Assembly (NCBI GenBank): GCA_900079685.1
Contig: LT599020.1
Span: 114,217-178,216, forward strand
Length of the DNA: 64,000 nt
From: an uncultured delta proteobacterium
GTDB taxonomy: Bacteria > Desulfobacterota > Desulfovibrionia > Desulfovibrionales > Desulfovibrionaceae
Direction of reading: 5' to 3'
This document shows, piece by piece, positions 1 through 64,000 of this stretch. The notes beneath the pieces were generated by a model. That model was given only the letters and a program-made list of their open reading frames with translations. It made no database searches and had not been told where the DNA came from. Made by a program: the position numbers and the translations under genes. Position 1 is the first letter of the stretch. Each line of letters opens with the position of its first letter.

Positions 1-77
1 GCTTGGGCAAGGCAGCAGTGCTTGTACTTTTTGCCGCTGCCGCAGGGGCAGGCGTCGTTGCGTCCGATCTTGGTCAT
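1..77 (-). CDS. SEC-C metal-binding motif protein (N-terminal fragment)
   Basis: The gene begins with an ATG at 77 and runs off the window edge, so only about 25 residues are visible. They contain [13 protein letters not shown], the SEC-C motif (C-x-C-x8-C-C; Cys10, 12, 21, 22) that binds zinc in the SecA C-terminus and in many small bacterial proteins. A GAGG lies a few bases upstream of the start. The motif at the very N-terminus argues against SecA, where it is C-terminal, and favours a small SEC-C protein. Its function cannot be read from this fragment. Confidence 0.75.
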
Positions 78-751
78 GGGGCCTCGGCTATGGTGGCTGG
101 TGTCTGTTCATGAACTATGACTACGCTACAGGGATGGCACACATGCGGGAGAGCGTCAATACGGACGGCGGATGGCAGGCTTCCCAATGCCGTTTTTTTG
201 TGGTATTCATGTCGGTACATACTGCATGGAGGCTTTCCGGAAGATGTCAGAAAATTTTCCGTAAAGCACGGTCAAAAGCCGCATTTTTTCCCCACACCAT
301 TCCCCACACGCAGGATCAAAGAAGGGCAAATTTCGTCAAAAATAGACAAAGTTATATTCGGGTAATTATCTGAAATTAAAGCATGGTAAAATTCAGTAAA
401 TATCTGTAAAATAAGACTTTTATCCTTAACGCGGAAACGGCAAGGAGCTCGATCGCCGGTAGGAGGGGCCGCCTCCTGCCGCTGGTTTGCCCATGTAACG
501 ATAATTCCAATTCAGCACCGCCCCTCGCGCGATAAAGCTTTTCCTTATATACACGCATAATTTTAAATGCTTATCATCACGATGTGTTAGCGCGCACCTC
601 GCAGGGATTTCGCGTTGACACTTCCCGCTGGGAATATTAGTGATTTTGCGGAAAACGGCCTCTGATATCCGCCTCGCCGGCCGCCGTATGACGCTTCCCG
701 GCCCGGCCGCCGTTTTTTCAGATTCTGTCACTTGCCTGAATGAGGATTTTC
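78..751. other. Intergenic region upstream of the TRAP transporter genes
   Basis: This stretch of about 670 bases separates two divergently oriented genes and holds no convincing coding sequence. The part from about 340 to 420 is AT-rich, unlike the surrounding DNA. A TTGACA at 615-620 is the best promoter-like box. No gene for a TRAP substrate-binding protein (DctP) is present, although one often lies beside dctQM. Confidence 0.6.
615..643 (+). promoter_or_regulatory. Possible promoter for the dctQM block
   Basis: A perfect -35 TTGACA (615-620) is followed after 17 bases by TAGTGA (638-643), a poor -10. It lies about 110 bases before dctQ. The weak -10 makes this only a candidate. Confidence 0.3.
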
Positions 752-1279
752 ATGCTGCAATCACTTAAATCAATTACCGCAACGATCAACACGGCCATCG
801 GCCTTGTGAGCGGGTTCGCCCTGTTCGTTGCGGGTATTCTCCTTTTTATCGAAGTCGTTTGCCGATACAGCGGCAATCCCACCTCCTGGATAGCCGAAAC
901 CAGCGTCTATCTTTTTGCGGGCGCCATGTTGCTGGGCGCGGCCTACACCCTGATGCGGGAACGCCACGTCCGGGTCGAGCTCTTGATCTGCCGCTTTTCA
1001 CCCAAAGTCCAGGATGTTCTGTATTGCATAACGTCCCTCGGCGGCATGGCGTTCTGTCTTCTGGTCGTGTCCCACGGCTGGGTTGACCTGCTGGATGTCA
1101 TTGAAACCGGCGAAACAACGCCGACAAGCATGCGCATCCCGCTCTGGATCACGGATGCGCCGTTGGTCATCGGGTTCGCGCTGCTGGCCGTGCAGTTTTT
1201 CCTTTTCGCCTGTGACCGGGTGGTCAGGTTGCGGCAGGGCAGTCCCCTCGAAGGTCTGAACGCCGGAGGAGGGCACTGA
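752..1279 (+). CDS. dctQ: TRAP transporter small permease subunit (DctQ family)
   Basis: This is the small membrane subunit of a tripartite ATP-independent periplasmic (TRAP) transporter, which uses an ion gradient to import organic acids. The protein of about 175 residues has four hydrophobic segments (roughly residues 12-36, 48-70, 90-110, 134-158 from the chosen start), as DctQ proteins do. The ATG at 752 is preceded by TGAGGA (741-746); an upstream in-frame ATG at 740 overlaps that ribosome site and is less likely. Its stop overlaps the start of dctM by one base, so the two are translationally coupled. The substrate is unknown; neighbouring catabolic genes suggest a carboxylate. Confidence 0.85.
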   Translation: MLQSLKSITATINTAIGLVSGFALFVAGILLFIEVVCRYSGNPTSWIAETSVYLFAGAMLLGAAYTLMRERHVRVELLICRFSPKVQDVLYCITSLGGMAFCLLVVSHGWVDLLDVIETGETTPTSMRIPLWITDAPLVIGFALLAVQFFLFACDRVVRLRQGSPLEGLNAGGGH

Positions 1280-2577
1280 TGCTCAATTTTCTCGTCACCA
1301 TCGCCGTTCTTGGCGTCGTTCTGTTGCTGGGCCTGCCTGTCGCCTTCGGGCTGGGCAGCACGTCGGTCATCCTCGCCCTGTTCCAGGAGAATATTTCCTT
1401 AAGCTTCCTCACCATCACGATACTGGAGTCCGTGAACAGCTTTACCCTTCTGGCCGTGCCGCTGTTCGTCATCATGAGCCAGATCCTCCTGGTGGGAAAG
1501 GTCGGGGACAACCTTTTTGAAACCATCAACGCCTGGGTGCGCCATCTGCCCGGCGGGCTCGCGGTGGCCACGGTTTTTTCCTGCGCTGTTTTCGCCGCCA
1601 TTACCGGGTCCGGCGCGGCGACCGCCGCCACCATCGGCATGGTGGCCTACCCGGCCATGTTTTCGCGCGGGTACGACAAAAAATTCACCTGCGGCCTTCT
1701 CGCCACCGGCGGTGTGCTCGGGATTCTGATCCCGCCGTCGATTCCCATGATTATCTACTCGTCCATCACCGACGCCTCCCTGGACAAACTGTTCATGGCC
1801 GGCGTGGTGCCCGGGATTCTTCTGACTCTGGCGCTGGCCGGGTACGCGGTTGTACGGAGCATACGGGGAGGGTATACCCCCCTGCCCAAGGCGAGTTGGG
1901 GAGAGCGGTGGCAGTTGACGCGCTACAACCTGCCCGCGCTGTTTTTGCCGGTCATCATCATCGGCGGCATTTACAGCGGGCTCTTCACCCCGACCGAAGC
2001 CGCCGCCGTGGGGCTGGTCGTCAGCCTGGTACTGACGAAATACGTTTACAAGACGCTCGCGTGGAAACACCTTCCCCAGATTTTGCTCGACGCGCTCGCC
2101 ACCACCTGCATGATTGGCATGATTATCATCGGCGCGCATCTTTTCGGCAAGGTGCTGGCGCTCATGAACGTGCCGCAGGAGCTGACGCGCATGGTGGTGC
2201 AACACGAGCTCAGCCCGCTGATGTTCATCGTCGCGGTTAACTTGCTGCTGCTCGTCCTGGGGGCGCTGCTGGAGACCATTTCCTGCATCTTGCTGACAAC
2301 GCCGCTGATTCTGCCCATCATGATCGCCATGAACATCGACCCCATCTGGTACGGGGTGGTGCTCACCGTGAACATGACCATCGCGCTGATTACCCCCCCT
2401 GTCGGGATGGACCTTTACGTCATCAAGGGCCTCAGGGACGATATCGGTTTCGACGACGTCATCAAGGGCGTGGTGCCGTTCATTATCCTCATGTTCTGCT
2501 TTCTGGCGGTCATTATCGCGGTGCCGGGCATCAGCACCTGGCTGCCCTCGCTGATGCCGACGCGCGGAGCGCTGTAA
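1279..2577 (+). CDS. dctM: TRAP transporter large permease subunit (DctM family)
   Basis: The 432-residue, highly hydrophobic protein has the length and segment pattern of DctM, the ion-coupled transport subunit of TRAP systems. Typical sequences include the GSGAATAATIG region (around residue 113) and the GILIPPSIPMIIY segment (around residue 149), both characteristic of the DctM/ion transporter fold. It starts with ATG in a TGATG overlap with dctQ, behind GGAGGAGGG. It acts with DctQ and a periplasmic DctP protein; no DctP gene is found in this window, so the binding protein must be encoded elsewhere. Confidence 0.9.
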   Translation: MLNFLVTIAVLGVVLLLGLPVAFGLGSTSVILALFQENISLSFLTITILESVNSFTLLAVPLFVIMSQILLVGKVGDNLFETINAWVRHLPGGLAVATVFSCAVFAAITGSGAATAATIGMVAYPAMFSRGYDKKFTCGLLATGGVLGILIPPSIPMIIYSSITDASLDKLFMAGVVPGILLTLALAGYAVVRSIRGGYTPLPKASWGERWQLTRYNLPALFLPVIIIGGIYSGLFTPTEAAAVGLVVSLVLTKYVYKTLAWKHLPQILLDALATTCMIGMIIIGAHLFGKVLALMNVPQELTRMVVQHELSPLMFIVAVNLLLLVLGALLETISCILLTTPLILPIMIAMNIDPIWYGVVLTVNMTIALITPPVGMDLYVIKGLRDDIGFDDVIKGVVPFIILMFCFLAVIIAVPGISTWLPSLMPTRGAL

Positions 2578-2628
2578 GAGCCCGGACGGCATGAACGGGG
2601 CATTTTCCAACCAGCAAGGAGAGACGGC

Positions 2629-3537
2629 ATGAGCACCGCACAGATTATCGACGTGACGGCCCGGGACGGGTTCCAGAACCTGAAGGACTGGATACCCACC
2701 GAGATCAAGGTGAAGGTTCTCGACCAGCTGGCCGCGGCGGGGATCAAACGGCTGGAAGCGACTTCCTTCGTCAGCCCCAAGGCCGTGCCGCAGATGGCGG
2801 ATGCCGCCGATGTCCTCAGACACATGGCGCAAGCGCACCCGGGCGTGGAAACGGACGTTCTGGCGCCCAACCTGCGCGGCGCGCAAAACGCCGTTGAAGC
2901 CGGCGCGAAACAGATCAACTACGTCATCTCCGTCAGCCGCGAACACAACATGGCCAATATCAAGCGGACGCACGAGGAATCCCTGGCGGATCTGGCGTCC
3001 ATCATTGAAGCGTTCCCGCAATTGAATATATCCGTCGCCCTGGCCACGGTGTTCGGCTGCCCCTTCGTGGGGTGCGTGCCCACGGCGGACACCCTGGCCC
3101 TTGCGGAAAAGGTGGCGGCTCTGGGGATTCGCTCGGTCATCCTCGCCGATACCATCGGCGTTGCCAACCCGCGCCAGGTGCGCGGCGTGTACCGCGATTT
3201 TCGCGCCGCGTTCCCGGATATGGCCGTCCGGCTGCACCTGCACGATACCCACGGCATGGGGCTTGCCAACATGCTCGCGGCGTTGGATGCGGGCTGCACC
3301 GTGTTCGAGACGGCCACCGGGGGCCTCGGCGGTTGCCCCTTTGCCCCGGGCGCCGCGGGCAACACCGCGACCGAGGACGCTGTCAACATGCTCCACCGCA
3401 TGGGCGTTGCCACGGGCATCAACCTTGAAAGATTGCTCGATGTTGTGAAGACCCTGCGGGAGAACGTCAAGGCCTCGCTGCCGGGGCGGTTCTCCGTTGC
3501 GCGCGGCTTCCAGGAATTCTGTTTTTACGAAAAATAA
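2629..3537 (+). CDS. HMG-CoA lyase-family enzyme
   Basis: The 302-residue protein is a TIM-barrel member of the HMGL family, whose enzymes cleave 3-hydroxy-3-methylglutaryl-CoA or related acyl-CoAs. Visible hallmarks are the N-terminal RDGFQN metal and substrate motif (residues 12-17), the HLHDTHGMGLAN metal-binding histidines (about 202-213) and the active-site cysteine loop GGLGGCPFAPGAAGN (Cys about 236), matching the HMG-CoA lyase signature. The start follows AAGGAGAGACGGC. It lies 51 bases after dctM and is probably co-transcribed, ending at a strong terminator. Citramalyl-CoA or another branched hydroxyacyl-CoA are alternative substrates; no CoA ligase or CoA-transferase is next to it. 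Confidence 0.85.
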   Translation: MSTAQIIDVTARDGFQNLKDWIPTEIKVKVLDQLAAAGIKRLEATSFVSPKAVPQMADAADVLRHMAQAHPGVETDVLAPNLRGAQNAVEAGAKQINYVISVSREHNMANIKRTHEESLADLASIIEAFPQLNISVALATVFGCPFVGCVPTADTLALAEKVAALGIRSVILADTIGVANPRQVRGVYRDFRAAFPDMAVRLHLHDTHGMGLANMLAALDAGCTVFETATGGLGGCPFAPGAAGNTATEDAVNMLHRMGVATGINLERLLDVVKTLRENVKASLPGRFSVARGFQEFCFYEK

Positions 3538-3553
3538 GCGGTTTTTTTTCAGT

Positions 3554-3598
3554 CCGGACCGGGCCGCGCCGTGCGCGCGGCCCGGTCCGGCTTTTTTA
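3554..3598 (+). terminator. Rho-independent terminator after the lyase gene
   Basis: A perfect 16-bp GC-rich stem (3554-3569 with 3575-3590) with a 5-base loop is followed by a run of six T. It closes the dctQ-dctM-lyase unit. Confidence 0.9.
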
Positions 3599-3812
3599 TC
3601 CCCATTCCCCCTTCCCGCAACGCCACATCCGGTGTGATGCTTCTTCGCGCGAGAATATGTCACGACTCGTGCCAGATGGTGTCATCAAAAACGCGGGAAC
3701 CATATTCACAGTGCCACGAGTGTGGTAGAGGCCGGTTGTGCGCGCCCTTTTTCCGGGCGCGCCGTTGCTCCGGATCGGTCTTTGCAACCATACAACGAAA
3801 GAGGGATTGGAA

Positions 3813-5135
3813 ATGGGCGCTATTGGTATCCTCGGTCTTCTGGCCGGCATTACTGTGCTGATCGTTCTCAGCTACAGGGGCGTTAACGCGTTTGTGGCGT
3901 CGCTGATCGCCACTGCCATCGTCATCGTTTGCAACTGGATGCCCTTTTGGGGAAGCTTCACCACGCACTATGCCACGGGCATGAAAAATTTCGCCGGTTC
4001 GTATTTCTTGTTGTTCGGCCTGGCCGCCGCGTATGGTGAATTTATGAACGTCAGCGGCTCCGCCGAATCGGTTGCCAATACGCTGTTCAAGTTATTCGGC
4101 AGCAAATGGGCGCCGGTGGCCTGCATCCTGGTAACCCTGCTCATGGCCATGGGCGGCATCAGCGCTTTTGTCATAGTATTCGCGGTCTACCCCGTGGCCG
4201 CTCCGCTGTTCCGCAAATCCAACATTACCAAAGAAATGATGCCCGGTATTTTTCTGTGCGCCTCGGTCACGCTCACCCTTTGTCTGCCGGGGAACCCCAC
4301 CAGCACCAACGCCCTGCTGACCATGACCAAACTCGGCACCAACGCTTACGCGGGGCCGAAGATGGGCATCGTGGCCGGATTGGTCGGGCTTCTCATCAGC
4401 GGTCTGTACGTCACCTGGGCCGCGCGGCGTGAAACCGTGAACGGCAACGGCTATGTGGTTTCCGGAAGCGATTCCGCCGAAGCGTTCGACGAGCAGGGCA
4501 AGCTGCTGCCCCCGTTCTGGAGCTCCATCCTGCCGCTGCTGGTCGTCATCGGCATGATGTTCACCCTGAAAAGCTATATGAGCGCGGTCAACTGCATTAC
4601 CACCTCGCTCCTGATCGCCATGGCCCTGGTTGTGGTCCTGAACTACAACGCGATGAAAGGCAAGGCCCTTAAGACCTTCAGCGACGGTTACTGGTCCAGC
4701 ATCGCGCCGCTGGTGTTGACGGGCGGCGTTATGGGCTTTGCCGCCGTTGTGCAGAATGCCCCGGGCTTCCAGTACTTTGTGAATTTTGCCATGGGCCTTT
4801 CCGATACTTTCAACCCCTATGTCTCCGCCGCCGTCGCGGTTAACGTCGTGGCTGGTATAACCGGCACGGCTTTGGGTGGCTTGCAGATTTTCTCCAACAC
4901 CATGCTGGACAGTTACCTCGCGCTCAACATCAACCCCGAGGCCTTCCACCGCCTGATGGTCATTGCCTGCTGCGGGCTGGATACCTTGCCTCACTGCGCG
5001 ACCTTTATTACCATGAGCGCGGTGTGCGGCGTCAGCGTCAAGGGGTCCTACAAGCACGTGTTCCCGCTGACGGTCATCATGCCCCTTTTCCTGACGGCAT
5101 TGTGCATCATCATGGCCACGGTCGGCTTCATCTAG
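3813..5135 (+). CDS. GntP/citrate-type organic acid permease
   Basis: This 440-residue protein is almost entirely hydrophobic with about 12 membrane segments. It resembles the gluconate (GntP) and related ion-transporter superfamily members that import hydroxy-acids by proton symport; a conserved-looking LCLPGNPTSTNA loop lies mid-protein. The ATG at 3813 follows AGAGGGATTGG and starts directly with a membrane segment; longer upstream readings lack a ribosome site. The gene has its own upstream region of about 210 bases after the preceding terminator. Its position between a lyase and an acyltransferase suggests uptake of a small organic acid. The substrate cannot be read from the sequence. 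Confidence 0.75.
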   Translation: MGAIGILGLLAGITVLIVLSYRGVNAFVASLIATAIVIVCNWMPFWGSFTTHYATGMKNFAGSYFLLFGLAAAYGEFMNVSGSAESVANTLFKLFGSKWAPVACILVTLLMAMGGISAFVIVFAVYPVAAPLFRKSNITKEMMPGIFLCASVTLTLCLPGNPTSTNALLTMTKLGTNAYAGPKMGIVAGLVGLLISGLYVTWAARRETVNGNGYVVSGSDSAEAFDEQGKLLPPFWSSILPLLVVIGMMFTLKSYMSAVNCITTSLLIAMALVVVLNYNAMKGKALKTFSDGYWSSIAPLVLTGGVMGFAAVVQNAPGFQYFVNFAMGLSDTFNPYVSAAVAVNVVAGITGTALGGLQIFSNTMLDSYLALNINPEAFHRLMVIACCGLDTLPHCATFITMSAVCGVSVKGSYKHVFPLTVIMPLFLTALCIIMATVGFI

Positions 5136-5147
5136 TGTGTTTCAGTG

Positions 5148-5196
5148 CGGATGCGTGTTCCGGCGGCGCGAAACGCGGCGCCGGAACACGCATCCG
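5148..5196. repeat. Intercistronic hairpin
   Basis: A perfect 17-bp inverted repeat (5148-5164 with 5180-5196) begins 12 bases after the permease stop. No T-run follows it, so it is a poor terminator and could instead stabilise mRNA 3' ends between the permease and the acyltransferase. Confidence 0.7.
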
Positions 5197-5255
5197 GCAA
5201 CCCATCACGCACAGCGGGGCGGCTGTAATGCCGCCCGGCAACGAGGGTATTCCCC

Positions 5256-6374
5256 ATGACCATGTTGACGAAAAAAGAAGTATTCACCTTTGAGGCCTTT
5301 ACGTTTGAATGCGGGCGCACCATTCCCGTCCGGATGGGCTACGAAACATTCGGTGCGCTGAACGCGGCCAAGGACAACGCCATTTTGGTGCCGCACTATT
5401 TCTCCTCCAACAGCCACTGCGCCGGCAAGTACGTGGAAAGCGACCCTGCCGCCGGGTACTGGGACGGCCTGATCGGGCCGGGGAAAGCGGTTGACACCAA
5501 CAAATACTTTGTCATCAGCACCGACAATTTGTGCAACTGCGGGGTGAAAAACCCCATGGTCCACACCTCGGGGCCCGCGTCCATCGACCCGGAAACCGGC
5601 AAACCCTACGCGCTCAGCTTTCCGGTGCCGACAATCGGCGATATCGTGGCGACCCAGAAGGCGCTGTTGGACGCCATGGGCATCACCCGCCTGCACGCCA
5701 TCATCGGCGCCTCGGCCGGCGGCATGATCGCTTATGAGTGGGCGGTGCGCCATCCGGATATGATGGATAAGGTCATTCCCGTCATCGCCAACCCGCGCCA
5801 CCCCAGCTACGGCACCATTCTGGTGCTGCATGCCGGCATACGCATCGCCATGCTGGACCCGAAGTGGAACGGCGGGAATTATTACGACCAGGAAGAGCAG
5901 CCTGTGGAAAGTCTGCGCCTGGCGGTGCAGATGATGAACGTGGCCGCGAACGGCGCCGGGGTGTATGAGCGCACCTACCGCCGCAACAGCGCGGACGTTG
6001 CCTGCTATAATGACGCGCTCGCCATGTCCAGCGTGGAAAAAAAGCTGTATGACGTGATTGCCGTCAACAGCGCCCCCATTGACTTGAACCACTGGATATA
6101 CACCTGCCGCATGGCCATCAACCACGACGTTTCCCGCCCGTACGGGGGGGATATCGACGCGGCTCTTTCCCGCATCAAGGCAAAGGTGCTGGCTATTCCC
6201 TGCAAGCATGACATTTTGCATCCCTGGGAATTCAACGCCTGGACGGTGGACCGGATTATCTGGCTGGGCGGCAGCGCGGAACTGTACCCCATTGACAGCG
6301 ACTACGGGCATATGGCCGGTATTCTGCAGCCTCATTTGTTTGACAACAAGGTCAGGGATTTTCTTTCCCGCTGA
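5256..6374 (+). CDS. Alpha/beta-hydrolase of the homoserine O-acetyltransferase (MetX) family
   Basis: The 372-residue protein has the layout of MetX-type acyltransferases: an alpha/beta-hydrolase core with nucleophile elbow GASAGG (Ser153), a late Asp (CKHD, about 319) and His (YGHMAG, about 352) completing the triad. True MetX enzymes usually carry GSMGG at the elbow, so this is a divergent member that may be a hydrolase or use another acyl acceptor. GAGGG lies before the ATG at 5256. It follows the permease by 120 bases with a hairpin between, and faces the XRE regulator gene tail to tail. The catabolic context argues against a methionine role, but this is inference. Confidence 0.7.
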   Translation: MTMLTKKEVFTFEAFTFECGRTIPVRMGYETFGALNAAKDNAILVPHYFSSNSHCAGKYVESDPAAGYWDGLIGPGKAVDTNKYFVISTDNLCNCGVKNPMVHTSGPASIDPETGKPYALSFPVPTIGDIVATQKALLDAMGITRLHAIIGASAGGMIAYEWAVRHPDMMDKVIPVIANPRHPSYGTILVLHAGIRIAMLDPKWNGGNYYDQEEQPVESLRLAVQMMNVAANGAGVYERTYRRNSADVACYNDALAMSSVEKKLYDVIAVNSAPIDLNHWIYTCRMAINHDVSRPYGGDIDAALSRIKAKVLAIPCKHDILHPWEFNAWTVDRIIWLGGSAELYPIDSDYGHMAGILQPHLFDNKVRDFLSR

Positions 6375-6423
6375 AATGCACCGGGGAAAGGACGCGGACT
6401 CCGCCCGCAACGGCATGCCGACA

Positions 6424-6457
6424 CCGCCTGGAAAATGCACGCGCATTTTTCAGGCGG
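6424..6457. terminator. Bidirectional terminator between convergent genes
   Basis: A 15-bp stem with one G:T pair (6424-6438 with 6443-6457) lies between the acyltransferase and the regulator stop. The stem arms contain A- and T-runs, so it can act in both directions. Confidence 0.6.
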
Positions 6458-6471
6458 TCATGCGTGAGCCT

Positions 6472-7986
6472 TTATTCAGGTATTTCAAATTGTTCCAGCA
6501 ATTCACGGATAGCCGTGGCGGTCTGCCGGCGGTTGGTTCGGGCCATGCTGTCGCGTTTATGCACGAGGAAGTCCCAGAAAGCCGAAGCCATGGTGCTTTC
6601 CGTGACGCGAAACAGGATGTTTGCCGGTGACTCGCGCAAGATGAAAACCTCTCCCCCCTCAAAGGCGCGCACGGTATAGCCGGCAGGCTCCTCCCTCAAG
6701 ATGCATATATGGTATTTTGCGCAATCTTCCAGCATTTGCAGCGTATTGCGTAAGTGCTCCGCATACCAGCGGGGTGTATAGGCCAACGGCGGCGTGCCCG
6801 CCGGCAGGTTCAGGCAGGAAAACAAAACCTTGCCGCCGCGTATCGACTCCGGGCTTTCCAGCCGTAAAAGATGGAACAGGTCATGCTCATTGACGTGTTG
6901 CGCGGCGCGTTGCCTGTATTCCCCGCAAAACCGGCGAAACGGTTCGCGCTCCGCCGCGGGCGTTCGTGCGTAGAGAGCCTCGAGCATGTCTTCCGGCGCT
7001 GTCACCAGCGGCAGGCAGTCTGTTTGCAGGATGCTGGAGGCGCCCCTGCCGACATAGTCCTGCAGGGCCTGCGCGTAACGGGGCGTACCTTGGGCGTGGA
7101 TATGGACCAACGGGCAGCATAAGGATAAATAACTGGTAAACTCGTTGGTGAAGGAATCCACGGCCATCCGTTCCGTGGTCAGAAAGGTCGGAACGCCCCC
7201 GCTCTGCTGGCCTATGGACGTGGAGAAGGCCGCTCCCACCCCGGCCACCACCGACAAGGTGCGCTTATAGACCCCGTCGCGCAGTTTGGGATAATAGTAG
7301 GGTTCGACGGCGCCGGAAGCGTAGAAGGGGAGCCAGAGCCGCACCACGCCCAGCATTTCGTCGAGGTCCTGGCTGATTTTATGGATGACCCGGATCCTGC
7401 CGCCGCGCAGGATGATTTGCCACAGGGCGCCCGCCCATTCGTATGAAAAAGGGGATACTTCGTGCTGCCAGTCCTTGCTTTCGTCACTATACAGCATCAG
7501 CGTGGCAGGGCCGTCCTGTTGCAGCGCCAAAGCCAGAAGCGCGGCAGCCGCCTGCCGGCGGCCTTCCTCCCCGTAAAAAACCAGCATATCGCCCTGGGCG
7601 GTCCGGGAAGGCTGTTTCGCGGGCATTTTTTTGCCGGACATGCCGGACATGTCGTTCAAAAGCAGGCCGACCGGGTCGGGGCGGTCGGGTATTTCCGCCA
7701 TGAGCCAGCGGGCCAGCTTCCGGGCCAGTTGTTCCGGCGCGTCAAACGCGGCCGGGTCATGTTCCCCGGCCATTTCAAGCAATGCTTTTTTTCTGTATTC
7801 GGTCGTGCATTGTTCCACAAAAAAAGCGGCGGCCCCTTCCAGAAAGTCCGCATGTTTCGGGATGCCGCGTTTTCCGTGGCGAAGCCTGCTGATATAGGAG
7901 GGATCCTGCTCTATAACCCTGGCGAGCAAACTGTTTGGCGTTCCGGTCAAACCCATCAGCCAATCAAATTTTTCGGAAAACGTCAT
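6472..7986 (-). CDS. XRE-like helix-turn-helix regulator with a large C-terminal domain
   Basis: The 504-residue protein starts with a helix-turn-helix resembling the Cro/C1 (XRE) type (about residues 18-45, including the recognition-helix stretch DPSYISRLRHGKR) and continues with over 400 residues that I do not recognise, likely an effector-sensing or oligomerisation part. The ATG at 7986 follows GAGGATAAGCGA; a longer reading to 8055 would run through its own promoter and is rejected. It is transcribed divergently from the ligand-binding protein gene at 8138, and their -35 boxes overlap. The context suggests control of that gene and possibly of the neighbouring permease and aldolase genes. 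Confidence 0.65.
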   Translation of the reverse strand: MTFSEKFDWLMGLTGTPNSLLARVIEQDPSYISRLRHGKRGIPKHADFLEGAAAFFVEQCTTEYRKKALLEMAGEHDPAAFDAPEQLARKLARWLMAEIPDRPDPVGLLLNDMSGMSGKKMPAKQPSRTAQGDMLVFYGEEGRRQAAAALLALALQQDGPATLMLYSDESKDWQHEVSPFSYEWAGALWQIILRGGRIRVIHKISQDLDEMLGVVRLWLPFYASGAVEPYYYPKLRDGVYKRTLSVVAGVGAAFSTSIGQQSGGVPTFLTTERMAVDSFTNEFTSYLSLCCPLVHIHAQGTPRYAQALQDYVGRGASSILQTDCLPLVTAPEDMLEALYARTPAAEREPFRRFCGEYRQRAAQHVNEHDLFHLLRLESPESIRGGKVLFSCLNLPAGTPPLAYTPRWYAEHLRNTLQMLEDCAKYHICILREEPAGYTVRAFEGGEVFILRESPANILFRVTESTMASAFWDFLVHKRDSMARTNRRQTATAIRELLEQFEIPE

Positions 7987-8019
7987 TCGCTTATCCTCTT
8001 TTTCCGCTCGCGGTATTTT

Positions 8020-8048
8020 GTTATAAAAGACAGGTTTGACTTTGACAA
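8020..8048 (-). promoter_or_regulatory. Promoter of the XRE-like regulator gene
   Basis: On the minus strand TTGTCA (8048-8043) and TATAAC (8025-8020) are separated by 17 bases, each one or two changes from consensus. The start codon lies 34 bases beyond the -10. Confidence 0.65.
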
Positions 8049-8070
8049 GAATCACCTATCCCGGCATTAA
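8042..8070 (+). promoter_or_regulatory. Promoter of the ligand-binding protein gene
   Basis: TTGACA (8042-8047) is followed after 17 bases by CATTAA (8065-8070). The -35 shares five bases with the -35 of the divergent promoter, so polymerase can occupy only one of them at a time. Confidence 0.55.
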
Positions 8071-8137
8071 GGACGCACGGTTTTTCTTCCGACGCGGGAG
8101 GGCTGTGTTTGGTAACGGGGTATCCGGAGGGAGAAGC

Positions 8138-9274
8138 GTGTCTCAAGGAATTACCGATACAGAAATATTCGTCGGAAACAGCGCGGCCGTCAGCGGCATT
8201 TTCGCCACAACCGGCGACCCGGTTCTGGCGGGCATCCGCGCCTATTTTGACATGGTGAATTCCGGCGGCGGCATTGACGGCAGGTTGTTACGCCTCGTGC
8301 ATATCGATGACGGCTATGACCCCCGGAAAGCGGTGGAGGCTTTTGACGCCCTGGTGCACGGGAAAAAGGTTTTCGCTTTGGTCGGCCAGTTCGGCGCTCC
8401 GGTGGTGGAAGCGACGTTGGACGATATCCGCAAGACCGGCATCCCGGCGGTCTATTTCGCTACCGGCGCGGGCAAGTTATATGTGGAGCGGGCGCTCACC
8501 CCGGAGGCGGGCGCCAACTGCTACCCCATCCAGCCCCTGTACATCACCGAGGGCAGGGTGATGGCGGCGCGGGCGGCCGCCACGTTCAAGGCCAAGAAGT
8601 TGGGTGTCATCCATACCGCGGACAGAACCGGTTCCGATCTGATGCAGGGCGTTTCCCTCGAATGCCGGGAACTGCGCATGGAATGCTCCGGGCGTGAGGT
8701 CCCCACTTCGCTGGAGGGGCTGCAAGAGGCGGTAAGCGCGATCAGGCGGACCGGCCCCGATTTTTTAATCCTGGCCGCTCCCCAGGCCTTTTTCCCTGAA
8801 ATTGCCCGGGAAGTCGCCAGGCAGGGCATGGCTGTTCCCGCTCTCACAACGTATTTGAACGGCGTCATCACCATTGCCCAAAAAACGGATGCCTGCGTAG
8901 GCGGGCAGTTCGACATATACGCCCTGAACTGGCTGAACTACGATGGCGAACGGCGGCAAAACCTGGAAGACGCGGCCCAATGGCTCGGGGATTATGCGAT
9001 GAACGGCTATGCCCATTGCGGCTGGACCGGCGCGCATTTCTTTTGCGAGGGCATGCGGCGGCTCGCGGGTGAAAAACCCACCTGGGAAAACTTCCGCACC
9101 GCAATGGAAAGCGCCCCCCTCGCCATCCCCTTTGGCGGCGCGGTGAACTATGCGGGCGGGCAACGGATGGGCACCCAGGAAATGAGCCTGACCCGGATAG
9201 ATCTGGCGGCTCCGATCGGCTGGACCGAAGTTGACGGCCTGCGCAGCGTTGACGAACTCCTGCGGTCATTGTAG
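8138..9274 (+). CDS. Periplasmic-binding-protein-type ligand-binding protein without signal peptide (AmiC-like)
   Basis: The 378-residue protein has the type 1 periplasmic-binding fold of branched-chain amino acid and amide receptors (Peripla_BP_6): an N-terminal lobe with VSGIFATTGDPVLAGIRAYF, then the VNSGGGIDGR stretch typical of LivK and AmiC, and a second lobe from about residue 125. The GTG at 8138 follows GGAGGGAGAAGC, and the protein begins VSQGITDTEIFVG with no export signal; extending the frame upstream to 8036 gives no signal peptide either. No ABC permease genes are nearby. It is therefore likely a cytoplasmic sensor like AmiC, paired with the divergent regulator. The ligand is unknown. 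Confidence 0.7.
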   Translation: MSQGITDTEIFVGNSAAVSGIFATTGDPVLAGIRAYFDMVNSGGGIDGRLLRLVHIDDGYDPRKAVEAFDALVHGKKVFALVGQFGAPVVEATLDDIRKTGIPAVYFATGAGKLYVERALTPEAGANCYPIQPLYITEGRVMAARAAATFKAKKLGVIHTADRTGSDLMQGVSLECRELRMECSGREVPTSLEGLQEAVSAIRRTGPDFLILAAPQAFFPEIAREVARQGMAVPALTTYLNGVITIAQKTDACVGGQFDIYALNWLNYDGERRQNLEDAAQWLGDYAMNGYAHCGWTGAHFFCEGMRRLAGEKPTWENFRTAMESAPLAIPFGGAVNYAGGQRMGTQEMSLTRIDLAAPIGWTEVDGLRSVDELLRSL

Positions 9275-9443
9275 CGCGGTGCGCGCCTGCGCGGACAGCG
9301 GCCAAAAACGCCGCTCCCATGAAGCGCGGTCTTTTTTCGTGCGCGAATGCCGTGGCAATTCATGACGATACCATGTACACTCTGCCGGTCGAAATCACGC
9401 AATGCCGCGGCCTGTCGCGGGCCGCGCGGACAAGGAGAACGCG

Positions 9444-10211
9444 ATGAACGGGAACGGCAATTCTTTCAAGGAAGCTCTGCTCGCGAAGAAAGCGCAAATC
9501 GGACTCTGGCTGTCTTTGCCCGACCCCTACTGCGCCGAAGTGTCTGCCGGTGCCGGGTTTGACTGGCTTCTGCTCGACGGGGAGCACGCGCCCAACGATC
9601 TGCGCACCGTCCTGGCCCAATTGCAGGCCATTGAGCCGTACCCCGTGCACCCGGTTGTGCGCCCTTCCATTGGGGAGACCCATTATCTGAAACAATACCT
9701 GGACCTTGGCGTGCAGACCCTGCTGATTCCCATGGTGGACACCGCCGCCCAGGCCAGGGAGCTTGTCGCCGCCGTGCAGTACCCGCCCAAAGGCGTCCGG
9801 GGCGTCGGGAGTTTTCTTGCGAGGACCTCGCGGTGGGGCAGGGTCAAGGGCTATCCCGCGAAGGCGGATGACGAGGTCTGCCTGCTCCTGCAAGTGGAAA
9901 CCGTCACGGGGATGAAGAACATCGAGGCTATCGCGGCCACGCCGGGCGTTGACGGCGTGTTCATCGGCCCGGCGGACCTCGCCGCTTCCATGGGCTATCT
10001 GAATGAGGGCGGCGGGCACCCGGAGGTGGTGGCGGCCGTGAAAAAGGGTTTTCAGGCCATACTGGCCGCGGGCAAGGCCCCCGGCATATTGACCATGGAC
10101 GAGACCCTGGCCCGCGAATACCTCGCTCTCGGCGCGCTGTTCGTGGCCGTGGGCGCGGACGTGGACCTGCTGGCCCGCGCAACGGAAACGCTGGCCGCGC
10201 GGTTCAAATGA
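9444..10211 (+). CDS. HpcH/HpaI-type 2-oxo acid aldolase
   Basis: The 255-residue protein matches class II pyruvate aldolases such as HpaI and RhmA, which split 4-hydroxy-2-oxo acids into pyruvate and an aldehyde using a divalent metal. Visible features are [11 protein letters not shown] (His48, catalytic region), [26 protein letters not shown], and the metal-binding Glu in LLLQVET with Asp in [14 protein letters not shown]. The length fits the family (about 255-267). AAGGAGAACGCG precedes the ATG at 9444. It lies 170 bases after the ligand-binding protein gene in the same direction and could belong to the same regulated pathway. The exact substrate is not predictable. Confidence 0.85.
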
Positions 10212-10246
10212 CGCCGGGCGTCTCCGGCGGCTGCTATTTTACCGGC

Positions 10247-10285
10247 CCGGCGCCCGCACGGCGGAGCTTTCCGCGCGGGCGCCGG
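10247..10285. repeat. GC-rich hairpin after the aldolase gene
   Basis: An 11-bp perfect stem (10247-10257 with 10275-10285) with a 17-base loop is followed only by TTCCTT. It is a possible weak terminator. Confidence 0.45.
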
Positions 10286-10325
10286 TTCCTTCCGTCTCCG
10301 GGGCGGCCTCGGCTGTAACGGGTGC

Positions 10326-11243
10326 ATGTGTATGGCGCGACTTTTTGCATTATTGCGGAAGAGTAATTCCGGGGTCTGGGCTTCGCTCGGCTCGTCCGTT
10401 ATCTGGGGCTCGCTGCCGCTTTACTGGTACCTTCTGCGGGAGTTTCCCCCTTTGTATGTCCTGTGCCACAGGGTTGTCTGGGCCTGTCTTTTCCTCTTCC
10501 CCCTGGTCGTCGCGCTGCGCCGGGTGCAGGAAGTGGCGAACGCCGCCCGCAACGCCCGGACCCTGCGGATACTTTTTTGCAGCAGCCTCGTGCTCGCGGT
10601 CAACTGGGGGGTCTACATCTGGGCCGTGAACAACGGCAAGGTGGTGGAGGCGAGCCTCGGGTATTTCATCAACCCCCTCATCACCATCTGCATGGGCGTC
10701 GTCTTTTTCCGGGACAGGCCGCGCCCCATACACTGGGTGGCCATAGCAGTCGCTTTTGCCGGCGTCGGCGCCGAGATCGGCATCAGCGGTTCCGTTCCCT
10801 GGGCCGCGCTTGCTTTAAGCATTACTTTTTCCTGTTACGGGCTGCTGCGGAAGATAAGCCCGGTCGAGTCGCTGCCGGGCCTGGCGATGGAAACGGGCAT
10901 TCTGTTGCCATTTTCCCTCGCGTTTATCGTCTGGTGCCATTATTCCGGGATTGCGGCGGTTTCCGGAGCCGGGGGCGTGAGCCTTCTCCTGCTTGTGGGT
11001 TCCGGGGTCATCACCTCGGTCCCGCTTATCCTGTTCGCGTATGGGGCGCGGCACCTGCAACTCATGACGCTGGGAATCCTGCAGTATCTTTCGCCCTTGC
11101 TCACCGCGCTTCTGGGGTTGTTCGCGTTCCATGAGCCGCTTACGCTCGGGCGCGCGCTTTCGCTGGGGTCCGTCTGGCTGGCGCTTGTGCTGTACACGGC
11201 GGACAGCTTCCGGCAGCACGTTCGCGCGCGGGAAAAATCGTAA
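10326..11243 (+). CDS. rarD: RarD-type EamA transporter
   Basis: The protein of about 305 residues has ten hydrophobic segments and two EamA halves. It carries sequences typical of RarD (drug/metabolite transporter superfamily): WGSLPLYWYLL near the N-terminus, LVLAVNWGVYIWAVN, SLGYFINPL, and SVPLILFAYGARHLQLMTLGILQY. RarD proteins are inner-membrane permeases of unsettled substrate. The start is uncertain: ATG at 10326 and 10332 are both possible and neither has a good ribosome site. It stands alone between two hairpin regions. Confidence 0.85.
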   Translation: MCMARLFALLRKSNSGVWASLGSSVIWGSLPLYWYLLREFPPLYVLCHRVVWACLFLFPLVVALRRVQEVANAARNARTLRILFCSSLVLAVNWGVYIWAVNNGKVVEASLGYFINPLITICMGVVFFRDRPRPIHWVAIAVAFAGVGAEIGISGSVPWAALALSITFSCYGLLRKISPVESLPGLAMETGILLPFSLAFIVWCHYSGIAAVSGAGGVSLLLLVGSGVITSVPLILFAYGARHLQLMTLGILQYLSPLLTALLGLFAFHEPLTLGRALSLGSVWLALVLYTADSFRQHVRAREKS

Positions 11244-11402
11244 ACATTACCGCCGCCCGCCGGGCGCGCCGCGCCGCGTGATTTTTTGCTTGACCTTGCG
11301 GGGCAAAAGGCGCAAAAGGCCGGGTTTGTGCTATACAAACCATCAGGACTTTTTTAGTATATAGAAACACTTTTTTGCACGCATACGCGATGCGGAGGAT
11401 TC

Positions 11403-11960
11403 ATGCTCACTTCGAAAGACTGTACTCTATTCAGCGGCGGCGCTCCCGGAACGGAAGCCTTTTTCGGCGCTCTGGCCGAAGAATATGGGATCCAGGAAGT
11501 CAACTTCAGCTTTGACGGCCATCAGGCGGAACGCACGCGCGGCCTCAGGGTTTTGACTACCGATGAACTGGCCCTGAAGGATGTGAGCCTGAGCTACGTT
11601 TCCAAACTGCTCAAGCGTGAATACACCCGCGCCCCCATTTTCCGGAAGGTGCTCCAGTCCATCTGCTGGCAGGTGAGCAACGGGTACGAAGTGTACGTCG
11701 TCGGCACCATCCTTGAGGACGGCACCGTTCGCGGCGGCACCGGCTGGGGCGCCGAGTTCGCCAAAATCTGCAACAAGCCCCTGCGGGTGTTTGACCAGGA
11801 CAAAAACGGCTGGTTCCGTTGGGAAAATGAAGTATGGATTCCGGAAAACAACCCGGTTGTCCAGCATCGCCTGTTTACCGCCACGGGGACCCGGTTCCTG
11901 GAAAAGAACGGCAAGGCCGCCGTGGAATCATTGTTCGCCAGTTCTTTCACAAAGGCGTAA
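11403..11960 (+). CDS. SLOG-like Rossmann-fold protein of unknown function
   Basis: The 185-residue soluble protein is not assigned to a named family. Its N-terminal FSGGAPGTEAFFGALAEEYG resembles the glycine-rich nucleotide-binding loop of SLOG proteins (YpsA and putative molybdenum-carrier types), and a second glycine patch (GGTGWGAEFA, about residue 110) followed by KPLRVFDQDKNGWFRW fits the same fold. The ATG follows GGAGGATTC. The gene is monocistronic and ends at a strong terminator. A nucleotide-binding role is inference from motif shape only. Confidence 0.5.
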   Translation: MLTSKDCTLFSGGAPGTEAFFGALAEEYGIQEVNFSFDGHQAERTRGLRVLTTDELALKDVSLSYVSKLLKREYTRAPIFRKVLQSICWQVSNGYEVYVVGTILEDGTVRGGTGWGAEFAKICNKPLRVFDQDKNGWFRWENEVWIPENNPVVQHRLFTATGTRFLEKNGKAAVESLFASSFTKA

Positions 11961-11978
11961 TCTCACTTTCATTCCCTG

Positions 11979-12017
11979 TCCGGCAGCCCCAGGCATTGGC
12001 GGCTGCCGGATTTTTTT
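11979..12017 (+). terminator. Rho-independent terminator
   Basis: A perfect 10-bp stem (11979-11988 with 12001-12010) followed by seven T ends the SLOG-like gene. Confidence 0.9.
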
Positions 12018-12116
12018 CGCTGCCTGGGCAGTGATTTTTCAGGCAGGTCTTTGCATGCGCGCTTTCGGCTTTTCCGGGTCTCTCCGGTAAAGCCCGGGCG
12101 CGGGAGAGGTGGCACC

Positions 12117-13016
12117 ATGTTCGGTGTTGGTGAAATAGCGGGTTTGATAACCGCCGTCAGTTGGGCGGGGTCCTGCCAACTGCACACCGTGGCGGGCAGA
12201 ATGGTCGGGGCCGTGAACCTTGTGGTGGCGCGCGTGCCCTTGTTTCTCCTCGTCATGGGGATCATCGTGCTGGCCACGGGAACGAGCACGGCCGTGGCGC
12301 CCGGCGCGCTCCCGTATATCGTGATATCCGGCGCCATGGGAGTGGGGCTTTCCGACCCCTTCCTTTACAGCGCCAGCGTTACCATCGGCCCGCGCCTGGC
12401 CTTGCTGCTGATCTCGCTTTCCGCCTGCATAACCGCGCTCCTGGGACATTTCTTCCTGGGGGAGAGCATTAACTTCATGGGCTGGGTCGGCATTCTGGTC
12501 GCAACGTCCGGCGTGGCTTTTGTGTTGATCGAGGGCGGCATCCACCACGGTGCGGATTTTTCCGGCCTTACGTCCATGCAGATATTGGCCGGAGTGGGCA
12601 AGGGGCTTGCGGCCGCCGTCAGTATGGCGACAAGCTTTTTGTTCCTCAAACAGGGGTTGCTGCTCGGCATTGAACCCTTTTGGGCGACTTTTATCCGCAT
12701 TCTGGCGGGCGCGTGCGTGGTCTGGACTCTTTCGATCCTGCGCGGCCGGTTTCTCCGCGTGATGCACGATGTCTGGACTTCCTGGCCGGTGGTGCGCCTT
12801 CTGCTTTTAGGCTGTATGGTCAGTACCGTGGGCAACTGCCTCGCGCCCGTTGCCGTGAAATATACCCACGCGGGCATCGCCGCCACCCTTATTGGCCTGC
12901 AGCCCATCATGATTATCATCATTACCACGCTGTATGAGCGAAAAATGCCGAGCGGCCAGGCGCTTATCGGAACCTGCATCGCTTTTTCCGGAACGGCCCT
13001 GATTTTTACACGGTAA
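12117..13016 (+). CDS. EamA-family permease (DMT superfamily)
   Basis: The 299-residue membrane protein has about ten hydrophobic segments arranged as two EamA repeats. The ATG at 12117 lies behind GGGAGAGGTGGCACC and starts MFGVGEIAGLITAVSWAG, a typical EamA first helix; an upstream in-frame ATG at 12051 gives a charged extension lacking a ribosome site. The second repeat contains FLGESINFMGWVGILVATSG, characteristic of EamA. It probably exports a metabolite; substrate unknown. It is convergent with the M16 peptidase gene. Confidence 0.8.
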   Translation: MFGVGEIAGLITAVSWAGSCQLHTVAGRMVGAVNLVVARVPLFLLVMGIIVLATGTSTAVAPGALPYIVISGAMGVGLSDPFLYSASVTIGPRLALLLISLSACITALLGHFFLGESINFMGWVGILVATSGVAFVLIEGGIHHGADFSGLTSMQILAGVGKGLAAAVSMATSFLFLKQGLLLGIEPFWATFIRILAGACVVWTLSILRGRFLRVMHDVWTSWPVVRLLLLGCMVSTVGNCLAPVAVKYTHAGIAATLIGLQPIMIIIITTLYERKMPSGQALIGTCIAFSGTALIFTR

Positions 13017-13037
13017 GCAATACCGTCCGCAACGTAA

Positions 13038-13064
13038 AACGGGGCAGCGTCATGCTGCCCCGTT
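13038..13064. terminator. Bidirectional terminator
   Basis: An 11-bp perfect stem with a 5-base loop (13038-13048 with 13054-13064) lies between convergent stop codons, with A/T-rich flanks on each side. Confidence 0.75.
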
Positions 13065-13090
13065 CTGCGTTTATGGCCGTGCGGGCGTTG

Positions 13091-16000
13091 TTACAGGACC
13101 TTCACGCAATCCCAGCCGCCCTCGGCTTTTGCCGTTTTTTCAAGCACATCGCCGCCGAGGACGCAGACGGGGCCATTCTCGAGCGCTTTGCCGAGATGCA
13201 CGGCAAATGCATGAAAATGGTCCTGGGTCGTGGACAGGATTTCGTCGCGCATTTTTTGGCGCGATTCCGCCGTGTCGCCGATAAGCGCTCTGGCATGGGC
13301 GGCGGAGCCTTTGGCGTCCGGGAGCATATACGCATCCACCTCGCCCATGGCGCCGATGATGGCGGAATCAAGCTCGCGGCGGGAAATGGCCGTGGATGCG
13401 AGATGCTTGGCGGTGCGGCCGAAGATATCCAGGGTGCCGCGCACGTTGGGGTCGCGGTAGGAGGCCAGCACAAAGGCCCCGGCCATGCGGTCAAAGGCGC
13501 AGAACGCGCCGTACGCGCCGCCCTGAACCCGGACTTTTTCCCACAGCCAGCCGGTGCGGAGTTGTTTGAGGATGACGTGCACCGAGCCGTGGTAGGCATA
13601 CCCCGCGTCATAGAGGTTGCCGCCCGATCCGACGTAGTTGACCTGCGCGGGCAGCAGCAGCGCCTCGCGGGCCGGGGCGGTCCTGCCGGTGATGCCGTGG
13701 CTCCCGGACGGGCCGGCGGGACGGGGTAACGCGTCCGCGAGTTTTGCCGCCCCGTCGAACAGGGTTTGCTTGTGCTCCTCCTCGCCGGTGATGTTCCAGT
13801 CCAGGCCCTGCCGGGTAAAGACGGCGCCGTGCAGGGCGGTGAGGTCCGCGCGCACGGATTCCCAGTTTTTGGCAACCCTGTCGGCGAGTTCCCGCAGGAA
13901 GAAGAGGTAGGAGACGCCCCCGGTCGCTTCCTCCATCATGCCCGTGGCGGAGAGCGCCGACCTGAGGCGCTGGGAGACAAAGGTATGCCCGGCGGGCACC
14001 AGGGCGTGTTCAAGCCTGGCCTTCTCCTCCAGGACCATGCGCAAAAACCGCTCCTGCCGGTCGAAATCCGGAGACAGGATAATCTCTTCCATCAGGGAGA
14101 AGAGATCCGCGATCTTGTCCGGCGCGACCTTGCCGGAAACCGCCAGCCGGGGCAGGGGGGAGCGGCTCGCCCGGGCGGTGTAGAAGGAGGGCCCGGCGTC
14201 CAGTCCGCCGGTTTTGCTGGCGATTGCCATGTTCAAATCGACAAAGTCCCGGCGGGCCGTGCCCATTTCCGTAAGCGCCCGGCCCAGGAGCGGGAGCAGC
14301 GGGAAGAGGCTGCCCGGCACGTGGGCGAGATCGAAAAAGGCGTCCGCGTAACTGATGCCGCTGGTCGGCAACGCGTGGAACATGACGGGCAGATCAGTGC
14401 CGAGGCGCGCTGTCTCGCTGGGGATGGGTTTTTCCGCGCGGGGCAGGTCCGCCACCTCAAGGCGCGGGATACGGGCGAGAGCGGCCGGATCGTCCGGCGT
14501 TTCCTGCAGGGCCTGGAGGCGCTCGGCGCGGGCCGCGATCTGGTTGCGTTCGGCCTGGGGCAGGCTGTCCACGATGTTCGCCACGCGGGCCGCTTCCTCG
14601 TTGGCCCTGGTTTCGCCGAGGGCCGGGTCCGGGGTCAGGATAACGGTCGCCCGGTGGGTGTTTGTAAGGAAGTACTGCCGGATCAGGTTTTCGAAGTAGG
14701 GTTCACGGGCCGCGAGCTTGCCCTTGATGGCCGCGAGGGGCTCCTCGTACCGCAGGGGGGCGACGGGGTCGCCGTCGTGCAGCCAGGTAGTGAGGCTTTG
14801 CAGCATCACGGCAAGGCCGACCGGGAACCGGCCGGAATTTTTTTCACGCAGTTCGAACTCCACGGAGTTGACGGCCGCGTCAAGATATTTGGGGTCAATG
14901 CCCTCATTTGCAAGAGTTTGCAGCGTTTCAAGAATAAGCGCCTCGACCCTGCCCGCGTTTTCCGGCTGCACGCCGCGCAGGCCGATGGAATAGCTGCACT
15001 GGAGCAGTTCGTCCTCCAGACCGCCGCCGGTGATATCCTCACCGAGCCCCGACTCGATCAGCGCGCGGCGCAAGGGCGAGGCGGGCATGCCCAAAAGGAT
15101 GTGGTCCAGCATGCGGAAGGCCATGGTCAGGGTGGCTTCGCGCGTTTCCGCCAGGAGCCAGTTGCAGCAGACCATGCCCTTTTCTTCCTCCTCGCCGGCG
15201 ACAAAGGGGACGGTCACGGTCTGGGGCGCTTGTCTGCGTTCCTGGAGCGCCACGCGCGGGGCGGGTTCCGACCGGCTGAACCGGCTGATGGCGCCGCCCA
15301 CCTGGGCCAGGCGCTCATCCTCGTCATCGTCGCCCCAGAAGAAAAACCGGGCGTTGGAGGGGTGGTAGCAGGTCTTGTGGAACCGGATGAAATCTTCGTA
15401 CGTGAGTTCCGGGATGACCTCGGGGTCGCCGCCGGATTCCAGCCCGTAAATGGTATCCGGGAAAAGGGCGTGCAGGGAAAACCGGGAAAGAACCGCTTCC
15501 GGGGAGGAAAACACGCCTTTCATCTCGTTGTAGACGACGCCCTTGAGGATATACCCGCCGTTTTCACCCGGCTCGAGGTGCCAGCCTTCCTGCTGGAAGA
15601 CTTCGACGGGGATGCGGGGGAAGAATACCGCGTCCAGATAAACGTCCGTCAGGTTGCGGAAGTCGCGCGTATTGGCGCTGGCAACGGGGTAGCAGGTTTT
15701 GTCCGGGTAGGTGAAGGCGTTCAGAAAGGTCTGGAGCGAGCCTTTCAGGAGCTCCACAAAGGGCTCCTTGACCGGGTATTTTTCCGAGCCGCACAGCACG
15801 GAGTGCTCAAGGATGTGGGGCAGGCCGGTCGAATCTTGCGGGGGCGTGCGGAACGAGACGCCGAAGACTTTGTTTTCATCGTCATTTTTGAGCGACAAAA
15901 GCTCCGCACCTGTTGTTTCGTGGCGCCAGAACCGGGCCAGGCTTTTGCATTCGGGAATAGTCTTTTCCCAGACAAGGGTAAAACCGTGAGCTGTGGTCAT
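13091..16000 (-). CDS. M16C-family zinc peptidase (presequence protease-like)
   Basis: This 969-residue protein is a full-length insulinase-type metallopeptidase close to PreP/Cym1. The inverted zinc motif HILEH (His62, Glu65, His66) and the distal Glu in GVVYNEMKG (about 159) are intact, so it should be active. Two M16 halves and a central M16C-associated region are present. The ATG at 16000 follows AAGGATGTTTC; the longer upstream reading lacks a ribosome site. No signal peptide is seen, so it likely degrades peptides in the cytoplasm. A gene for an unknown protein starts 785 bases upstream in the same direction and ends 38 bases before it, so the two probably form an operon. Confidence 0.9.
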   Translation of the reverse strand: MTTAHGFTLVWEKTIPECKSLARFWRHETTGAELLSLKNDDENKVFGVSFRTPPQDSTGLPHILEHSVLCGSEKYPVKEPFVELLKGSLQTFLNAFTYPDKTCYPVASANTRDFRNLTDVYLDAVFFPRIPVEVFQQEGWHLEPGENGGYILKGVVYNEMKGVFSSPEAVLSRFSLHALFPDTIYGLESGGDPEVIPELTYEDFIRFHKTCYHPSNARFFFWGDDDEDERLAQVGGAISRFSRSEPAPRVALQERRQAPQTVTVPFVAGEEEEKGMVCCNWLLAETREATLTMAFRMLDHILLGMPASPLRRALIESGLGEDITGGGLEDELLQCSYSIGLRGVQPENAGRVEALILETLQTLANEGIDPKYLDAAVNSVEFELREKNSGRFPVGLAVMLQSLTTWLHDGDPVAPLRYEEPLAAIKGKLAAREPYFENLIRQYFLTNTHRATVILTPDPALGETRANEEAARVANIVDSLPQAERNQIAARAERLQALQETPDDPAALARIPRLEVADLPRAEKPIPSETARLGTDLPVMFHALPTSGISYADAFFDLAHVPGSLFPLLPLLGRALTEMGTARRDFVDLNMAIASKTGGLDAGPSFYTARASRSPLPRLAVSGKVAPDKIADLFSLMEEIILSPDFDRQERFLRMVLEEKARLEHALVPAGHTFVSQRLRSALSATGMMEEATGGVSYLFFLRELADRVAKNWESVRADLTALHGAVFTRQGLDWNITGEEEHKQTLFDGAAKLADALPRPAGPSGSHGITGRTAPAREALLLPAQVNYVGSGGNLYDAGYAYHGSVHVILKQLRTGWLWEKVRVQGGAYGAFCAFDRMAGAFVLASYRDPNVRGTLDIFGRTAKHLASTAISRRELDSAIIGAMGEVDAYMLPDAKGSAAHARALIGDTAESRQKMRDEILSTTQDHFHAFAVHLGKALENGPVCVLGGDVLEKTAKAEGGWDCVKVL

Positions 16001-16038
16001 GAAACATCCTTTTGGTAGGGAAATATACCGACGGCGCG

Positions 16039-16785
16039 TCACCGGATATACGAGCGGACGAGAAACCGCATTTCCTCGAACGGCATCCGGTTTTGAATCG
16101 CCGCGCACATGTCGGCGGACAGGGCTATTTTACGCTGCATATCGTTCAGCAAAACGTGTTTATATTTTTTCATCCATTTGCGGATAAAAGGGGCATCGAA
16201 TCCGTCAACCACGAGGGAGAGGGCGTCCGTGAAGAAAAGGCTCCCGTCCTGGGGCAGAAAGCTGCGGCAGGCGGCCTTGCCGTGGCGGCGGCAGAGCGTT
16301 GCGTAAAAAAGGAGCGTGGCGGCGAGCGCCTGGTCCGCCATATGGTGATCCACCCGGTAGACCTCCGGCGGCAGTGTGCCGTTTAAGGCGGCGGCCAGGT
16401 TTGCCTGGGCGGATTCGAGCATCCCTTCCGGGTCCGTCAGGGGCGCGGGAAAGTGCGCGGTCATTTTCGCAAGCGTCCGCAAGGGATTCTCCCCGGTGGC
16501 CATATCCATGACGGCAACGCGCATGAGGTCAAACTGCCTGTCAAGCCGGTCGATTTCGCCTTTGCCGCAGGTTTCGGCGAGCTGCCGGAAGCGCTCTGGC
16601 GCGACCTGCATGATGAGCATGTCCAAAAGATGGCGCACCAGCGGCTCGCCCACGAACTGGGTTTCCGCTTCCAGGGCCTTCATGTTGCGGGCGTTGCCGA
16701 GGAGTTTGCGCAAGGAAAGCCAGTAGGCGGCAACCCCGTCGATGGGCAGATATAAAAACGAAATGCTTGATCCGGTCAGGTTCAT
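16039..16785 (-). CDS. Unknown 248-residue protein upstream of the M16 peptidase
   Basis: I do not recognise a family. The protein is predicted soluble and mostly helical, without signal peptide, and carries a clustered DHHMAD sequence near residue 160. The ATG at 16785 follows AGGGTGGAAAACGC; an upstream extension (to 17091) would run over the CBM48 gene and has a poor composition. It is likely co-transcribed with the peptidase gene 38 bases downstream. Confidence 0.6.
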   Translation of the reverse strand: MNLTGSSISFLYLPIDGVAAYWLSLRKLLGNARNMKALEAETQFVGEPLVRHLLDMLIMQVAPERFRQLAETCGKGEIDRLDRQFDLMRVAVMDMATGENPLRTLAKMTAHFPAPLTDPEGMLESAQANLAAALNGTLPPEVYRVDHHMADQALAATLLFYATLCRRHGKAACRSFLPQDGSLFFTDALSLVVDGFDAPFIRKWMKKYKHVLLNDMQRKIALSADMCAAIQNRMPFEEMRFLVRSYIR

Positions 16786-16946
16786 GCGTTTTCCACCCTG
16801 GAAAAGAGGATTCCGGCGGCGTTCGGCGCCCCGGCATGGCAGCACAACCAAACCAGATAGCAGCAATGGCTCTGAAAATCCACAAGGTTCCGCTCGGGGA
16901 GCGGCGTGGATTGTTTCCGGCAAAAAGGGCCGCCACCCCGCGAAGA

Positions 16947-16978
16947 GCCGGGCGGGGGCGCTGAACGGCCCGCCCGGC
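16947..16978. repeat. GC-rich hairpin downstream of the CBM48 gene
   Basis: A perfect 10-bp stem (16947-16956 with 16969-16978) lies after the stop of the minus-strand CBM48 gene. A T-run appears only about 20 bases further, so termination is uncertain. Confidence 0.4.
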
Positions 16979-17005
16979 AGTTGCTCCGGAATGGCCGAAT
17001 ACCCG

Positions 17006-17314
17006 CTACAGGCGCAGGAGGGAGTTTTCCTCACCGGCGAAAGAGCAATACTCGTACCCGTCGGCAGCGCTGTCATTGACCCAGCGGTCACCGTCCAAAA
17101 GGTAACGGAATTTGCTGGTGATGCCGGTCGGCAGGGTGATGGTGGCGGTAAACCCGCCGTCTTTCTGCTTTTTCATCGGGGTGGCGGCAGGGTCCCAGCT
17201 GTTGAAATCGCCCGCCAGCGCGACGGAGTCCGCATTGCACGCCTCTTCCGCGCTGAGCGTAAACTTAATCTTGCACTCCGGCTTTGTCTTGAGGAACTGT
17301 TTTGCGATGGCCAT
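17006..17314 (-). CDS. Isoamylase early-set (CBM48) glycogen-binding protein
   Basis: The 102-residue protein is a stand-alone early-set domain: FTLSAEEACNADSVALAGDF, then FNSWDP, then GGFTATITLPTG and FRYLLDGDRWVND. The SVxLAGDFNxW and FRYxLDGxRWxND patterns match CBM48 modules of glycogen-branching enzymes and AMPK beta. The ATG follows GGGGAGATAGT. It may bind glycogen or another glucan; no glycogen enzymes are nearby. Small single-domain versions of this kind are known in sulfate reducers and their role is unclear. Confidence 0.8.
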   Translation of the reverse strand: MAIAKQFLKTKPECKIKFTLSAEEACNADSVALAGDFNSWDPAATPMKKQKDGGFTATITLPTGITSKFRYLLDGDRWVNDSAADGYEYCSFAGEENSLLRL

Positions 17315-17503
17315 ACTATCTCCCCGGCGTCCGGGCGCCTGTTATAGTGAAATGCGTCGCGGTGAAAGGCGACGAATTCTCATGGAAAGAGTCCCATACT
17401 TTTACAAGGTTATCGTTTCATATATCAAAGCTGATGAACCATAACATGATTTTGTATTCTAAGCTATATCACGATATTCTTTTGCCGAATTCGACGCTTG
17501 GGA

Positions 17504-17537
17504 ATAAAAAACACCGCATCGTAAAAAGATGCGGTGT
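17504..17537 (-). terminator. Rho-independent terminator (minus strand)
   Basis: A perfect 10-bp stem (17511-17520 with 17528-17537) is followed, on the minus strand, by a run of six T. It ends the gene at 17612-17998. Confidence 0.85.
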
Positions 17538-17611
17538 AAAACGCCATCCAGGCTGCCTGTCCGGCAGAAAATTTCGGGTCGGCCGACGTTGCGCAAGGGC
17601 CGGGCAGCGTA

Positions 17612-17998
17612 TCAGGCGTTCGCGATCCGGCGGGAGTCTTCGATGAAAGAGCGTACAGCTTCGCCCTGGGTCGCATCAATCCCGCACAGGCCGAACACGA
17701 CGGTCAGAAGCATATCCGTGTGCAGCGTTATTTCCTGCACGCCGTTATCAATGCGGCAGAAGTCGCCTTCAATGTGCATGGTGTAGACCCGGCGCCACTT
17801 TGCGGTGTTGGAACCGGAAACAATGGAGTATATCTGCCGGCCGTCTTCCGCGACAAAGAGCTTGAGCCGGGTGATCGCACCCTGTTCTTCGTCGTAATAG
17901 GAACTTTCGGAAAACAGTTTGCCCCGGAAACGGATTTCCGCCCCGGCGTCATTGCGCAGAACGTGTTCTTCGCAGGAATCACGCAACAATTCAGCCAT
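17612..17998 (-). CDS. Unknown 128-residue protein
   Basis: I do not recognise the family. The protein looks soluble, with alternating beta-like stretches (YDEEQGAITRLKLFVAED, RQIYSIVSG, RRVYTMHIEGDFCRI) and a hydrophobic stretch (HTDMLLTVVFGLCG). A strong ribosome site GGGAGGGACC precedes the ATG, and a good terminator follows, so it is a real monocistronic gene. No function can be inferred. Confidence 0.65.
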   Translation of the reverse strand: MAELLRDSCEEHVLRNDAGAEIRFRGKLFSESSYYDEEQGAITRLKLFVAEDGRQIYSIVSGSNTAKWRRVYTMHIEGDFCRIDNGVQEITLHTDMLLTVVFGLCGIDATQGEAVRSFIEDSRRIANA

Positions 17999-18064
17999 GG
18001 TCCCTCCCGGCGCCCGGTCAACCCAAACGAGGCGCTGCCATCCAATTCGTAATTTTTTTTCGTG

Positions 18065-18358
18065 CTATGTCGGCAATGTGAGCTGTTCCGGCCCGGTCGG
18101 CTTCCGGGGTTTTGCCGCGGCTTCTTTCACTTCCGCAGCCTTTTCCCGAGGCTCGTCTTCCTGGATCTGATCGGGCGTAAACAATTCCCCCCCGCCCTGG
18201 GCAGTCCAAAAAGCCTGCAAATCCGCGCGTGAAATACGGTACTCACGGCCAAGGCGCGCCGCTTGTAACTCCCCGGCCTGGATGGCCCGTCGCAACGTTT
18301 CCTTATGGCAGCTCAGCACATCCGCCGCTTCCGCCAAGGTAAATGTCGTTTTCCGCAT
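18065..18358 (-). CDS. Excisionase/MerR-type helix-turn-helix DNA-binding protein
   Basis: The protein of about 97 residues is a single HTH of the excisionase (helix_turn_helix_17) family: FTLAEAADVLSCHKETLRRA, then LGREYRISRADLQAFW, the winged-helix signature. A charged Glu/Lys/Pro-rich tail follows. The start is uncertain: ATG at 18358 begins just before the domain, ATG at 18412 is also possible; neither has a clear ribosome site. A TTGACA promoter lies at 18461-18466. Many such proteins belong to mobile elements, but no integrase or att site is seen, so a housekeeping regulator is equally likely. Confidence 0.7.
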   Translation of the reverse strand: MRKTTFTLAEAADVLSCHKETLRRAIQAGELQAARLGREYRISRADLQAFWTAQGGGELFTPDQIQEDEPREKAAEVKEAAAKPRKPTGPEQLTLPT

Positions 18359-18437
18359 ACACGCCCGTTTGCCGGAACCGGCCCCCCGTCCGTCTTTTGC
18401 AAAAGAGGACATGCCGACACAGCATATCTTATTCGAC

Positions 18438-18466
18438 TTTCTATCGTTCAAATCAACTGGTGTCAA
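18438..18466 (-). promoter_or_regulatory. Promoter of the HTH protein gene
   Basis: TTGACA (18466-18461) and TAGAAA (18443-18438) are 17 bases apart on the minus strand. The consensus -35 also shows that the TTG it contains is not the gene's start codon. Confidence 0.6.
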
Positions 18467-18750
18467 CTCACGAGTTTTTAACGCCGTCAGTGCATAATAC
18501 AGAAATCTGTAACGCGCTCAAGTATTTTATACGTAAACCACACGGTGTGGCGGGTGTTATTTATCTTTCAGAGAGGCTCGCGATTACTCCGGCCCGGATT
18601 TGCACGTTTTTCGGCACTCACGGCCGCTACACGCGAGGATGATTTTTTTCCGGCCCGGTGTTTCCCTGTTCAGGTTTACTCTTGGGGGCCAAGCTGGTAT
18701 CGAGGGGGTGAAAAACGCTGAATGCGGCGGAATGCCGCGGAGGAGCCGTT

Positions 18751-19542
18751 ATGGCACGTGGTGTCAGGATTTTGGTGTGTGTGGGGCTTTTTCTGGGCCT
18801 GGCTGTCTGCCCGTCCGGTTCGTTCGCGGCGGACAAGGCGGCGCCGGGCAAGCCCGCTCCCGTAAAGGCGGCGCAAAAAACATCTCCCCCCGCGGGAGTA
18901 AAAGGCGGAGCTCCCGCCCAGCCGAATCCCGCGGCCATGTTCCCGGCGGTTACGCTGCCGCCGGCGTCTCCCGAGGAAATTGCGAAATTGCGGGAAGCCG
19001 CCGCCGTCTATGAGAAGAAGGACTACACCAAGGCCATCGCGATATTGACCCCCATGGCCGACGCCGGTTCCGCCCGCGCGGCCTTTTCGCTCGGCCTTAT
19101 GGCCATGCGCGGCCACGGCATGCCCATGAGCACCGAGGTTGCGGAACGGTGGTGGACCAAGTCGGCGAAAGGGGGGTTCCCCGACGCCCAGTACCACCTC
19201 GGGTTCATGTACCACCAGAGTTTGCGCGGCGGCCGCAACCCCGAGCTTATCGCGCGGCTGTGGTCGCTTGCGGCGGCGCAGGGGCAGGGCGACGCCATGT
19301 ACGGGATGGGCTTCATGTACCGAGCCGGTGACGGTGTGCCCAAAGACGAGAAAAAATCCCTGAAGATGTTTACGGATGCGGCGGACCTCGGGCATCCGGG
19401 CGCGGCTTACGAGGCCGGGCTTATGTACAAGTACGGCAGAACCGGCGCGGCCAAGGATCTTGCCAAAGCCAGGGTGTATCTTAAAAAAGCGGCGGATGCC
19501 GGTGTTCCCCAGGCCCGGCAGGAACTTGCCGGGATAAAATGA
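18751..19542 (+). CDS. Exported Sel1-repeat protein
   Basis: The 263-residue protein starts with a signal peptide (about 27 residues, ending SFA before ADKAAPG), then a Lys/Ala/Pro-rich linker, then four to five Sel1-like repeats of about 36 residues from around residue 70 (for example ARAAFSLGLMAMRGHGMP and GDAMYGMGFMYRAGDGVP). Sel1 repeats form helical scaffolds for protein contacts, often in the periplasm. GCGGAGGAGCC precedes the ATG. The partner is unknown. rlmN starts 51 bases downstream and may be co-transcribed. Confidence 0.85.
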   Translation: MARGVRILVCVGLFLGLAVCPSGSFAADKAAPGKPAPVKAAQKTSPPAGVKGGAPAQPNPAAMFPAVTLPPASPEEIAKLREAAAVYEKKDYTKAIAILTPMADAGSARAAFSLGLMAMRGHGMPMSTEVAERWWTKSAKGGFPDAQYHLGFMYHQSLRGGRNPELIARLWSLAAAQGQGDAMYGMGFMYRAGDGVPKDEKKSLKMFTDAADLGHPGAAYEAGLMYKYGRTGAAKDLAKARVYLKKAADAGVPQARQELAGIK

Positions 19543-19593
19543 TGTTTTGATGCGGGGCTGCGGTTAGATGTGCCGTGGTGGTTTGGAGTTTTT

Positions 19594-20667
19594 GTGATTG
19601 ATATCTTGAATATGACCCATCCCGAACTGGTTTCCTTTATCCGGGATGAGCTTGGCGAACCCGCCTTTCGCGCGGATCAGGTGTGGCAGTGGCTGTGGCA
19701 GAAAGGCGCGTCGTCGTTTTCCGCCATGACCAACGTTTCCAAGACGACACGGGCTGTTTTGGCCGAGCGGTGCGTTATCCGCGTTCCCGAAATAGTGGCG
19801 GAGGAAAAGAGCGCGGACGGCACGGTGAAGTTCCTGCTGCGCCTTGCGGACGGCGAATGCGTGGAGACCGTGCTTATCCCCAGTGAGTCGCGGGAGGGCA
19901 TCCCCCGCATGACGCAATGCATCTCCTGCCAGGTGGGGTGCGCCATGGCCTGCACCTTCTGCGCCACGGGGCAGATGGGGATTATCCGCAACATGACCAT
20001 GGGGGAGATTCTCGGCCAGGTGCTCGTCGCCCGGCGGTATCTTGGTGACACCGTGGAAAACCCTCGCCTGCGCAACATCGTGTTCATGGGCATGGGTGAG
20101 CCCTTGCTCAATTTCAAAGAAGTCATGCGCAGCCTGGAAGTCATGAACCACGAAATGGGGTTCAATTTTTCGCCGCGCCGCATCACCGTTTCCACCTGCG
20201 GGCTGCAAAAAGGGCTGCTGGAACTTGGGGAGAGCGGGCTGGCGTACCTTGCCGTGTCGCTGCACGCGCCGACCCAGGAACTGCGCGCGAAAATCATGCC
20301 CAAAGCCGCGCACTGGCCGCTGGAGGATCTGGTAGCCACCTTGGCGGCCTATCCCTTGAAGACGCGCGAGCGGCTGACGTTTGAGTATCTGCTGCTGGGC
20401 GGCGTGAACGACCAGCCGGAGCACGCCCGCGCCCTTGCCAAGCTTATGGGAAAAGTCAAAGCCAAATTGAACCTGATCGTGTATAATCCTGTTCCGGGCG
20501 CGCCGTATGCCGCGCCCGCCCAAAAGGACGTGGACGCGTTTCAGGATATCCTGCACGCCAAGCACATCACCGCGATTATCCGGAAAAGCAAGGGGCAGGA
20601 CATCAAGGCGGCTTGCGGGCAGCTGCGGGCCGCGGCACAGTCAAAAAGGGAGGAGCGGGATGAGTGA
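19594..20667 (+). CDS. rlmN: 23S rRNA (A2503-C2)/tRNA (A37-C2) methyltransferase RlmN
   Basis: This radical-SAM enzyme methylates A2503 of 23S rRNA and A37 of some tRNAs. The C-x3-C-x2-C iron-sulfur motif lies in CQVGCAMACTFCATGQMG (Cys about 116, 120, 123), followed by NIVFMGMGEPLLN and STCGLQKG; the second catalytic cysteine is in IKAACGQLR (about 341). The chosen GTG at 19594 follows GGAGTTTTT, giving about 357 residues; a GTG at 19570 and an ATG seven codons inside are alternatives. Its end overlaps the rubredoxin start by 8 bases, so the two are coupled. Confidence 0.93.
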   Translation: MIDILNMTHPELVSFIRDELGEPAFRADQVWQWLWQKGASSFSAMTNVSKTTRAVLAERCVIRVPEIVAEEKSADGTVKFLLRLADGECVETVLIPSESREGIPRMTQCISCQVGCAMACTFCATGQMGIIRNMTMGEILGQVLVARRYLGDTVENPRLRNIVFMGMGEPLLNFKEVMRSLEVMNHEMGFNFSPRRITVSTCGLQKGLLELGESGLAYLAVSLHAPTQELRAKIMPKAAHWPLEDLVATLAAYPLKTRERLTFEYLLLGGVNDQPEHARALAKLMGKVKAKLNLIVYNPVPGAPYAAPAQKDVDAFQDILHAKHITAIIRKSKGQDIKAACGQLRAAAQSKREERDE

Positions 20668-20854
20668 CCCTTCGATGATGTGGCAATGCCAGATGACGAA
20701 TTGCGGTTTTATTTACGACCCGGACAGGGGGGACAGGAAAGGAAAAGTCCCCAAGGGCGTGCCGTTTGAGGACCTTCCTGAGTCCTGGCGCTGCCCCGTG
20801 TGCGGGGCGACGAAAAAGTCCTTTGTCTGCCTGGGAGACCCGGAAAAGAAATAA
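20660..20854 (+). CDS. Rubredoxin with C-x4-C N-terminal knuckle
   Basis: This 64-residue electron carrier binds one iron with four cysteines. The second knuckle is normal (CPVCG, Cys45 and 48), and GVPFEDLPESWRCPVCGA is typical, but the first is C-x4-C (CQMTNC, Cys10 and 15) instead of C-x2-C. This is the arrangement of the type 2 rubredoxin described from Desulfovibrio desulfuricans. An extra Cys57 lies near the C-terminus. The gene starts inside the end of rlmN (GGGAGGAGCGGG upstream) and ends at a shared terminator. Partner proteins are not nearby. Confidence 0.92.
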   Translation: MSDPSMMWQCQMTNCGFIYDPDRGDRKGKVPKGVPFEDLPESWRCPVCGATKKSFVCLGDPEKK

Positions 20855-20888
20855 CCGGCGCGCGCCGGGAGTATGCGAAAACAGCATA

Positions 20889-20918
20889 AAAGAAGGGAGC
20901 CGTCAGGCTCCCTTCTTT
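20889..20918. terminator. Bidirectional terminator between rubredoxin and rpoC
   Basis: A perfect 13-bp stem (20889-20901 with 20906-20918) with a GTCA loop has A-rich and T-rich flanks. It can stop both the plus-strand rubredoxin transcript and the minus-strand rpoBC transcript. Confidence 0.85.
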
Positions 20919-20927
20919 CGTATCTGG

Positions 20928-25088
<4,161 letters not shown>

Positions 25089-25343
25089 GTCTACCTCGAT
25101 ATAGGCTCCGGACGGGACCTTCCCTTCCGGGCTTTTGGCTTGCCTTTCCCCGTAACATTACAGGGGAAAAGGTCGCCTTCATTTCGTACAACTAATCGCT
25201 GCGGAAGGGAGACCCTTCCCTGCTCCGCTGCGCGGGGCACTATCGCGCCCTTTCCCTCCGGTTATGAGGTCCGGGAATTCCCCGGCAGGCGCAAGGGGCG
25301 GCGCCCCTGCTTTCGTCAACCGGCTTTGACGGTCAACCCCAAA
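25089..25343 (-). other. Long rpoB-rpoC intergenic spacer with hairpins
   Basis: The 255-base spacer has no coding sequence. It holds a TTTCCCC...GGGGAAA hairpin (about 25143-25170), a GGAAGGG/CCCTTCC hairpin (about 25202-25218) and a short AGGGGC/GCCCCT hairpin (about 25293-25307). None has a T-run on the minus strand, so they may be mRNA processing or pausing sites. Confidence 0.5.
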
Positions 25344-28300
25344 CTATCCCTGCACGTCGTCGTCATCAGTATTGATGAAGAATTCCGGGCGGTCGGCAAC
25401 GGGGGCGGAACTTTCGGTAAAGGCGCTGCCGATGCGTTTGGGTTTCTTTTTGCCTTCTTCCTGGTGGAGCGTCACGTCAAGGCCGAGGGACATGAGTTCC
25501 TTGACCAGAACGTTGAACGATTCGGGCAGGCCCGCTTCCAGGAAGTTGTCGCCCTTGACGATTTTTTCGTACATCTTGACGCGTCCGGCCACGTCGTCCG
25601 ACTTGACCGTGAGGAATTCCTGCAAGAGGTACGAGGCGCCGTACGCTTCCAGCGCCCAGACTTCCATTTCCCCGAGGCGCTGGCCGCCGAACTGGGCTTT
25701 CCCGCCGAGCGGCTGCTGGGTGACCAGGGAGTATGGGCCCGTGGATCTGGCGTGGATCTTTTCGTCGGCCAGGTGGTGGAGCTTCAGCATGTACATGACG
25801 CCCGTGGTGATCCTGTTGTCGAACGGTTCGCCCGTCCGGCCGTCGTAGAGCGTGGTCTTGCCGTCTTCGGGCAATTTCGCGCGCTTGAGCCAGTCCCAGA
25901 TTTCCTCTTCCGTTGCGCCGTCGAAGACCGGCGTCTTGGTGATGATGCCGGGCGCAAGGCGTTTCACGGATTCCACAAACTCCTCGTCGGACAATTCGTC
26001 GATGAGTTTGGCGGTCGCCGGGGTATCGAACACGCTCTTCACTTCCTTGCGGACTTGCGCAAGCGCCGCGCCGCTGGAAACCAGATCGGAAAGCTGGCGG
26101 CCGAGTTCTTTGGCCGCCCAGCCCAGGTGTGTTTCCATGATCTGCCCGATGTTCATACGGGAAGGCACGCCGAGCGGGTTCAGCACGATATCCACGGGGC
26201 GGCCGTCCGCGAAGAAGGGCATGTCTTCCACGGGCAGGATGCAGGAGACGACCCCCTTGTTCCCGTGGCGGCCGGCCATTTTGTCGCCCACGTTGAGCTT
26301 ACGCTTAACCGCAACGTAGACCTTGACCATTTTGATGACGCCGGGGGGCAGGTCGTCGCCTTCCGTCACCTTGCCGCGTTTGGACTCGTAAATCCCGTTG
26401 ATGTACTCAACCTGGCGGGAATAATCTTCAATAACGGCGGCCACCTGCTCGTTGACTTCGCGGCTCTTGAACATGCCGGCGAGTTTCTTGAGCGGGATAT
26501 CCGCCAGAATTTCAGCGGTCACCACATGCCCGGCCTCGGCAAGGATTTCCCCTTTCTTCTTGCCGGGAATGCTGGAGGCGATCTGCTTGCCCGCCGCGAA
26601 CGCAAGGATTCTGTCGCGGGAGACGGCGGTCAGGGCCGCGATATGGTCCGCTTCCTTTTTGTCCAGGCGCCCAAGTTCGTAATTCTCGATATCGACGGTG
26701 CGTTCGTCCTTTTCGCCGGAGCGGCGGTTGAACACCCGCACTTCGATGACCGTGCCCTCGATTCCCGGCGGAACCTTGAGGGAGGTATTTTTCACGTCGC
26801 GGGCCTTGTCGCCGAAAATGGCCCGCAGGAGCTTTTCTTCCGGGGTGAGCTGGGTTTCGCCCTTCGGCGTGATTTTGCCCACCAGGATGTCGTCGGGCCG
26901 GACCTGGGCGCCGATGCGGATGATGCCGGAGGTATCCAGGTTCCGCAGCATGTCCTCCCCGACGTTCGGGATGTCCCGCGTGATTTCTTCCGGTCCCAGC
27001 TTGGTATCGCGGGCGACCACTTCGAATTCCTCGATATGCACGCTGGTGAAGGTGTCTTCCTTCACGCAGCGTTCGGAAATGAGGATGGAGTCTTCGAAGT
27101 TGAATCCGCACCAGGGCATGAAGGCCACGGTCAGGTTTTTGCCGAGCGCCAGTTCGCCGAGCTCGATGCCCGGGCCGTCCGCCAGGACCTCGCCTTTTTT
27201 CACAACCTGGCCGGGGTAGCACGTGGGCTTCTGGCCGAAGCAGGAGTTCTGGTTGGACTTGTGGAACTTCAAGAGATTGTAGGCGCGGGTGCCGCCGCTT
27301 TCCGGGTACAGGCCGTCGTCATAGGTGACAATGATCCGGTCCGCGTCAACGTAGCGGATGATGCCGGAGCCTTCCGCCAGGATGCAGGCCGCGGAGTCGC
27401 GGGCCACGTCGCCTTCCATGCCGGTGCCGACGAGGGGAACCTCGTTCTGCAACAGCGGCACGGCCTGGCGCTGCATGTTGGAGCCCATGAGCGCGCGGTT
27501 GGCGTCGTCGTGTTCCAGGAAGGGGATGAGGGCGGCGGAAATGGAAACCATCTGGGACGGGGAAATGTCCATCAGGGTCACGTTTTCGCGCGGCTCCATG
27601 ATAACGTCGCCGCGAACGCGCGTGGTGACGTAGGTTTCCTCGAGCATGCCGTTTTTGTCGACCTTGGCGTTGGCCTGGGCGATGACGTGGTCCATTTCGC
27701 TGGAGGCGTCAAGGTACACGATTTCGTCCGTGATCTTGCTGTCCCGGATGACGCGGTACGGCGTTTCGATGAACCCGTAGTCGTTGACCTTGGCGTAGGT
27801 CGTCAGGGACACGATAAGGCCGATGTTCGGGCCTTCCGGTGTTTCGATCGGGCAGATGCGGCCGTAGTGGGAGGTGTGCACGTCGCGCACCTCGAACCCG
27901 GCGCGCTCGCGGGTCAGGCCGCCGGGTCCCAGGGCGGAAAGACGGCGCTTGTGCGTCACTTCCGAGAGCGAGTTGGTCTGGTCCATGAACTGCGAGAGCT
28001 GGCTGGTGCCGAAGAACTCTTTCAGCACGGCGGAGACGGGCTTGGGGTTGATGAGGTCGTGGGGCATGAGCGTCGCCACTTCCTGCAGGCTCATGCGTTC
28101 CTTGATGGCGCGCTCCATGCGCACAAGGCCGATGCGGTACTGGTTTTCCACCAGTTCGCCCACGGGCCGCACGCGGCGGTTGCCCAAATGGTCGATGTCG
28201 TCCGCCGGGCCGTGGCTGTCCTTCAGGAAGGCCAGGACCTGGATGGCTTTGATGATGTCGTCGTCGGCCAGAACGCGGGTGTCGAGCGAATGTTCGGTGC

Positions 28301-29528
28301 CGAGGCGCTGGTTCAGCTTGTAGCGGCCCACCGGAGAGAGGTCGTAGTAGTCCGGGTTGCGGAAGAGGTTGTCAAAGAAGCTGGCCGCGATTTCCGGGGT
28401 CGGCGGGGAAGAGGGGCGCAGACGGCGGTAAATTTCCACCTGGGCGCTTTCCATGTCCGCGGTTTTGTCCAGAATAAGCGTGTCGCGCAGGGAAGAAGAG
28501 GTATCCGTGCCGCGCGTGTGCAAAATCGCGATTTTGGCGATGCCCGCTTCACGGATGGAATCCATCATGGTTTCGGTGATCTCGTCGGCGGCTTCGGCCA
28601 GCACTTCCCCGGTCTGGGGGTTGGCCACGTCCGCGGCGAGGAACATGCCCACGAGGGCGTCGGGCGCGACCGCGATGGCTTCAATGCCCGCTTCGCAGAT
28701 CTGGCGCCAGGCGCGCTTGGTGATGGGCTTGCCCGCCTTGACGATGGCCTCCCCGTCTTTCGGGACGATGTCGGCATAGGCGTTGTCCTTGCGGTACATG
28801 TCCTTGTTGACTTCCCACAAAAGGTTGCCTTTTTTGTCGATGCGGTAGAATTCCTTTTCATAGAACCGGTCGAGGATGTCCGTCTTGGACATGCCCATGG
28901 CCTTGAACAGGATGGTGGCGGGCATCTTGCGGCGGCGGTCGATGCGCACGTACAGGATGTCCTTGTGGTCGAAGTCGAAATCGAGCCAGGAGCCGCGCAT
29001 GGGGATAATGCGGCAAGAATACAGGACTTTGCGAGAAGAGTGGGTCTTGCCCGCGTCGTGCTCGAAGATGATGCCGGGAGAGCGCTGCAACTGGTTGACG
29101 ATGACGCGCTCGGTCCCGTTGATGATAAAGGTACCCTTCTCGGTCATGAAGGGAAGGGTGCCGAAATAGATGTCCTGTTCCTTGATGTCGCGGATGGTGC
29201 GGTTTTCCGTGGCTTCGTCGACATCGTACACGACCAGGCGGACCTTGATGCGCACGGGCGCTTCATAGGTCAGGCCCTTGGAGATGCATTCGGCCTGGTC
29301 GTACTTGGGCTCGCCGATTTCGTAGCCCACGTACTCCAGGCTGGCTGTCCGGTTGAAGTCCTCGATCGGAAAAACGGAACGGAAAACGCCTTCCAGCCCT
29401 TCATCGGGCTTGCGTTCCGTCATGCCTTCCAGGAGGAATTTTTTATAGGAATCCACCTGCAGGTTCAAAAGGTGGGGAATGGGAAGCGTTACGTCGATCT
29501 TCCCGAACTGCTTCATAATTTGCGCCAT
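25344..29528 (-). CDS. rpoB: DNA-directed RNA polymerase subunit beta
   Basis: The 1394-residue protein is a complete RpoB. The rifampicin region ([20 protein letters not shown]) has the residues of a rifampicin-sensitive enzyme, and the C-terminal [19 protein letters not shown] clamp segment is intact. It starts [13 protein letters not shown] at 29528, behind GAGGTATTGCC. Unlike the usual order, no rplJ or rplL gene precedes it; about 440 non-coding bases and an ankyrin gene lie upstream. Confidence 0.98.
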
Positions 29529-29965
29529 GGCAATACCTCAGAAAAAGACGGTTTTACGGCTTTTTGCCGCCATGCCCGAGCAACGCGAAAACGGAAGACG
29601 CCGGAAAAACACGAAACGCGGACAGCTTTGCAGCCGCCCGCCAGGGATAGTCCGGCGATGTCACATCAAGGAGTTGAACAATGTGTCTTCCGTTTCTGCA
29701 GAAACGCTATTGCTCTGTTCCCCGAAAATGGTTGCCGACATTTTCGGATTGGATTTATGCTCGCCGTTTTTCCGCAGAGGCCTTCGTCCGCTACGTTCAT
29801 TCATGGCCGGGAGGGGCAACTTCTCCGGCCGGAACGCGCTTCCTTCGGCGATACGGCAATCCGGTTGTGCACGATAGGGTCGTTCCGCCCATATCCTTAT
29901 ATATGTAAGGTTCATGGGCGAACGGAGATGTATAAAGCATGTCCAGAAAAAAGGCAAGAGGGTTT
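29529..29965 (-). other. Long rpoB leader region
   Basis: The region between the ankyrin gene and rpoB holds no plausible gene and no rplL. Reading the minus strand it contains a promoter at the upstream end (29957-29929), a CCGAAAATG/CATTTTCGG hairpin (about 29729-29754) and a perfect 16-base palindrome CGTTTCTGCAGAAACG (29691-29706). A transcript from the promoter would have a 5' leader of nearly 400 bases. Confidence 0.5.
29929..29957 (-). promoter_or_regulatory. Promoter of the rpoBC transcript
   Basis: TTGCCT (29957-29952) and TATACA (29934-29929) are 17 bases apart on the minus strand, nearly 400 bases before rpoB and just after the ankyrin gene stop. Confidence 0.55.
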
Positions 29966-30973
29966 TTATTGTTTGTCGCGAAGGTGTGGCAACGTGGCAA
30001 GTTTGGGCGGGTGCTCCGCTTGGCGGCGGCATTCATTTTCCCACTCGTTGTCGCCGATTACCTCGCCCTCAAAAGTGGCTCCCGCGTCAAGCAACAGCTT
30101 GACGACATTGAAGTGGCCATTGGCGCACGCTGTTGCAACGGGGTTTCCGAGGTCGAGCTCGTATCCGGATTTCGCATCCGGGTCAGCGCCTTCTTTGAGA
30201 AGGGTTTCGATGAGTTCATAATCGTTGTGGAGAGCCGCTGCATCCATGTTGGCAGGCAAAAAAGCTTTCAGGAGCCCCATGCATGCAGCGTCCCCTTGCT
30301 TCCGGCATTCCGCGTAATGCAAATAGAGTCTGGGAATTTGCTTCACGGGGGTTGCCCGCATGTATTCAATATACATCTGGAGCATTTCATCGCGAGCCCG
30401 CGATGGTTTGGCATCAAAAATTTCTTCGTCAATGTCGAAGTTGTAGCCTTTGGCGAGGAGAGATTTGATAATCACCACGCGGCCCTGTGAGGGCGGCATC
30501 TTGAAAATACGGTATACGGTCTTGCCGTCCGGTTTTCCCAGGTTATCGCTGACGGCATCGTACAACCGGGGCAGGCTCAGGCGGGCGGCTGCTTCGCACA
30601 GTATAGCAACGGTGTCCTGTCTGTTACTCAGGTAAACCGAACAAAAGGATGTCACCGCGCCGATGGCGAATAGGATGCAACCCAGTATTTTCGGCAGCAG
30701 TTTTGAGGCGCTGTCGTGGAAAACAAACGTCATAAAGAGGAATATAGCCACGCAGGCGTAGCGGAATTCCATGAAGTAGGCCATAAACAGATACGGGAAG
30801 TACGTGAGTAACAGCACCCCTGCCGATCCGATAAGAAATGTAATGCTAAACGATTTGAGCGCGGCCGGATTGCGGAAAATCCCGCTGGCCATGAGTGCCA
30901 CCCCAAGAAGGAGCAGCGCAAAGTAGGTAGTGGGGTATATAAACAAATACGTGAAATATTCCGCCGGATTCAT
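29966..30973 (-). CDS. Membrane-anchored ankyrin-repeat protein
   Basis: The 335-residue protein has four N-terminal membrane helices (about residues 8-30, 40-60, 62-85, 92-115), then a soluble region, and at the C-terminus ankyrin-like repeats (DYELIETLLKEGADPDAKSG and NGHFNVVKLLLDAGATFEGE). GGAGGGGGCC precedes the ATG. It likely sits in the inner membrane with its repeats presented for protein binding. The combination is uncommon and no function is known. Its place directly upstream of rpoB is unusual. Confidence 0.75.
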   Translation of the reverse strand: MNPAEYFTYLFIYPTTYFALLLLGVALMASGIFRNPAALKSFSITFLIGSAGVLLLTYFPYLFMAYFMEFRYACVAIFLFMTFVFHDSASKLLPKILGCILFAIGAVTSFCSVYLSNRQDTVAILCEAAARLSLPRLYDAVSDNLGKPDGKTVYRIFKMPPSQGRVVIIKSLLAKGYNFDIDEEIFDAKPSRARDEMLQMYIEYMRATPVKQIPRLYLHYAECRKQGDAACMGLLKAFLPANMDAAALHNDYELIETLLKEGADPDAKSGYELDLGNPVATACANGHFNVVKLLLDAGATFEGEVIGDNEWENECRRQAEHPPKLATLPHLRDKQ

Positions 30974-31233
30974 GGCCCCCTCCTGTCCCTGCCCCGCGAA
31001 GTAAAAGGATAAATTTTATCCGCGGTTGGTGTCATTGTATAGCCGAATTTTTACTATTTCGGCGTGTGGCAAGCCGGGCGCGGCCTCGCGGTACGATGAG
31101 CCGCTTCCGCGATAGCAGGGTAAGCGCATCGTAACTTTGTTCTGCCGCAAGGAGACACAAGCTTTGCGCAACCATGCCCTATGGCAGAGTAAAAAATTAC
31201 AATGCGCCCTCCCTGGCTTGGAAATGATTATCC

Positions 31234-31260
31234 TTGCTATTTTTTTTGTAGTGAGATAAT
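31234..31260 (+). promoter_or_regulatory. Extended -10 promoter upstream of carB
   Basis: GATAAT (31255-31260) carries an upstream TGA giving TGAGATAAT, an extended -10. TTGCTA lies 15 bases upstream (31234-31239), a short spacing that extended -10 promoters tolerate. Confidence 0.45.
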
Positions 31261-31266
31261 GAATAA

Positions 31267-31425
31267 AAGTTTGGTTAACGGAGAGCCGTTCACGACGGCG
31301 AGGCATATTTATAGAAGAGGCGGCCCGTGACGGGCTTGTGAGAGCGCCATGCAGCAGCATACGAAATACCGGGCCCTGCGCCCCTGAAAACGGAAAGTGT
31401 GGTTCCACCTTTCCGTTTTTTTTTT
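31267..31425 (+). ncRNA. Possible small RNA or attenuated leader of carB
   Basis: From the extended -10 to the terminator lies a stretch of about 160 bases with local hairpins (GCCGT/ACGGC near 31285-31300 and GCCCG/CGGGC near 31323-31335). It ends in a terminator 75 bases before carB. It could be a stand-alone small RNA or an attenuation leader. A 23-codon frame (31259-31330) containing ARHIYRRGG lies across the promoter -10; I cannot tell whether it is translated. The call rests on structure alone. Confidence 0.3.
31387..31425 (+). terminator. Rho-independent terminator upstream of carB
   Basis: An 11-bp stem (31387-31397 with 31409-31419) extended by an inner GTGG/CCAC is followed by ten T. 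It would end transcription 75 bases before the carB start unless bypassed. Confidence 0.85.
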
Positions 31426-31498
31426 GCGGTTTTCCCGGTATCCGTTGCCCCAGGCGCTCCCGTAATCAGTCATACCGTGCAACAAAAAGGTTTTTCCC

Positions 31499-34400
31499 AT
31501 GCCGAAGAGAACAGACATCAAGCGTATCATGGTCATCGGTTCCGGCCCCATCGTCATCGGCCAGGCGGCGGAGTTCGACTACTCCGGCACCCAGGCCGTC
31601 AAATCCCTCAAGGAGGAAGGCTGCGAAGTCATTCTGGCCAACTCCAACCCGGCCACCATCATGACCGACCCCGGCCTGGCGGACAGAACCTACATTGAGC
31701 CGCTGGACCTGCAAACCATGGAGGCCATCATCCGGCGCGAGAAGCCCAATGCGATTCTGCCCACCATGGGCGGCCAGACGGGCCTCAACCTCTCCCTCAA
31801 ACTGGCGGAAGAAGGCGTTTTGAGCGAATGCGGGGTGGAGCTCATCGGCGCGGACAGCAACACCATTGCCACCGCCGAAAGCCGCCAGCTGTTCAAAGCC
31901 TGCGTGGAAGGCATCGGCCTGAAGATGCCCGCCGCCAGCATCGCCCGGACGTTGGACGAGGTCCGCGAGGCCGCGAAGAAAATTTCCTTCCCCATCATCC
32001 TGCGGCCGGCCTTTACCCTCGGCGGCGCGGGCGGCGGGGTGGCCTACAACATGGAAGATCTGGAAGCGCTCGGCGCCGGGGCGCTGGCGGCCAGCATGAA
32101 GAGCGAAGTCCTGGTGGAGCAGTCCGTTCTCGGCTGGAAGGAAATTGAGATCGAGATCATGCGCGACGCCAAGGACCAGTGCATCATCATTTGCACCATC
32201 GAGAACTTCGACGCCATGGGCGTGCACACCGGGGACTCCATAGCCGTGGCCCCGGCCATGAGCCTCTCCAAAGAGGAAATCGACGTCATCATCGCGGCGT
32301 CCAAGAACATCATCCGGGCCGTGAACATGGTGGGCGGCGCGAATATCCAGTTCGCCCTGAACCCGGTGGACGGGGAACTGGTGGTCATCGAGATGAACCC
32401 GCGCGTGTCGCGGTCCTCGGCCCTGGCTTCCAAGGCCACCGGGTTCCCCATCGCCCGCGTGGCTTCCAAGCTGGCCCTCGGCTACACCCTGGATGAAATC
32501 CGGGACGAAAAGACGGGCAAAAGCCTGGCCGAGTATACCGGGGAGATCGATTACGTGGTGGTCAAGGTGCCGCGCTTCACCTTTGAAAAGTTTTCCGGCG
32601 CCAGGGACGAGTTGACCACCTCCATGAAGAGCGTCGGGGAAACCCTGAGCATGGGGGCCACCTTCAAGGAAGCCCTGCAAAAGGGCCTGCGGTCCCTGGA
32701 AGTCGGCGTGGGCGGCTGGGGCACCAATTTCCGGGGCAAGCTCCCGGAAAAAGAAGACATTTACCCGCTGCTCCGCACGCCCAACTCCCGCCGGGTTTTC
32801 GCCCTGCGCCACGCCATGCTCGCGGGCATGAGCGATGACGAGATTTATGAAGCCAGCGCCATCGACTACTGGTTCCTGAAGCAGCTGCGCGAACTGGTGG
32901 ACATGGAGCGCGAGGCGCGCGACTTTGCCCTTGCCAATGCCATGGCCGCGGACAACGAGGAATTGCGGGATCTCATGCGCCGGGCCAAGGCCATGGGCTT
33001 TTCCGATGCCCAGCTCGCGGAAATGTGGAAGCGCCCCATGGCGGACGTGCGCGTTCTGCGCCACGCGCTCGGCGTGCTGCCCGAATCCGAGGCCGTGAAA
33101 ACATACGCCGGCAAAGCGGGCGGCTCGGATTCCTACTATTATTCCAGCTACCGCCAGGGCAAGGGGCACACCTTCCCGGAAGGCGGCAAGAAGGTCATCA
33201 TCCTCGGCGGCGGGCCCAACCGGATAGGGCAGGGGATCGAGTTCGACTACTGCTGCTGCCACGCGTCCTACGCGCTGAAAGATATGGGGGTTACCTCCAT
33301 CATGGTCAACTCCAACCCGGAGACCGTGTCCACGGATTTTGACACCTCGGACCGCCTGTATTTCGAACCGCTGACCTTTGAAGACGTCATGAATATTGTG
33401 GAAACGGAGAAGCCCCACGGAGTTATCGTGCAGTTCGGCGGGCAGACGCCGCTCAATCTGGCCGTGCCCCTGATGCGCGCCGGGGTTCCCATCATCGGGA
33501 CCTCGCCGGATTCCATCGACCGGGCCGAGGACCGCGAGCGGTTCCAGGCGCTGATTACCAAGCTGGGCCTTTTGCAGACGCCGTCCGCCATTGCCATGAC
33601 CCCGGCCGAGGCCATGGCCGCCGCGCGGCAAATCGGGTTCCCGGTCGTGGTGCGGCCTTCCTATGTGCTGGGCGGCAGGGCCATGATGATCGTGTACGAC
33701 GAAGAGCAACTCAAGGAATATTTCGCCGAAGTGCTGGGCGATCTCGCATCCGAGCATCCCATCCTGGTGGACAAATTCCTGGAGCATGCCACGGAAGTGG
33801 ATGTGGACGCCCTGTCCGACGGGGAAGACACCTACGTCGCGGGCATCATGGAACATATCGAGGAAGCGGGCATCCATTCCGGCGACTCGGCCTGCGTGCT
33901 GCCGCCGTACAGCCTGCCCGCCGCCATCCAGGAAGAGATCGCCCGGCAGACCAAGGCGCTCGCCAAGGAACTCAGGGTCATCGGCCTCATGAATATCCAG
34001 TTCGCGGTCAAGGGCGAGAAGATTTACGTCCTGGAAGTCAACCCCAGGGCCTCGCGCACGGCGCCCTTCGTTTCCAAGGCCACGGGCGTTCCGCTGCCGC
34101 GTCTTGCCACCCAGATCATGCTCGGCGCGAAGCTGAAAGACATCAAGCCGTGGGAAAACCGCAAGCAAGGCTATGTGTCCGTAAAAGAAGCTGTCTTCCC
34201 CTTCAACCGGTTCCCGGGCGTGGACATCCTGCTCGGACCGGAAATGAAATCCACCGGCGAAGTCATGGGCATCGCGGCAAGCTTCGAGGAAGCTTTTTAC
34301 AAGTCGCAGCTCGCCAGCGGCCAGCGCTTGCCGGAAAGCGGCAAGGTGTTTCTCTCGGTCAATGACCACGACAAGCCCGGCGCCGTGGCAATCGCCCGCA

Positions 34401-34735
34401 TTTTCCACGACCTGGGCTTCGAGATCCTGGCCACGGCGGGCACGGCCAAGCTGCTGGGGCAGGCGGGCGTTCCGGCAATGCCGGTGCTCAAGGTCTACGA
34501 AGGGCGGCCCAACATTGTGGACCGCATCAAGAACGGCGAAATAAACCTGGTCATCAACACCGCCTCCGGCAAACGCACGGTGCAGGACTCCAAAGCCATC
34601 CGTCAGGCGACGCTGCTCTATGGCGTGGCCTACAGCACGACGCTGGAAGGGGCCAAAGCCATGGCCATGGCCCTGAAAGGCGCCCAAAAACACGGGGCGC
34701 GCGTGAAAAGTTTGCAGGAATATTATGGCGGGTAG
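31499..34735 (+). CDS. carB: Carbamoyl-phosphate synthase large subunit
   Basis: The 1078-residue protein makes carbamoyl phosphate from bicarbonate, glutamine-derived ammonia and two ATP, for pyrimidine and arginine synthesis. Two ATP-grasp halves are visible, starting MVIGSGPIVIGQAAEFDYSG (residue 11) and VIILGGGPNRIGQGIEFDYC (around 565), followed by the C-terminal allosteric MGS domain (VFLSVNDHDKPGAVAIA). Length is normal. The ATG at 31499 has only a weak AAGG upstream. The partner carA is not adjacent. It is preceded by a terminator-bearing leader. Confidence 0.97.
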   Translation: MPKRTDIKRIMVIGSGPIVIGQAAEFDYSGTQAVKSLKEEGCEVILANSNPATIMTDPGLADRTYIEPLDLQTMEAIIRREKPNAILPTMGGQTGLNLSLKLAEEGVLSECGVELIGADSNTIATAESRQLFKACVEGIGLKMPAASIARTLDEVREAAKKISFPIILRPAFTLGGAGGGVAYNMEDLEALGAGALAASMKSEVLVEQSVLGWKEIEIEIMRDAKDQCIIICTIENFDAMGVHTGDSIAVAPAMSLSKEEIDVIIAASKNIIRAVNMVGGANIQFALNPVDGELVVIEMNPRVSRSSALASKATGFPIARVASKLALGYTLDEIRDEKTGKSLAEYTGEIDYVVVKVPRFTFEKFSGARDELTTSMKSVGETLSMGATFKEALQKGLRSLEVGVGGWGTNFRGKLPEKEDIYPLLRTPNSRRVFALRHAMLAGMSDDEIYEASAIDYWFLKQLRELVDMEREARDFALANAMAADNEELRDLMRRAKAMGFSDAQLAEMWKRPMADVRVLRHALGVLPESEAVKTYAGKAGGSDSYYYSSYRQGKGHTFPEGGKKVIILGGGPNRIGQGIEFDYCCCHASYALKDMGVTSIMVNSNPETVSTDFDTSDRLYFEPLTFEDVMNIVETEKPHGVIVQFGGQTPLNLAVPLMRAGVPIIGTSPDSIDRAEDRERFQALITKLGLLQTPSAIAMTPAEAMAAARQIGFPVVVRPSYVLGGRAMMIVYDEEQLKEYFAEVLGDLASEHPILVDKFLEHATEVDVDALSDGEDTYVAGIMEHIEEAGIHSGDSACVLPPYSLPAAIQEEIARQTKALAKELRVIGLMNIQFAVKGEKIYVLEVNPRASRTAPFVSKATGVPLPRLATQIMLGAKLKDIKPWENRKQGYVSVKEAVFPFNRFPGVDILLGPEMKSTGEVMGIAASFEEAFYKSQLASGQRLPESGKVFLSVNDHDKPGAVAIARIFHDLGFEILATAGTAKLLGQAGVPAMPVLKVYEGRPNIVDRIKNGEINLVINTASGKRTVQDSKAIRQATLLYGVAYSTTLEGAKAMAMALKGAQKHGARVKSLQEYYGG

Positions 34736-34793
34736 CGGCAAAGACTGGTTCTTTTTCAAATAACGTTTGTTTTTTCAAGTTGTTATTATCACA

Positions 34794-34844
34794 TCCCTCC
34801 AAGAGTGCATCCCAAAGGCGCGTTCTTGGAGGGAACGCTTTTTC
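34794..34844 (+). terminator. Rho-independent terminator after carB
   Basis: A perfect 11-bp stem (34794-34804 with 34824-34834) with a 19-base loop is followed by a run of five T. Confidence 0.75.
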
Positions 34845-34881
34845 GTACCATGGACGGGTCACATACAAAATTTTCATTAAA

Positions 34882-34890
34882 TGCTATAAT
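34882..34890 (+). promoter_or_regulatory. Extended -10 promoter of the 5-oxoprolinase cluster
   Basis: TGCTATAAT (34882-34890) is a perfect extended -10. A weak CATACA lies 17 bases upstream at 34862-34867. Confidence 0.55.
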
Positions 34891-35092
34891 TATAACGTGT
34901 TAATATAAAATTTACCGGCTGCGTTTTTATGGAAAATAATTCCGTTTTGCGGAAATAACGGTTGTTTTATGGAAAACGTTTTCACGAAAATGGAACTGGT
35001 ATTCAGTCGTGCATTTTCGTTGGCGTAAACCATTTTTTTTTTGTACTTTCGCCGGTAGTGTCAACAGTCCCATCTAACCGGAGGGTATCCGA

Positions 35093-36319
35093 GTGGCAGG
35101 CGGCGAAGATCTGATCAAAAAGAAAGACAGTGGCAGCGGCAGCACGACGAGCATTCTTATCGGCGCCGCGTTTTTGATGGCAACGTCCGCGATCGGACCG
35201 GGATTTCTGACGCAGACGTCGGTCTTCACCGAAAAGCTTCTGGCCGCTTTCGGATTTGCCATTCTGATGTCGATTCTCATCGACATCGTCATCCAGGTGA
35301 ACGTGTGGCGCGTTCTCGGCGTTACCGGCCTGCGGGCCCAGGACGTCGCCAACAAGGTCTGCCCGGGCCTGGGCTATTTCCTGGCCTTCGCCATCTGCCT
35401 GGGCGGGTTGTTCTTCAACATCGGCAACGTGGGCGGCGCGGCCCTTGGGGCTGAAGTGCTTTTTAACGTGCCGCACGTTCCGGGTGCCATTGGCAGCGCC
35501 CTCGTGGCTATTATCCTGTTCCTCAACAAGGAAATGGGCAAAGCCATGGACAAGTTCGCCCAGGTCCTCGGCTTCGTCATGATCGCCCTGGTCTTCATCG
35601 TCGTGATAAAGACCGCTCCGCCCGTCGGGGAAGCGGTGAAGCAAACCTTCGTGCCCGATAAGATCGACTGGTTCGCCGTGCTCACGCTGGTCGGCGGCAC
35701 GGTTGGCGGTTACATCACCTTTGCCGGCGCGCACCGCATCATCGACGCGGGCATCGTGGGGCAGAAAAACCTCAAGCAGATCACCATCGGCTCGGTCAAC
35801 GCCATCTGCATTACCGGCGTCATGCGCTATTTGCTGTTCCTCGCCATTCTCGGCGTGGTGGTCACCGGCGCGACCCTCGATCCCAGCAACCCGGCCGCTG
35901 ATGCCTTCCGCCAGGGCGCGGGCGAACTCGGCTACAAGTTCTTCGGCGTGGTGCTCTGGGCCGCCGCCGTGACCTCGGTCGTCGGCGCTTCCTATACCTC
36001 GGTGTCCTTCATCCGCACCCTGTTCGGCGTTGTGGAAAAGTACTACCGGTTCTGGATTATCGGCTTCATCATCATGTCGACCTTTATTTTTGCCACGGTG
36101 GGCCGCCCGGTTACGATCCTGGTTATCGTGGGCTCGATTAACGGGCTGATTCTGCCCCTCTCCCTCGGCTGCATCCTGCTTGCCACGCACCGCAAGTCCA
36201 TTGTCGGCGATTACAAGCACCCGATATGGATGACCCTTCCCGGCTACGTCATGGTGGCGTTCACCGCCTGGATGGGCGTGCGGGCGCTGGGCAGCATCGT
36301 CAAGATGTGGATGGGCTGA
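35093..36319 (+). CDS. Nramp-related permease of the 5-oxoprolinase cluster (YcsG-like)
   Basis: The 408-residue membrane protein is a divergent Nramp-family member with about 11 segments. The metal-binding DPGN of helix 1 is replaced by GPGF (SAIGPGFLTQTSV), and the helix 6 MPH site by a GAH (FAGAHRIID), so metal transport is doubtful. In Bacillus subtilis the related ycsG sits in the same kind of cluster with pxpABC and ycsI. The GTG at 35093 follows GGAGGG. As the first gene of a five-gene run it most likely imports 5-oxoproline or a related compound; this is inference from context. Confidence 0.8.
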   Translation: MAGGEDLIKKKDSGSGSTTSILIGAAFLMATSAIGPGFLTQTSVFTEKLLAAFGFAILMSILIDIVIQVNVWRVLGVTGLRAQDVANKVCPGLGYFLAFAICLGGLFFNIGNVGGAALGAEVLFNVPHVPGAIGSALVAIILFLNKEMGKAMDKFAQVLGFVMIALVFIVVIKTAPPVGEAVKQTFVPDKIDWFAVLTLVGGTVGGYITFAGAHRIIDAGIVGQKNLKQITIGSVNAICITGVMRYLLFLAILGVVVTGATLDPSNPAADAFRQGAGELGYKFFGVVLWAAAVTSVVGASYTSVSFIRTLFGVVEKYYRFWIIGFIIMSTFIFATVGRPVTILVIVGSINGLILPLSLGCILLATHRKSIVGDYKHPIWMTLPGYVMVAFTAWMGVRALGSIVKMWMG

Positions 36320-36448
36320 CAAAGCCCGCCGCCGGAGCGTATTCCCGCGCCCGGCAACGGCCGTGAACGCGTGATTTGATGCATAACGGGGCGGCCTGGC
36401 CGCCCCGTTGCTCACCGTACAAAGCGATACCACAAAGAGGTGGAGTAT

Positions 36449-37186
36449 ATGTATGCAACTCCCAAGTACCTCGGGGCAGGCGAAAAGTGCCTTGTCGTCG
36501 AGTTTTCGGACGCGATCGACAGGGAGGCCAACATCCGGCTCCAGGGCCTGCGGCGGGCGCTGGAAAAACGGTCCATTCCTGGGATGATAGAGCTCGTTCC
36601 CACCTACCGTTCCCTTTCCATTTATCACGACCCGCTCGTCCTTTCCCGCGAGGACCTTCTCCCGCAGATTGAAAATGCGTTGCAGGACGTTTCCCAGGCG
36701 GAATCGGGACGCAAACGCATTCTGGTCATGCCCGTCCTGTACGGCGGGGAGTACGGCCCGGACATCGCCAATGTGGCGGAACACACCGGCTTCAGCGAGG
36801 AGGAAGTCATCCGGCGGCACACCGCCAAGGATTGTTACTGCTTCATGATGGGCTTCACGCCGGGGTTCGGCTATCTTGGCGGCATGGACGAAGCCCTTGA
36901 AACGCCGCGCCTGAAAACGCCCCGCACCCGCATTACCGGCGGGAGCGTTGGCATAGCGGGCAAGCAGACCGGGGTGTACAGCATAGACAGCCCCGGCGGC
37001 TGGCAGCTTATCGGGCACACGCCCTTGCGGCTTTTCGATCCGGGGGCCGAGCAATCGACCATCATCGACGCCGGGGATTGGGTCCGGTTCCGGTCCATCG
37101 ACGAAAAGGAATATGCGGACATCAAGGAAGCCGTTGCCGCGCGCCGCTATGTGCCGGAGCATATCTTTGAAGGAGGCGATGCCTGA
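36449..37186 (+). CDS. pxpB: 5-oxoprolinase subunit PxpB (KipI family)
   Basis: PxpB acts with PxpC and PxpA to open 5-oxoproline to glutamate with ATP. The 245-residue protein shows the family features FMMGFTPGFGYLGG (around 135), LKTPRTRITGGSVGIAGKQT and GVYSIDSPGGWQLIGHTP. The ATG at 36449 lies behind AGAGGTGGAG. The stop overlaps the pxpC start by one base (TGATG), a typical coupling. The B. subtilis homologue was first named KipI, a kinase inhibitor. Confidence 0.92.
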   Translation: MYATPKYLGAGEKCLVVEFSDAIDREANIRLQGLRRALEKRSIPGMIELVPTYRSLSIYHDPLVLSREDLLPQIENALQDVSQAESGRKRILVMPVLYGGEYGPDIANVAEHTGFSEEEVIRRHTAKDCYCFMMGFTPGFGYLGGMDEALETPRLKTPRTRITGGSVGIAGKQTGVYSIDSPGGWQLIGHTPLRLFDPGAEQSTIIDAGDWVRFRSIDEKEYADIKEAVAARRYVPEHIFEGGDA

Positions 37187-38151
37187 TGGCAATGCATATC
37201 GAAGAACCGGGGATGTTTACCCTTGTGCAGGACCTCGGCCGCTGGGGCCACCAGTCGGAAGGCGTCACCGTATCCGACCCCATGGACGGCTTTTCGCTCC
37301 GCATCGGCAACGCCATGCTGGGCAACGATGAAAACGCCGCCGCCCTGGAAATCCTCATGTACGGCCCGGAGGCGGTTTTCAAAAAAGCCTGCTGCATCGT
37401 GGCCACCGGCGGCGATCTTGGCCTGACCATCAACGGCGCCCCGGCGGAAGCCTGGAAAGTGCATGCCGTTGCGGCGGGGGACCGTATTTCGCTCAGCGGC
37501 GTCACCGGCGACGGGTGTCGGGCCTACCTTTGCGTCAGCGGCGGCATCGACGTCCCGCCCGTGATGGGCAGCCGCGCCACCTATCCCAAAGCCGGTCTGG
37601 GCGGCCATAAGGGGCGCGCGCTCCAGATGGGCGACGTTCTGCCGCTGGGGAACGCCAAGCCGGGCTGGGAAAAGGCCGCGGGGTTCGCGTGCCCGGAAGA
37701 GTTCCGGGTAACCCGCCACAGGGACGAGCCGCTCTATACCATGGACGGCCCGCAGGTGGACGCCTTTTCGGAGGAGGGCATCGCCACCTTCTACGGCCAG
37801 CCGTATACCGTGACGGACGAAATAGACCGTATGGGCTACCGGCTTGAAGGGCCGGAAATCGCGCGGGTCAAAGGCGCGGATATCATTTCGGACGGCATCG
37901 CCTTTGGGGCGGTTCAGGTCCCCGGCAGCGGCAAGCCCATCGTCATGCTTTCCGACCGGCAGACCACCGGCGGGTATACCAAAATAGCCGTGGTCAGCAG
38001 TTGGTCCGTCGCGCAGCTCGCCCAGAAACTTCCGGGCGAAACCGTGCGGTTCAAAAAAGTTACGGAAAAGGAAGCCGTCGACCTGTTGCGGCGGTTCGAG
38101 GACAACCTGCGCGTTCTGCGCGACAAACGCGCGGCGCATATCGCGAAATAG
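37186..38151 (+). CDS. pxpC: 5-oxoprolinase subunit PxpC (KipA family)
   Basis: The 321-residue protein is the biotin-dependent-carboxylase-like PxpC subunit. It starts MAMHIEEPGMFTLVQDLGRW and carries SGGIDVPPVMGSRATY (about 114) and GKPIVMLSDRQTTGGYTKIA (about 246), both typical. It is translated from the overlap with pxpB behind GAAGGAGGCG. PxpB and PxpC form the complex that activates the substrate with PxpA. Confidence 0.92.
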   Translation: MAMHIEEPGMFTLVQDLGRWGHQSEGVTVSDPMDGFSLRIGNAMLGNDENAAALEILMYGPEAVFKKACCIVATGGDLGLTINGAPAEAWKVHAVAAGDRISLSGVTGDGCRAYLCVSGGIDVPPVMGSRATYPKAGLGGHKGRALQMGDVLPLGNAKPGWEKAAGFACPEEFRVTRHRDEPLYTMDGPQVDAFSEEGIATFYGQPYTVTDEIDRMGYRLEGPEIARVKGADIISDGIAFGAVQVPGSGKPIVMLSDRQTTGGYTKIAVVSSWSVAQLAQKLPGETVRFKKVTEKEAVDLLRRFEDNLRVLRDKRAAHIAK

Positions 38152-38179
38152 CGCGCGCTGCCATAAAGAGAGGTCAGCC

Positions 38180-38959
38180 ATGAGCACGATACGCATTGAT
38201 ATGAACAGCGACCTTGGGGAGGGCTTCAGCTCCTGGTCCATGGGCGATGACGCCGCGGTGCTTAAATCCGTTTCCTCGGCCAACGTGGCCTGCGGCTTCC
38301 ATGCCGGGGACCCGCAGATTATGCGCAAAACCGTTGCGCTGTGTAAAGGCTCCAACGTGGCCGTGGGCGCGCACGTCTCCTACCCGGACCTTCAGGGGTT
38401 CGGCCGCCGGAACATGGCCTGTTCCGCCGATGAAGTCTATACCGACTGCCTGTACCAGATCGGCGCTCTGCAAGCTTTTTGCGCCGCGCAGGGGCTGACG
38501 CTGCAGCACGTGAAACCCCACGGCGCCCTGTACAACCAGGCCGCGAAAGACAAGGTATTGGCCGACGCCATCGCGGCCGCCGTCAAGGATGCGGGCAAAG
38601 GCCTCATCCTCATGGGCCTGCCCAATACGGAATCCGAAAAAGCCGCCAGGGCGGCCGGGCTTACCTTCGCCGCCGAAGGGTTCGCCGACAGGGCCTACAT
38701 GAAGGACGGCTCTTTGATGCCTCGGTCCCAGGCGGGCTCGGTCATCCATGACGTCAACGAGGTCGCCCGGCGCGTCGTGCAGATGGTGACGAAAGGAACG
38801 GTCATCGCGGGCGACGGCACGGAAGTTTCCTTCAAGCCCGATACCATCTGCCTGCACGGCGACACCAAGGAAGCGGTCGAAATGGCGGCGGCCGTCCGTA
38901 AGGCCCTTGAGGCGGCGGGGGTTGTCATTACGCCGCTGAAGGAGATATTGGCAAAATGA
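38180..38959 (+). CDS. pxpA: 5-oxoprolinase subunit PxpA (LamB/YcsF family)
   Basis: The 259-residue protein is the PxpA subunit. It opens with [16 protein letters not shown] and has [30 protein letters not shown] and [13 protein letters not shown], the conserved family blocks with acidic and histidine residues. AAGAGAGGTCAGCC precedes the ATG. Its stop overlaps the next gene by four bases. Confidence 0.94.
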
Positions 38960-39762
38960 CGAATACCGCAAGCCAATCATTGGCCCACGCGCCCGCGTCC
39001 GAGGTGCGGGCGCTGATACGCGCGGGCAAGCTCTGCGCGCCGACCACCGGGATGGCGCTCGGCTACGCCCAGGCCAACATGATCGTTCTGCCCAAGGATT
39101 GGGCCTACGATTTTCTGCTGTACGCCATGCGGAACCCGAAACCCTGCCCGATTCTGGACGTGACCGAGGTGGGCGACCCGGAGCCGAAGCTCGTCGCGCC
39201 GGGAGCGGACGTGCGCACGGACATTCCCCGCTACAGGATATGGGAAAACGGCGTGCTTGTGGATGAGCCGACCGACGTCAAAAGCGCCTGGCGCGACGAC
39301 CTCGTGGCCTTCCTGATCGGGTGCTCCTTTTCCTTCGAGAACGCGATGCTCAACGCGGGCATCGGCATCCGGCATATTGAGGAAAACGCCAACGTGCCCA
39401 TGTATCTCACCAGCGTGCCCTGCGTCCCGGCGGGCCGCTTTTCCGGCAACATGGTCATGAGCATGCGGCCCATCCGGCCGGACCAGGTCGTCCGCGCCGT
39501 GACGTGCACCGCCAGCATGCCCGCCGTGCACGGCGCGCCCATGCACGTGGGCGACCCCTCGGCCATCGGCGTCAAGGACATTAACAAACCGGAATTCGGC
39601 GACCCGCCGACCATCAGGGAGGGCGAGGTGCCGGTATTCTGGGCTTGCGGCGTAACGCCCCAGGCGGCGGTCATGCAGTCCAAGCCGCCGTTCGCCATAA
39701 CCCATTACCCCGGCTATATGTTCATTACGGATAAACGCGACTGCGATTATTCGATATTCTGA
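38956..39762 (+). CDS. DUF1445 (YcsI/D-glutamate cyclase-like) protein
   Basis: The 268-residue protein belongs to the DUF1445 family, related to the mammalian D-glutamate cyclase. The start ATGA overlaps pxpA. Conserved blocks include [40 protein letters not shown] and [20 protein letters not shown]. In this setting it may make or break 5-oxo-D-proline, feeding the 5-oxoprolinase. That reaction is inferred from family and context, not shown. Confidence 0.85.
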
Positions 39763-39787
39763 TCCGGCGGCACAGGCCGATCGCAAA

Positions 39788-39829
39788 AGAAGGGCATGCC
39801 GGAAACGGCACGCCCTTCTTCATTTTTTT
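39788..39829. terminator. Terminator between the 5-oxoprolinase cluster and frr
   Basis: A 14-bp stem with one mismatch (39788-39801 with 39806-39819) is followed by a T-run on the plus strand and has an A-run on its left side, so it serves the convergent genes. Confidence 0.8.
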
Positions 39830-39841
39830 AGCCGGAGACGG

Positions 39842-40396
39842 CTAGATCTCCATGATCTCCTTTTCCTTGGCCTGGTATTTCTGGTCGGCCTTGGCGATCT
39901 GCGCGTCCGTCACCTTCTGGATGGCGTCGGTCGCTTTTTTGATGTCGTCCTCGCTGGCGGATTTGTCCTTTTCCAGCTTTTTCAAGGAGTCGTTGGCGTC
40001 GCGGCGAATGTTGCGGATGGCCACTTTCGTGTCTTCCGTATACTTTCGGGCAACCTTGACGAGGTCCTTGCGGCGTTCCTCGGTCAGCGGCGGGATGGAA
40101 ATGCGGATAATTTTGCCGTCATTGATCGGGGTCAGGCCCAGGTCGGATTTCATGATGGCCTTTTCCACCAGGGGAAAGGCGCCCCTGTCCCAGGGCTGGA
40201 TGGTCAGGGTGCGGCTGTCCGGCACGGCGACGGAGGCAAGCTGGCTGATGGCCGTGGGGGTTCCGTAATAATCCACCTTGATATCGTCAACAAGAGCGGT
40301 GGTGGCTCTGCCCGTGCGGAGTTTGGTAAAATCGCGCTCCAGCGCGGCCAGGGCTTTGCCCATGCGTTCTTCGGCGTCCTTTTTGATTGCGTCCAT
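39842..40396 (-). CDS. frr: Ribosome recycling factor
   Basis: RRF releases ribosomes from mRNA after termination together with EF-G. The 184-residue protein has [39 protein letters not shown], and the helical bundle with [19 protein letters not shown]. It starts one base after the pyrH stop. The usual downstream uppS-cdsA genes are absent; the transcript ends at a terminator. Confidence 0.97.
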
Positions 40397-40397
40397 G

Positions 40398-41111
40398 TCA
40401 GCATCCTCCTTGTACTATCGTGCCCACGGCCTCGCCTTTGATGAGGCGGGCTATGTCCCCGCCGAACATGTTGCAGACGATGATGGGCATATTGTTTTCC
40501 ATGGCCAGGCTGATGGCCGTCGCGTCCATGACGCCGAGCCGTTTCCCCAGCGCCTCTTCAAAGGAGACGGTGTTGTATTTGACCGCGTCCCCGTATTTTA
40601 CCGGGTCCTTGTCGTAAACCCCGTCAACCTTGGTGGCCTTGATAATGACGTCGCACTTCAGTTCCATGCCGCGCAGGGCGGCGGCGGTGTCCGTGGTGAA
40701 GTAAGGGTTGCCCGTGCCGCCCGCGCAGATGAGCACGCGGCCTTTTTCCAGGTGGCGCTCCGCCCGCCGTTTGATATACGGCTCGCAGATTTCCTGCATG
40801 GTGATGGCGGAAAGAACCCGCGTGGGGTGCCCCAATGTTTCCATGGCGTCCTGCACGGCCACCGCGTTCATGACGGTGGCGAGCATGCCCATGTAATCCG
40901 CCGTGGAGCGGTCCATGCCGCGCGCGGCGCCCGCCATGCCCCGGAAGATGTTGCCCCCGCCGATGACCATGGCCACCTGCACGCCCATGCGGACAACCTC
41001 GGCGACTTCCTCACATATCTTTGAAACCGTGACCGGGTCAATGCCGTATTTTTGTTCCCCCGCCAGCGCCTCGCCGGAGAGTTTGAGCAGGATTCGTTTG
41101 TATTGCGGCAT
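40398..41111 (-). CDS. pyrH: UMP kinase
   Basis: This enzyme phosphorylates UMP to UDP. The 237-residue protein begins [17 protein letters not shown] and has [36 protein letters not shown] and [13 protein letters not shown], the full bacterial PyrH set. GGAGGTCGCC precedes the ATG. It is coupled to frr. The usual upstream rpsB-tsf pair is not present; a glycosyltransferase gene lies 23 bases upstream instead. Confidence 0.97.
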
Positions 41112-41134
41112 GGCGACCTCCGAAAGCGTTGCGG

Positions 41135-41959
41135 TTATTTGTGGTCAAACGGGTGGCCCCAGTCGGACTCGAGCACCCGGACATATTTCAGAAATGCGTA
41201 AAACGCCCCGTGCATTGCGGCCAGAAACCCGGCCCGGCCGTCGAGGAACCCGGCCTTCAGAATATAGATGCGGCAAAACCGGGCCACGGCATGCCCCAGG
41301 CCGGGCAGCACGCCGCCCTTTTTGCCGGAGGCGCGTAACGCGTCCGCGCCTTGCTCCGCGTAAACGTTGAGTTTGGCGAGCTGGTGGAAAAACCCGGTGT
41401 ACGGGTAGTGGATGACTTCGCCCGTTGTGATGTGGGCGGACGCGCCCTTGGGATGGTAATGGATGTGCGCGTCCTGCGAGAAGGTGACCAGTCCGGTCCT
41501 GAATACCCGCAGGATATGGTCCGGGTACCAGCCGCCGTGCTTCATGAAGCGGTCGAAATACCAGGAACGCCGGGCAATGGAAAAAGCCGTTATGGGGGCC
41601 GCCAGGTCGTTGTCCGCGCGGCGCGCGTCCCGGATATGCTCCAGGATGGCCTTGCCCAGCTCGTCGGAGCAGCATTCGTCCTGGTCCAGGATGAAGAACC
41701 AATCCGTGGCGACCTTGGCCGCCGCAAAGGTGAACTGCGCGGCAAACCCCGGCCAGGGATTTTCGATGACCGTGGCTCCGGCCTCTTTGGCTATGGCGAT
41801 GGTGTTGTCCGCGCTGCCGCTGTCCACGACGAGCACGGCATCACAGAAGGATAGGGAGGCAAGGCATTTCCCGATCAGGCGTTCGCCGTCCCGGGTGAGC
41901 ACGACACCGGTTATGGCCGGGCGCTGTGGTTCTGTGGCTGTTTCTGGCACTGGTAACAC
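41135..41959 (-). CDS. Family 2 glycosyltransferase (WaaE/lipopolysaccharide core type)
   Basis: The protein of about 274 residues has a GT-A fold: [40 protein letters not shown], and the DXD-like ILDQDE motif, then [20 protein letters not shown] and [11 protein letters not shown], which resemble WaaE-type lipopolysaccharide core glucosyltransferases. A C-terminal hydrophobic tail ([16 protein letters not shown]) suits membrane association. The start is uncertain: GTG at 41959 is chosen because the frame upstream is not family-like; a TTG at 42022 is possible. It is likely co-transcribed with pyrH. Confidence 0.8.
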
Positions 41960-42098
41960 CTGAAAAAGGGAAAATTGACTGCGTCTTGTATAGCCGCAAA
42001 CGTTCTTTCTGTCACCGTGCAAATGGAACGATTATCCGATTTGTTCCCCCGGTCCGCCATCCGCAAGCGGGGAGGGGATATTCCGTAACGAGCCGGAT

Positions 42099-42800
42099 TT
42101 ATTTGTCGTCCGGTGCGTACATGGCCCGCAGATCAGCGGGGGAAGCGGCAATGACGATAGCGTCTCCCGGCTCCAGGAAGCGGAGCAGCCGGACCATGTC
42201 CGCCTCCGCCACGCTGACGCAGCCCGCCGTGGGCCTGCCGACGGCGCAGTGCAGGAAGATGGCGGAACCTGCCCCGTTGACGACGGGCGCGGTGTTGTAT
42301 TCGATAACCACGGCATATTTGTAAGCCGTGGTTTCCTGCGCAAGATCTTCGGCGGTACCCCAGTCCTTGCCCGGCGCATCCCTTTTGACCATCGTGTTGT
42401 AGTGGCGGGAAGCAGGATCGTCCACCCAGACGTCGCCCGCGTCAATTGCCGTGTACGGAAGCCGGGTACCCGGATTTTCGGCCGTCCCGAACGCCCGGCG
42501 AAGTGTGAACGCCCCCTGCGGCGTCGCGCCGTCGCCTTCTTTTTTGGCCGTGGCAATGCCGGCGTATCCGACGAATCCCCCGGCCGTGAAAACTTCCCGC
42601 CACGTGCCGTCTTTCTTGGCAAAGGCCCGGAGTGTGGCCTTGGCCTTTTCCGCTTTTTCCGGCAGAACGACGAGCAGCCTGTCGTGCTCCCGGGCCGCCG
42701 CAAGGTTTGCCACGTCCCAGCCCGGCCGGGTGACACCGTAAAGAACGGCGAGTGACGCGGCAAGGCCGAAGGCGAACAGGAGAACGCGGTTCCGTTTCAT
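42099..42800 (-). CDS. YkuD-type L,D-transpeptidase family protein
   Basis: The 233-residue protein has an N-terminal membrane anchor or signal (residues 5-22), then a YkuD-like domain with the catalytic block HCAVGRPTAGCVSV (His184, Cys194) near the C-terminus. These proteins form or trim peptidoglycan cross-links or attach proteins, in the periplasm. The Cys, the Gly before it and the preceding His are present, so activity is plausible. The start at 42800 leads straight into the signal sequence; a longer frame to 42965 is unlikely. It is monocistronic. Confidence 0.82.
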   Translation of the reverse strand: MKRNRVLLFAFGLAASLAVLYGVTRPGWDVANLAAAREHDRLLVVLPEKAEKAKATLRAFAKKDGTWREVFTAGGFVGYAGIATAKKEGDGATPQGAFTLRRAFGTAENPGTRLPYTAIDAGDVWVDDPASRHYNTMVKRDAPGKDWGTAEDLAQETTAYKYAVVIEYNTAPVVNGAGSAIFLHCAVGRPTAGCVSVAEADMVRLLRFLEPGDAIVIAASPADLRAMYAPDDK

Positions 42801-43116
42801 GCCCCGATAGTATGCGATGGATCGCGCGCTTGCAAGAACGCCGCACGGCGGCGTGGCGGCATGTATCGTCGTCTGTTTGTTCCGGCAGTGCTTGTATTTT
42901 TCTTCACATTCCCATCCAAACATCGACTTAATGGTTATTCTTTGATAGGATCCACGATTAAGCATGTTGGCAGCGTAACGTCAGCTGTCTGATTTTCCTG
43001 CCCCCAATGAATGCATGGAATTGTCCGGGCGTGTTGCCCGGTTTGGGGTTCTGTCGTCTTCTGCCCGGTGCCGTAACGGCGGGATCTAACGCTTAGAGAG
43101 AACCAAGGAGAACATC
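42801..43116. other. Divergent region between L,D-transpeptidase and carboxyltransferase genes
   Basis: About 315 bases without a gene. For the plus-strand gene a weak promoter candidate is TCGACT (about 42923-42928) with TAGGAT 17 bases downstream. A CCGGGC/GCCCGG hairpin lies near 43024-43040. Nothing else stands out. Confidence 0.4.
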
Positions 43117-44520
43117 ATGGCTTTTTCCCCGATCAAACCTGTGTACAGAGCGGCCAATGCTTCCGGCCAGCGCCCCCTCAACATCATGGAGACGGTCCTG
43201 CGCGACGGGCACCAATCCCTCGCGGCCACCCGGATGCGTCTTTCCGATATGGAGCCGGAACTGGAAGCGCTGGACGAAATCGGCTACTGGGCTCTGGAAG
43301 CCTGGGGCGGCGCGACCTTTGACTCCGCGCTGCGGTTCCTGAACGAAGACCCCTGGGAGCGGCTGCGGTTCCTGCGCTCCAAGCTGAAAAAAACCCCCAT
43401 ATCCATGCTGCTGCGCGGCCAGAACATCCTCGGCTACAACCACTATGCCGATGACGTGGTGGAAACCTTCGTGGAAAAGATGGTCGAGCACGGCATCAGC
43501 GTCATCCGCATTTTTGACGCTCTGAACGACGTGCGCAACCTCGAAACCGCCATCAAGGCCGCCAAGAAAAGCGGCGCGCACGTGCAGGGCGCCTGCGTGT
43601 ACACCATCAGCCCCTATCACACGGCCCAGAACTACGTGGACCTCGCCGAAACCTTCGCCGAACGCGGCGTGGATTCCCTGGCCATCAAGGACATGTCGGG
43701 CCTGCTGGCTCCCTATGACGCCTACAACCTCGTCAAGAGCCTGAAAGAGAACCCCAAAACCAAGCATCTGCCCGTTCACGTCCACACCCACTACACCAGC
43801 GGCATGGGTTCCATGACCTACCTGAAAGCCGCCGAAGCCGGCGCGGACTGCGTTGACTGCGCGCTGTCTCCCTTTGCCCTCGGCACATCCCAGCCCGCCA
43901 CGGAATCCATTATCGCCGCCCTGGAAGGCCAGCCGCGCGATACGGGCATCAAAAAGGAAAGCCTGTACCCCATCGCCGATTTCTTCCGCGACGTGAAGAA
44001 AAAGCTGGCCAAGGACTTCAGCCTGAATACCGCGTTTGACGTGGATACCAAGGTGCTTACCTTCCAGCTCCCCGGCGGCATGCTCTCCAACCTGCGCAAC
44101 CAGCTGAAAGAACAGGGCTGGGAAGACAAGTATCCCGAGCTGCTTGAAGAAATGCCCAAGGTGCGCGCCGACCTCGGCTACCCGCCGCTGGTGACCCCCA
44201 CCAGCCAGATCGTGGGTTCCATGGCCGCCATGAACGTGGGCCTGGGTGAACGCTACATGGTGGTGCCCCAGGAAGTGAGCGACCTCGCGCGCGGCAAGTA
44301 CGGCAAAACCCCGGCTCCGGTCAACCCGGAAGTCAAGGCCCAGATCATCGGCGATCTGCCGATCATCGACTACCGCCCGGCGGACGATATCCCGCCCCAG
44401 ATGGAATCCCTGAAAAAAGAACTCGGCGAACGCGGCTACCCCAACGCTTCCGTCGAGGACGTTCTCAGCTACGCCCTGTTCCCGGAAGTGGCCATCGAGT
44501 TCTTCAAAAAGAACCGCTAA
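43117..44520 (+). CDS. Carboxyltransferase subunit of a biotin-dependent carboxylase (PycB/oxaloacetate decarboxylase alpha type)
   Basis: The 467-residue protein carries a pyruvate-carboxyltransferase TIM barrel: VLRDGHQSLAATRM (metal Asp), EAWGGATFDSALRFL, AIKDMSGLLAPY (catalytic Lys) and HVHTHYTSGMG (metal His), followed by the conserved PYC_OADA region (LPGGMLSNLRNQL). It ends without a biotinyl domain, so the biotin carrier must be separate. The likely reaction moves carboxyl between biotin and pyruvate/oxaloacetate. CAAGGAGAACATC precedes the ATG. It stands alone. Confidence 0.9.
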   Translation: MAFSPIKPVYRAANASGQRPLNIMETVLRDGHQSLAATRMRLSDMEPELEALDEIGYWALEAWGGATFDSALRFLNEDPWERLRFLRSKLKKTPISMLLRGQNILGYNHYADDVVETFVEKMVEHGISVIRIFDALNDVRNLETAIKAAKKSGAHVQGACVYTISPYHTAQNYVDLAETFAERGVDSLAIKDMSGLLAPYDAYNLVKSLKENPKTKHLPVHVHTHYTSGMGSMTYLKAAEAGADCVDCALSPFALGTSQPATESIIAALEGQPRDTGIKKESLYPIADFFRDVKKKLAKDFSLNTAFDVDTKVLTFQLPGGMLSNLRNQLKEQGWEDKYPELLEEMPKVRADLGYPPLVTPTSQIVGSMAAMNVGLGERYMVVPQEVSDLARGKYGKTPAPVNPEVKAQIIGDLPIIDYRPADDIPPQMESLKKELGERGYPNASVEDVLSYALFPEVAIEFFKKNR

Positions 44521-44553
44521 ACCGCCAGGGGATTCTCCCTGTGCACACACTGA

Positions 44554-44585
44554 AAGACGGCCGTTGCAAACGCAGCGGCCGTCTT
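44554..44585. terminator. Hairpin terminator after the carboxyltransferase gene
   Basis: A 10-bp stem (44554-44563 with 44576-44585), extended inward by four more pairs, is followed by TGTTTG. It is a moderate terminator. Confidence 0.6.
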
Positions 44586-44606
44586 GTTTGTCGAAGCCAA
44601 TGTGTA

Positions 44607-44662
44607 CGAAATGCCTCCGGCGGCCGAGGGGGCCAGCCCCCTCGGCCGCCGGAGGCATTTCG
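44607..44662. repeat. Perfect 26-bp inverted repeat
   Basis: Bases 44607-44632 pair perfectly with 44637-44662 across a four-base loop. It ends two bases before the stop codon of the minus-strand flavoprotein gene. No T-run follows on either strand. Confidence 0.85.
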
Positions 44663-44664
44663 CG

Positions 44665-45261
44665 TTATTTCGGTAACGCCCCCAGGCCGGGCTTGATGCA
44701 GGCGCCGAGCCAGGCGATCATCTGGCCGAGGTTGGTCATGTTGGCGAGGCCTTCCGCGTCGGTGAGCACATCTTCTTCCTTGAGGCCGTAGCCCATGTTC
44801 CAGTAGCGGGAGCCCGGCACGATCATATTGCTCTTGAGGAAGAGGTGGTTGATGGTGTCAAAGGCGTGGGTCGCGCCGCCGCGGCGCACGGCGATGACGG
44901 CCGAGCCGATCTTCCCGGCGAAGGCGCCGTCGTTGGACTGGGAGACGTAGCCGGACCGGTCGATGAGCGCCTTCATTTCGGCGGTGACGTCCGTGAAATA
45001 GGTCGGGGTGCCGAGGATGATGGCGTCGGCCTCCACCATGCGGGCGTAAATATCGTTAAACGCGTCCTTGGTGATGGCGCACCGGCTGTTTTTCAGCTTC
45101 CGGCACTGCATGCAGGCGATACACCCGGACATGGGTTTGGCGCCGATTTTGATGGTCTCTGTTTCCCAACCCGCGTCGCGCAGGGGCTGGAGCACGTTTT
45201 CGAGCAGGATGCCGGTATTGCTTTTGGGACGGGGACTGGCGTTAACGGCGAGGGCGAACAT
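44665..45261 (-). CDS. Iron-sulfur flavoprotein of the NADPH-dependent FMN reductase type
   Basis: The 198-residue protein has a flavodoxin-like fold (MFALAVNASPRPKSNTG) with a compact cysteine motif C-x2-C-x2-C-x7-C (CIACMQCRKLKNSRC, Cys47, 50, 53, 61), as in archaeal and clostridial Isf proteins that bind a 4Fe-4S cluster and FMN. Mid-protein GTPTYFTDVTAEMKALIDRS is typical. It likely moves electrons to or from ferredoxin. ACGGAGCCAACC precedes the ATG. It follows uppP by 30 bases and may share its transcript. Confidence 0.85.
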   Translation of the reverse strand: MFALAVNASPRPKSNTGILLENVLQPLRDAGWETETIKIGAKPMSGCIACMQCRKLKNSRCAITKDAFNDIYARMVEADAIILGTPTYFTDVTAEMKALIDRSGYVSQSNDGAFAGKIGSAVIAVRRGGATHAFDTINHLFLKSNMIVPGSRYWNMGYGLKEEDVLTDAEGLANMTNLGQMIAWLGACIKPGLGALPK

Positions 45262-45291
45262 GGTTGGCTCCGTTTTTTTGGGGGAGAGGGA

Positions 45292-46116
45292 CTATAGCGC
45301 GTTGGCGTGCAAAGCCCAGAAAACAAGGGGCGCAAGAGCGAGGCGGTACCAGGCGAAGGGGCGCAGCGATATCCTGCCAACGAGCCCCATAAAAATTTTG
45401 ATGGCCAAAAGCGCCACGATCAACGATACCGCCATTCCCAGGAGAAAGAAAGGGATATCGCCCGCCTTGAGAATATCAAAGGACATATACAGGTCAAAAG
45501 AGGTGGCCGCGAACATGATGGGCACGGCGGCGATAAAGGAATATTCGGCCGCCACGTCGCGCCGCGCGCCCGCCAGCATGCCGCCCATGATGGTCGAGGC
45601 GGACCGGGAAAACCCAGGCCAGAGTGAAAAACACTGGCATAGACCGACGCACAGCGCCATGCGCGGGGTTATCCCGTCAACTGTCGTGACGGCGGGCGGG
45701 CTTTGCCTGCGCTCCACGAGCAGCATGGCCACGGCCCCGACGATCAGCGCGAGAGCCACGCTGGCGGGGTTGAACAAGGAATCCTTGATGATGTCATGGG
45801 CAAAAAAACCGAGGATGGACGCGGGCAGGCAGGTCAGGAACAGCAGAAAAAGCCCGCGAGGGCCCGAAAAACCGCCGGGAGCCGTTTTCCCGGCAAGGGC
45901 GGAGGGGAACAGGAGGGCAAAAAACCGTTTCCGGTAAAGCAGGAGCACGGCGAAGATGGAACCGAACTGGATCACCACCTCGAACGTTTTCATCCGGAGG
46001 GTGTCTTCGCCGATAAGCGCGTTGGTAATAATAAGATGGCCGGAAGAGGAGACCGGCAGGAACTCGGTAAGCCCTTGCACGATCCCGAGAATTACCGCGA
46101 CAAGAGTCTCGGGCAT
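45292..46116 (-). CDS. uppP: Undecaprenyl-diphosphatase
   Basis: UppP (BacA) recycles undecaprenyl diphosphate, the lipid carrier for peptidoglycan and surface polysaccharides. The 274-residue membrane protein has the active-site motifs GIVQGLTEFLPVSSSGHLII and LWPGFSRSASTIMGGM. About eight membrane segments are present and the length fits the family. It reads into the flavoprotein gene downstream. AAGAAG is the only ribosome-like site. Confidence 0.95.
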   Translation of the reverse strand: MPETLVAVILGIVQGLTEFLPVSSSGHLIITNALIGEDTLRMKTFEVVIQFGSIFAVLLLYRKRFFALLFPSALAGKTAPGGFSGPRGLFLLFLTCLPASILGFFAHDIIKDSLFNPASVALALIVGAVAMLLVERRQSPPAVTTVDGITPRMALCVGLCQCFSLWPGFSRSASTIMGGMLAGARRDVAAEYSFIAAVPIMFAATSFDLYMSFDILKAGDIPFFLLGMAVSLIVALLAIKIFMGLVGRISLRPFAWYRLALAPLVFWALHANAL

Positions 46117-46177
46117 GGGAACTTCTTTATCGGAACCGGGCAGAGCGGCGCTCTGCCCGGATTAATAGTTGACTGGT

Positions 46178-47371
46178 TCAGGAAGCGTAGTTCTTCAGCT
46201 TGCCGAGGCCGTCGCGGATGGCGGCAACGTCGATGCCGGAGAACGCCAGGCGGATATAGCGGCGCGTTTCGCCGGGCAGGGGCCGGCCGAAGTGCAGCCG
46301 CGTGCAGAAGGAAACGCCCGTTTTGCTGAGAACGTCTTCGGCAAACGCGTCGTAGTCGTCGCCGAATCCCTTGCGGGCCATAAGGTCCGTGACGTCCGGA
46401 TACAGATAGAACGAGGCGTTGGGCTTCATGCAGGTAACGCCGGGCGTGCTGTTCAGGATGTCCACGGCAACGTCGCGCCGTTCGCGCAGGATGTCCACTA
46501 TTTTGGCCGGGCCGCTCTGGTCGCCGGTCAGGCCTTCAAGGCCCGCCCATTGGACGAACTGGCAGGTGCAGGACTCAAAGTTGACGTTGAGCTTGTTGAA
46601 GGTGTCGATGATTTCCTTGGGACCGATGGCCGCGCCCAGCCGCCAGCCGGTCATGGCGAACTTTTTCGAGAAGGTATAGAGCAGCACGCTCCTCTCCACC
46701 ATGCCGGGCAGGGAAACAAGGCTGGTGGCCTTGTTGTCGTAGTGGGTTTCGAAATACGCTTCGTCCAGCAGCACCATCAGGTTGTGGCGGTTGGCGATTT
46801 CCACCATGCGTTCCCGCTCGGCGGCGGAGAGTTCCGCCCCCGTGGGGTTGTGGTAGTCGTTGATGATGAGAAGCTTTGTTTTGGGCGTAATGAGCTTTTC
46901 CAGCGCGTCCAGATCAAAGGTAAAATAGTTCCCGGCGGGGATGATGGGATAGGGGAGCACCTTGCCGCCGAGGAATTCGATCTGGGATTCGTAAATGGGA
47001 AAACCGGGGTTCGGGCAGAGCACCTCGTCGCCGGGATTCATCAGCGCCATGAGAAATTTGGAAATAACGGGTTTGCCGCCCGGCTGCATGGAGACGTTCT
47101 CCATGCTGTATTTCGTGCCGCGCTTGCTGTTGGTGTCCTGGGCCATGGCGTCGCGCAGGGGAGCGATCCCGGCGGGCGGGCAATAGTTCGTCTTGCCGTC
47201 GCGCATGGCCTTGATGGCGGCCTCCTGGACGATCTGCGCCGTCGGAATGTTCAAGTCGCCCAGGTGGAAGGGGTACACCGTGCCGCCCGCGGCGGCATGA
47301 GCCGCGGCTTTTGCCGCCACGGCGAAGGCGGTTTCCGTGCCAAGTCTGCTGATCCTGTCGGCAATGTGCAT
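46178..47371 (-). CDS. Class I/II PLP-dependent aminotransferase
   Basis: The 397-residue protein is a fold-type I aminotransferase of the aspartate/alanine type: NYCPPAGIAPLRDAMA, NPGFPIYESQIEFLGG, NDYHNPTGAELSA, LLDEAYFE, and the Schiff-base lysine in FSKKFAMTGWRLGAAIG (Lys236). The ATG at 47371 follows GGAGCCCCT and a longer frame is rejected. Substrate is not predictable. A GntR-type regulator gene lies 137 bases upstream on the same strand and may control it. Confidence 0.88.
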   Translation of the reverse strand: MHIADRISRLGTETAFAVAAKAAAHAAAGGTVYPFHLGDLNIPTAQIVQEAAIKAMRDGKTNYCPPAGIAPLRDAMAQDTNSKRGTKYSMENVSMQPGGKPVISKFLMALMNPGDEVLCPNPGFPIYESQIEFLGGKVLPYPIIPAGNYFTFDLDALEKLITPKTKLLIINDYHNPTGAELSAAERERMVEIANRHNLMVLLDEAYFETHYDNKATSLVSLPGMVERSVLLYTFSKKFAMTGWRLGAAIGPKEIIDTFNKLNVNFESCTCQFVQWAGLEGLTGDQSGPAKIVDILRERRDVAVDILNSTPGVTCMKPNASFYLYPDVTDLMARKGFGDDYDAFAEDVLSKTGVSFCTRLHFGRPLPGETRRYIRLAFSGIDVAAIRDGLGKLKNYAS

Positions 47372-47508
47372 AGGGGCTCCTGCGTGGTGAACCGTTGTCG
47401 AAACGGTCCGGAAAGTTTCAGTGCAGCGTGCCGCCGTCAATGGCGGCCAAAATAATCCGGGCAAACGTATAGGCAAGGAGAGTCCTTGTCAATCAGGCGG
47501 AAATACCC

Positions 47509-48183
47509 TCACGCGGGCGGGGTAACGTCAGAACCGTATTGGGCCATGCGCTTTCCGGACTCCATATAGTGGGTGCGGACGGCCGTTTCAATAGCTGCGG
47601 GGTCGCGGGTCAACACCGCGTCCAGAACGATTTTGTGCCGCCGGTGCATTTCCTCGGGCACGAAAACCTTTGACCAGTGCCGGTAGAGAAGGAATTTGGA
47701 AAGCCCCTGGCAGCACCGGCGCGAAAGCTCCCGCAGCAGTTTGTTGTCGCTCCGGGAGAACATGTACTCATGAAACGCGTTGTCCAGTTCGGCGATGGTG
47801 TGGATGGCGTCCGGGTCTTTCGCCCTGCGGTCCATTTCCGCCACCAGGTTTTCCATGCCCTTGAAGTCGTTGTCGGTAAACAGGTGGATGGTGGAGGCGA
47901 CGGCCGCTCCTTCCAGGATGCCGCCGGTCATGTAACTGTCGTATATTTCCCTGGCCGTCAGGCTGGTGATGAACTTGCCCTTTTGCGGCACGGAGACGAG
48001 AAGGCCCGTTTCCGCAAGATGCTGCAGCGCCTCGCGCACGGGCGCGCGGCTGACCTTGAGGCGGGTTGCGATGTCCACCTCGTTGATCTTGTCCCCCGGG
48101 TTGTATTCTCCGTTGAGAATACATTTTTTTATGTACTCCCGGATCTGGTCGCTGTAGGTAAGCTTTTGAATGCCTCTCATCAT
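47509..48183 (-). CDS. GntR-family (FCD) transcriptional regulator
   Basis: The 224-residue protein has an N-terminal winged helix (GEYNPGDKINEVDIATRLKV, then SRAPVREALQHLAETGL), the GntR signature, and an FCD ligand domain with metal-binding residues (DNAFHEYMF, RRHKIVLDAVLTRD). Such regulators sense small carboxylates or amino acids. Two adjacent ATG codons (48183, 48180) follow GGGAAAA. It lies upstream of the aminotransferase gene, a likely target. Confidence 0.9.
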   Translation of the reverse strand: MMRGIQKLTYSDQIREYIKKCILNGEYNPGDKINEVDIATRLKVSRAPVREALQHLAETGLLVSVPQKGKFITSLTAREIYDSYMTGGILEGAAVASTIHLFTDNDFKGMENLVAEMDRRAKDPDAIHTIAELDNAFHEYMFSRSDNKLLRELSRRCCQGLSKFLLYRHWSKVFVPEEMHRRHKIVLDAVLTRDPAAIETAVRTHYMESGKRMAQYGSDVTPPA

Positions 48184-48209
48184 TTTTCCCGAGCCGCCCG
48201 TTCAGGCGG

Positions 48210-48824
48210 TTATGTCGTGGTTTTTTCCAAACACAGCATGGTCCAGCTCACCCCCGGCCTGCGGGCGTGGTCGATTTCCTCGCCATGACACAGGTACCGC
48301 AGGCCGCGCGGTTCCGACAGCGCGACGACTTCTTCATACGGCACGGAAAACATCCGCCTGCCGGAGGGAACGGGCCCGTGCCTGAGCGTCAGGATGAACC
48401 GCCCGCCCGGAGCGAGCAGTTCGGCCACGCGCCGGATGATGCTATCCCTTTCCGCCGCGTCAAAATGCATGAGCACGGCGGCCATCAGGACGAGCCCGTA
48501 CGGGCCCGCCAACGGGCCTTCGCCAAGGGCCGCAAGGCCGGGCAGGGTGTCGTCGACCCAGGTCAGGGGAACGTCGCCGTGCAGGGTTTTGCCCGCTTCG
48601 CGCAGTTCCCGGGTGGGTTCCACCGCCACAACGGCGTGCCCCCGCCGGGCAAGGGCAGCGGCATGGCGTCCCGTGCCCGCGCCTATATCCAGAGCGCGGC
48701 ACGGCGTCTGGGGAAAAGCGTGCAGAAAATTCGCGAAGATTACGTCAAAAGGGAACTCTTCGTAATCCTTGACGAGTTTTGCCGATTCTTCCGCGTACCC
48801 CGCCAGGGAAGGATGCGTGACCAT
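48210..48824 (-). CDS. SAM-dependent methyltransferase
   Basis: The 204-residue protein has a class I methyltransferase core: ALDIGAGTGRHAAALARRGH (SAM-binding motif I), VVAVEPTRELREA, and YGLVLMAAVLMHFDAAERD with LLAPGGRFILTLRHG. The ATG at 48824 lies behind GGAGAGACACAT. The substrate is unknown. It is divergent from the glycosyltransferase gene. The frame could be extended upstream over the glycosyltransferase gene but without support. Confidence 0.85.
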   Translation of the reverse strand: MVTHPSLAGYAEESAKLVKDYEEFPFDVIFANFLHAFPQTPCRALDIGAGTGRHAAALARRGHAVVAVEPTRELREAGKTLHGDVPLTWVDDTLPGLAALGEGPLAGPYGLVLMAAVLMHFDAAERDSIIRRVAELLAPGGRFILTLRHGPVPSGRRMFSVPYEEVVALSEPRGLRYLCHGEEIDHARRPGVSWTMLCLEKTTT

Positions 48825-48857
48825 ATGTGTCTCTCCGGGAAAGGGTAATTCTGGAAG

Positions 48858-48886
48858 ACAATACATGTCCTTGCGCCGGGGCACAA
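48858..48886 (-). promoter_or_regulatory. Possible promoter of the methyltransferase gene
   Basis: TTGTGC (48886-48881) and TATTGT (48863-48858) are 17 bases apart on the minus strand and end 34 bases before the start codon. Both boxes are imperfect. Confidence 0.4.
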
Positions 48887-49028
48887 GTTTTTGTGTATCA
48901 GGGAGCGTTTCAAACGGGTGTGATGCGTGTTGCCTGTCTCCGGGCAGATGATACAGCGTGGATACATGATGTTGCCACGTGGATGCAATTGCGGCATTAT
49001 GCGCCGAACGTCCGCAAACGAGGCTTTT

Positions 49029-50162
49029 GTGAACACTCCCGATCCCCATGCCCCCCTGCGCGTAGTGCAGGTCGTGAACGTGCGGTGGTTTAACGCCACC
49101 GCCTGGTACGGCCTGTTTCTTTCCACGCTGTTGCGCGATGCCGGTCACGAGGTGCGCGTCCTCGGCCTCGCCGGGACGGAATGCTTCGACCGGGCGCGGG
49201 ACATGGGGCTTGATCCCGAGCCGCTGGATTTGAACAGCGCTTTCGCGGCGGGCGCGGCATACCTGCGGTTGCGGCGCCTGGTGCGGGAATTCAGACCGCA
49301 TATCGTCAACTGCCACCGGGGCGAATCCTTTCTCCTCTGGGGGCTGCTCAAAAAATCCGGCGGTTTCCGCCTTGTGCGCACACGCGGCGACCAGCGGCCG
49401 CCCAAGGGCAATTTTCCGAACATCCTGCTCCACGCGAAGGCGGCGGACGCGGTTATCGCCACCAGTTCCGGCATTGCCGCCGGTTTGCGGGAGATTCTGC
49501 GCGTTCCGGAAAGCCGGGTGCACACGATTCTGGGCGGCGTGGATACCCGCCGCTTTTACCCGGATGCCCCGGGCCGCGCCGCCGTGCGCGAGGCTCTCGG
49601 CCTCTTGCCGGACCAGATCGCGATCGGGCTGGTGGGGCGGTTTGACGCGGTCAAGGGGCAGAAGGAATTGCTTTTCGCATACTCCCGGCTGCGGGCGATG
49701 CTGGGGGATGAGGCCCGGCGGCTGCGGCTGGTGCTGGCGGGTTTTCCCACCTCTTCCACGAGCGAGGAGGCCGTGCGCGGCTGGGCCGACGCGGCGGGCG
49801 TGGCGGAGAGCGTCATGTTCCCCGGCCGGTGCGGCGACGTGCGCGCGCTCATGAACGCGCTCGACCTGGGGGTTGTGGCGTCCCTCGGTTCCGAGACCAT
49901 CGCCCGCGTCGCCCTGGAGATAATGGCCTGCGGGGTGCCGCTCGTGGGCACGCGGGTAGGGGTGATGCCGGACCTGTTGCGGGATGACGCCCTCGTGCCG
50001 CCCGGCGACGCGGAGGCCACGGCCCGGGCGCTTTGCCGGTTCGTGACCGAGCCCGCTTTTGGGGAAGGCTTACGCGCGGCGCAGCATGAGCGCATGCGCG
50101 ACTTGGGGGAAAAGGACTTTCTGGAAAAAACCCTCGCCGTGTACCGGGGCGTGCTGGCGTAA
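49029..50162 (+). CDS. Family 4 glycosyltransferase
   Basis: The 377-residue protein has a GT-B fold: an N-terminal half (VVQVVNVRWFNATAWYGLFL, RPHIVNCHRGES) and a GT4 C-terminal half with IAIGLVGRFDAVKGQKELL, VMFPGRCGDVRALMNALD and SETIARVALEIMACGVPLVG (donor-binding Glu region). The GTG at 49029 follows GAGGCTTTT; an upstream in-frame ATG gives a non-family extension. It likely works in lipopolysaccharide or surface glycan assembly. Confidence 0.88.
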   Translation: MNTPDPHAPLRVVQVVNVRWFNATAWYGLFLSTLLRDAGHEVRVLGLAGTECFDRARDMGLDPEPLDLNSAFAAGAAYLRLRRLVREFRPHIVNCHRGESFLLWGLLKKSGGFRLVRTRGDQRPPKGNFPNILLHAKAADAVIATSSGIAAGLREILRVPESRVHTILGGVDTRRFYPDAPGRAAVREALGLLPDQIAIGLVGRFDAVKGQKELLFAYSRLRAMLGDEARRLRLVLAGFPTSSTSEEAVRGWADAAGVAESVMFPGRCGDVRALMNALDLGVVASLGSETIARVALEIMACGVPLVGTRVGVMPDLLRDDALVPPGDAEATARALCRFVTEPAFGEGLRAAQHERMRDLGEKDFLEKTLAVYRGVLA

Positions 50163-50191
50163 CCAGCGCACGGGGCGCTTCCCCGGCGGCC

Positions 50192-51883
50192 CTAAATCCC
50201 TAAATACAGATACCGTTTTATCTTCTGGGTCGGCGTTTTTTCAAACGGCTCCGGCTGCAGGACCGTCTTGTGGATGCGGATGAAGCTGGAAACCTTGGCG
50301 TTGGTGTCGTTCTTGATTTTTTCCAGGAGTTCCAACCCCTTTTTTCGGCGTTCCTCATCGGAAAGGCCCGCATGGAGTATATCCAGCTGCTCGGAATCCA
50401 GGTGGATGCGGGCCACGAGCTTGCCTTCGTTCTGGATGACGAGCGATTCGGCCACGTATTCCATCTGGTTGATGATGGCTTCCACTTCCTCGGGATAGAT
50501 GTTTTCGCCGCTGGGGCCGAGGATCAGGTTCTTGCGCCGCCCCTTGATGAAGACGTACCCGTCCTCATCAAGGCGGGCCAGGTCGCCAGTGCGCAGCCAG
50601 CCGTCTTCCGTGAACACCTCCGCCGTGTCCTGCGGCGACTTGTAATATTCCCGCATGACGTTGGGGCCGCGAACGAGCAGTTCTCCCTCGCCGTTCTCGT
50701 CCGGGGCGTCTATGCGCATGCTCACGCCGTCGATGGAGAAGCCGGAGGACATAAAGCGCGTGGTGTCCACCTCCGCTCCCGAGCAGAGGGGTGCGCATTC
50801 GGTAAGACCGTATCCCACGACATAGGGGAATTTGCCCTCGCGCAGAAAGCGCTCGACCACCGGGGCCAGCGGCGCGCCGCCGATTGCCATGATGCGGAGC
50901 TCGCCGCCGAAGAGGGCGTAGAGCCGTTTCCCCGCCATGCGGTGCAGGATTTTGCGGATAGCCGGGAATCTATAGAGCGTATGGCGGAGTTTGCTGGACG
51001 TCAGCTTCGGCAATATGGAGTTGCGGAAAATTTTTTCGATAATCAGGGGAACGGTCAGAATCGCCGTGGGCCGGACCTTTTCAAGCGCGGGCAGCAGCGC
51101 CCTGGCCGTCGGCGGCCTGTCCAGGTAATGGATGTGCGAGCCGTTCAGGACGGGCAGCACCAGCCCCAGCGTGCATTCGTAGGTATGGGGCAGCGGCAGC
51201 AGGGAGAGCAGCCTGTCGTTGGGGCCGAGGGTGAAAAAGTCGCGCACGTGCACGGCGTCGTAGACGATATTTTTGTGCGTGAGCACAACGCCTTTGGAAT
51301 ATCCCATGGTCCCGGAGGTGTAGATGATGACGGCCACGTCGTCCTCGCCCGGTTCACGGGGGGCCATCTGGGCCAGGCGCAGGGTCTGCCCTTTAAATTT
51401 GCGGTATTCCCTGAGGCTTGCCGTCTTGAGTTCCCGCAGCCTGTCGCGGGTGATGCCCTGTTCCATCACCTGAAACGTTTCCAGGTTGATGAAAATCGGG
51501 GCGGGGTCAAAGACGGCGTCCTCGATTTTGGGAAACATTTTCTCCGTGACGAAAACGGCTTTGGCGTCCGAGTGGCGGATAATGTACCGGATGGCTTCGG
51601 GGTGAAAGTCCGTGAGGATGGGCACCGCGACGGCGCCCATGGAGGTTATCGCGAAATACGCTATTCCCCAGTGCGGGCAGTTTTCCGCGAGGATAACCAC
51701 GGAGTCGCCGAAGCCGATCCCCTGTTCGGCCAGCAGGAGGACGATGGCTTCCGCCGACTCCCTGAATTCCTGGTAGGTCAGAGGCTCGCCGTCGACCCAG
51801 GAAAGGGCGGGGGCGTCGGGATATGTTTTGGCCGTGAGTTCCAGAACATGGCGGAGCGTCATGGCGGGTAAGTCATAAGACAT
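50192..51883 (-). CDS. AMP-forming long-chain acyl-CoA synthetase
   Basis: The 563-residue adenylate-forming enzyme activates a carboxylic acid with ATP and CoA. The phosphate loop YTSGTMGYSKG, the VVGYGLTECAP block, the GWLRTGDLARLDEDGYVFI hinge region and the C-terminal catalytic lysine (PTQKIKRYLYL) are all present, closest in style to long-chain fatty acyl-CoA synthetases. The ATG at 51883 follows GGGAGACAGCCTG. It lies 104 bases after the hydrogenase-like operon on the same strand and could be its last gene, though no functional link is known. Confidence 0.88.
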   Translation of the reverse strand: MSYDLPAMTLRHVLELTAKTYPDAPALSWVDGEPLTYQEFRESAEAIVLLLAEQGIGFGDSVVILAENCPHWGIAYFAITSMGAVAVPILTDFHPEAIRYIIRHSDAKAVFVTEKMFPKIEDAVFDPAPIFINLETFQVMEQGITRDRLRELKTASLREYRKFKGQTLRLAQMAPREPGEDDVAVIIYTSGTMGYSKGVVLTHKNIVYDAVHVRDFFTLGPNDRLLSLLPLPHTYECTLGLVLPVLNGSHIHYLDRPPTARALLPALEKVRPTAILTVPLIIEKIFRNSILPKLTSSKLRHTLYRFPAIRKILHRMAGKRLYALFGGELRIMAIGGAPLAPVVERFLREGKFPYVVGYGLTECAPLCSGAEVDTTRFMSSGFSIDGVSMRIDAPDENGEGELLVRGPNVMREYYKSPQDTAEVFTEDGWLRTGDLARLDEDGYVFIKGRRKNLILGPSGENIYPEEVEAIINQMEYVAESLVIQNEGKLVARIHLDSEQLDILHAGLSDEERRKKGLELLEKIKNDTNAKVSSFIRIHKTVLQPEPFEKTPTQKIKRYLYLGI

Positions 51884-51987
51884 CAGGCTGTCTCCCGGGA
51901 AGGAAAAAAGTAATGCCGCAGTGTAAAGAAAGCCCGCTTTCCGCGCAAGCAAAACCCGTGCGCGGCGCGGCCCGGCGGTTCAGTATC

Positions 51988-52764
51988 CTATTTTTTGTCC
52001 CTGCCCAAAAAGCGGAGCAGGCCGCCGAGAATGGTGTACGGGCTCGGCGGGCAGCCGGGGATGAAAAGGTCGACGTCCAGGTGCGGGGGAACGCCCGCGC
52101 CCTCCTGGTCCATGTCCCTGAAGAGCCCGCCGGAAATGGCGCAGGCCCCGACCGCGATGACAACCTTGGGGCCGGGCATGACGTCGTAACATTTATGCAA
52201 GGCCAGCTGCATGTTGCGGGGCACTGGGCCGGTGACGAGCACCGCGTCGGCGTGGCGGGGCGAGGCCACGAAATCAATGCCGAACCGGGCGAGGTCGAAC
52301 ACGACGGTCGTCAGCACGTTGCAATCCGCTTCGCAGGCGTTGCAGCCCGCAGCGGAAACTTCCCGGATCCGGAACGAGCGTTTGAAGAGTTTGCGGATGC
52401 TGTCCGGCGTCACGGGTTCATGATCCTCGCCGTTTTTTTCCCCGGGCCGCACGAGCAACTCTTCGCGGGAAAGACCGGCCAGCCTGTGCCCGCCGTCAAA
52501 CGTTATGAATCCCGGAGCCGCCTTTGCGCAGGCGCCGCAAAAAATGCACTGTCCCATGTCCAGGCAGGGGCCATCCGCATCCCGGAAAAAGGCTCCGGTG
52601 GGGCAGGCGTTGGCCGCCGCCGCCGCGAGGCCCTCCATGGCACCGGCGGGGACCTCGTGCAGCACGGGCCGCCCCCGGAAGCGGGCGGACAGGACCGGCT
52701 CCTTTGCCGGGTACGGCACGGTGCGGTATTTCTGGTGCAGGCGTTCTGTCAGGATTTTAAACAT
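51988..52764 (-). CDS. Hyf/Ehr-type small subunit fused to a ferredoxin domain
   Basis: The 258-residue protein combines an N-terminal ferredoxin-like part (Cys54 in NACPTG, then CIFCGAC, Cys73, 76, 79) with a NuoB/HyfI-type small subunit. The latter keeps the proximal 4Fe-4S ligands: C-x2-C (Cys141, 144), Cys208 (GACAISGG) and Cys238 (PGCPPSP). It thus replaces separate HyfH- and HyfI-like proteins. The order of the ferredoxin cysteines, CP before CxxCxxC, is unusual. The ATG at 52764 follows GAGGCCGCC, seven bases after the large-subunit stop. Confidence 0.85.
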   Translation of the reverse strand: MFKILTERLHQKYRTVPYPAKEPVLSARFRGRPVLHEVPAGAMEGLAAAAANACPTGAFFRDADGPCLDMGQCIFCGACAKAAPGFITFDGGHRLAGLSREELLVRPGEKNGEDHEPVTPDSIRKLFKRSFRIREVSAAGCNACEADCNVLTTVVFDLARFGIDFVASPRHADAVLVTGPVPRNMQLALHKCYDVMPGPKVVIAVGACAISGGLFRDMDQEGAGVPPHLDVDLFIPGCPPSPYTILGGLLRFLGRDKK

Positions 52765-52771
52765 GGCGGCC

Positions 52772-54316
52772 TCACAAATCATGCCCGCAATACGACAGGT
52801 TGAAACTTTTGTTGCAGAGGGGGAAGTCCGATATCTGCTGGTCGCGCAGGGCGAGCGCCAGCCCTATCCAGTTGTGGAAGGAAGGGTCCACGACGTTGTA
52901 GTGGAAAAACCGGCCGTCCTCGTCCGTCAGCGCGGCATGGCAGATTTCCCCGCGCCAGCCTTCAACCAGGGCCACGCCGCACGAAAGGGGGGCGAGCATG
53001 GTCTCGTGGGCCGGTTCCGTGGGGCTGAACGGGGCCGCCATGGTTTCTCCCGAGGGCAGATGTTCCAGCAGCCGGGCGGCGAACGCGGCGGATTCCGTGA
53101 CCTCGCGCATGCGGACCAGCGCCCGGGCCTGCACGTCGCCGGATTCTTCCGCGCACAGGCGCAAATCGTGACCGCGCATATGGGGCAGGGGGTGGGTGAC
53201 CCTGGCGTCGAGCCGGATGTTTGACGCGCGCGCCGCCACGCCGACCATGCCCATTGCGGCGGCGGTTTTTTCCGGCACGGTGCCGGTGCCCATCATTCTG
53301 GCCGTGACCGAGGTGGCGTTGAACATCAGGTCGGCGGCGCCCTTGACGTCGCGGTACGCCGCGCGGATGCGTTTCACGAGGTCTTCCACGATGGCGGGTT
53401 CGGCGTTGAAGGCCGATCCGCCGGGTCGCACCAGCCCTCTGCCGAACCGGTTGCCGCAGAGCGTGGCGGTCATGTTCAGAAAATCGCCCCGGATTCTGCC
53501 GCAATAGGAGGCCGTGGGGAGAAAGCCCACGTCGCCCGCCAGTGCGCCGAGGTCCCCGGTGTGGTTGGCGAGCCGTTCCAACTCAAGGGCGATGGCCCGC
53601 AGCATCTGCCCGCGCGGGGCCACGGCGCAGTCGGCGAGAGCCTCTATCACGCCGCAGGCCGCCCAGGTATGGCCGATGCTGGTATCCCCGGCAATGACTT
53701 CCATCAGCGGGAGGGTGTTTTTCGTAAGGCCGTTCACCAGGGCTTTTTCAATGCCCCGGTGGTGGTACCCCAGGGAGATTTCCAGGTGCATCACCACTTC
53801 GCCGTAGCATTGGAAGCGGAAATGCCCGCATTCGATGATGCCGGCATGGATGGGGCCGACGGCTACTTCATGCACTTCCTCGCCGCTGACGGTGAAAAAC
53901 GGCGCATCCCCGGCGCGCGGCCCTTCGGCATGGGGGAACCGCACGGGCTTCAGCCAGGGGTGGCCTTGGGGCACGATGCCGTATTTTTCGTGCAGTTCGC
54001 GCTCAAAAAGGTGCAGGGCGGGCAAAAGGGGCGTCAGGGAGGGGTAGGCGTGGGCGACCGCGCCGGAACTGATGCTCAACGTCGATTCGCTGTCCCGCGC
54101 GAGGATGGCGACGATTCTGGTCCGGCCCTTTGCCTCGGCTTCCGGGAGCCTCACGGGCGCTGGCAGGCCGGTTTCCGGCACGCCGAAAAAGGCGCAGACG
54201 CGCGCGCCGGACGCGCATTCCGCCAGAATCCAGTCGCAGAACTCCTGCCAGCCGAGATACGGGATGGCTTGCAGGGGAACCGCCTGGCCGTTCTGTATGG
54301 TGCAGTGCTTGGTCAT
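52772..54316 (-). CDS. Hyf-like (NuoCD-type) large subunit without NiFe ligands
   Basis: The 514-residue protein fuses a NuoC-like domain (ERELHEKYGIVPQGHPWLKP, about 106-123) to a NuoD/hydrogenase large-subunit domain (HLEISLGYHHRGIEK). In hydrogenases four cysteines in two CxxC motifs hold Ni and Fe. Here the first is AGDT (residues 209-212, in IAGDTSIGH) and the C-terminal DPCxxC is replaced by NLSYCG (506-511, in KSFNLSYCGHDL). Stray Cys501 and Cys510 do not form the motif. The protein therefore cannot bind a standard NiFe site, as in Ehr complexes. Start at 54316 behind AGGGCAGGGAA. Confidence 0.88.
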   Translation of the reverse strand: MTKHCTIQNGQAVPLQAIPYLGWQEFCDWILAECASGARVCAFFGVPETGLPAPVRLPEAEAKGRTRIVAILARDSESTLSISSGAVAHAYPSLTPLLPALHLFERELHEKYGIVPQGHPWLKPVRFPHAEGPRAGDAPFFTVSGEEVHEVAVGPIHAGIIECGHFRFQCYGEVVMHLEISLGYHHRGIEKALVNGLTKNTLPLMEVIAGDTSIGHTWAACGVIEALADCAVAPRGQMLRAIALELERLANHTGDLGALAGDVGFLPTASYCGRIRGDFLNMTATLCGNRFGRGLVRPGGSAFNAEPAIVEDLVKRIRAAYRDVKGAADLMFNATSVTARMMGTGTVPEKTAAAMGMVGVAARASNIRLDARVTHPLPHMRGHDLRLCAEESGDVQARALVRMREVTESAAFAARLLEHLPSGETMAAPFSPTEPAHETMLAPLSCGVALVEGWRGEICHAALTDEDGRFFHYNVVDPSFHNWIGLALALRDQQISDFPLCNKSFNLSYCGHDL

Positions 54317-54329
54317 TTCCCTGCCCTCG

Positions 54330-55832
54330 CTATAGCGGCAAAACGCCGCCCACAAGGGACGCCGCGTTCGCGATAAGGGTGTCGACCCACGCCGGCCGGT
54401 AAAGCCCGAGGAAGAGGCTGGCGGTCAGAAGGAAGGCCGGGGGCAGGAGCGTGGGGAACGATTCGCGCACCATGCCGGGGTGCGGGCCGTCCGTGGCCGT
54501 CGCCATGTCGCGCGGCGGCTGCCCCTGGATCATGTGCAGACAGGCGGTGGCCATGCCCACGAAAATGATGCCGAGGAAGAGAAGATACAGCAGCGCGACG
54601 GCGATATATCCTTCCTGCATGAGGCCGCGCAGCACCGTGAATTCGCTGGTGAACACGCCGAAGGGCGGCGTGCCCACGATGGCGAGAAAGGCTGCCGTCC
54701 ATAAGACGCCGGTGCCGGGCATGACCTTGATGAGGCCGGAGACGTCGTGGCAGGATTTCGTGTGATAAGCGGCCAGAATGTTGCCGGAAAGCAGGAACAG
54801 CGTGGCCTTGGTCAGGGAGTGGAACATGGTGTGCAGCATCCCGCCGCCGGCGGCCATGCCGCCGATGCCGCAGCCGAGAAGGATGATGCCCATGTGCTCC
54901 ACGCTGGAGTAGGCGAGCATGCGTTTGAAGTCGCCCTGGTTCACGATGAACATGGCGGCGAGGCCCATGGAGAGCAGGCCGAACACAATGAAAATGTCGC
55001 GCGAAAAATCCGCGAACCCGGCGGCAATGGCCAGTTGCTGCACGCGGAATATGCCGAGAAAGGCCCCGTTGAGGAGCGCTCCCGACAGCAGGCAGGAAAC
55101 CAGGGCCGGGGCTTCGCTGTGGGCGTCCGGCAGCCAGGTGTGCATGGGCGCGATGCCCATCTTGGTGCCGTAGCCGATGAAGATGAAGATGAACGCCGCC
55201 TTGAACCAGGGGGCGCTGATGCCCTGGGAGGTCTGCAGCATGGCCGTCATGGTCATGTCCACCAGGGGTTTGCCTTCCTGCTGCCAGGCCACGTCCAGGA
55301 GGAAGTTGCCCAGCAGCGCCAGCGCGATGCCCACGGAACAGATAATCAGGTATTTCCAGGTCGCTTCCAGCGACCGTTTGTGGCGGTGAAAATAGATGAG
55401 CGGCGCGGTGGCGAGGGTCGTGGCTTCAATGCCCACCCAGAGGACCCCCAGATGATGGGATATGGCCACAAGGCTGGTGGATGCGAGGAAAAGCAGCAAA
55501 CAGGCGGTAAACACGGCTTCCGGCGCGTTGGTGAATTGCAGGTGCCGCCGGTATTCCATGTGCGGGTGCTCGCCCTCGCGTTCAAAATAGCCCACGGCAT
55601 ACACCGACGCGGCAAGGAACAACAGGGACGTCAGGCCGAGGATGAGGCGCCCGGCCGCGTCGAGCGCGAGGATGTCCCGGAACGGCTCCGGCGCCGTTAT
55701 CCAGCACAGGGCGGAAAGGATGCAGTGGATGAGCGCCGTGCCGACCAGCAGGCAGCGTCTGGGCCAGTCGTCCGTGATGAAGAACGATATGCAGCCCGCC
55801 GCGAGGGGGAGAAGAAAAAGCGCGAAAAGCAT
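54330..55832 (-). CDS. HyfF-like proton-pumping membrane subunit
   Basis: The 500-residue protein is a NuoL/M/N-type antiporter-like subunit with about 14 membrane segments. It has the lysine- and histidine-bearing segment GTKMGIAPMHTWLPDAHSEA and LAYSSVEHMGIILLG, standard for this family. It is predicted to move protons as the complex turns over. GAGGGACTGAC precedes the ATG at 55832, one base after the hyfE-like stop. Confidence 0.9.
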   Translation of the reverse strand: MLFALFLLPLAAGCISFFITDDWPRRCLLVGTALIHCILSALCWITAPEPFRDILALDAAGRLILGLTSLLFLAASVYAVGYFEREGEHPHMEYRRHLQFTNAPEAVFTACLLLFLASTSLVAISHHLGVLWVGIEATTLATAPLIYFHRHKRSLEATWKYLIICSVGIALALLGNFLLDVAWQQEGKPLVDMTMTAMLQTSQGISAPWFKAAFIFIFIGYGTKMGIAPMHTWLPDAHSEAPALVSCLLSGALLNGAFLGIFRVQQLAIAAGFADFSRDIFIVFGLLSMGLAAMFIVNQGDFKRMLAYSSVEHMGIILLGCGIGGMAAGGGMLHTMFHSLTKATLFLLSGNILAAYHTKSCHDVSGLIKVMPGTGVLWTAAFLAIVGTPPFGVFTSEFTVLRGLMQEGYIAVALLYLLFLGIIFVGMATACLHMIQGQPPRDMATATDGPHPGMVRESFPTLLPPAFLLTASLFLGLYRPAWVDTLIANAASLVGGVLPL

Positions 55833-55833
55833 G

Positions 55834-56499
55834 TCAGTCCCTCAAGGATGCGATACGGTCCACATCGACGCTGTGAAAGGCTTCGTTCAGATGCCGGACG
55901 GCGATAATCATGACAAAGATGCCGACGAACACGTCGAGCAGGACGGAAAGTTCCAGCCAGGCGGCGTCCTGGCGGGCGAGCGGCACGCCCAGGAGATAGA
56001 TGCCGTTTTCCAGGACCAGGTAGCCCATGACCTGGGTGAGGATCTTCCGCCGGGTGACGATAACGAGGAGCCCGGCCAGAACCGTTGTGACGGCGGGCGC
56101 GAAAAAGGCCAGGAACAGCGGGTTCGCGGGAACAGGCAGCCGCACCGCCAGCCAGAGGGAAAAGGCGCAGCCCAGCGACCCGGCCAGCACGCTGCGGTTA
56201 TACCCGATATAGGGCGTCAGGGGCGGCGACTGCGGCAGGGTTGCGTGGCACCGCCGCAGCACATGGGGCAGGACAACGGCCTTTATCATCAGGAAAATGG
56301 CCGTCAGGGCCAGCAGGTGCCAGTCGAGCGGGGCGATATCCCCCAGCAGCGGCAAAAGGCCGAGAATAAGGCCTTGCAGGGCCAGCAGGCGGATGCACTG
56401 GATCTGCCGCTCGGTCGCCAGAAGGCCGAGGTCGATAATCAGAATGATGCCTAACGCTGCCTGGAGCGTGCGGGGGATATCCATTTCCAATAACGGCAT
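55834..56499 (-). CDS. HyfE-like membrane subunit
   Basis: The 221-residue membrane protein has about seven segments and matches HyfE, a fusion of NuoK-like and extra helices (ILTQVMGYLVLENGIYLLG is the NuoK-like block). ATG at 56499 follows GAGGTGCGT; a GTG six bases earlier overlaps the upstream stop. It is the small membrane partner of the HyfB/HyfF pumps. Confidence 0.85.
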   Translation of the reverse strand: MPLLEMDIPRTLQAALGIILIIDLGLLATERQIQCIRLLALQGLILGLLPLLGDIAPLDWHLLALTAIFLMIKAVVLPHVLRRCHATLPQSPPLTPYIGYNRSVLAGSLGCAFSLWLAVRLPVPANPLFLAFFAPAVTTVLAGLLVIVTRRKILTQVMGYLVLENGIYLLGVPLARQDAAWLELSVLLDVFVGIFVMIIAVRHLNEAFHSVDVDRIASLRD

Positions 56500-56506
56500 A
56501 CGCACC

Positions 56507-57448
56507 TCACCGCAGGCTGAAAAGGCAGGCGAGCGCCGTCAGGGCGCCGGCAAGGGTTAGCAGGGCGGGGATTTTGAGAAGTTTCAGCCGCGCCATGCTG
56601 GATTCCGCGATCCCCACCAGCACGGCGACCATGAAAATACCGAGCAGAGAGAAGACAAGGGCCACGAAGGGGCCGGTCAGGATATCCCCCAGGACGGGAA
56701 TCCCGGCGGCGAAGAGGGTTATGTCCGGCATGGCGGTCCCGGCGACCACCGCGCAGAAGAACCAGAGCTTCAGCGCCGAGGCGAACTCGATCAGGGCGAG
56801 GTCCACGCCGCCGTGATCCAGGATCATGACCTCGTGGATCATGGTCAGTTCAAGGTGGGTCGCGGGATCATCCACCGGGATGCGGCAGTTCTCGGTCAGA
56901 AGGACGATGAAAAAGGCCCCGCCGAGCAGGATGAGAACCGGCCAGTAGCGTTCCCAGCCCTCCGGCGTGAACGGCGCCAGCATGGCGGAGAGGGAAAATA
57001 TTTTGACGGTCATGCCCAGCGGGATAAAGGCCGCGAGCAGCACCGGCTCGGCCAGGGCGGAATAGACGGCCTCGCGGGATGCGCCCATGCCTTCGAAGGC
57101 GGAGCCGGTATCCAGCGCGGCGAGAATCATAGCGAACCGCCCCATGGCAAGAACGTAGGCCGCCAGGAAGAAGTCCCCGGTAAAAGACACCAGGGCGGGC
57201 GTGCCGCCCAGGGGCACGAAGAGCAGGGCCGTCAGCACCGCGCCGAGGTTGACGAGCGGGCCGATCCAGAAAATGGCGGAGGATGCAACGGGGTACACGA
57301 CGCTTTTTTGCAGCAGCTTGGCGAGGTCATAATACAGCTGCAGGTACGGGCGGCCGCGCCGCCCGGCAAATTTCGCCTTGACGCGGTTGATGACGCCGAG
57401 AAGGAGAGGGGCCAGCAGAATGCCCAGAAAGTAGTGCGCCGCGCTCAT
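56507..57448 (-). CDS. HyfC/NuoH-like membrane subunit
   Basis: The 313-residue membrane protein corresponds to NuoH/EchB/HyfC, the subunit joining the soluble electron-transfer arm to the pump modules. RRGRPYLQLYYDLAKLLQK, FEGMGASREAVYSALAEP, and the acidic ENCRIPVDDPATHLELTMIH are the typical NuoH blocks. It starts four bases after the HyfB-like stop. About eight membrane segments are present. Confidence 0.92.
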   Translation of the reverse strand: MSAAHYFLGILLAPLLLGVINRVKAKFAGRRGRPYLQLYYDLAKLLQKSVVYPVASSAIFWIGPLVNLGAVLTALLFVPLGGTPALVSFTGDFFLAAYVLAMGRFAMILAALDTGSAFEGMGASREAVYSALAEPVLLAAFIPLGMTVKIFSLSAMLAPFTPEGWERYWPVLILLGGAFFIVLLTENCRIPVDDPATHLELTMIHEVMILDHGGVDLALIEFASALKLWFFCAVVAGTAMPDITLFAAGIPVLGDILTGPFVALVFSLLGIFMVAVLVGIAESSMARLKLLKIPALLTLAGALTALACLFSLR

Positions 57449-57452
57449 GCCG

Positions 57453-59618
57453 TCACTCCAACTTCCAGGCCAGAAGGGCCACCAGGGTCACAAGGATGTA
57501 GAGAATGTAGCCGTTGGCCCTGCCGTGCTGCAATTCCTTGCATTTGTCGGCAATGCGCGAGACCAGGGTAAACAGGGGGGCAAACCCGCGCGTTTCGATC
57601 CAGTCGGGCGTTGCGACGGTCGCCTTGGCCTTGAGCGGAAAATATTCCGTTATACCCGGCGAGGTGAACTTCTGGCGCAGGATGGTCCGCAGGAAAAACG
57701 CCGCCGGTTGCGAGAAGGAGCCCGCCGTGTATTGAATCCGGGCGGTCGGGGCGAGGTAGCCGCAATCCCAGGTCGGGGAGGCGCCGATGGTGCGCTCCCG
57801 CAGGCAGCGGCGGCGAATGCAAAACGCCGCGAGAACGGCTATGGCGAGCAGCAGGAAAATGTTGTTTACAAGCTGCAGCAGCGTGATGGCGGAGTCCGGG
57901 CCGCCGGAGTAGTTCGGACCCGGGGCAAGGCGCGGGGGAATGAACCCCTCGGGAACCAGGGCAAACCGGGCGGCGGAGCCCGCCGCCCGCGCGGGAGCGG
58001 CGGCGAGGACAGGCGCTGCGTCTGTAGTTGTGGAAAAGGCCGGGGCCGCGGCCATGGCGCTGAGTTGTGCCACGCGGGGCGCGGCCAGGGCCGAGAGCAT
58101 GCAGAGCGCGGCCATGATGCAGACGGCGATCATTTCGTTTCTGGCCGGAGGCTGCGCGTTCTGTACCGCCTCGGTCCGGGGCGCGCCGAGAAAGGCCATG
58201 CCGTAAAGCCTGGAAAAACAGAGCAGCGTAAGCCCGCCGACAGCCGCGAGAATGAACAGGCAGACCCAGAAAATCAGGCTGTACTCGGGAGAAGGCCCGC
58301 CCGCGCTGGCTATGCCGCCGAACATCATGCCGAGGTAAATGAAGAATTCGCCCGCGAAGCCGTTCAACGGCGGCAATGCCGCAATGGCGGCGCTGCCGAA
58401 AACGAAACACCAGCCCACGACGGGCAGGCGTTTTTGCAACCCTCCCAGAAGGCGAAGGGATACGGTGCCGGTTCCGCGCAGCACGCAGCCCGCGCAGAGG
58501 AACAGGAGGCCCTTGCTCAGGGCGTGGTTGAGCATGTGCACCAACGCGCCCGTGGCCGCGAGGGCGGCCGCCCCGGCATGGTTGCCCTGCAGGCAGAGAA
58601 GGGCAATGCCGAGCGCCAGGAAGATGATGCCCATATTTTCCACGCTGGAAAACGCGAGGGAGCGTTTGATGCTGCTTTGGGCCAAGGCCAGGAGAATGCC
58701 CGCCGCGGCGGAGAACAGACCGGCGACGATCAGGATATAGGCCCACCAGGCCTCGCCCGCGCCGAGAAAGCCGAAGGCGCGGATAATGCCGTACACGCCC
58801 ATGTTGACAGCCGCTCCGGACATGACGGCGGCAACGTGGCTGGGCGCGGCGGGGTACGCTTCGGGCATCCAGACGTGCAGGGGCATGAGTCCGGTTTTTG
58901 CGCCGAAGCCGATCACCGCCAGGATGAAGAGAAGGCCGGAACCGCCCCGGATGCCCGGCTCAAGGTTGGCCGCTCCCGCAACAAACGCGGCGAATGAGAG
59001 CGATCCCCCGTTTTTCGCGGCAAGCAGCGCGAAAAAGGCGAGCAGGAACAGGGCGCCGAGGTGGGCGGCCACAAGGTAGATCCAGGCGGCGGAACGCGTC
59101 TCGGCGGAGGAGCCGTTCATGGTGATGAGGAAGAAGGGCGTAAGGGACATCAATTCCCAGGCCAGCAGGAACAAAAAGGTATCGGCGGCCGTCAGGGTGA
59201 GCACCATGCCGCCCGCGAGAAGATTGTAGAAAAACCAGTGGGCTCCTGCATGGCCCGCCACGCGGTCTTTCGCGTAGCCGGGGTCCGGGTTTTCGCCGCT
59301 TCCGTTCCCGTTGCCCATGCCGTAAAACGCCGCGACAGCCACCAGAAGCAGCACCGGCACAAGGAACAGCGCGCTCAGAAGATCAAGATGCAGGGCGATC
59401 ACGCCCATGGGGAGTTTGCCTAACGTCTGGGAAAGAGGGGACGCGCCAGGGGCCGCGATGTTGCCGGCGAGCAGCAGCAACGCCGGGACAAGGCCGGCCA
59501 GCGAGGCCGCGATGGCGGAAACCGCGCCGATGCGCGAAGCGTTTTGCCCCCGGCCCGACGCCAGGGCGGCACATCCCCCGGCAAAGAAAAGCCCAAGGGA
59601 GGCAAGGAGAAAAGCCAT
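57453..59618 (-). CDS. HyfB-like membrane subunit
   Basis: The 721-residue protein is a NuoL-type antiporter-like subunit, the first gene of the complex. It has the conserved LAWELMSLTPFFLI (Glu), GAKTGLMPLHVWMPEAYPAA (Lys, His), LAFSSVENMGIIFLA, and the LPPLNGFAGEFFIYLG segment. A C-terminal stretch with CGYLAPTARIQYTAGSFSQP is typical of HyfB. It starts with ATG at 59618, about 120 bases after a promoter-like box. Confidence 0.92.
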   Translation of the reverse strand: MAFLLASLGLFFAGGCAALASGRGQNASRIGAVSAIAASLAGLVPALLLLAGNIAAPGASPLSQTLGKLPMGVIALHLDLLSALFLVPVLLLVAVAAFYGMGNGNGSGENPDPGYAKDRVAGHAGAHWFFYNLLAGGMVLTLTAADTFLFLLAWELMSLTPFFLITMNGSSAETRSAAWIYLVAAHLGALFLLAFFALLAAKNGGSLSFAAFVAGAANLEPGIRGGSGLLFILAVIGFGAKTGLMPLHVWMPEAYPAAPSHVAAVMSGAAVNMGVYGIIRAFGFLGAGEAWWAYILIVAGLFSAAAGILLALAQSSIKRSLAFSSVENMGIIFLALGIALLCLQGNHAGAAALAATGALVHMLNHALSKGLLFLCAGCVLRGTGTVSLRLLGGLQKRLPVVGWCFVFGSAAIAALPPLNGFAGEFFIYLGMMFGGIASAGGPSPEYSLIFWVCLFILAAVGGLTLLCFSRLYGMAFLGAPRTEAVQNAQPPARNEMIAVCIMAALCMLSALAAPRVAQLSAMAAAPAFSTTTDAAPVLAAAPARAAGSAARFALVPEGFIPPRLAPGPNYSGGPDSAITLLQLVNNIFLLLAIAVLAAFCIRRRCLRERTIGASPTWDCGYLAPTARIQYTAGSFSQPAAFFLRTILRQKFTSPGITEYFPLKAKATVATPDWIETRGFAPLFTLVSRIADKCKELQHGRANGYILYILVTLVALLAWKLE

Positions 59619-59708
59619 AGCCGGAACACCCCGTCTGAAATACGGTTGCAGTCCGGTGCGCGCCGCGCGGGAAAATTATGAAAACGCAACGCCCACAGTA
59701 CCACGCGG

Positions 59709-59737
59709 GGTGTACTCCCGCGCGGGGAATTCGTCAA
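59709..59737 (-). promoter_or_regulatory. Possible promoter of the Hyf-like operon
   Basis: TTGACG (59737-59732) and TACACC (59714-59709) are 17 bases apart. The -10 is poor, but the position just after the structured element mirrors the better promoter beside the second copy at 62487-62515. Confidence 0.4.
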
Positions 59738-59742
59738 GCTAA

Positions 59743-59883
59743 ACCACCGGGGAACGGCTCCTTTTGCCCTGATACTGCGTCAGGCGCGCTTTTGTCCTCG
59801 GTCATGGGCCGAAGAGCCCACTCCCTGTGGCAAAAGCGCGCCTTCTTTGTCTGAGGGCAAAATGAGCCGTTCCCCCAAGTGGT
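59743..59883. repeat. Structured repeat element, copy A
   Basis: This intergenic element between the TPR gene stop and the Hyf-like operon folds into one long arm. The outer stem pairs 59749-59770 with 59854-59875 (one mismatch) and extends to ACCAC/GTGGT at the ends. A middle stem pairs 59783-59794 perfectly with 59831-59842. The apical hairpin TGGGC/GCCCA (59805-59809 with 59816-59820) has the hexaloop CGAAGA. It shares CCTGATACTGCGTCAG and the loop with copy B. It has no T-run, so it is not a standard terminator. Confidence 0.75.
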
Positions 59884-59887
59884 GCGA

Positions 59888-60352
59888 TTACAGGGGAGCG
59901 GTCTCTTTCAAAAAGGCGAAGTCGTCATCGTCGTTTGCAAAGATATCCTCGCCTTCGAGCATATAGGCGCGCAACAGGTAGTCTAGGGCGTTCTTCGCGT
60001 CGCCGAGCCTTCGGTAGCTTTGGCCGAGGCGCAGGAGGACGAAGGGATTCACCTCGTCGGGGCCGGCGAAGGTGTAGGCTTTATGGAAATATTCCAGCGC
60101 GCCGTTGTAATCCTGCATACCGTAATACGCGTCGCCAAGGGCGGCCTGGAGCCAGCCGTACGGCTCCCACTCGTCAGCCGGGGCGGGCAAAATTTCCAGC
60201 GCTTTTTCAAAAAAAGTAATGGCTTCCCGGAACTCGCCTTCGTCCATGGCTTCGTTCCCCTGGTCGCAAAGCTCCTCGAGAGCGTCCTGAATGTCCTCGG
60301 AAAGCGTGTCCGTGGAAGGCGTTTCCGGGGAAAAGGTGTCGGGATCGGTCAT
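59888..60352 (-). CDS. Tetratricopeptide-repeat protein
   Basis: The 154-residue cytoplasmic protein has three TPR units (FREAITFFEKALEILPAP, LGDAYYGMQDYNGALEYF and LLRLGQSYRRLGDAKNAL) and acidic ends. TPRs bind other proteins. The ATG at 60352 overlaps the lpxB stop as ATGA and follows GGAGGATTTGCC, so translation is coupled. Its partner is unknown; the context is outer-membrane lipid and rhamnose synthesis. Confidence 0.85.
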   Translation of the reverse strand: MTDPDTFSPETPSTDTLSEDIQDALEELCDQGNEAMDEGEFREAITFFEKALEILPAPADEWEPYGWLQAALGDAYYGMQDYNGALEYFHKAYTFAGPDEVNPFVLLRLGQSYRRLGDAKNALDYLLRAYMLEGEDIFANDDDDFAFLKETAPL

Positions 60353-61476
60353 GGCAAATCCTCCACAATGACGTCGGCGGCGCGGTTCACCGCGCCGGGT
60401 TCCCCCATTTGCGATTGAAGGTCCGCAAGCTCCTCGCGCACGGTCTCCAGGGGGCGGGAGCCGTCGGCGGGGGCAAGCCATTCAAGCGCCTTGGCCGCGA
60501 TGTTTTCGCCGTCCGCGTCTTTTTGCAGCAGTTCCGGGAACAGGGCCTTGCCCAGGATCAGGTTGGACAGGCTGACGTACGGAATTTTTATCACCATCCG
60601 GATAAGAATGGAGCTTATGGGCGTGACCTTGTATGTCACCAGCGTCGGCGTCCGGGTGAGGGCGGCCTCCAATGTCACGGTGCCCGAGGCGGCGATGAGC
60701 ATTTCGCAACTGCGCATGAAGGCGTAGCGGTCATCCGGCGGGCAGACGGCAAGGGGCACGTCGGCGGGCCAGAGCGCGCGGAGCGTTTCCTCGGACACGC
60801 CCGGCGCGCGCACCATGTGGAACGTGAGATGGGGCAGTTTTTGCAGCAGTATCCGCGCGGCTTTTCCGAACTCCGGGGTGAGGGACGTTATTTCCCGGTT
60901 CCGGCTGCCGGGCAGGAGCCCGATTTTGCCCGGTACCGGGGCGACGTCCTTAATACGGCTCCAGTCGACCATGTCCACAAGGGGGTTGCCCACGTAGTCG
61001 ATGTCCATGCCGAATTTTTTGTAGAAGGCGACCTCGAACGGCAGAATGCTGATGAGCCGCCGGACGTTCTCCTTGATGAACAGGGCGCGTTTTTCCTTCC
61101 AGGCCCAGGCTTTGGGGCTTATGTAATAATATACGGGAATGCCCAGCTCCCGAGCCGCTTTGATGACGCGGAAATGGAAGGCCGGGGCGTCGATGACGAT
61201 AACCGCGTCCGGCCTGTTTTCAGCCAGGCTTTTTTTGATGCGGGAAAGCAGGCCCAGGATGCGCGGCAAATGGCGGAGCACTTCCGTCACCCCCATCACG
61301 GAAAGCTCCTCGATGCGGAAAAGGGGGGTGAAAGCCTCTTCCCGCGCCATGTACGGCCCGCCCATGCCGATAAAGGAAAGGGACGGGGCCTTTGCGCGCA
61401 GGGCCGCGACGAGGGCCGCGCCGTGCATGTCGCCGGACAGTTCGCCGGCGCTGATCCAGAGTTTTCGCGCGTTCAT
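60349..61476 (-). CDS. lpxB: Lipid-A-disaccharide synthase
   Basis: LpxB joins UDP-diacylglucosamine and lipid X to form the lipid A disaccharide. The 375-residue protein shows ISAGELSGDMHGAALVAAL, IEELSVMGVTEVLRHLPR, VIDAPAFHFRVIKAAR, YYISPKAWAWKEKR and LPGSRNREI, all standard. It follows rmlD by nine bases and overlaps the TPR gene by four. It shows that the organism makes lipopolysaccharide. Confidence 0.96.
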   Translation of the reverse strand: MNARKLWISAGELSGDMHGAALVAALRAKAPSLSFIGMGGPYMAREEAFTPLFRIEELSVMGVTEVLRHLPRILGLLSRIKKSLAENRPDAVIVIDAPAFHFRVIKAARELGIPVYYYISPKAWAWKEKRALFIKENVRRLISILPFEVAFYKKFGMDIDYVGNPLVDMVDWSRIKDVAPVPGKIGLLPGSRNREITSLTPEFGKAARILLQKLPHLTFHMVRAPGVSEETLRALWPADVPLAVCPPDDRYAFMRSCEMLIAASGTVTLEAALTRTPTLVTYKVTPISSILIRMVIKIPYVSLSNLILGKALFPELLQKDADGENIAAKALEWLAPADGSRPLETVREELADLQSQMGEPGAVNRAADVIVEDLP

Positions 61477-61485
61477 CGCCGGGGG

Positions 61486-62370
61486 TCAGCCATGGTCCGT
61501 GTTGGCGAAAATGTAGTCGGCCAGCGCGGGCCCCCAGGACCGGGGCGTGATGCCCGTCAGCTTGGTGAACTTTGAACAGTCAAGGGCGGAAAAAGCGGGG
61601 CGCTGGGCTTTTTGGGGATACTCCCCGGACGGGATGGGCGTGACCGGGCATTCGAGCTGGGCCAGCCGGATGGCTTCCGAAGCCAGTTCGCACCAGGAAA
61701 CCTGGCCGCTGTTGGCGATATGGAAAATGCCCCGGCCCCCGGCTGCCAGAAGATGCAGGCAATAGGCGGCAAGGTCCATGGTGTAGGTCGGGGACCCGAT
61801 TTGATCGTGCACCACTTTCAGCGTTTTCCCCTCGGTGCAGAGGCCGAGAATGGTGCTGACGAAGTTCTTTTTACCGGGGCCGAAAAGCCAGGCCGTGCGG
61901 ACGATGCACAAATTTTCAAGTTGCAATTCCAGCAGCGCCTTCTCCCCCTCAAGCTTACTGCGGCCGTATACGTTCAGCGGGTCCGTCGCGTCGGTTTCGA
62001 CGTAGGGTTCTTTTTTGCGCCCGTTAAAGACGAAGTCCGTGCTGCAATGCAACAGGGAAATGGACGGTCTTTCCTTGATGATCCGCCCGAGAAGGCGGGG
62101 GAAAAGCCTGTTCAGATTCAGGGCTTTCTCTTCCTCCTCCTCCGCCTTGTCAACCTGGGTGTACGCGATGGTGTTGCACACGATGTCCGGGGTGTGGGAA
62201 TCGATGTACGCGGCAATGCTGGCGGTATTCAGGGGGTCAAAATCCCCTCTGGCGGAAGCGATGACGGGATATCCGGCCAGGGAGGCCGTCTGAACCATGG
62301 CTTGACCGAGGAGGCCGGTGGCGCCGCCCAAAATCATAAGTTTGGGTTTTGCCGTGGCGTGCATGTCCAT
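61486..62370 (-). CDS. rmlD: dTDP-4-dehydrorhamnose reductase
   Basis: RmlD (RfbD) makes dTDP-L-rhamnose for surface polysaccharide. The 294-residue protein is an NADPH-binding short-chain-type enzyme: LGGATGLLGQAMVQTA near the N-terminus, CSTDFVFNG, and the YGRSKLEGE catalytic Tyr/Lys. AGAGGATAT precedes the ATG at 62370. It is first in the rmlD-lpxB-TPR unit, about 110 bases after a good promoter. The other rml genes are not in this window. Confidence 0.88.
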   Translation of the reverse strand: MDMHATAKPKLMILGGATGLLGQAMVQTASLAGYPVIASARGDFDPLNTASIAAYIDSHTPDIVCNTIAYTQVDKAEEEEEKALNLNRLFPRLLGRIIKERPSISLLHCSTDFVFNGRKKEPYVETDATDPLNVYGRSKLEGEKALLELQLENLCIVRTAWLFGPGKKNFVSTILGLCTEGKTLKVVHDQIGSPTYTMDLAAYCLHLLAAGGRGIFHIANSGQVSWCELASEAIRLAQLECPVTPIPSGEYPQKAQRPAFSALDCSKFTKLTGITPRSWGPALADYIFANTDHG

Positions 62371-62486
62371 ATATCCTCTTTGCGTTGGCGCGCATGCCGG
62401 TTATCAGAGGGGAGGGCCGGTTTCCGGGGGCGGAGGCGCGCATTACGGAAAACGCCTTGGCTAAAGGGCGGTGTCCGGGAGGTAGA

Positions 62487-62515
62487 ATAATAGCGGGGTT
62501 GCAGGCCGTGGTCAA
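62487..62515 (-). promoter_or_regulatory. Promoter of the rmlD-lpxB-TPR unit
   Basis: TTGACC (62515-62510) and TATTAT (62492-62487) are 17 bases apart on the minus strand, each one base from consensus. The leader to rmlD is about 110 bases. Confidence 0.75.
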
Positions 62516-62525
62516 GGCGGGGAGT

Positions 62526-62640
62526 GGCTCAGTTTGCCCTGATACTGCGTCAGTGCACGATTTTCCTCCGGGTCATGGACCGAAGAGTCCGCTCCCTGCG
62601 CGAAATCGGCACGCTTCCTTGTCTGAGGGCAAACTGAGCC
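62526..62640. repeat. Structured repeat element, copy B
   Basis: The outer stem is a perfect 15 bp (62526-62540 with 62626-62640). A middle stem pairs GTGC-bulge-CGATTT (62553-62563) with AAATCGGCAC (62603-62612). The apical hairpin GGAC/GTCC (62577-62580 with 62587-62590) carries the same CGAAGA hexaloop as copy A. Compared with copy A, a G:C pair in the apical stem has become A:T with both partners changed. The left part CCTGATACTGCGTCAG is identical in both copies. Confidence 0.75.
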
Positions 62641-62669
62641 GCGACCCGGTGTGCCGCTACCCGCAATGC

Positions 62670-62709
62670 AAAAAAAGGCCCGCCGGGGCGGCGGATGCGC
62701 CCCGGCGGG
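62670..62709 (-). terminator. Rho-independent terminator (minus strand)
   Basis: A perfect 12-bp stem (62679-62690 with 62698-62709) is followed on the minus strand by seven T. It ends the YggT-DivIVA-DUF167-DUF465 unit. Confidence 0.85.
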
Positions 62710-62761
62710 AAGAGGGGCATGGGCTGCTTTTTCTGCCCATGCCGGTTATATGAGCGCGAGG

Positions 62762-62989
62762 CTAGGCTTCGCGGGCGTACCGTTCCAGAATGGCGACGAG
62801 CTTCGTCTTGGCTTCCAGTTTCTGCTTTTTGAGCTGCTTGACCTGCATATCCTCGGCGGGTGTGCGGTAGGGCTTGCTTTCCAGCTTTTCCAGCTGCTTC
62901 CCGTACAGGGCGTGCTCGCCCTGAAGGGTGCGGAGTTCTTCATCTTGGGGCGCGTACTTTTCCATCAATTCACGTTCTCTTTGGTCCAT
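62762..62989 (-). CDS. DUF465 (YdcH-like) protein
   Basis: The 75-residue helical protein matches the DUF465 pattern, with EHALYGKQLEKLESKPYRTP and VKQLKKQKLEAKTKL. These small coiled-coil-like proteins have no established role. GGAGAGTGTGCT precedes the ATG at 62989. It is the last gene of the division-linked group. Confidence 0.8.
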   Translation of the reverse strand: MDQRERELMEKYAPQDEELRTLQGEHALYGKQLEKLESKPYRTPAEDMQVKQLKKQKLEAKTKLVAILERYAREA

Positions 62990-63005
62990 AGCACACTCTC
63001 CTTTG

Positions 63006-63326
63006 CTAGGATGGTACACCCGGAGCGCCTAACGCGCTCCAGTCCGGTTCAGGTAAATCCAACACCTTGAGCGTCTTTTTCCGTGACGTCTCGCCACTCT
63101 CCAGGCTGACGCGGCTGGGCCTGACGCCAAGGCACTTCGCGACAAAAACAGTAAGAGCCTTATTCGCCTTATTATCGATGGCCTGTGCGGCTATGCGCAG
63201 GCGCAATCTTCCTTCCATTTCGCCGGCAATTTCGCTTTTTTTCGCGCCCGGCTGCACGTATACCAACAATTGCCAGCAGTTTTCCGGCAGAGGTTTGGCC
63301 CAGGGCGGCGGCGTCTTCACGCTCAT
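63006..63326 (-). CDS. DUF167 (YggU-like) protein
   Basis: The 106-residue protein has the DUF167 blocks LLVYVQPGAKKSEIAGEME, RLRLRIAAQAIDNKANKAL and VSLESGETSRKKTLKV. The fold binds no known ligand. The ATG overlaps the DivIVA-like stop as ATGA, so it is coupled. It commonly sits next to yggT, as here. Confidence 0.88.
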   Translation of the reverse strand: MSVKTPPPWAKPLPENCWQLLVYVQPGAKKSEIAGEMEGRLRLRIAAQAIDNKANKALTVFVAKCLGVRPSRVSLESGETSRKKTLKVLDLPEPDWSALGAPGVPS

Positions 63327-63829
63327 GCGCCGCTGTTCTCCGTCCCCTGTCCGCCGAGTTTTTTGGCCGCCGCCTCAAGGCTGGCGGATTCCTGCCGGTT
63401 CATGTTGAGCAGCCGCAGGTGGTCGTCAATAACGGCCCTGAGCTTCATTTCAAACAGGGTTTTATTTTTTTTGGCTTCCGCCGCTTCTTCCATGACGCGG
63501 GCCAGCCTGGCGTTGGCGTTCTGCAAAAGGCCGTCGGCCTTGAGCCTGGCCGTTTCAAGAATAAGCTGGGCCTCCTTCTGGGCGGTCGCCCGGATGTCGT
63601 CCCCCATGCGTTTGGTGGCTACAAGCGCTTCCTGCATGGCCGTTTCCCGCTCCTGCATCGCCGCGTAGCGCGTTTCAACTTCTCTGAGCCTGGCCGACAG
63701 GGCTATTTTTTCCTCGGTGACCTTGGCCAGAGCGTCGGACAAGTCCTGCATGAGCCTGTCGACCTGCACGCGGTCATACCCGAAAAATGCTCGGGGAATG
63801 GCACGGTTGATAAGGTCGATCCGGTTCAT
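63323..63829 (-). CDS. DivIVA-domain protein
   Basis: The 168-residue protein starts with the DivIVA lipid-binding end (IDLINRAIPRAFFGYDRVQV, then DRLMQDLSDAL) and continues as a long coiled coil rich in Glu, Arg and Ala. DivIVA proteins bind curved membrane and organise division or polar growth. It lies 23 bases after yggT and overlaps the DUF167 gene, as in other bacteria. Confidence 0.85.
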   Translation of the reverse strand: MNRIDLINRAIPRAFFGYDRVQVDRLMQDLSDALAKVTEEKIALSARLREVETRYAAMQERETAMQEALVATKRMGDDIRATAQKEAQLILETARLKADGLLQNANARLARVMEEAAEAKKNKTLFEMKLRAVIDDHLRLLNMNRQESASLEAAAKKLGGQGTENSGA

Positions 63830-63852
63830 GGTCTTTCCGTGTCGGGCGCCGG

Positions 63853-64000
63853 CTAGGCGCCCATGGTCTGCATCGCGAGATAGCCCAGGGAACGGACAAG
63901 CACGATGTCGAGAAACTGCAAGGCCAGAATGACCGCCACCGGGGACAGGTCAATGCCGTTGACGTACAAAAAGGGCAGAAGGCGCCGCGCGCGCCAGAGC
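63853..64000 (-). CDS. YggT-family membrane protein (C-terminal fragment)
   Basis: The last 49 codons of a gene enter from the right edge. The readable sequence contains LPFLYVNGIDLSPVAVILAL and then QFLDIVLVRSLG, matching the YggT C-terminus (the GIDLSP block before the last membrane helix). It ends in TAG at 63853. It is the first gene of the YggT-DivIVA-DUF167-DUF465 group, with its start beyond the window. Confidence 0.85.
   Translation of the reverse strand, partial: LWRARRLLPFLYVNGIDLSPVAVILALQFLDIVLVRSLGYLAMQTMGA

Follow-up and report, generated by a model that had tools for sequence, protein, structure and literature searches.

Bacterial genomes contain palindromic MITEs that insert at TA, among them ERIC, Correia/NEMIS and RUP, which are approximately 100-160 bp long, non-coding and intergenic and have no transposase of their own. 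REP/BIME repeats and GTAG/CGTC-tagged palindromes resemble the element described here in their high copy number, in lying mostly outside genes and in the GTAG ends that one of its subfamilies has; the CGTC of the latter palindromes also occurs in a conserved loop of the element. REPs are 20-40 bp long and carry a terminal unpaired tag, unlike the element (PMC3733652), and the main text of that publication contains no word starting with "Desulfo". Our element occurs twice in the window, by which we mean the whole 64,000-nucleotide stretch of DNA that was analyzed. The best explanation, and in our view a likely one, is that the two occurrences are copies of a dispersed, non-autonomous, MITE-like mobile element of Desulfovibrionales.

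The preliminary description placed copy A at 59743-59883 and copy B at 62526-62640. Both are present at these positions, and the arms of each form inverted repeats. The 16-mer CCTGATACTGCGTCAG is identical in the two copies, the compensatory change from GGGC/GCCC in A to GGAC/GTCC in B is seen in their sequences, and the middle stem is re-paired. The whole hairpin of copy A, including the outer stem and diverged GTAG-type ends, spans 59743-59883 on the minus strand and is recognized by its inverted repeat, its fold and covariance-model matches (R2 and the independent R3). The fold of copy B is likewise present, but the extent first given for it was short: the paired arms reach 62518-62545 and 62621-62648, and the whole hairpin, defined by inverted repeat and fold, occupies 62518-62648 on the minus strand. 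Compared with shuffled sequences, copy A folds with a z of -10.2 on either strand and copy B with a z of -5.4 on the plus and -3.7 on the minus strand. Although the fold that was described is real, it is the minus-strand fold that family-wide evolution maintains, with cores running from 59862 to 59762 in A (R3 score 88.8 bits, E 5e-22) and from 62634 to 62532 in B (70.9 bits, E 4.7e-17). The core of A consists of stem 1, internal loop 1, stem 2, internal loop 2 and an apical hairpin; the 5' side of internal loop 1, CAAAGAAG (family consensus CAAGGAAG), lies at 59842-59849 and its 3' side, CTGACGCAG, at 59775-59783, both on the minus strand and both in near-invariant columns of the A4 alignment considered below. 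Judged by their ends, A and B belong to the GTAG type.

All neighboring features discussed here are on the minus strand. The TPR-repeat protein ORF (59888-60481, from the ORF list and Pfam) has its TAA stop 4 nt from copy A, and the folding strand of A is co-directional with it. The next gene after A encodes a Proton_antipo_M protein of the NADH:quinone oxidoreductase/Mrp type (57453-59618), and the next gene after B an RmlD_sub_bind protein (61486-62370). A terminator-like hairpin with a T-tract (62679-62709) follows the DUF465 gene and lies between that gene and copy B, outside the element.

A 21-base piece of the shared sequence, with 3 mismatches or fewer allowed, has 27 occurrences in the genome that contains the window and 101 in the related genome G034, and the reversed control pattern has 0 in each, so that A and B belong to a repeat family and are not a lone pair. 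The covariance-model search that the preliminary description had proposed as a check did find further copies in related genomes, and these form a large family. A model built from 16 copies gives at least 80 rows in the window's own genome, representing about 71 places since nine rows are the same place read on the other strand, at least 137 matches in G034, and at least 80-82 matches in each of three genomes of genus g50. With a second covariance model, 103 of the 348 genomes in the class gave matches, and these genomes fall in 20 of 59 genera. Carriers include other families of Desulfovibrionales, many with only few matches; named carriers are Desulfovibrio cuneatus DSM 11391 (G019) and the MAGs TD116_bin81 (G034) and Nt197P4bin33 (G030). 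The third model, R3, was built from 22 sequences, none of them from the window's own genome; it matches A and B and nothing else in the window, both on the minus strand, and gives 65 matches in 70 loci of that genome. A search of a viral collection for the element returned one contig. The copies are numerous, mostly intergenic and typically about 125-190 bp long, a length that leaves no room for a transposase gene. The element tables used below hold 65 of 76 and 51 of 60 rows, after removal of rows repeating a place on the opposite strand, partial matches, a duplicate locus and one contig-end locus.

The conserved core is a long rod in which a long outer stem is followed by the loop CAAGGAAG / CUGACGCAG, a second stem, the loop GGGA / GACC and a small apical hairpin. 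These two internal loops are the most constant parts of the family, and both can form tandem G-A pairs. The stems vary, and the earlier suggestion that the structure is under selection is borne out by strong stem covariation across the family. In alignment A4 (36 copies), changes on both sides are found in 33 of 36 pairs, and the covariation score is 0.569, versus 0.208 for shuffled alignments and at most 0.141 for slid partners, with 0 of 500 shuffles reaching it. Of its rows, 34 passed a filter (at least 9/13 and at least 8/13 stem positions paired, score to earlier rows below 0.80), window copy A and one L019 copy were added by hand, and two passing rows, L151 and L165, were left out; the figure of 90.8% paired cells is inflated because rows were filtered for pairing. 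Alignment A1, made without a pairing filter from 16 copies that matched a 5' and a 3' motif and were selected by eye, has double changes in 15 of 24 pairs.

Departures from perfect pairing distinguish the two strands. Read in the orientation used first, the stem mismatches are A.C in 149 cases and G.T in 24 (103 of 116 elements, those of 110-135 nt), and this A.C excess becomes G-U on the complement strand; some of the A.C mismatches stand at fixed positions and recur across many copies. The minimum free energy is lower on the folding strand, which is this complement and corresponds to the window's minus strand, in 128 of 133 copies, a set in which one match at least, L031, is false. In 42 young copies of G034, single-step departures from Watson-Crick pairs are G-U in 45 cells and A-C in 15, with 160 cells of other Watson-Crick pairs; these cells are not independent, and G-U occurs at 22 pair positions and A-C at 11. 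Selection on the fold of one strand, the window's minus strand, is well supported, and the fold is kept by compensatory change in a strand-specific manner. Compensatory change together with more G-U than A-C is the pattern of a functional RNA, and single-stranded DNA could yield the same signal; the selected strand could thus act as RNA, or as single-stranded DNA in transposition.

Copies at orthologous positions were compared in 11 pairings (L185/L252, one of the eight orthologous sets, was left out). Element identity is 0.64-0.98 versus 0.80-0.99 in the mostly coding flanks and is usually the lower of the two, with L240/L041 as an exception (0.96 in the element versus 0.90 in the flanks). 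Some orthologous copies have wholly different stems around the same loops. At L177/L191, 10 of 11 changed pairs are still paired, seven of them through a change in both partners; taking the 11 comparisons together, pairing is retained in 70 of 127 changed pairs, a count made on an alignment that is poor through the replaced stems. Either recombination at the conserved loops has exchanged stems between copies or the sites have been re-filled, and both fit a mobile family.

Of the functions offered in the preliminary description, that of a mobile repeat is the one that target duplications and filled and empty orthologous sites bear out. The same core is found with two or more kinds of ends, among them a GTAG type and a stop-codon type. 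The GTAG-type ends (GGTAGTGGCTCA...) are flanked by 8-bp direct repeats: duplications matching at 7 or more of 8 bases were found at 8 of 65 end pairs (61 places), where 0.33 would be expected from re-paired flanks, and in seven of these eight the repeats abut the element boundary exactly, while in the eighth they are shifted by a single base. For the other type, an orthologous site upstream of pyrD in genus g50 is empty in G152, reading CGC TA GGGCAAGGG, and filled in G153, reading CGC TA, a 145-bp element, then TA GGGCAGGGG. By this comparison the element entered a TAG stop at its TA, which became duplicated; it is possible that the empty site instead reflects precise loss of the element. 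Six other species keep an apparent remnant of the 3' arm at this site. The evidence for TA duplication is the weaker, coming from one clean site and a few copies: a strict test for TA at both ends is positive in 7 of 73 non-GTAG copies, with GC (28) and CG (16) scoring higher, TA at both ends being rare because stems run on or ends have decayed. The element therefore shows the features by which MITEs are recognized, namely terminal inverted repeats, the absence of coding capacity, many dispersed copies and target-site duplication (8 bp in the GTAG type, TA at one filled/empty site).

The non-GTAG copies have a preferred position and orientation. A long ORF (at least 200 codons, ending -14 to +8 nt from the element end; all 116 rows) ends at the element's 5' end, in the orientation opposite to folding, in 56 of 82 non-GTAG copies and at the 3' end in 7. 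With genes called by a home-made gene caller, the corresponding numbers in genus g50 are 26 entries versus 0, from 32 copies of which some are mutually orthologous. GTAG-type copies have no such orientation bias in the ORF count (4 versus 6 of 34), although with called genes the numbers in G034 are 15 entries versus 8; they are also found upstream of genes and between divergent genes. All ten proteins adjoining copies that were inspected, including the TPR protein beside A, have Pfam matches, and in FtsK, chorismate synthase, arginine decarboxylase and Dak1 the domain ends only a few residues short of the C-terminus (the FtsK gamma domain reaches residue 454 of 455, and the chorismate synthase profile is complete). 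The element thus lies behind the native stops of these genes and leaves them at full length. The base before the stop is C in 30 of 45 adjoining genes versus 36 of 113 others (G034 left out), an excess that fits insertion at C-TA-G, and an excess of TAG among adjoining stops is significant in G034 only (p 0.002; G000 p 0.24, g50 p 0.22). As a palindromic CTAG target sets no orientation, selection or a coupling to the gene must do so. In-frame read-through of the element after the stop was considered as well and rejected, as all three frames are represented among the stop-to-anchor distances.

From these observations we propose that a transposase supplied in trans would recognize the element's ends, and that insertion at C-TA-G may be tolerated where the target is an amber stop, since the G with which the element begins would restore TAG and leave the gene complete. 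The strand-specific fold may be a substrate of transposition, or it may be an RNA whose G-A loops a host factor recognizes. In that case the marked orientation bias at stop codons would result from selection that disfavors (or favors) mRNAs of the gene that contain the folding strand.

The most serious rival to the mobile-element reading, possible but on balance unlikely, is that the family is a host-serving structured RNA of gene 3' ends which marks or protects them, as a factor-dependent terminator, a block to antisense transcription or a processing site, and which was spread by an old mobile element and is now kept site by site. That copies lie precisely at the stops of intact genes, and in one orientation, argues for it, as do the re-paired stems at some orthologous sites such as L177/L191 and the selection seen among young copies. 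The terminators found beyond the elements in the gene direction divide by genome: they are few in G000 (2 of 38 versus 8 of 24 control gene ends) and in G034 (1 of 28 versus 5 of 14), which favors a host role, but in g50 they are about as frequent as at control genes (8 of 32 versus 7 of 24), which does not. Against a host role there is also no U-tract directly after the stem, the group means being 1.5-2.8 T in 8 nt over 112 copies, with 6 or more T in 8 nt on 3 of 224 element sides; this lack sets the hairpins apart from ordinary intrinsic terminators. Of the two strands, the one that folds better runs antisense to the gene preceding the element, GTAG-type copies occupy the other positions described above, and presence at the same stop varies by species: the core is found at the pyrD stop in 2 of 7 species, and at the stop of aroC 5 of 6 species have it, a nested insertion being present in one of them, while the sixth keeps a sequence like the 5' arm. 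Among the 30 aroC loci examined, out of 35 matches, a copy at the stop is found only in those of g50.

Two further roles suggested in the preliminary description, separating operons and regulating an adjacent promoter, turned out not to be general. In one filled/empty pair the element stands between the upstream gene and pyrD, and in the empty genome just 21 nt lead from the stop of the upstream gene to the start of pyrD. The -35-like boxes reported beside the copies exist (on the plus strand CGTCAA at 59732-59737 and GGTCAA at 62510-62515), but a full promoter-like pair is present at B only, TTGACC-17-TATTAT at 62487-62515 on the minus strand, with 10/12 matches where the shuffled region averages 0.9 such sites. 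Over 180 nt on each side of 112 copies, promoter-like pairs of at least 10/12 occur at 0-10% of copies, depending on group, side and strand, and the mean best scores are alike on both strands, in a comparison made between strands only.

A more speculative possibility, which we regard as quite unlikely, is a mobile structured RNA whose folded core is read by a host or element protein at the tandem G-A loops, and which, captured by two or more transposition systems, would in some genera now regularly form the 3' end of tens of genes per genome. In this position, with an orientation almost always antisense to the preceding gene, it would limit antisense or read-through transcription.

Returning to the MITE-like element, we looked for a parental transposase with matching ends and found none among the Y1, ISL3 and IS1595 types examined. 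Both ISL3 types in the window's own genome start differently from the element and were rejected as partners; for one of the two the comparison covers a single end, as two of its three copies share flanks. The IS1595-type transposase has one occurrence in six genomes. Facing GTAG-type ends at 0.8-3 kb were not seen in the G000 table. At 20 places around lone GTAG-type ends there are six facing combinations, at four loci (L224, L234, L235 and L236), and the genes enclosed at L235 and L236 encode MacB/FtsX, ThiG and an AMIN protein and no transposases. Beside the lone end at L023 in G034 no transposase-like gene was recognized by eye.

That the family consists of REP/RAYT-type repeats, GTAG-tagged hairpins moved by an IS200/IS605-like Y1 transposase, is very improbable. 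High copy number, intergenic placement, one subfamily ending in GTAG, and Y1 transposases in the carriers G019, G026 and G108 would agree with it, but Y1 transposases have no match in copy-rich G034, and the 57 of 149 genomes that do match include neither G062 nor G089. The element is moreover a rod of 125-190 bp and not a hairpin of 20-40 bp, and its GTAG-type copies have 8-bp target duplications, which are not generally expected of Y1 transposition. The missing Y1 matches largely refute a REP/RAYT origin, unless the transposase has been lost from the copy-rich genomes. Bidirectional intrinsic terminators of the ordinary kind, or two palindromes that resemble each other by chance, would account for strong hairpins positioned after stop codons but can be dismissed almost entirely, given that one model matches in 20 of 59 genera and given the missing U-tracts, the target duplications and the A4 covariation.

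The preliminary description recognized no known family, and we likewise found none: an Rfam 15 search at gathering thresholds of the window and 17 other copy-bearing loci gave no match on the element (the two matches in the 17 loci are riboswitches away from it), and over the copies at 59600-62800 no Rfam match appears up to an E of 5. In our judgement the covariation looks similar in strength to that of curated Rfam RNA families. A literature search, covering few subscription journals, found no description of such a repeat family in Desulfovibrio, and as far as searchable papers show the family is undescribed. A family with at least 80 to 137 matches in each of four closely searched Desulfovibrionales genomes and with strong covariation is therefore missing from Rfam. 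It shows clearly how the fold of a mobile element can be under selection, how insertion at stop codons can spare genes and how two end types can share one core, and it is a natural system for asking when a selfish hairpin turns into a gene-end regulator.

Among described families, the closest kind is probably the ERIC-, NEMIS- or RUP-like MITEs. The likeness lies in size, in the imperfect palindrome, in the position adjoining genes and in TA duplication (one clean site). Unlike these MITEs, the element has stems that vary around fixed internal loops, with one strand favored; its non-GTAG copies stand at stop codons, mostly in one orientation; and a single core is common to two types of ends.

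Two genomes of the same genus (g10), G074 and G010, differ sharply in their load of this dispersed hairpin repeat, with at least 11-13 matches to the family in one and 0-2 in the other, the counts varying with the model used. This contrast is patchy gain or loss of the family inside one genus.

Family copies are arranged in direct tandem at one locus of genome G064 (L202, 1452-1706) and at another of G091 (L206). Some copies host a second hairpin repeat of smaller size (around GCCCGTAAGGGCTCG...CTCGCCTAACGGGC), inserted in either the apical loop or the conserved CGTC loop, at loci of the source genome (L077, L088, L081 and L226), of the carrier genome G089 (L179 and L189) and of the g50 species G152 (L296). 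There are also short hairpins that have GTAG-type ends and retain little or none of the conserved core (L225, 1409-1461; L227, 1506-1588; L168, 1324-1376), as if these ends by themselves were sufficient for carriage. One contig of a viral collection, IMGVR_UViG_3300005405_000220, holds a family copy (L354, 6324-6375), which may be host flank or prophage.

Both ISL3 types of the source genome start with GGCTC. An adjacent inverted pair of ISL3-type copies (L288 and L289; G000:C1:1747596-1749519) has flanking bases apparently swapped between the two copies, which looks like the outcome of a transposition inversion.
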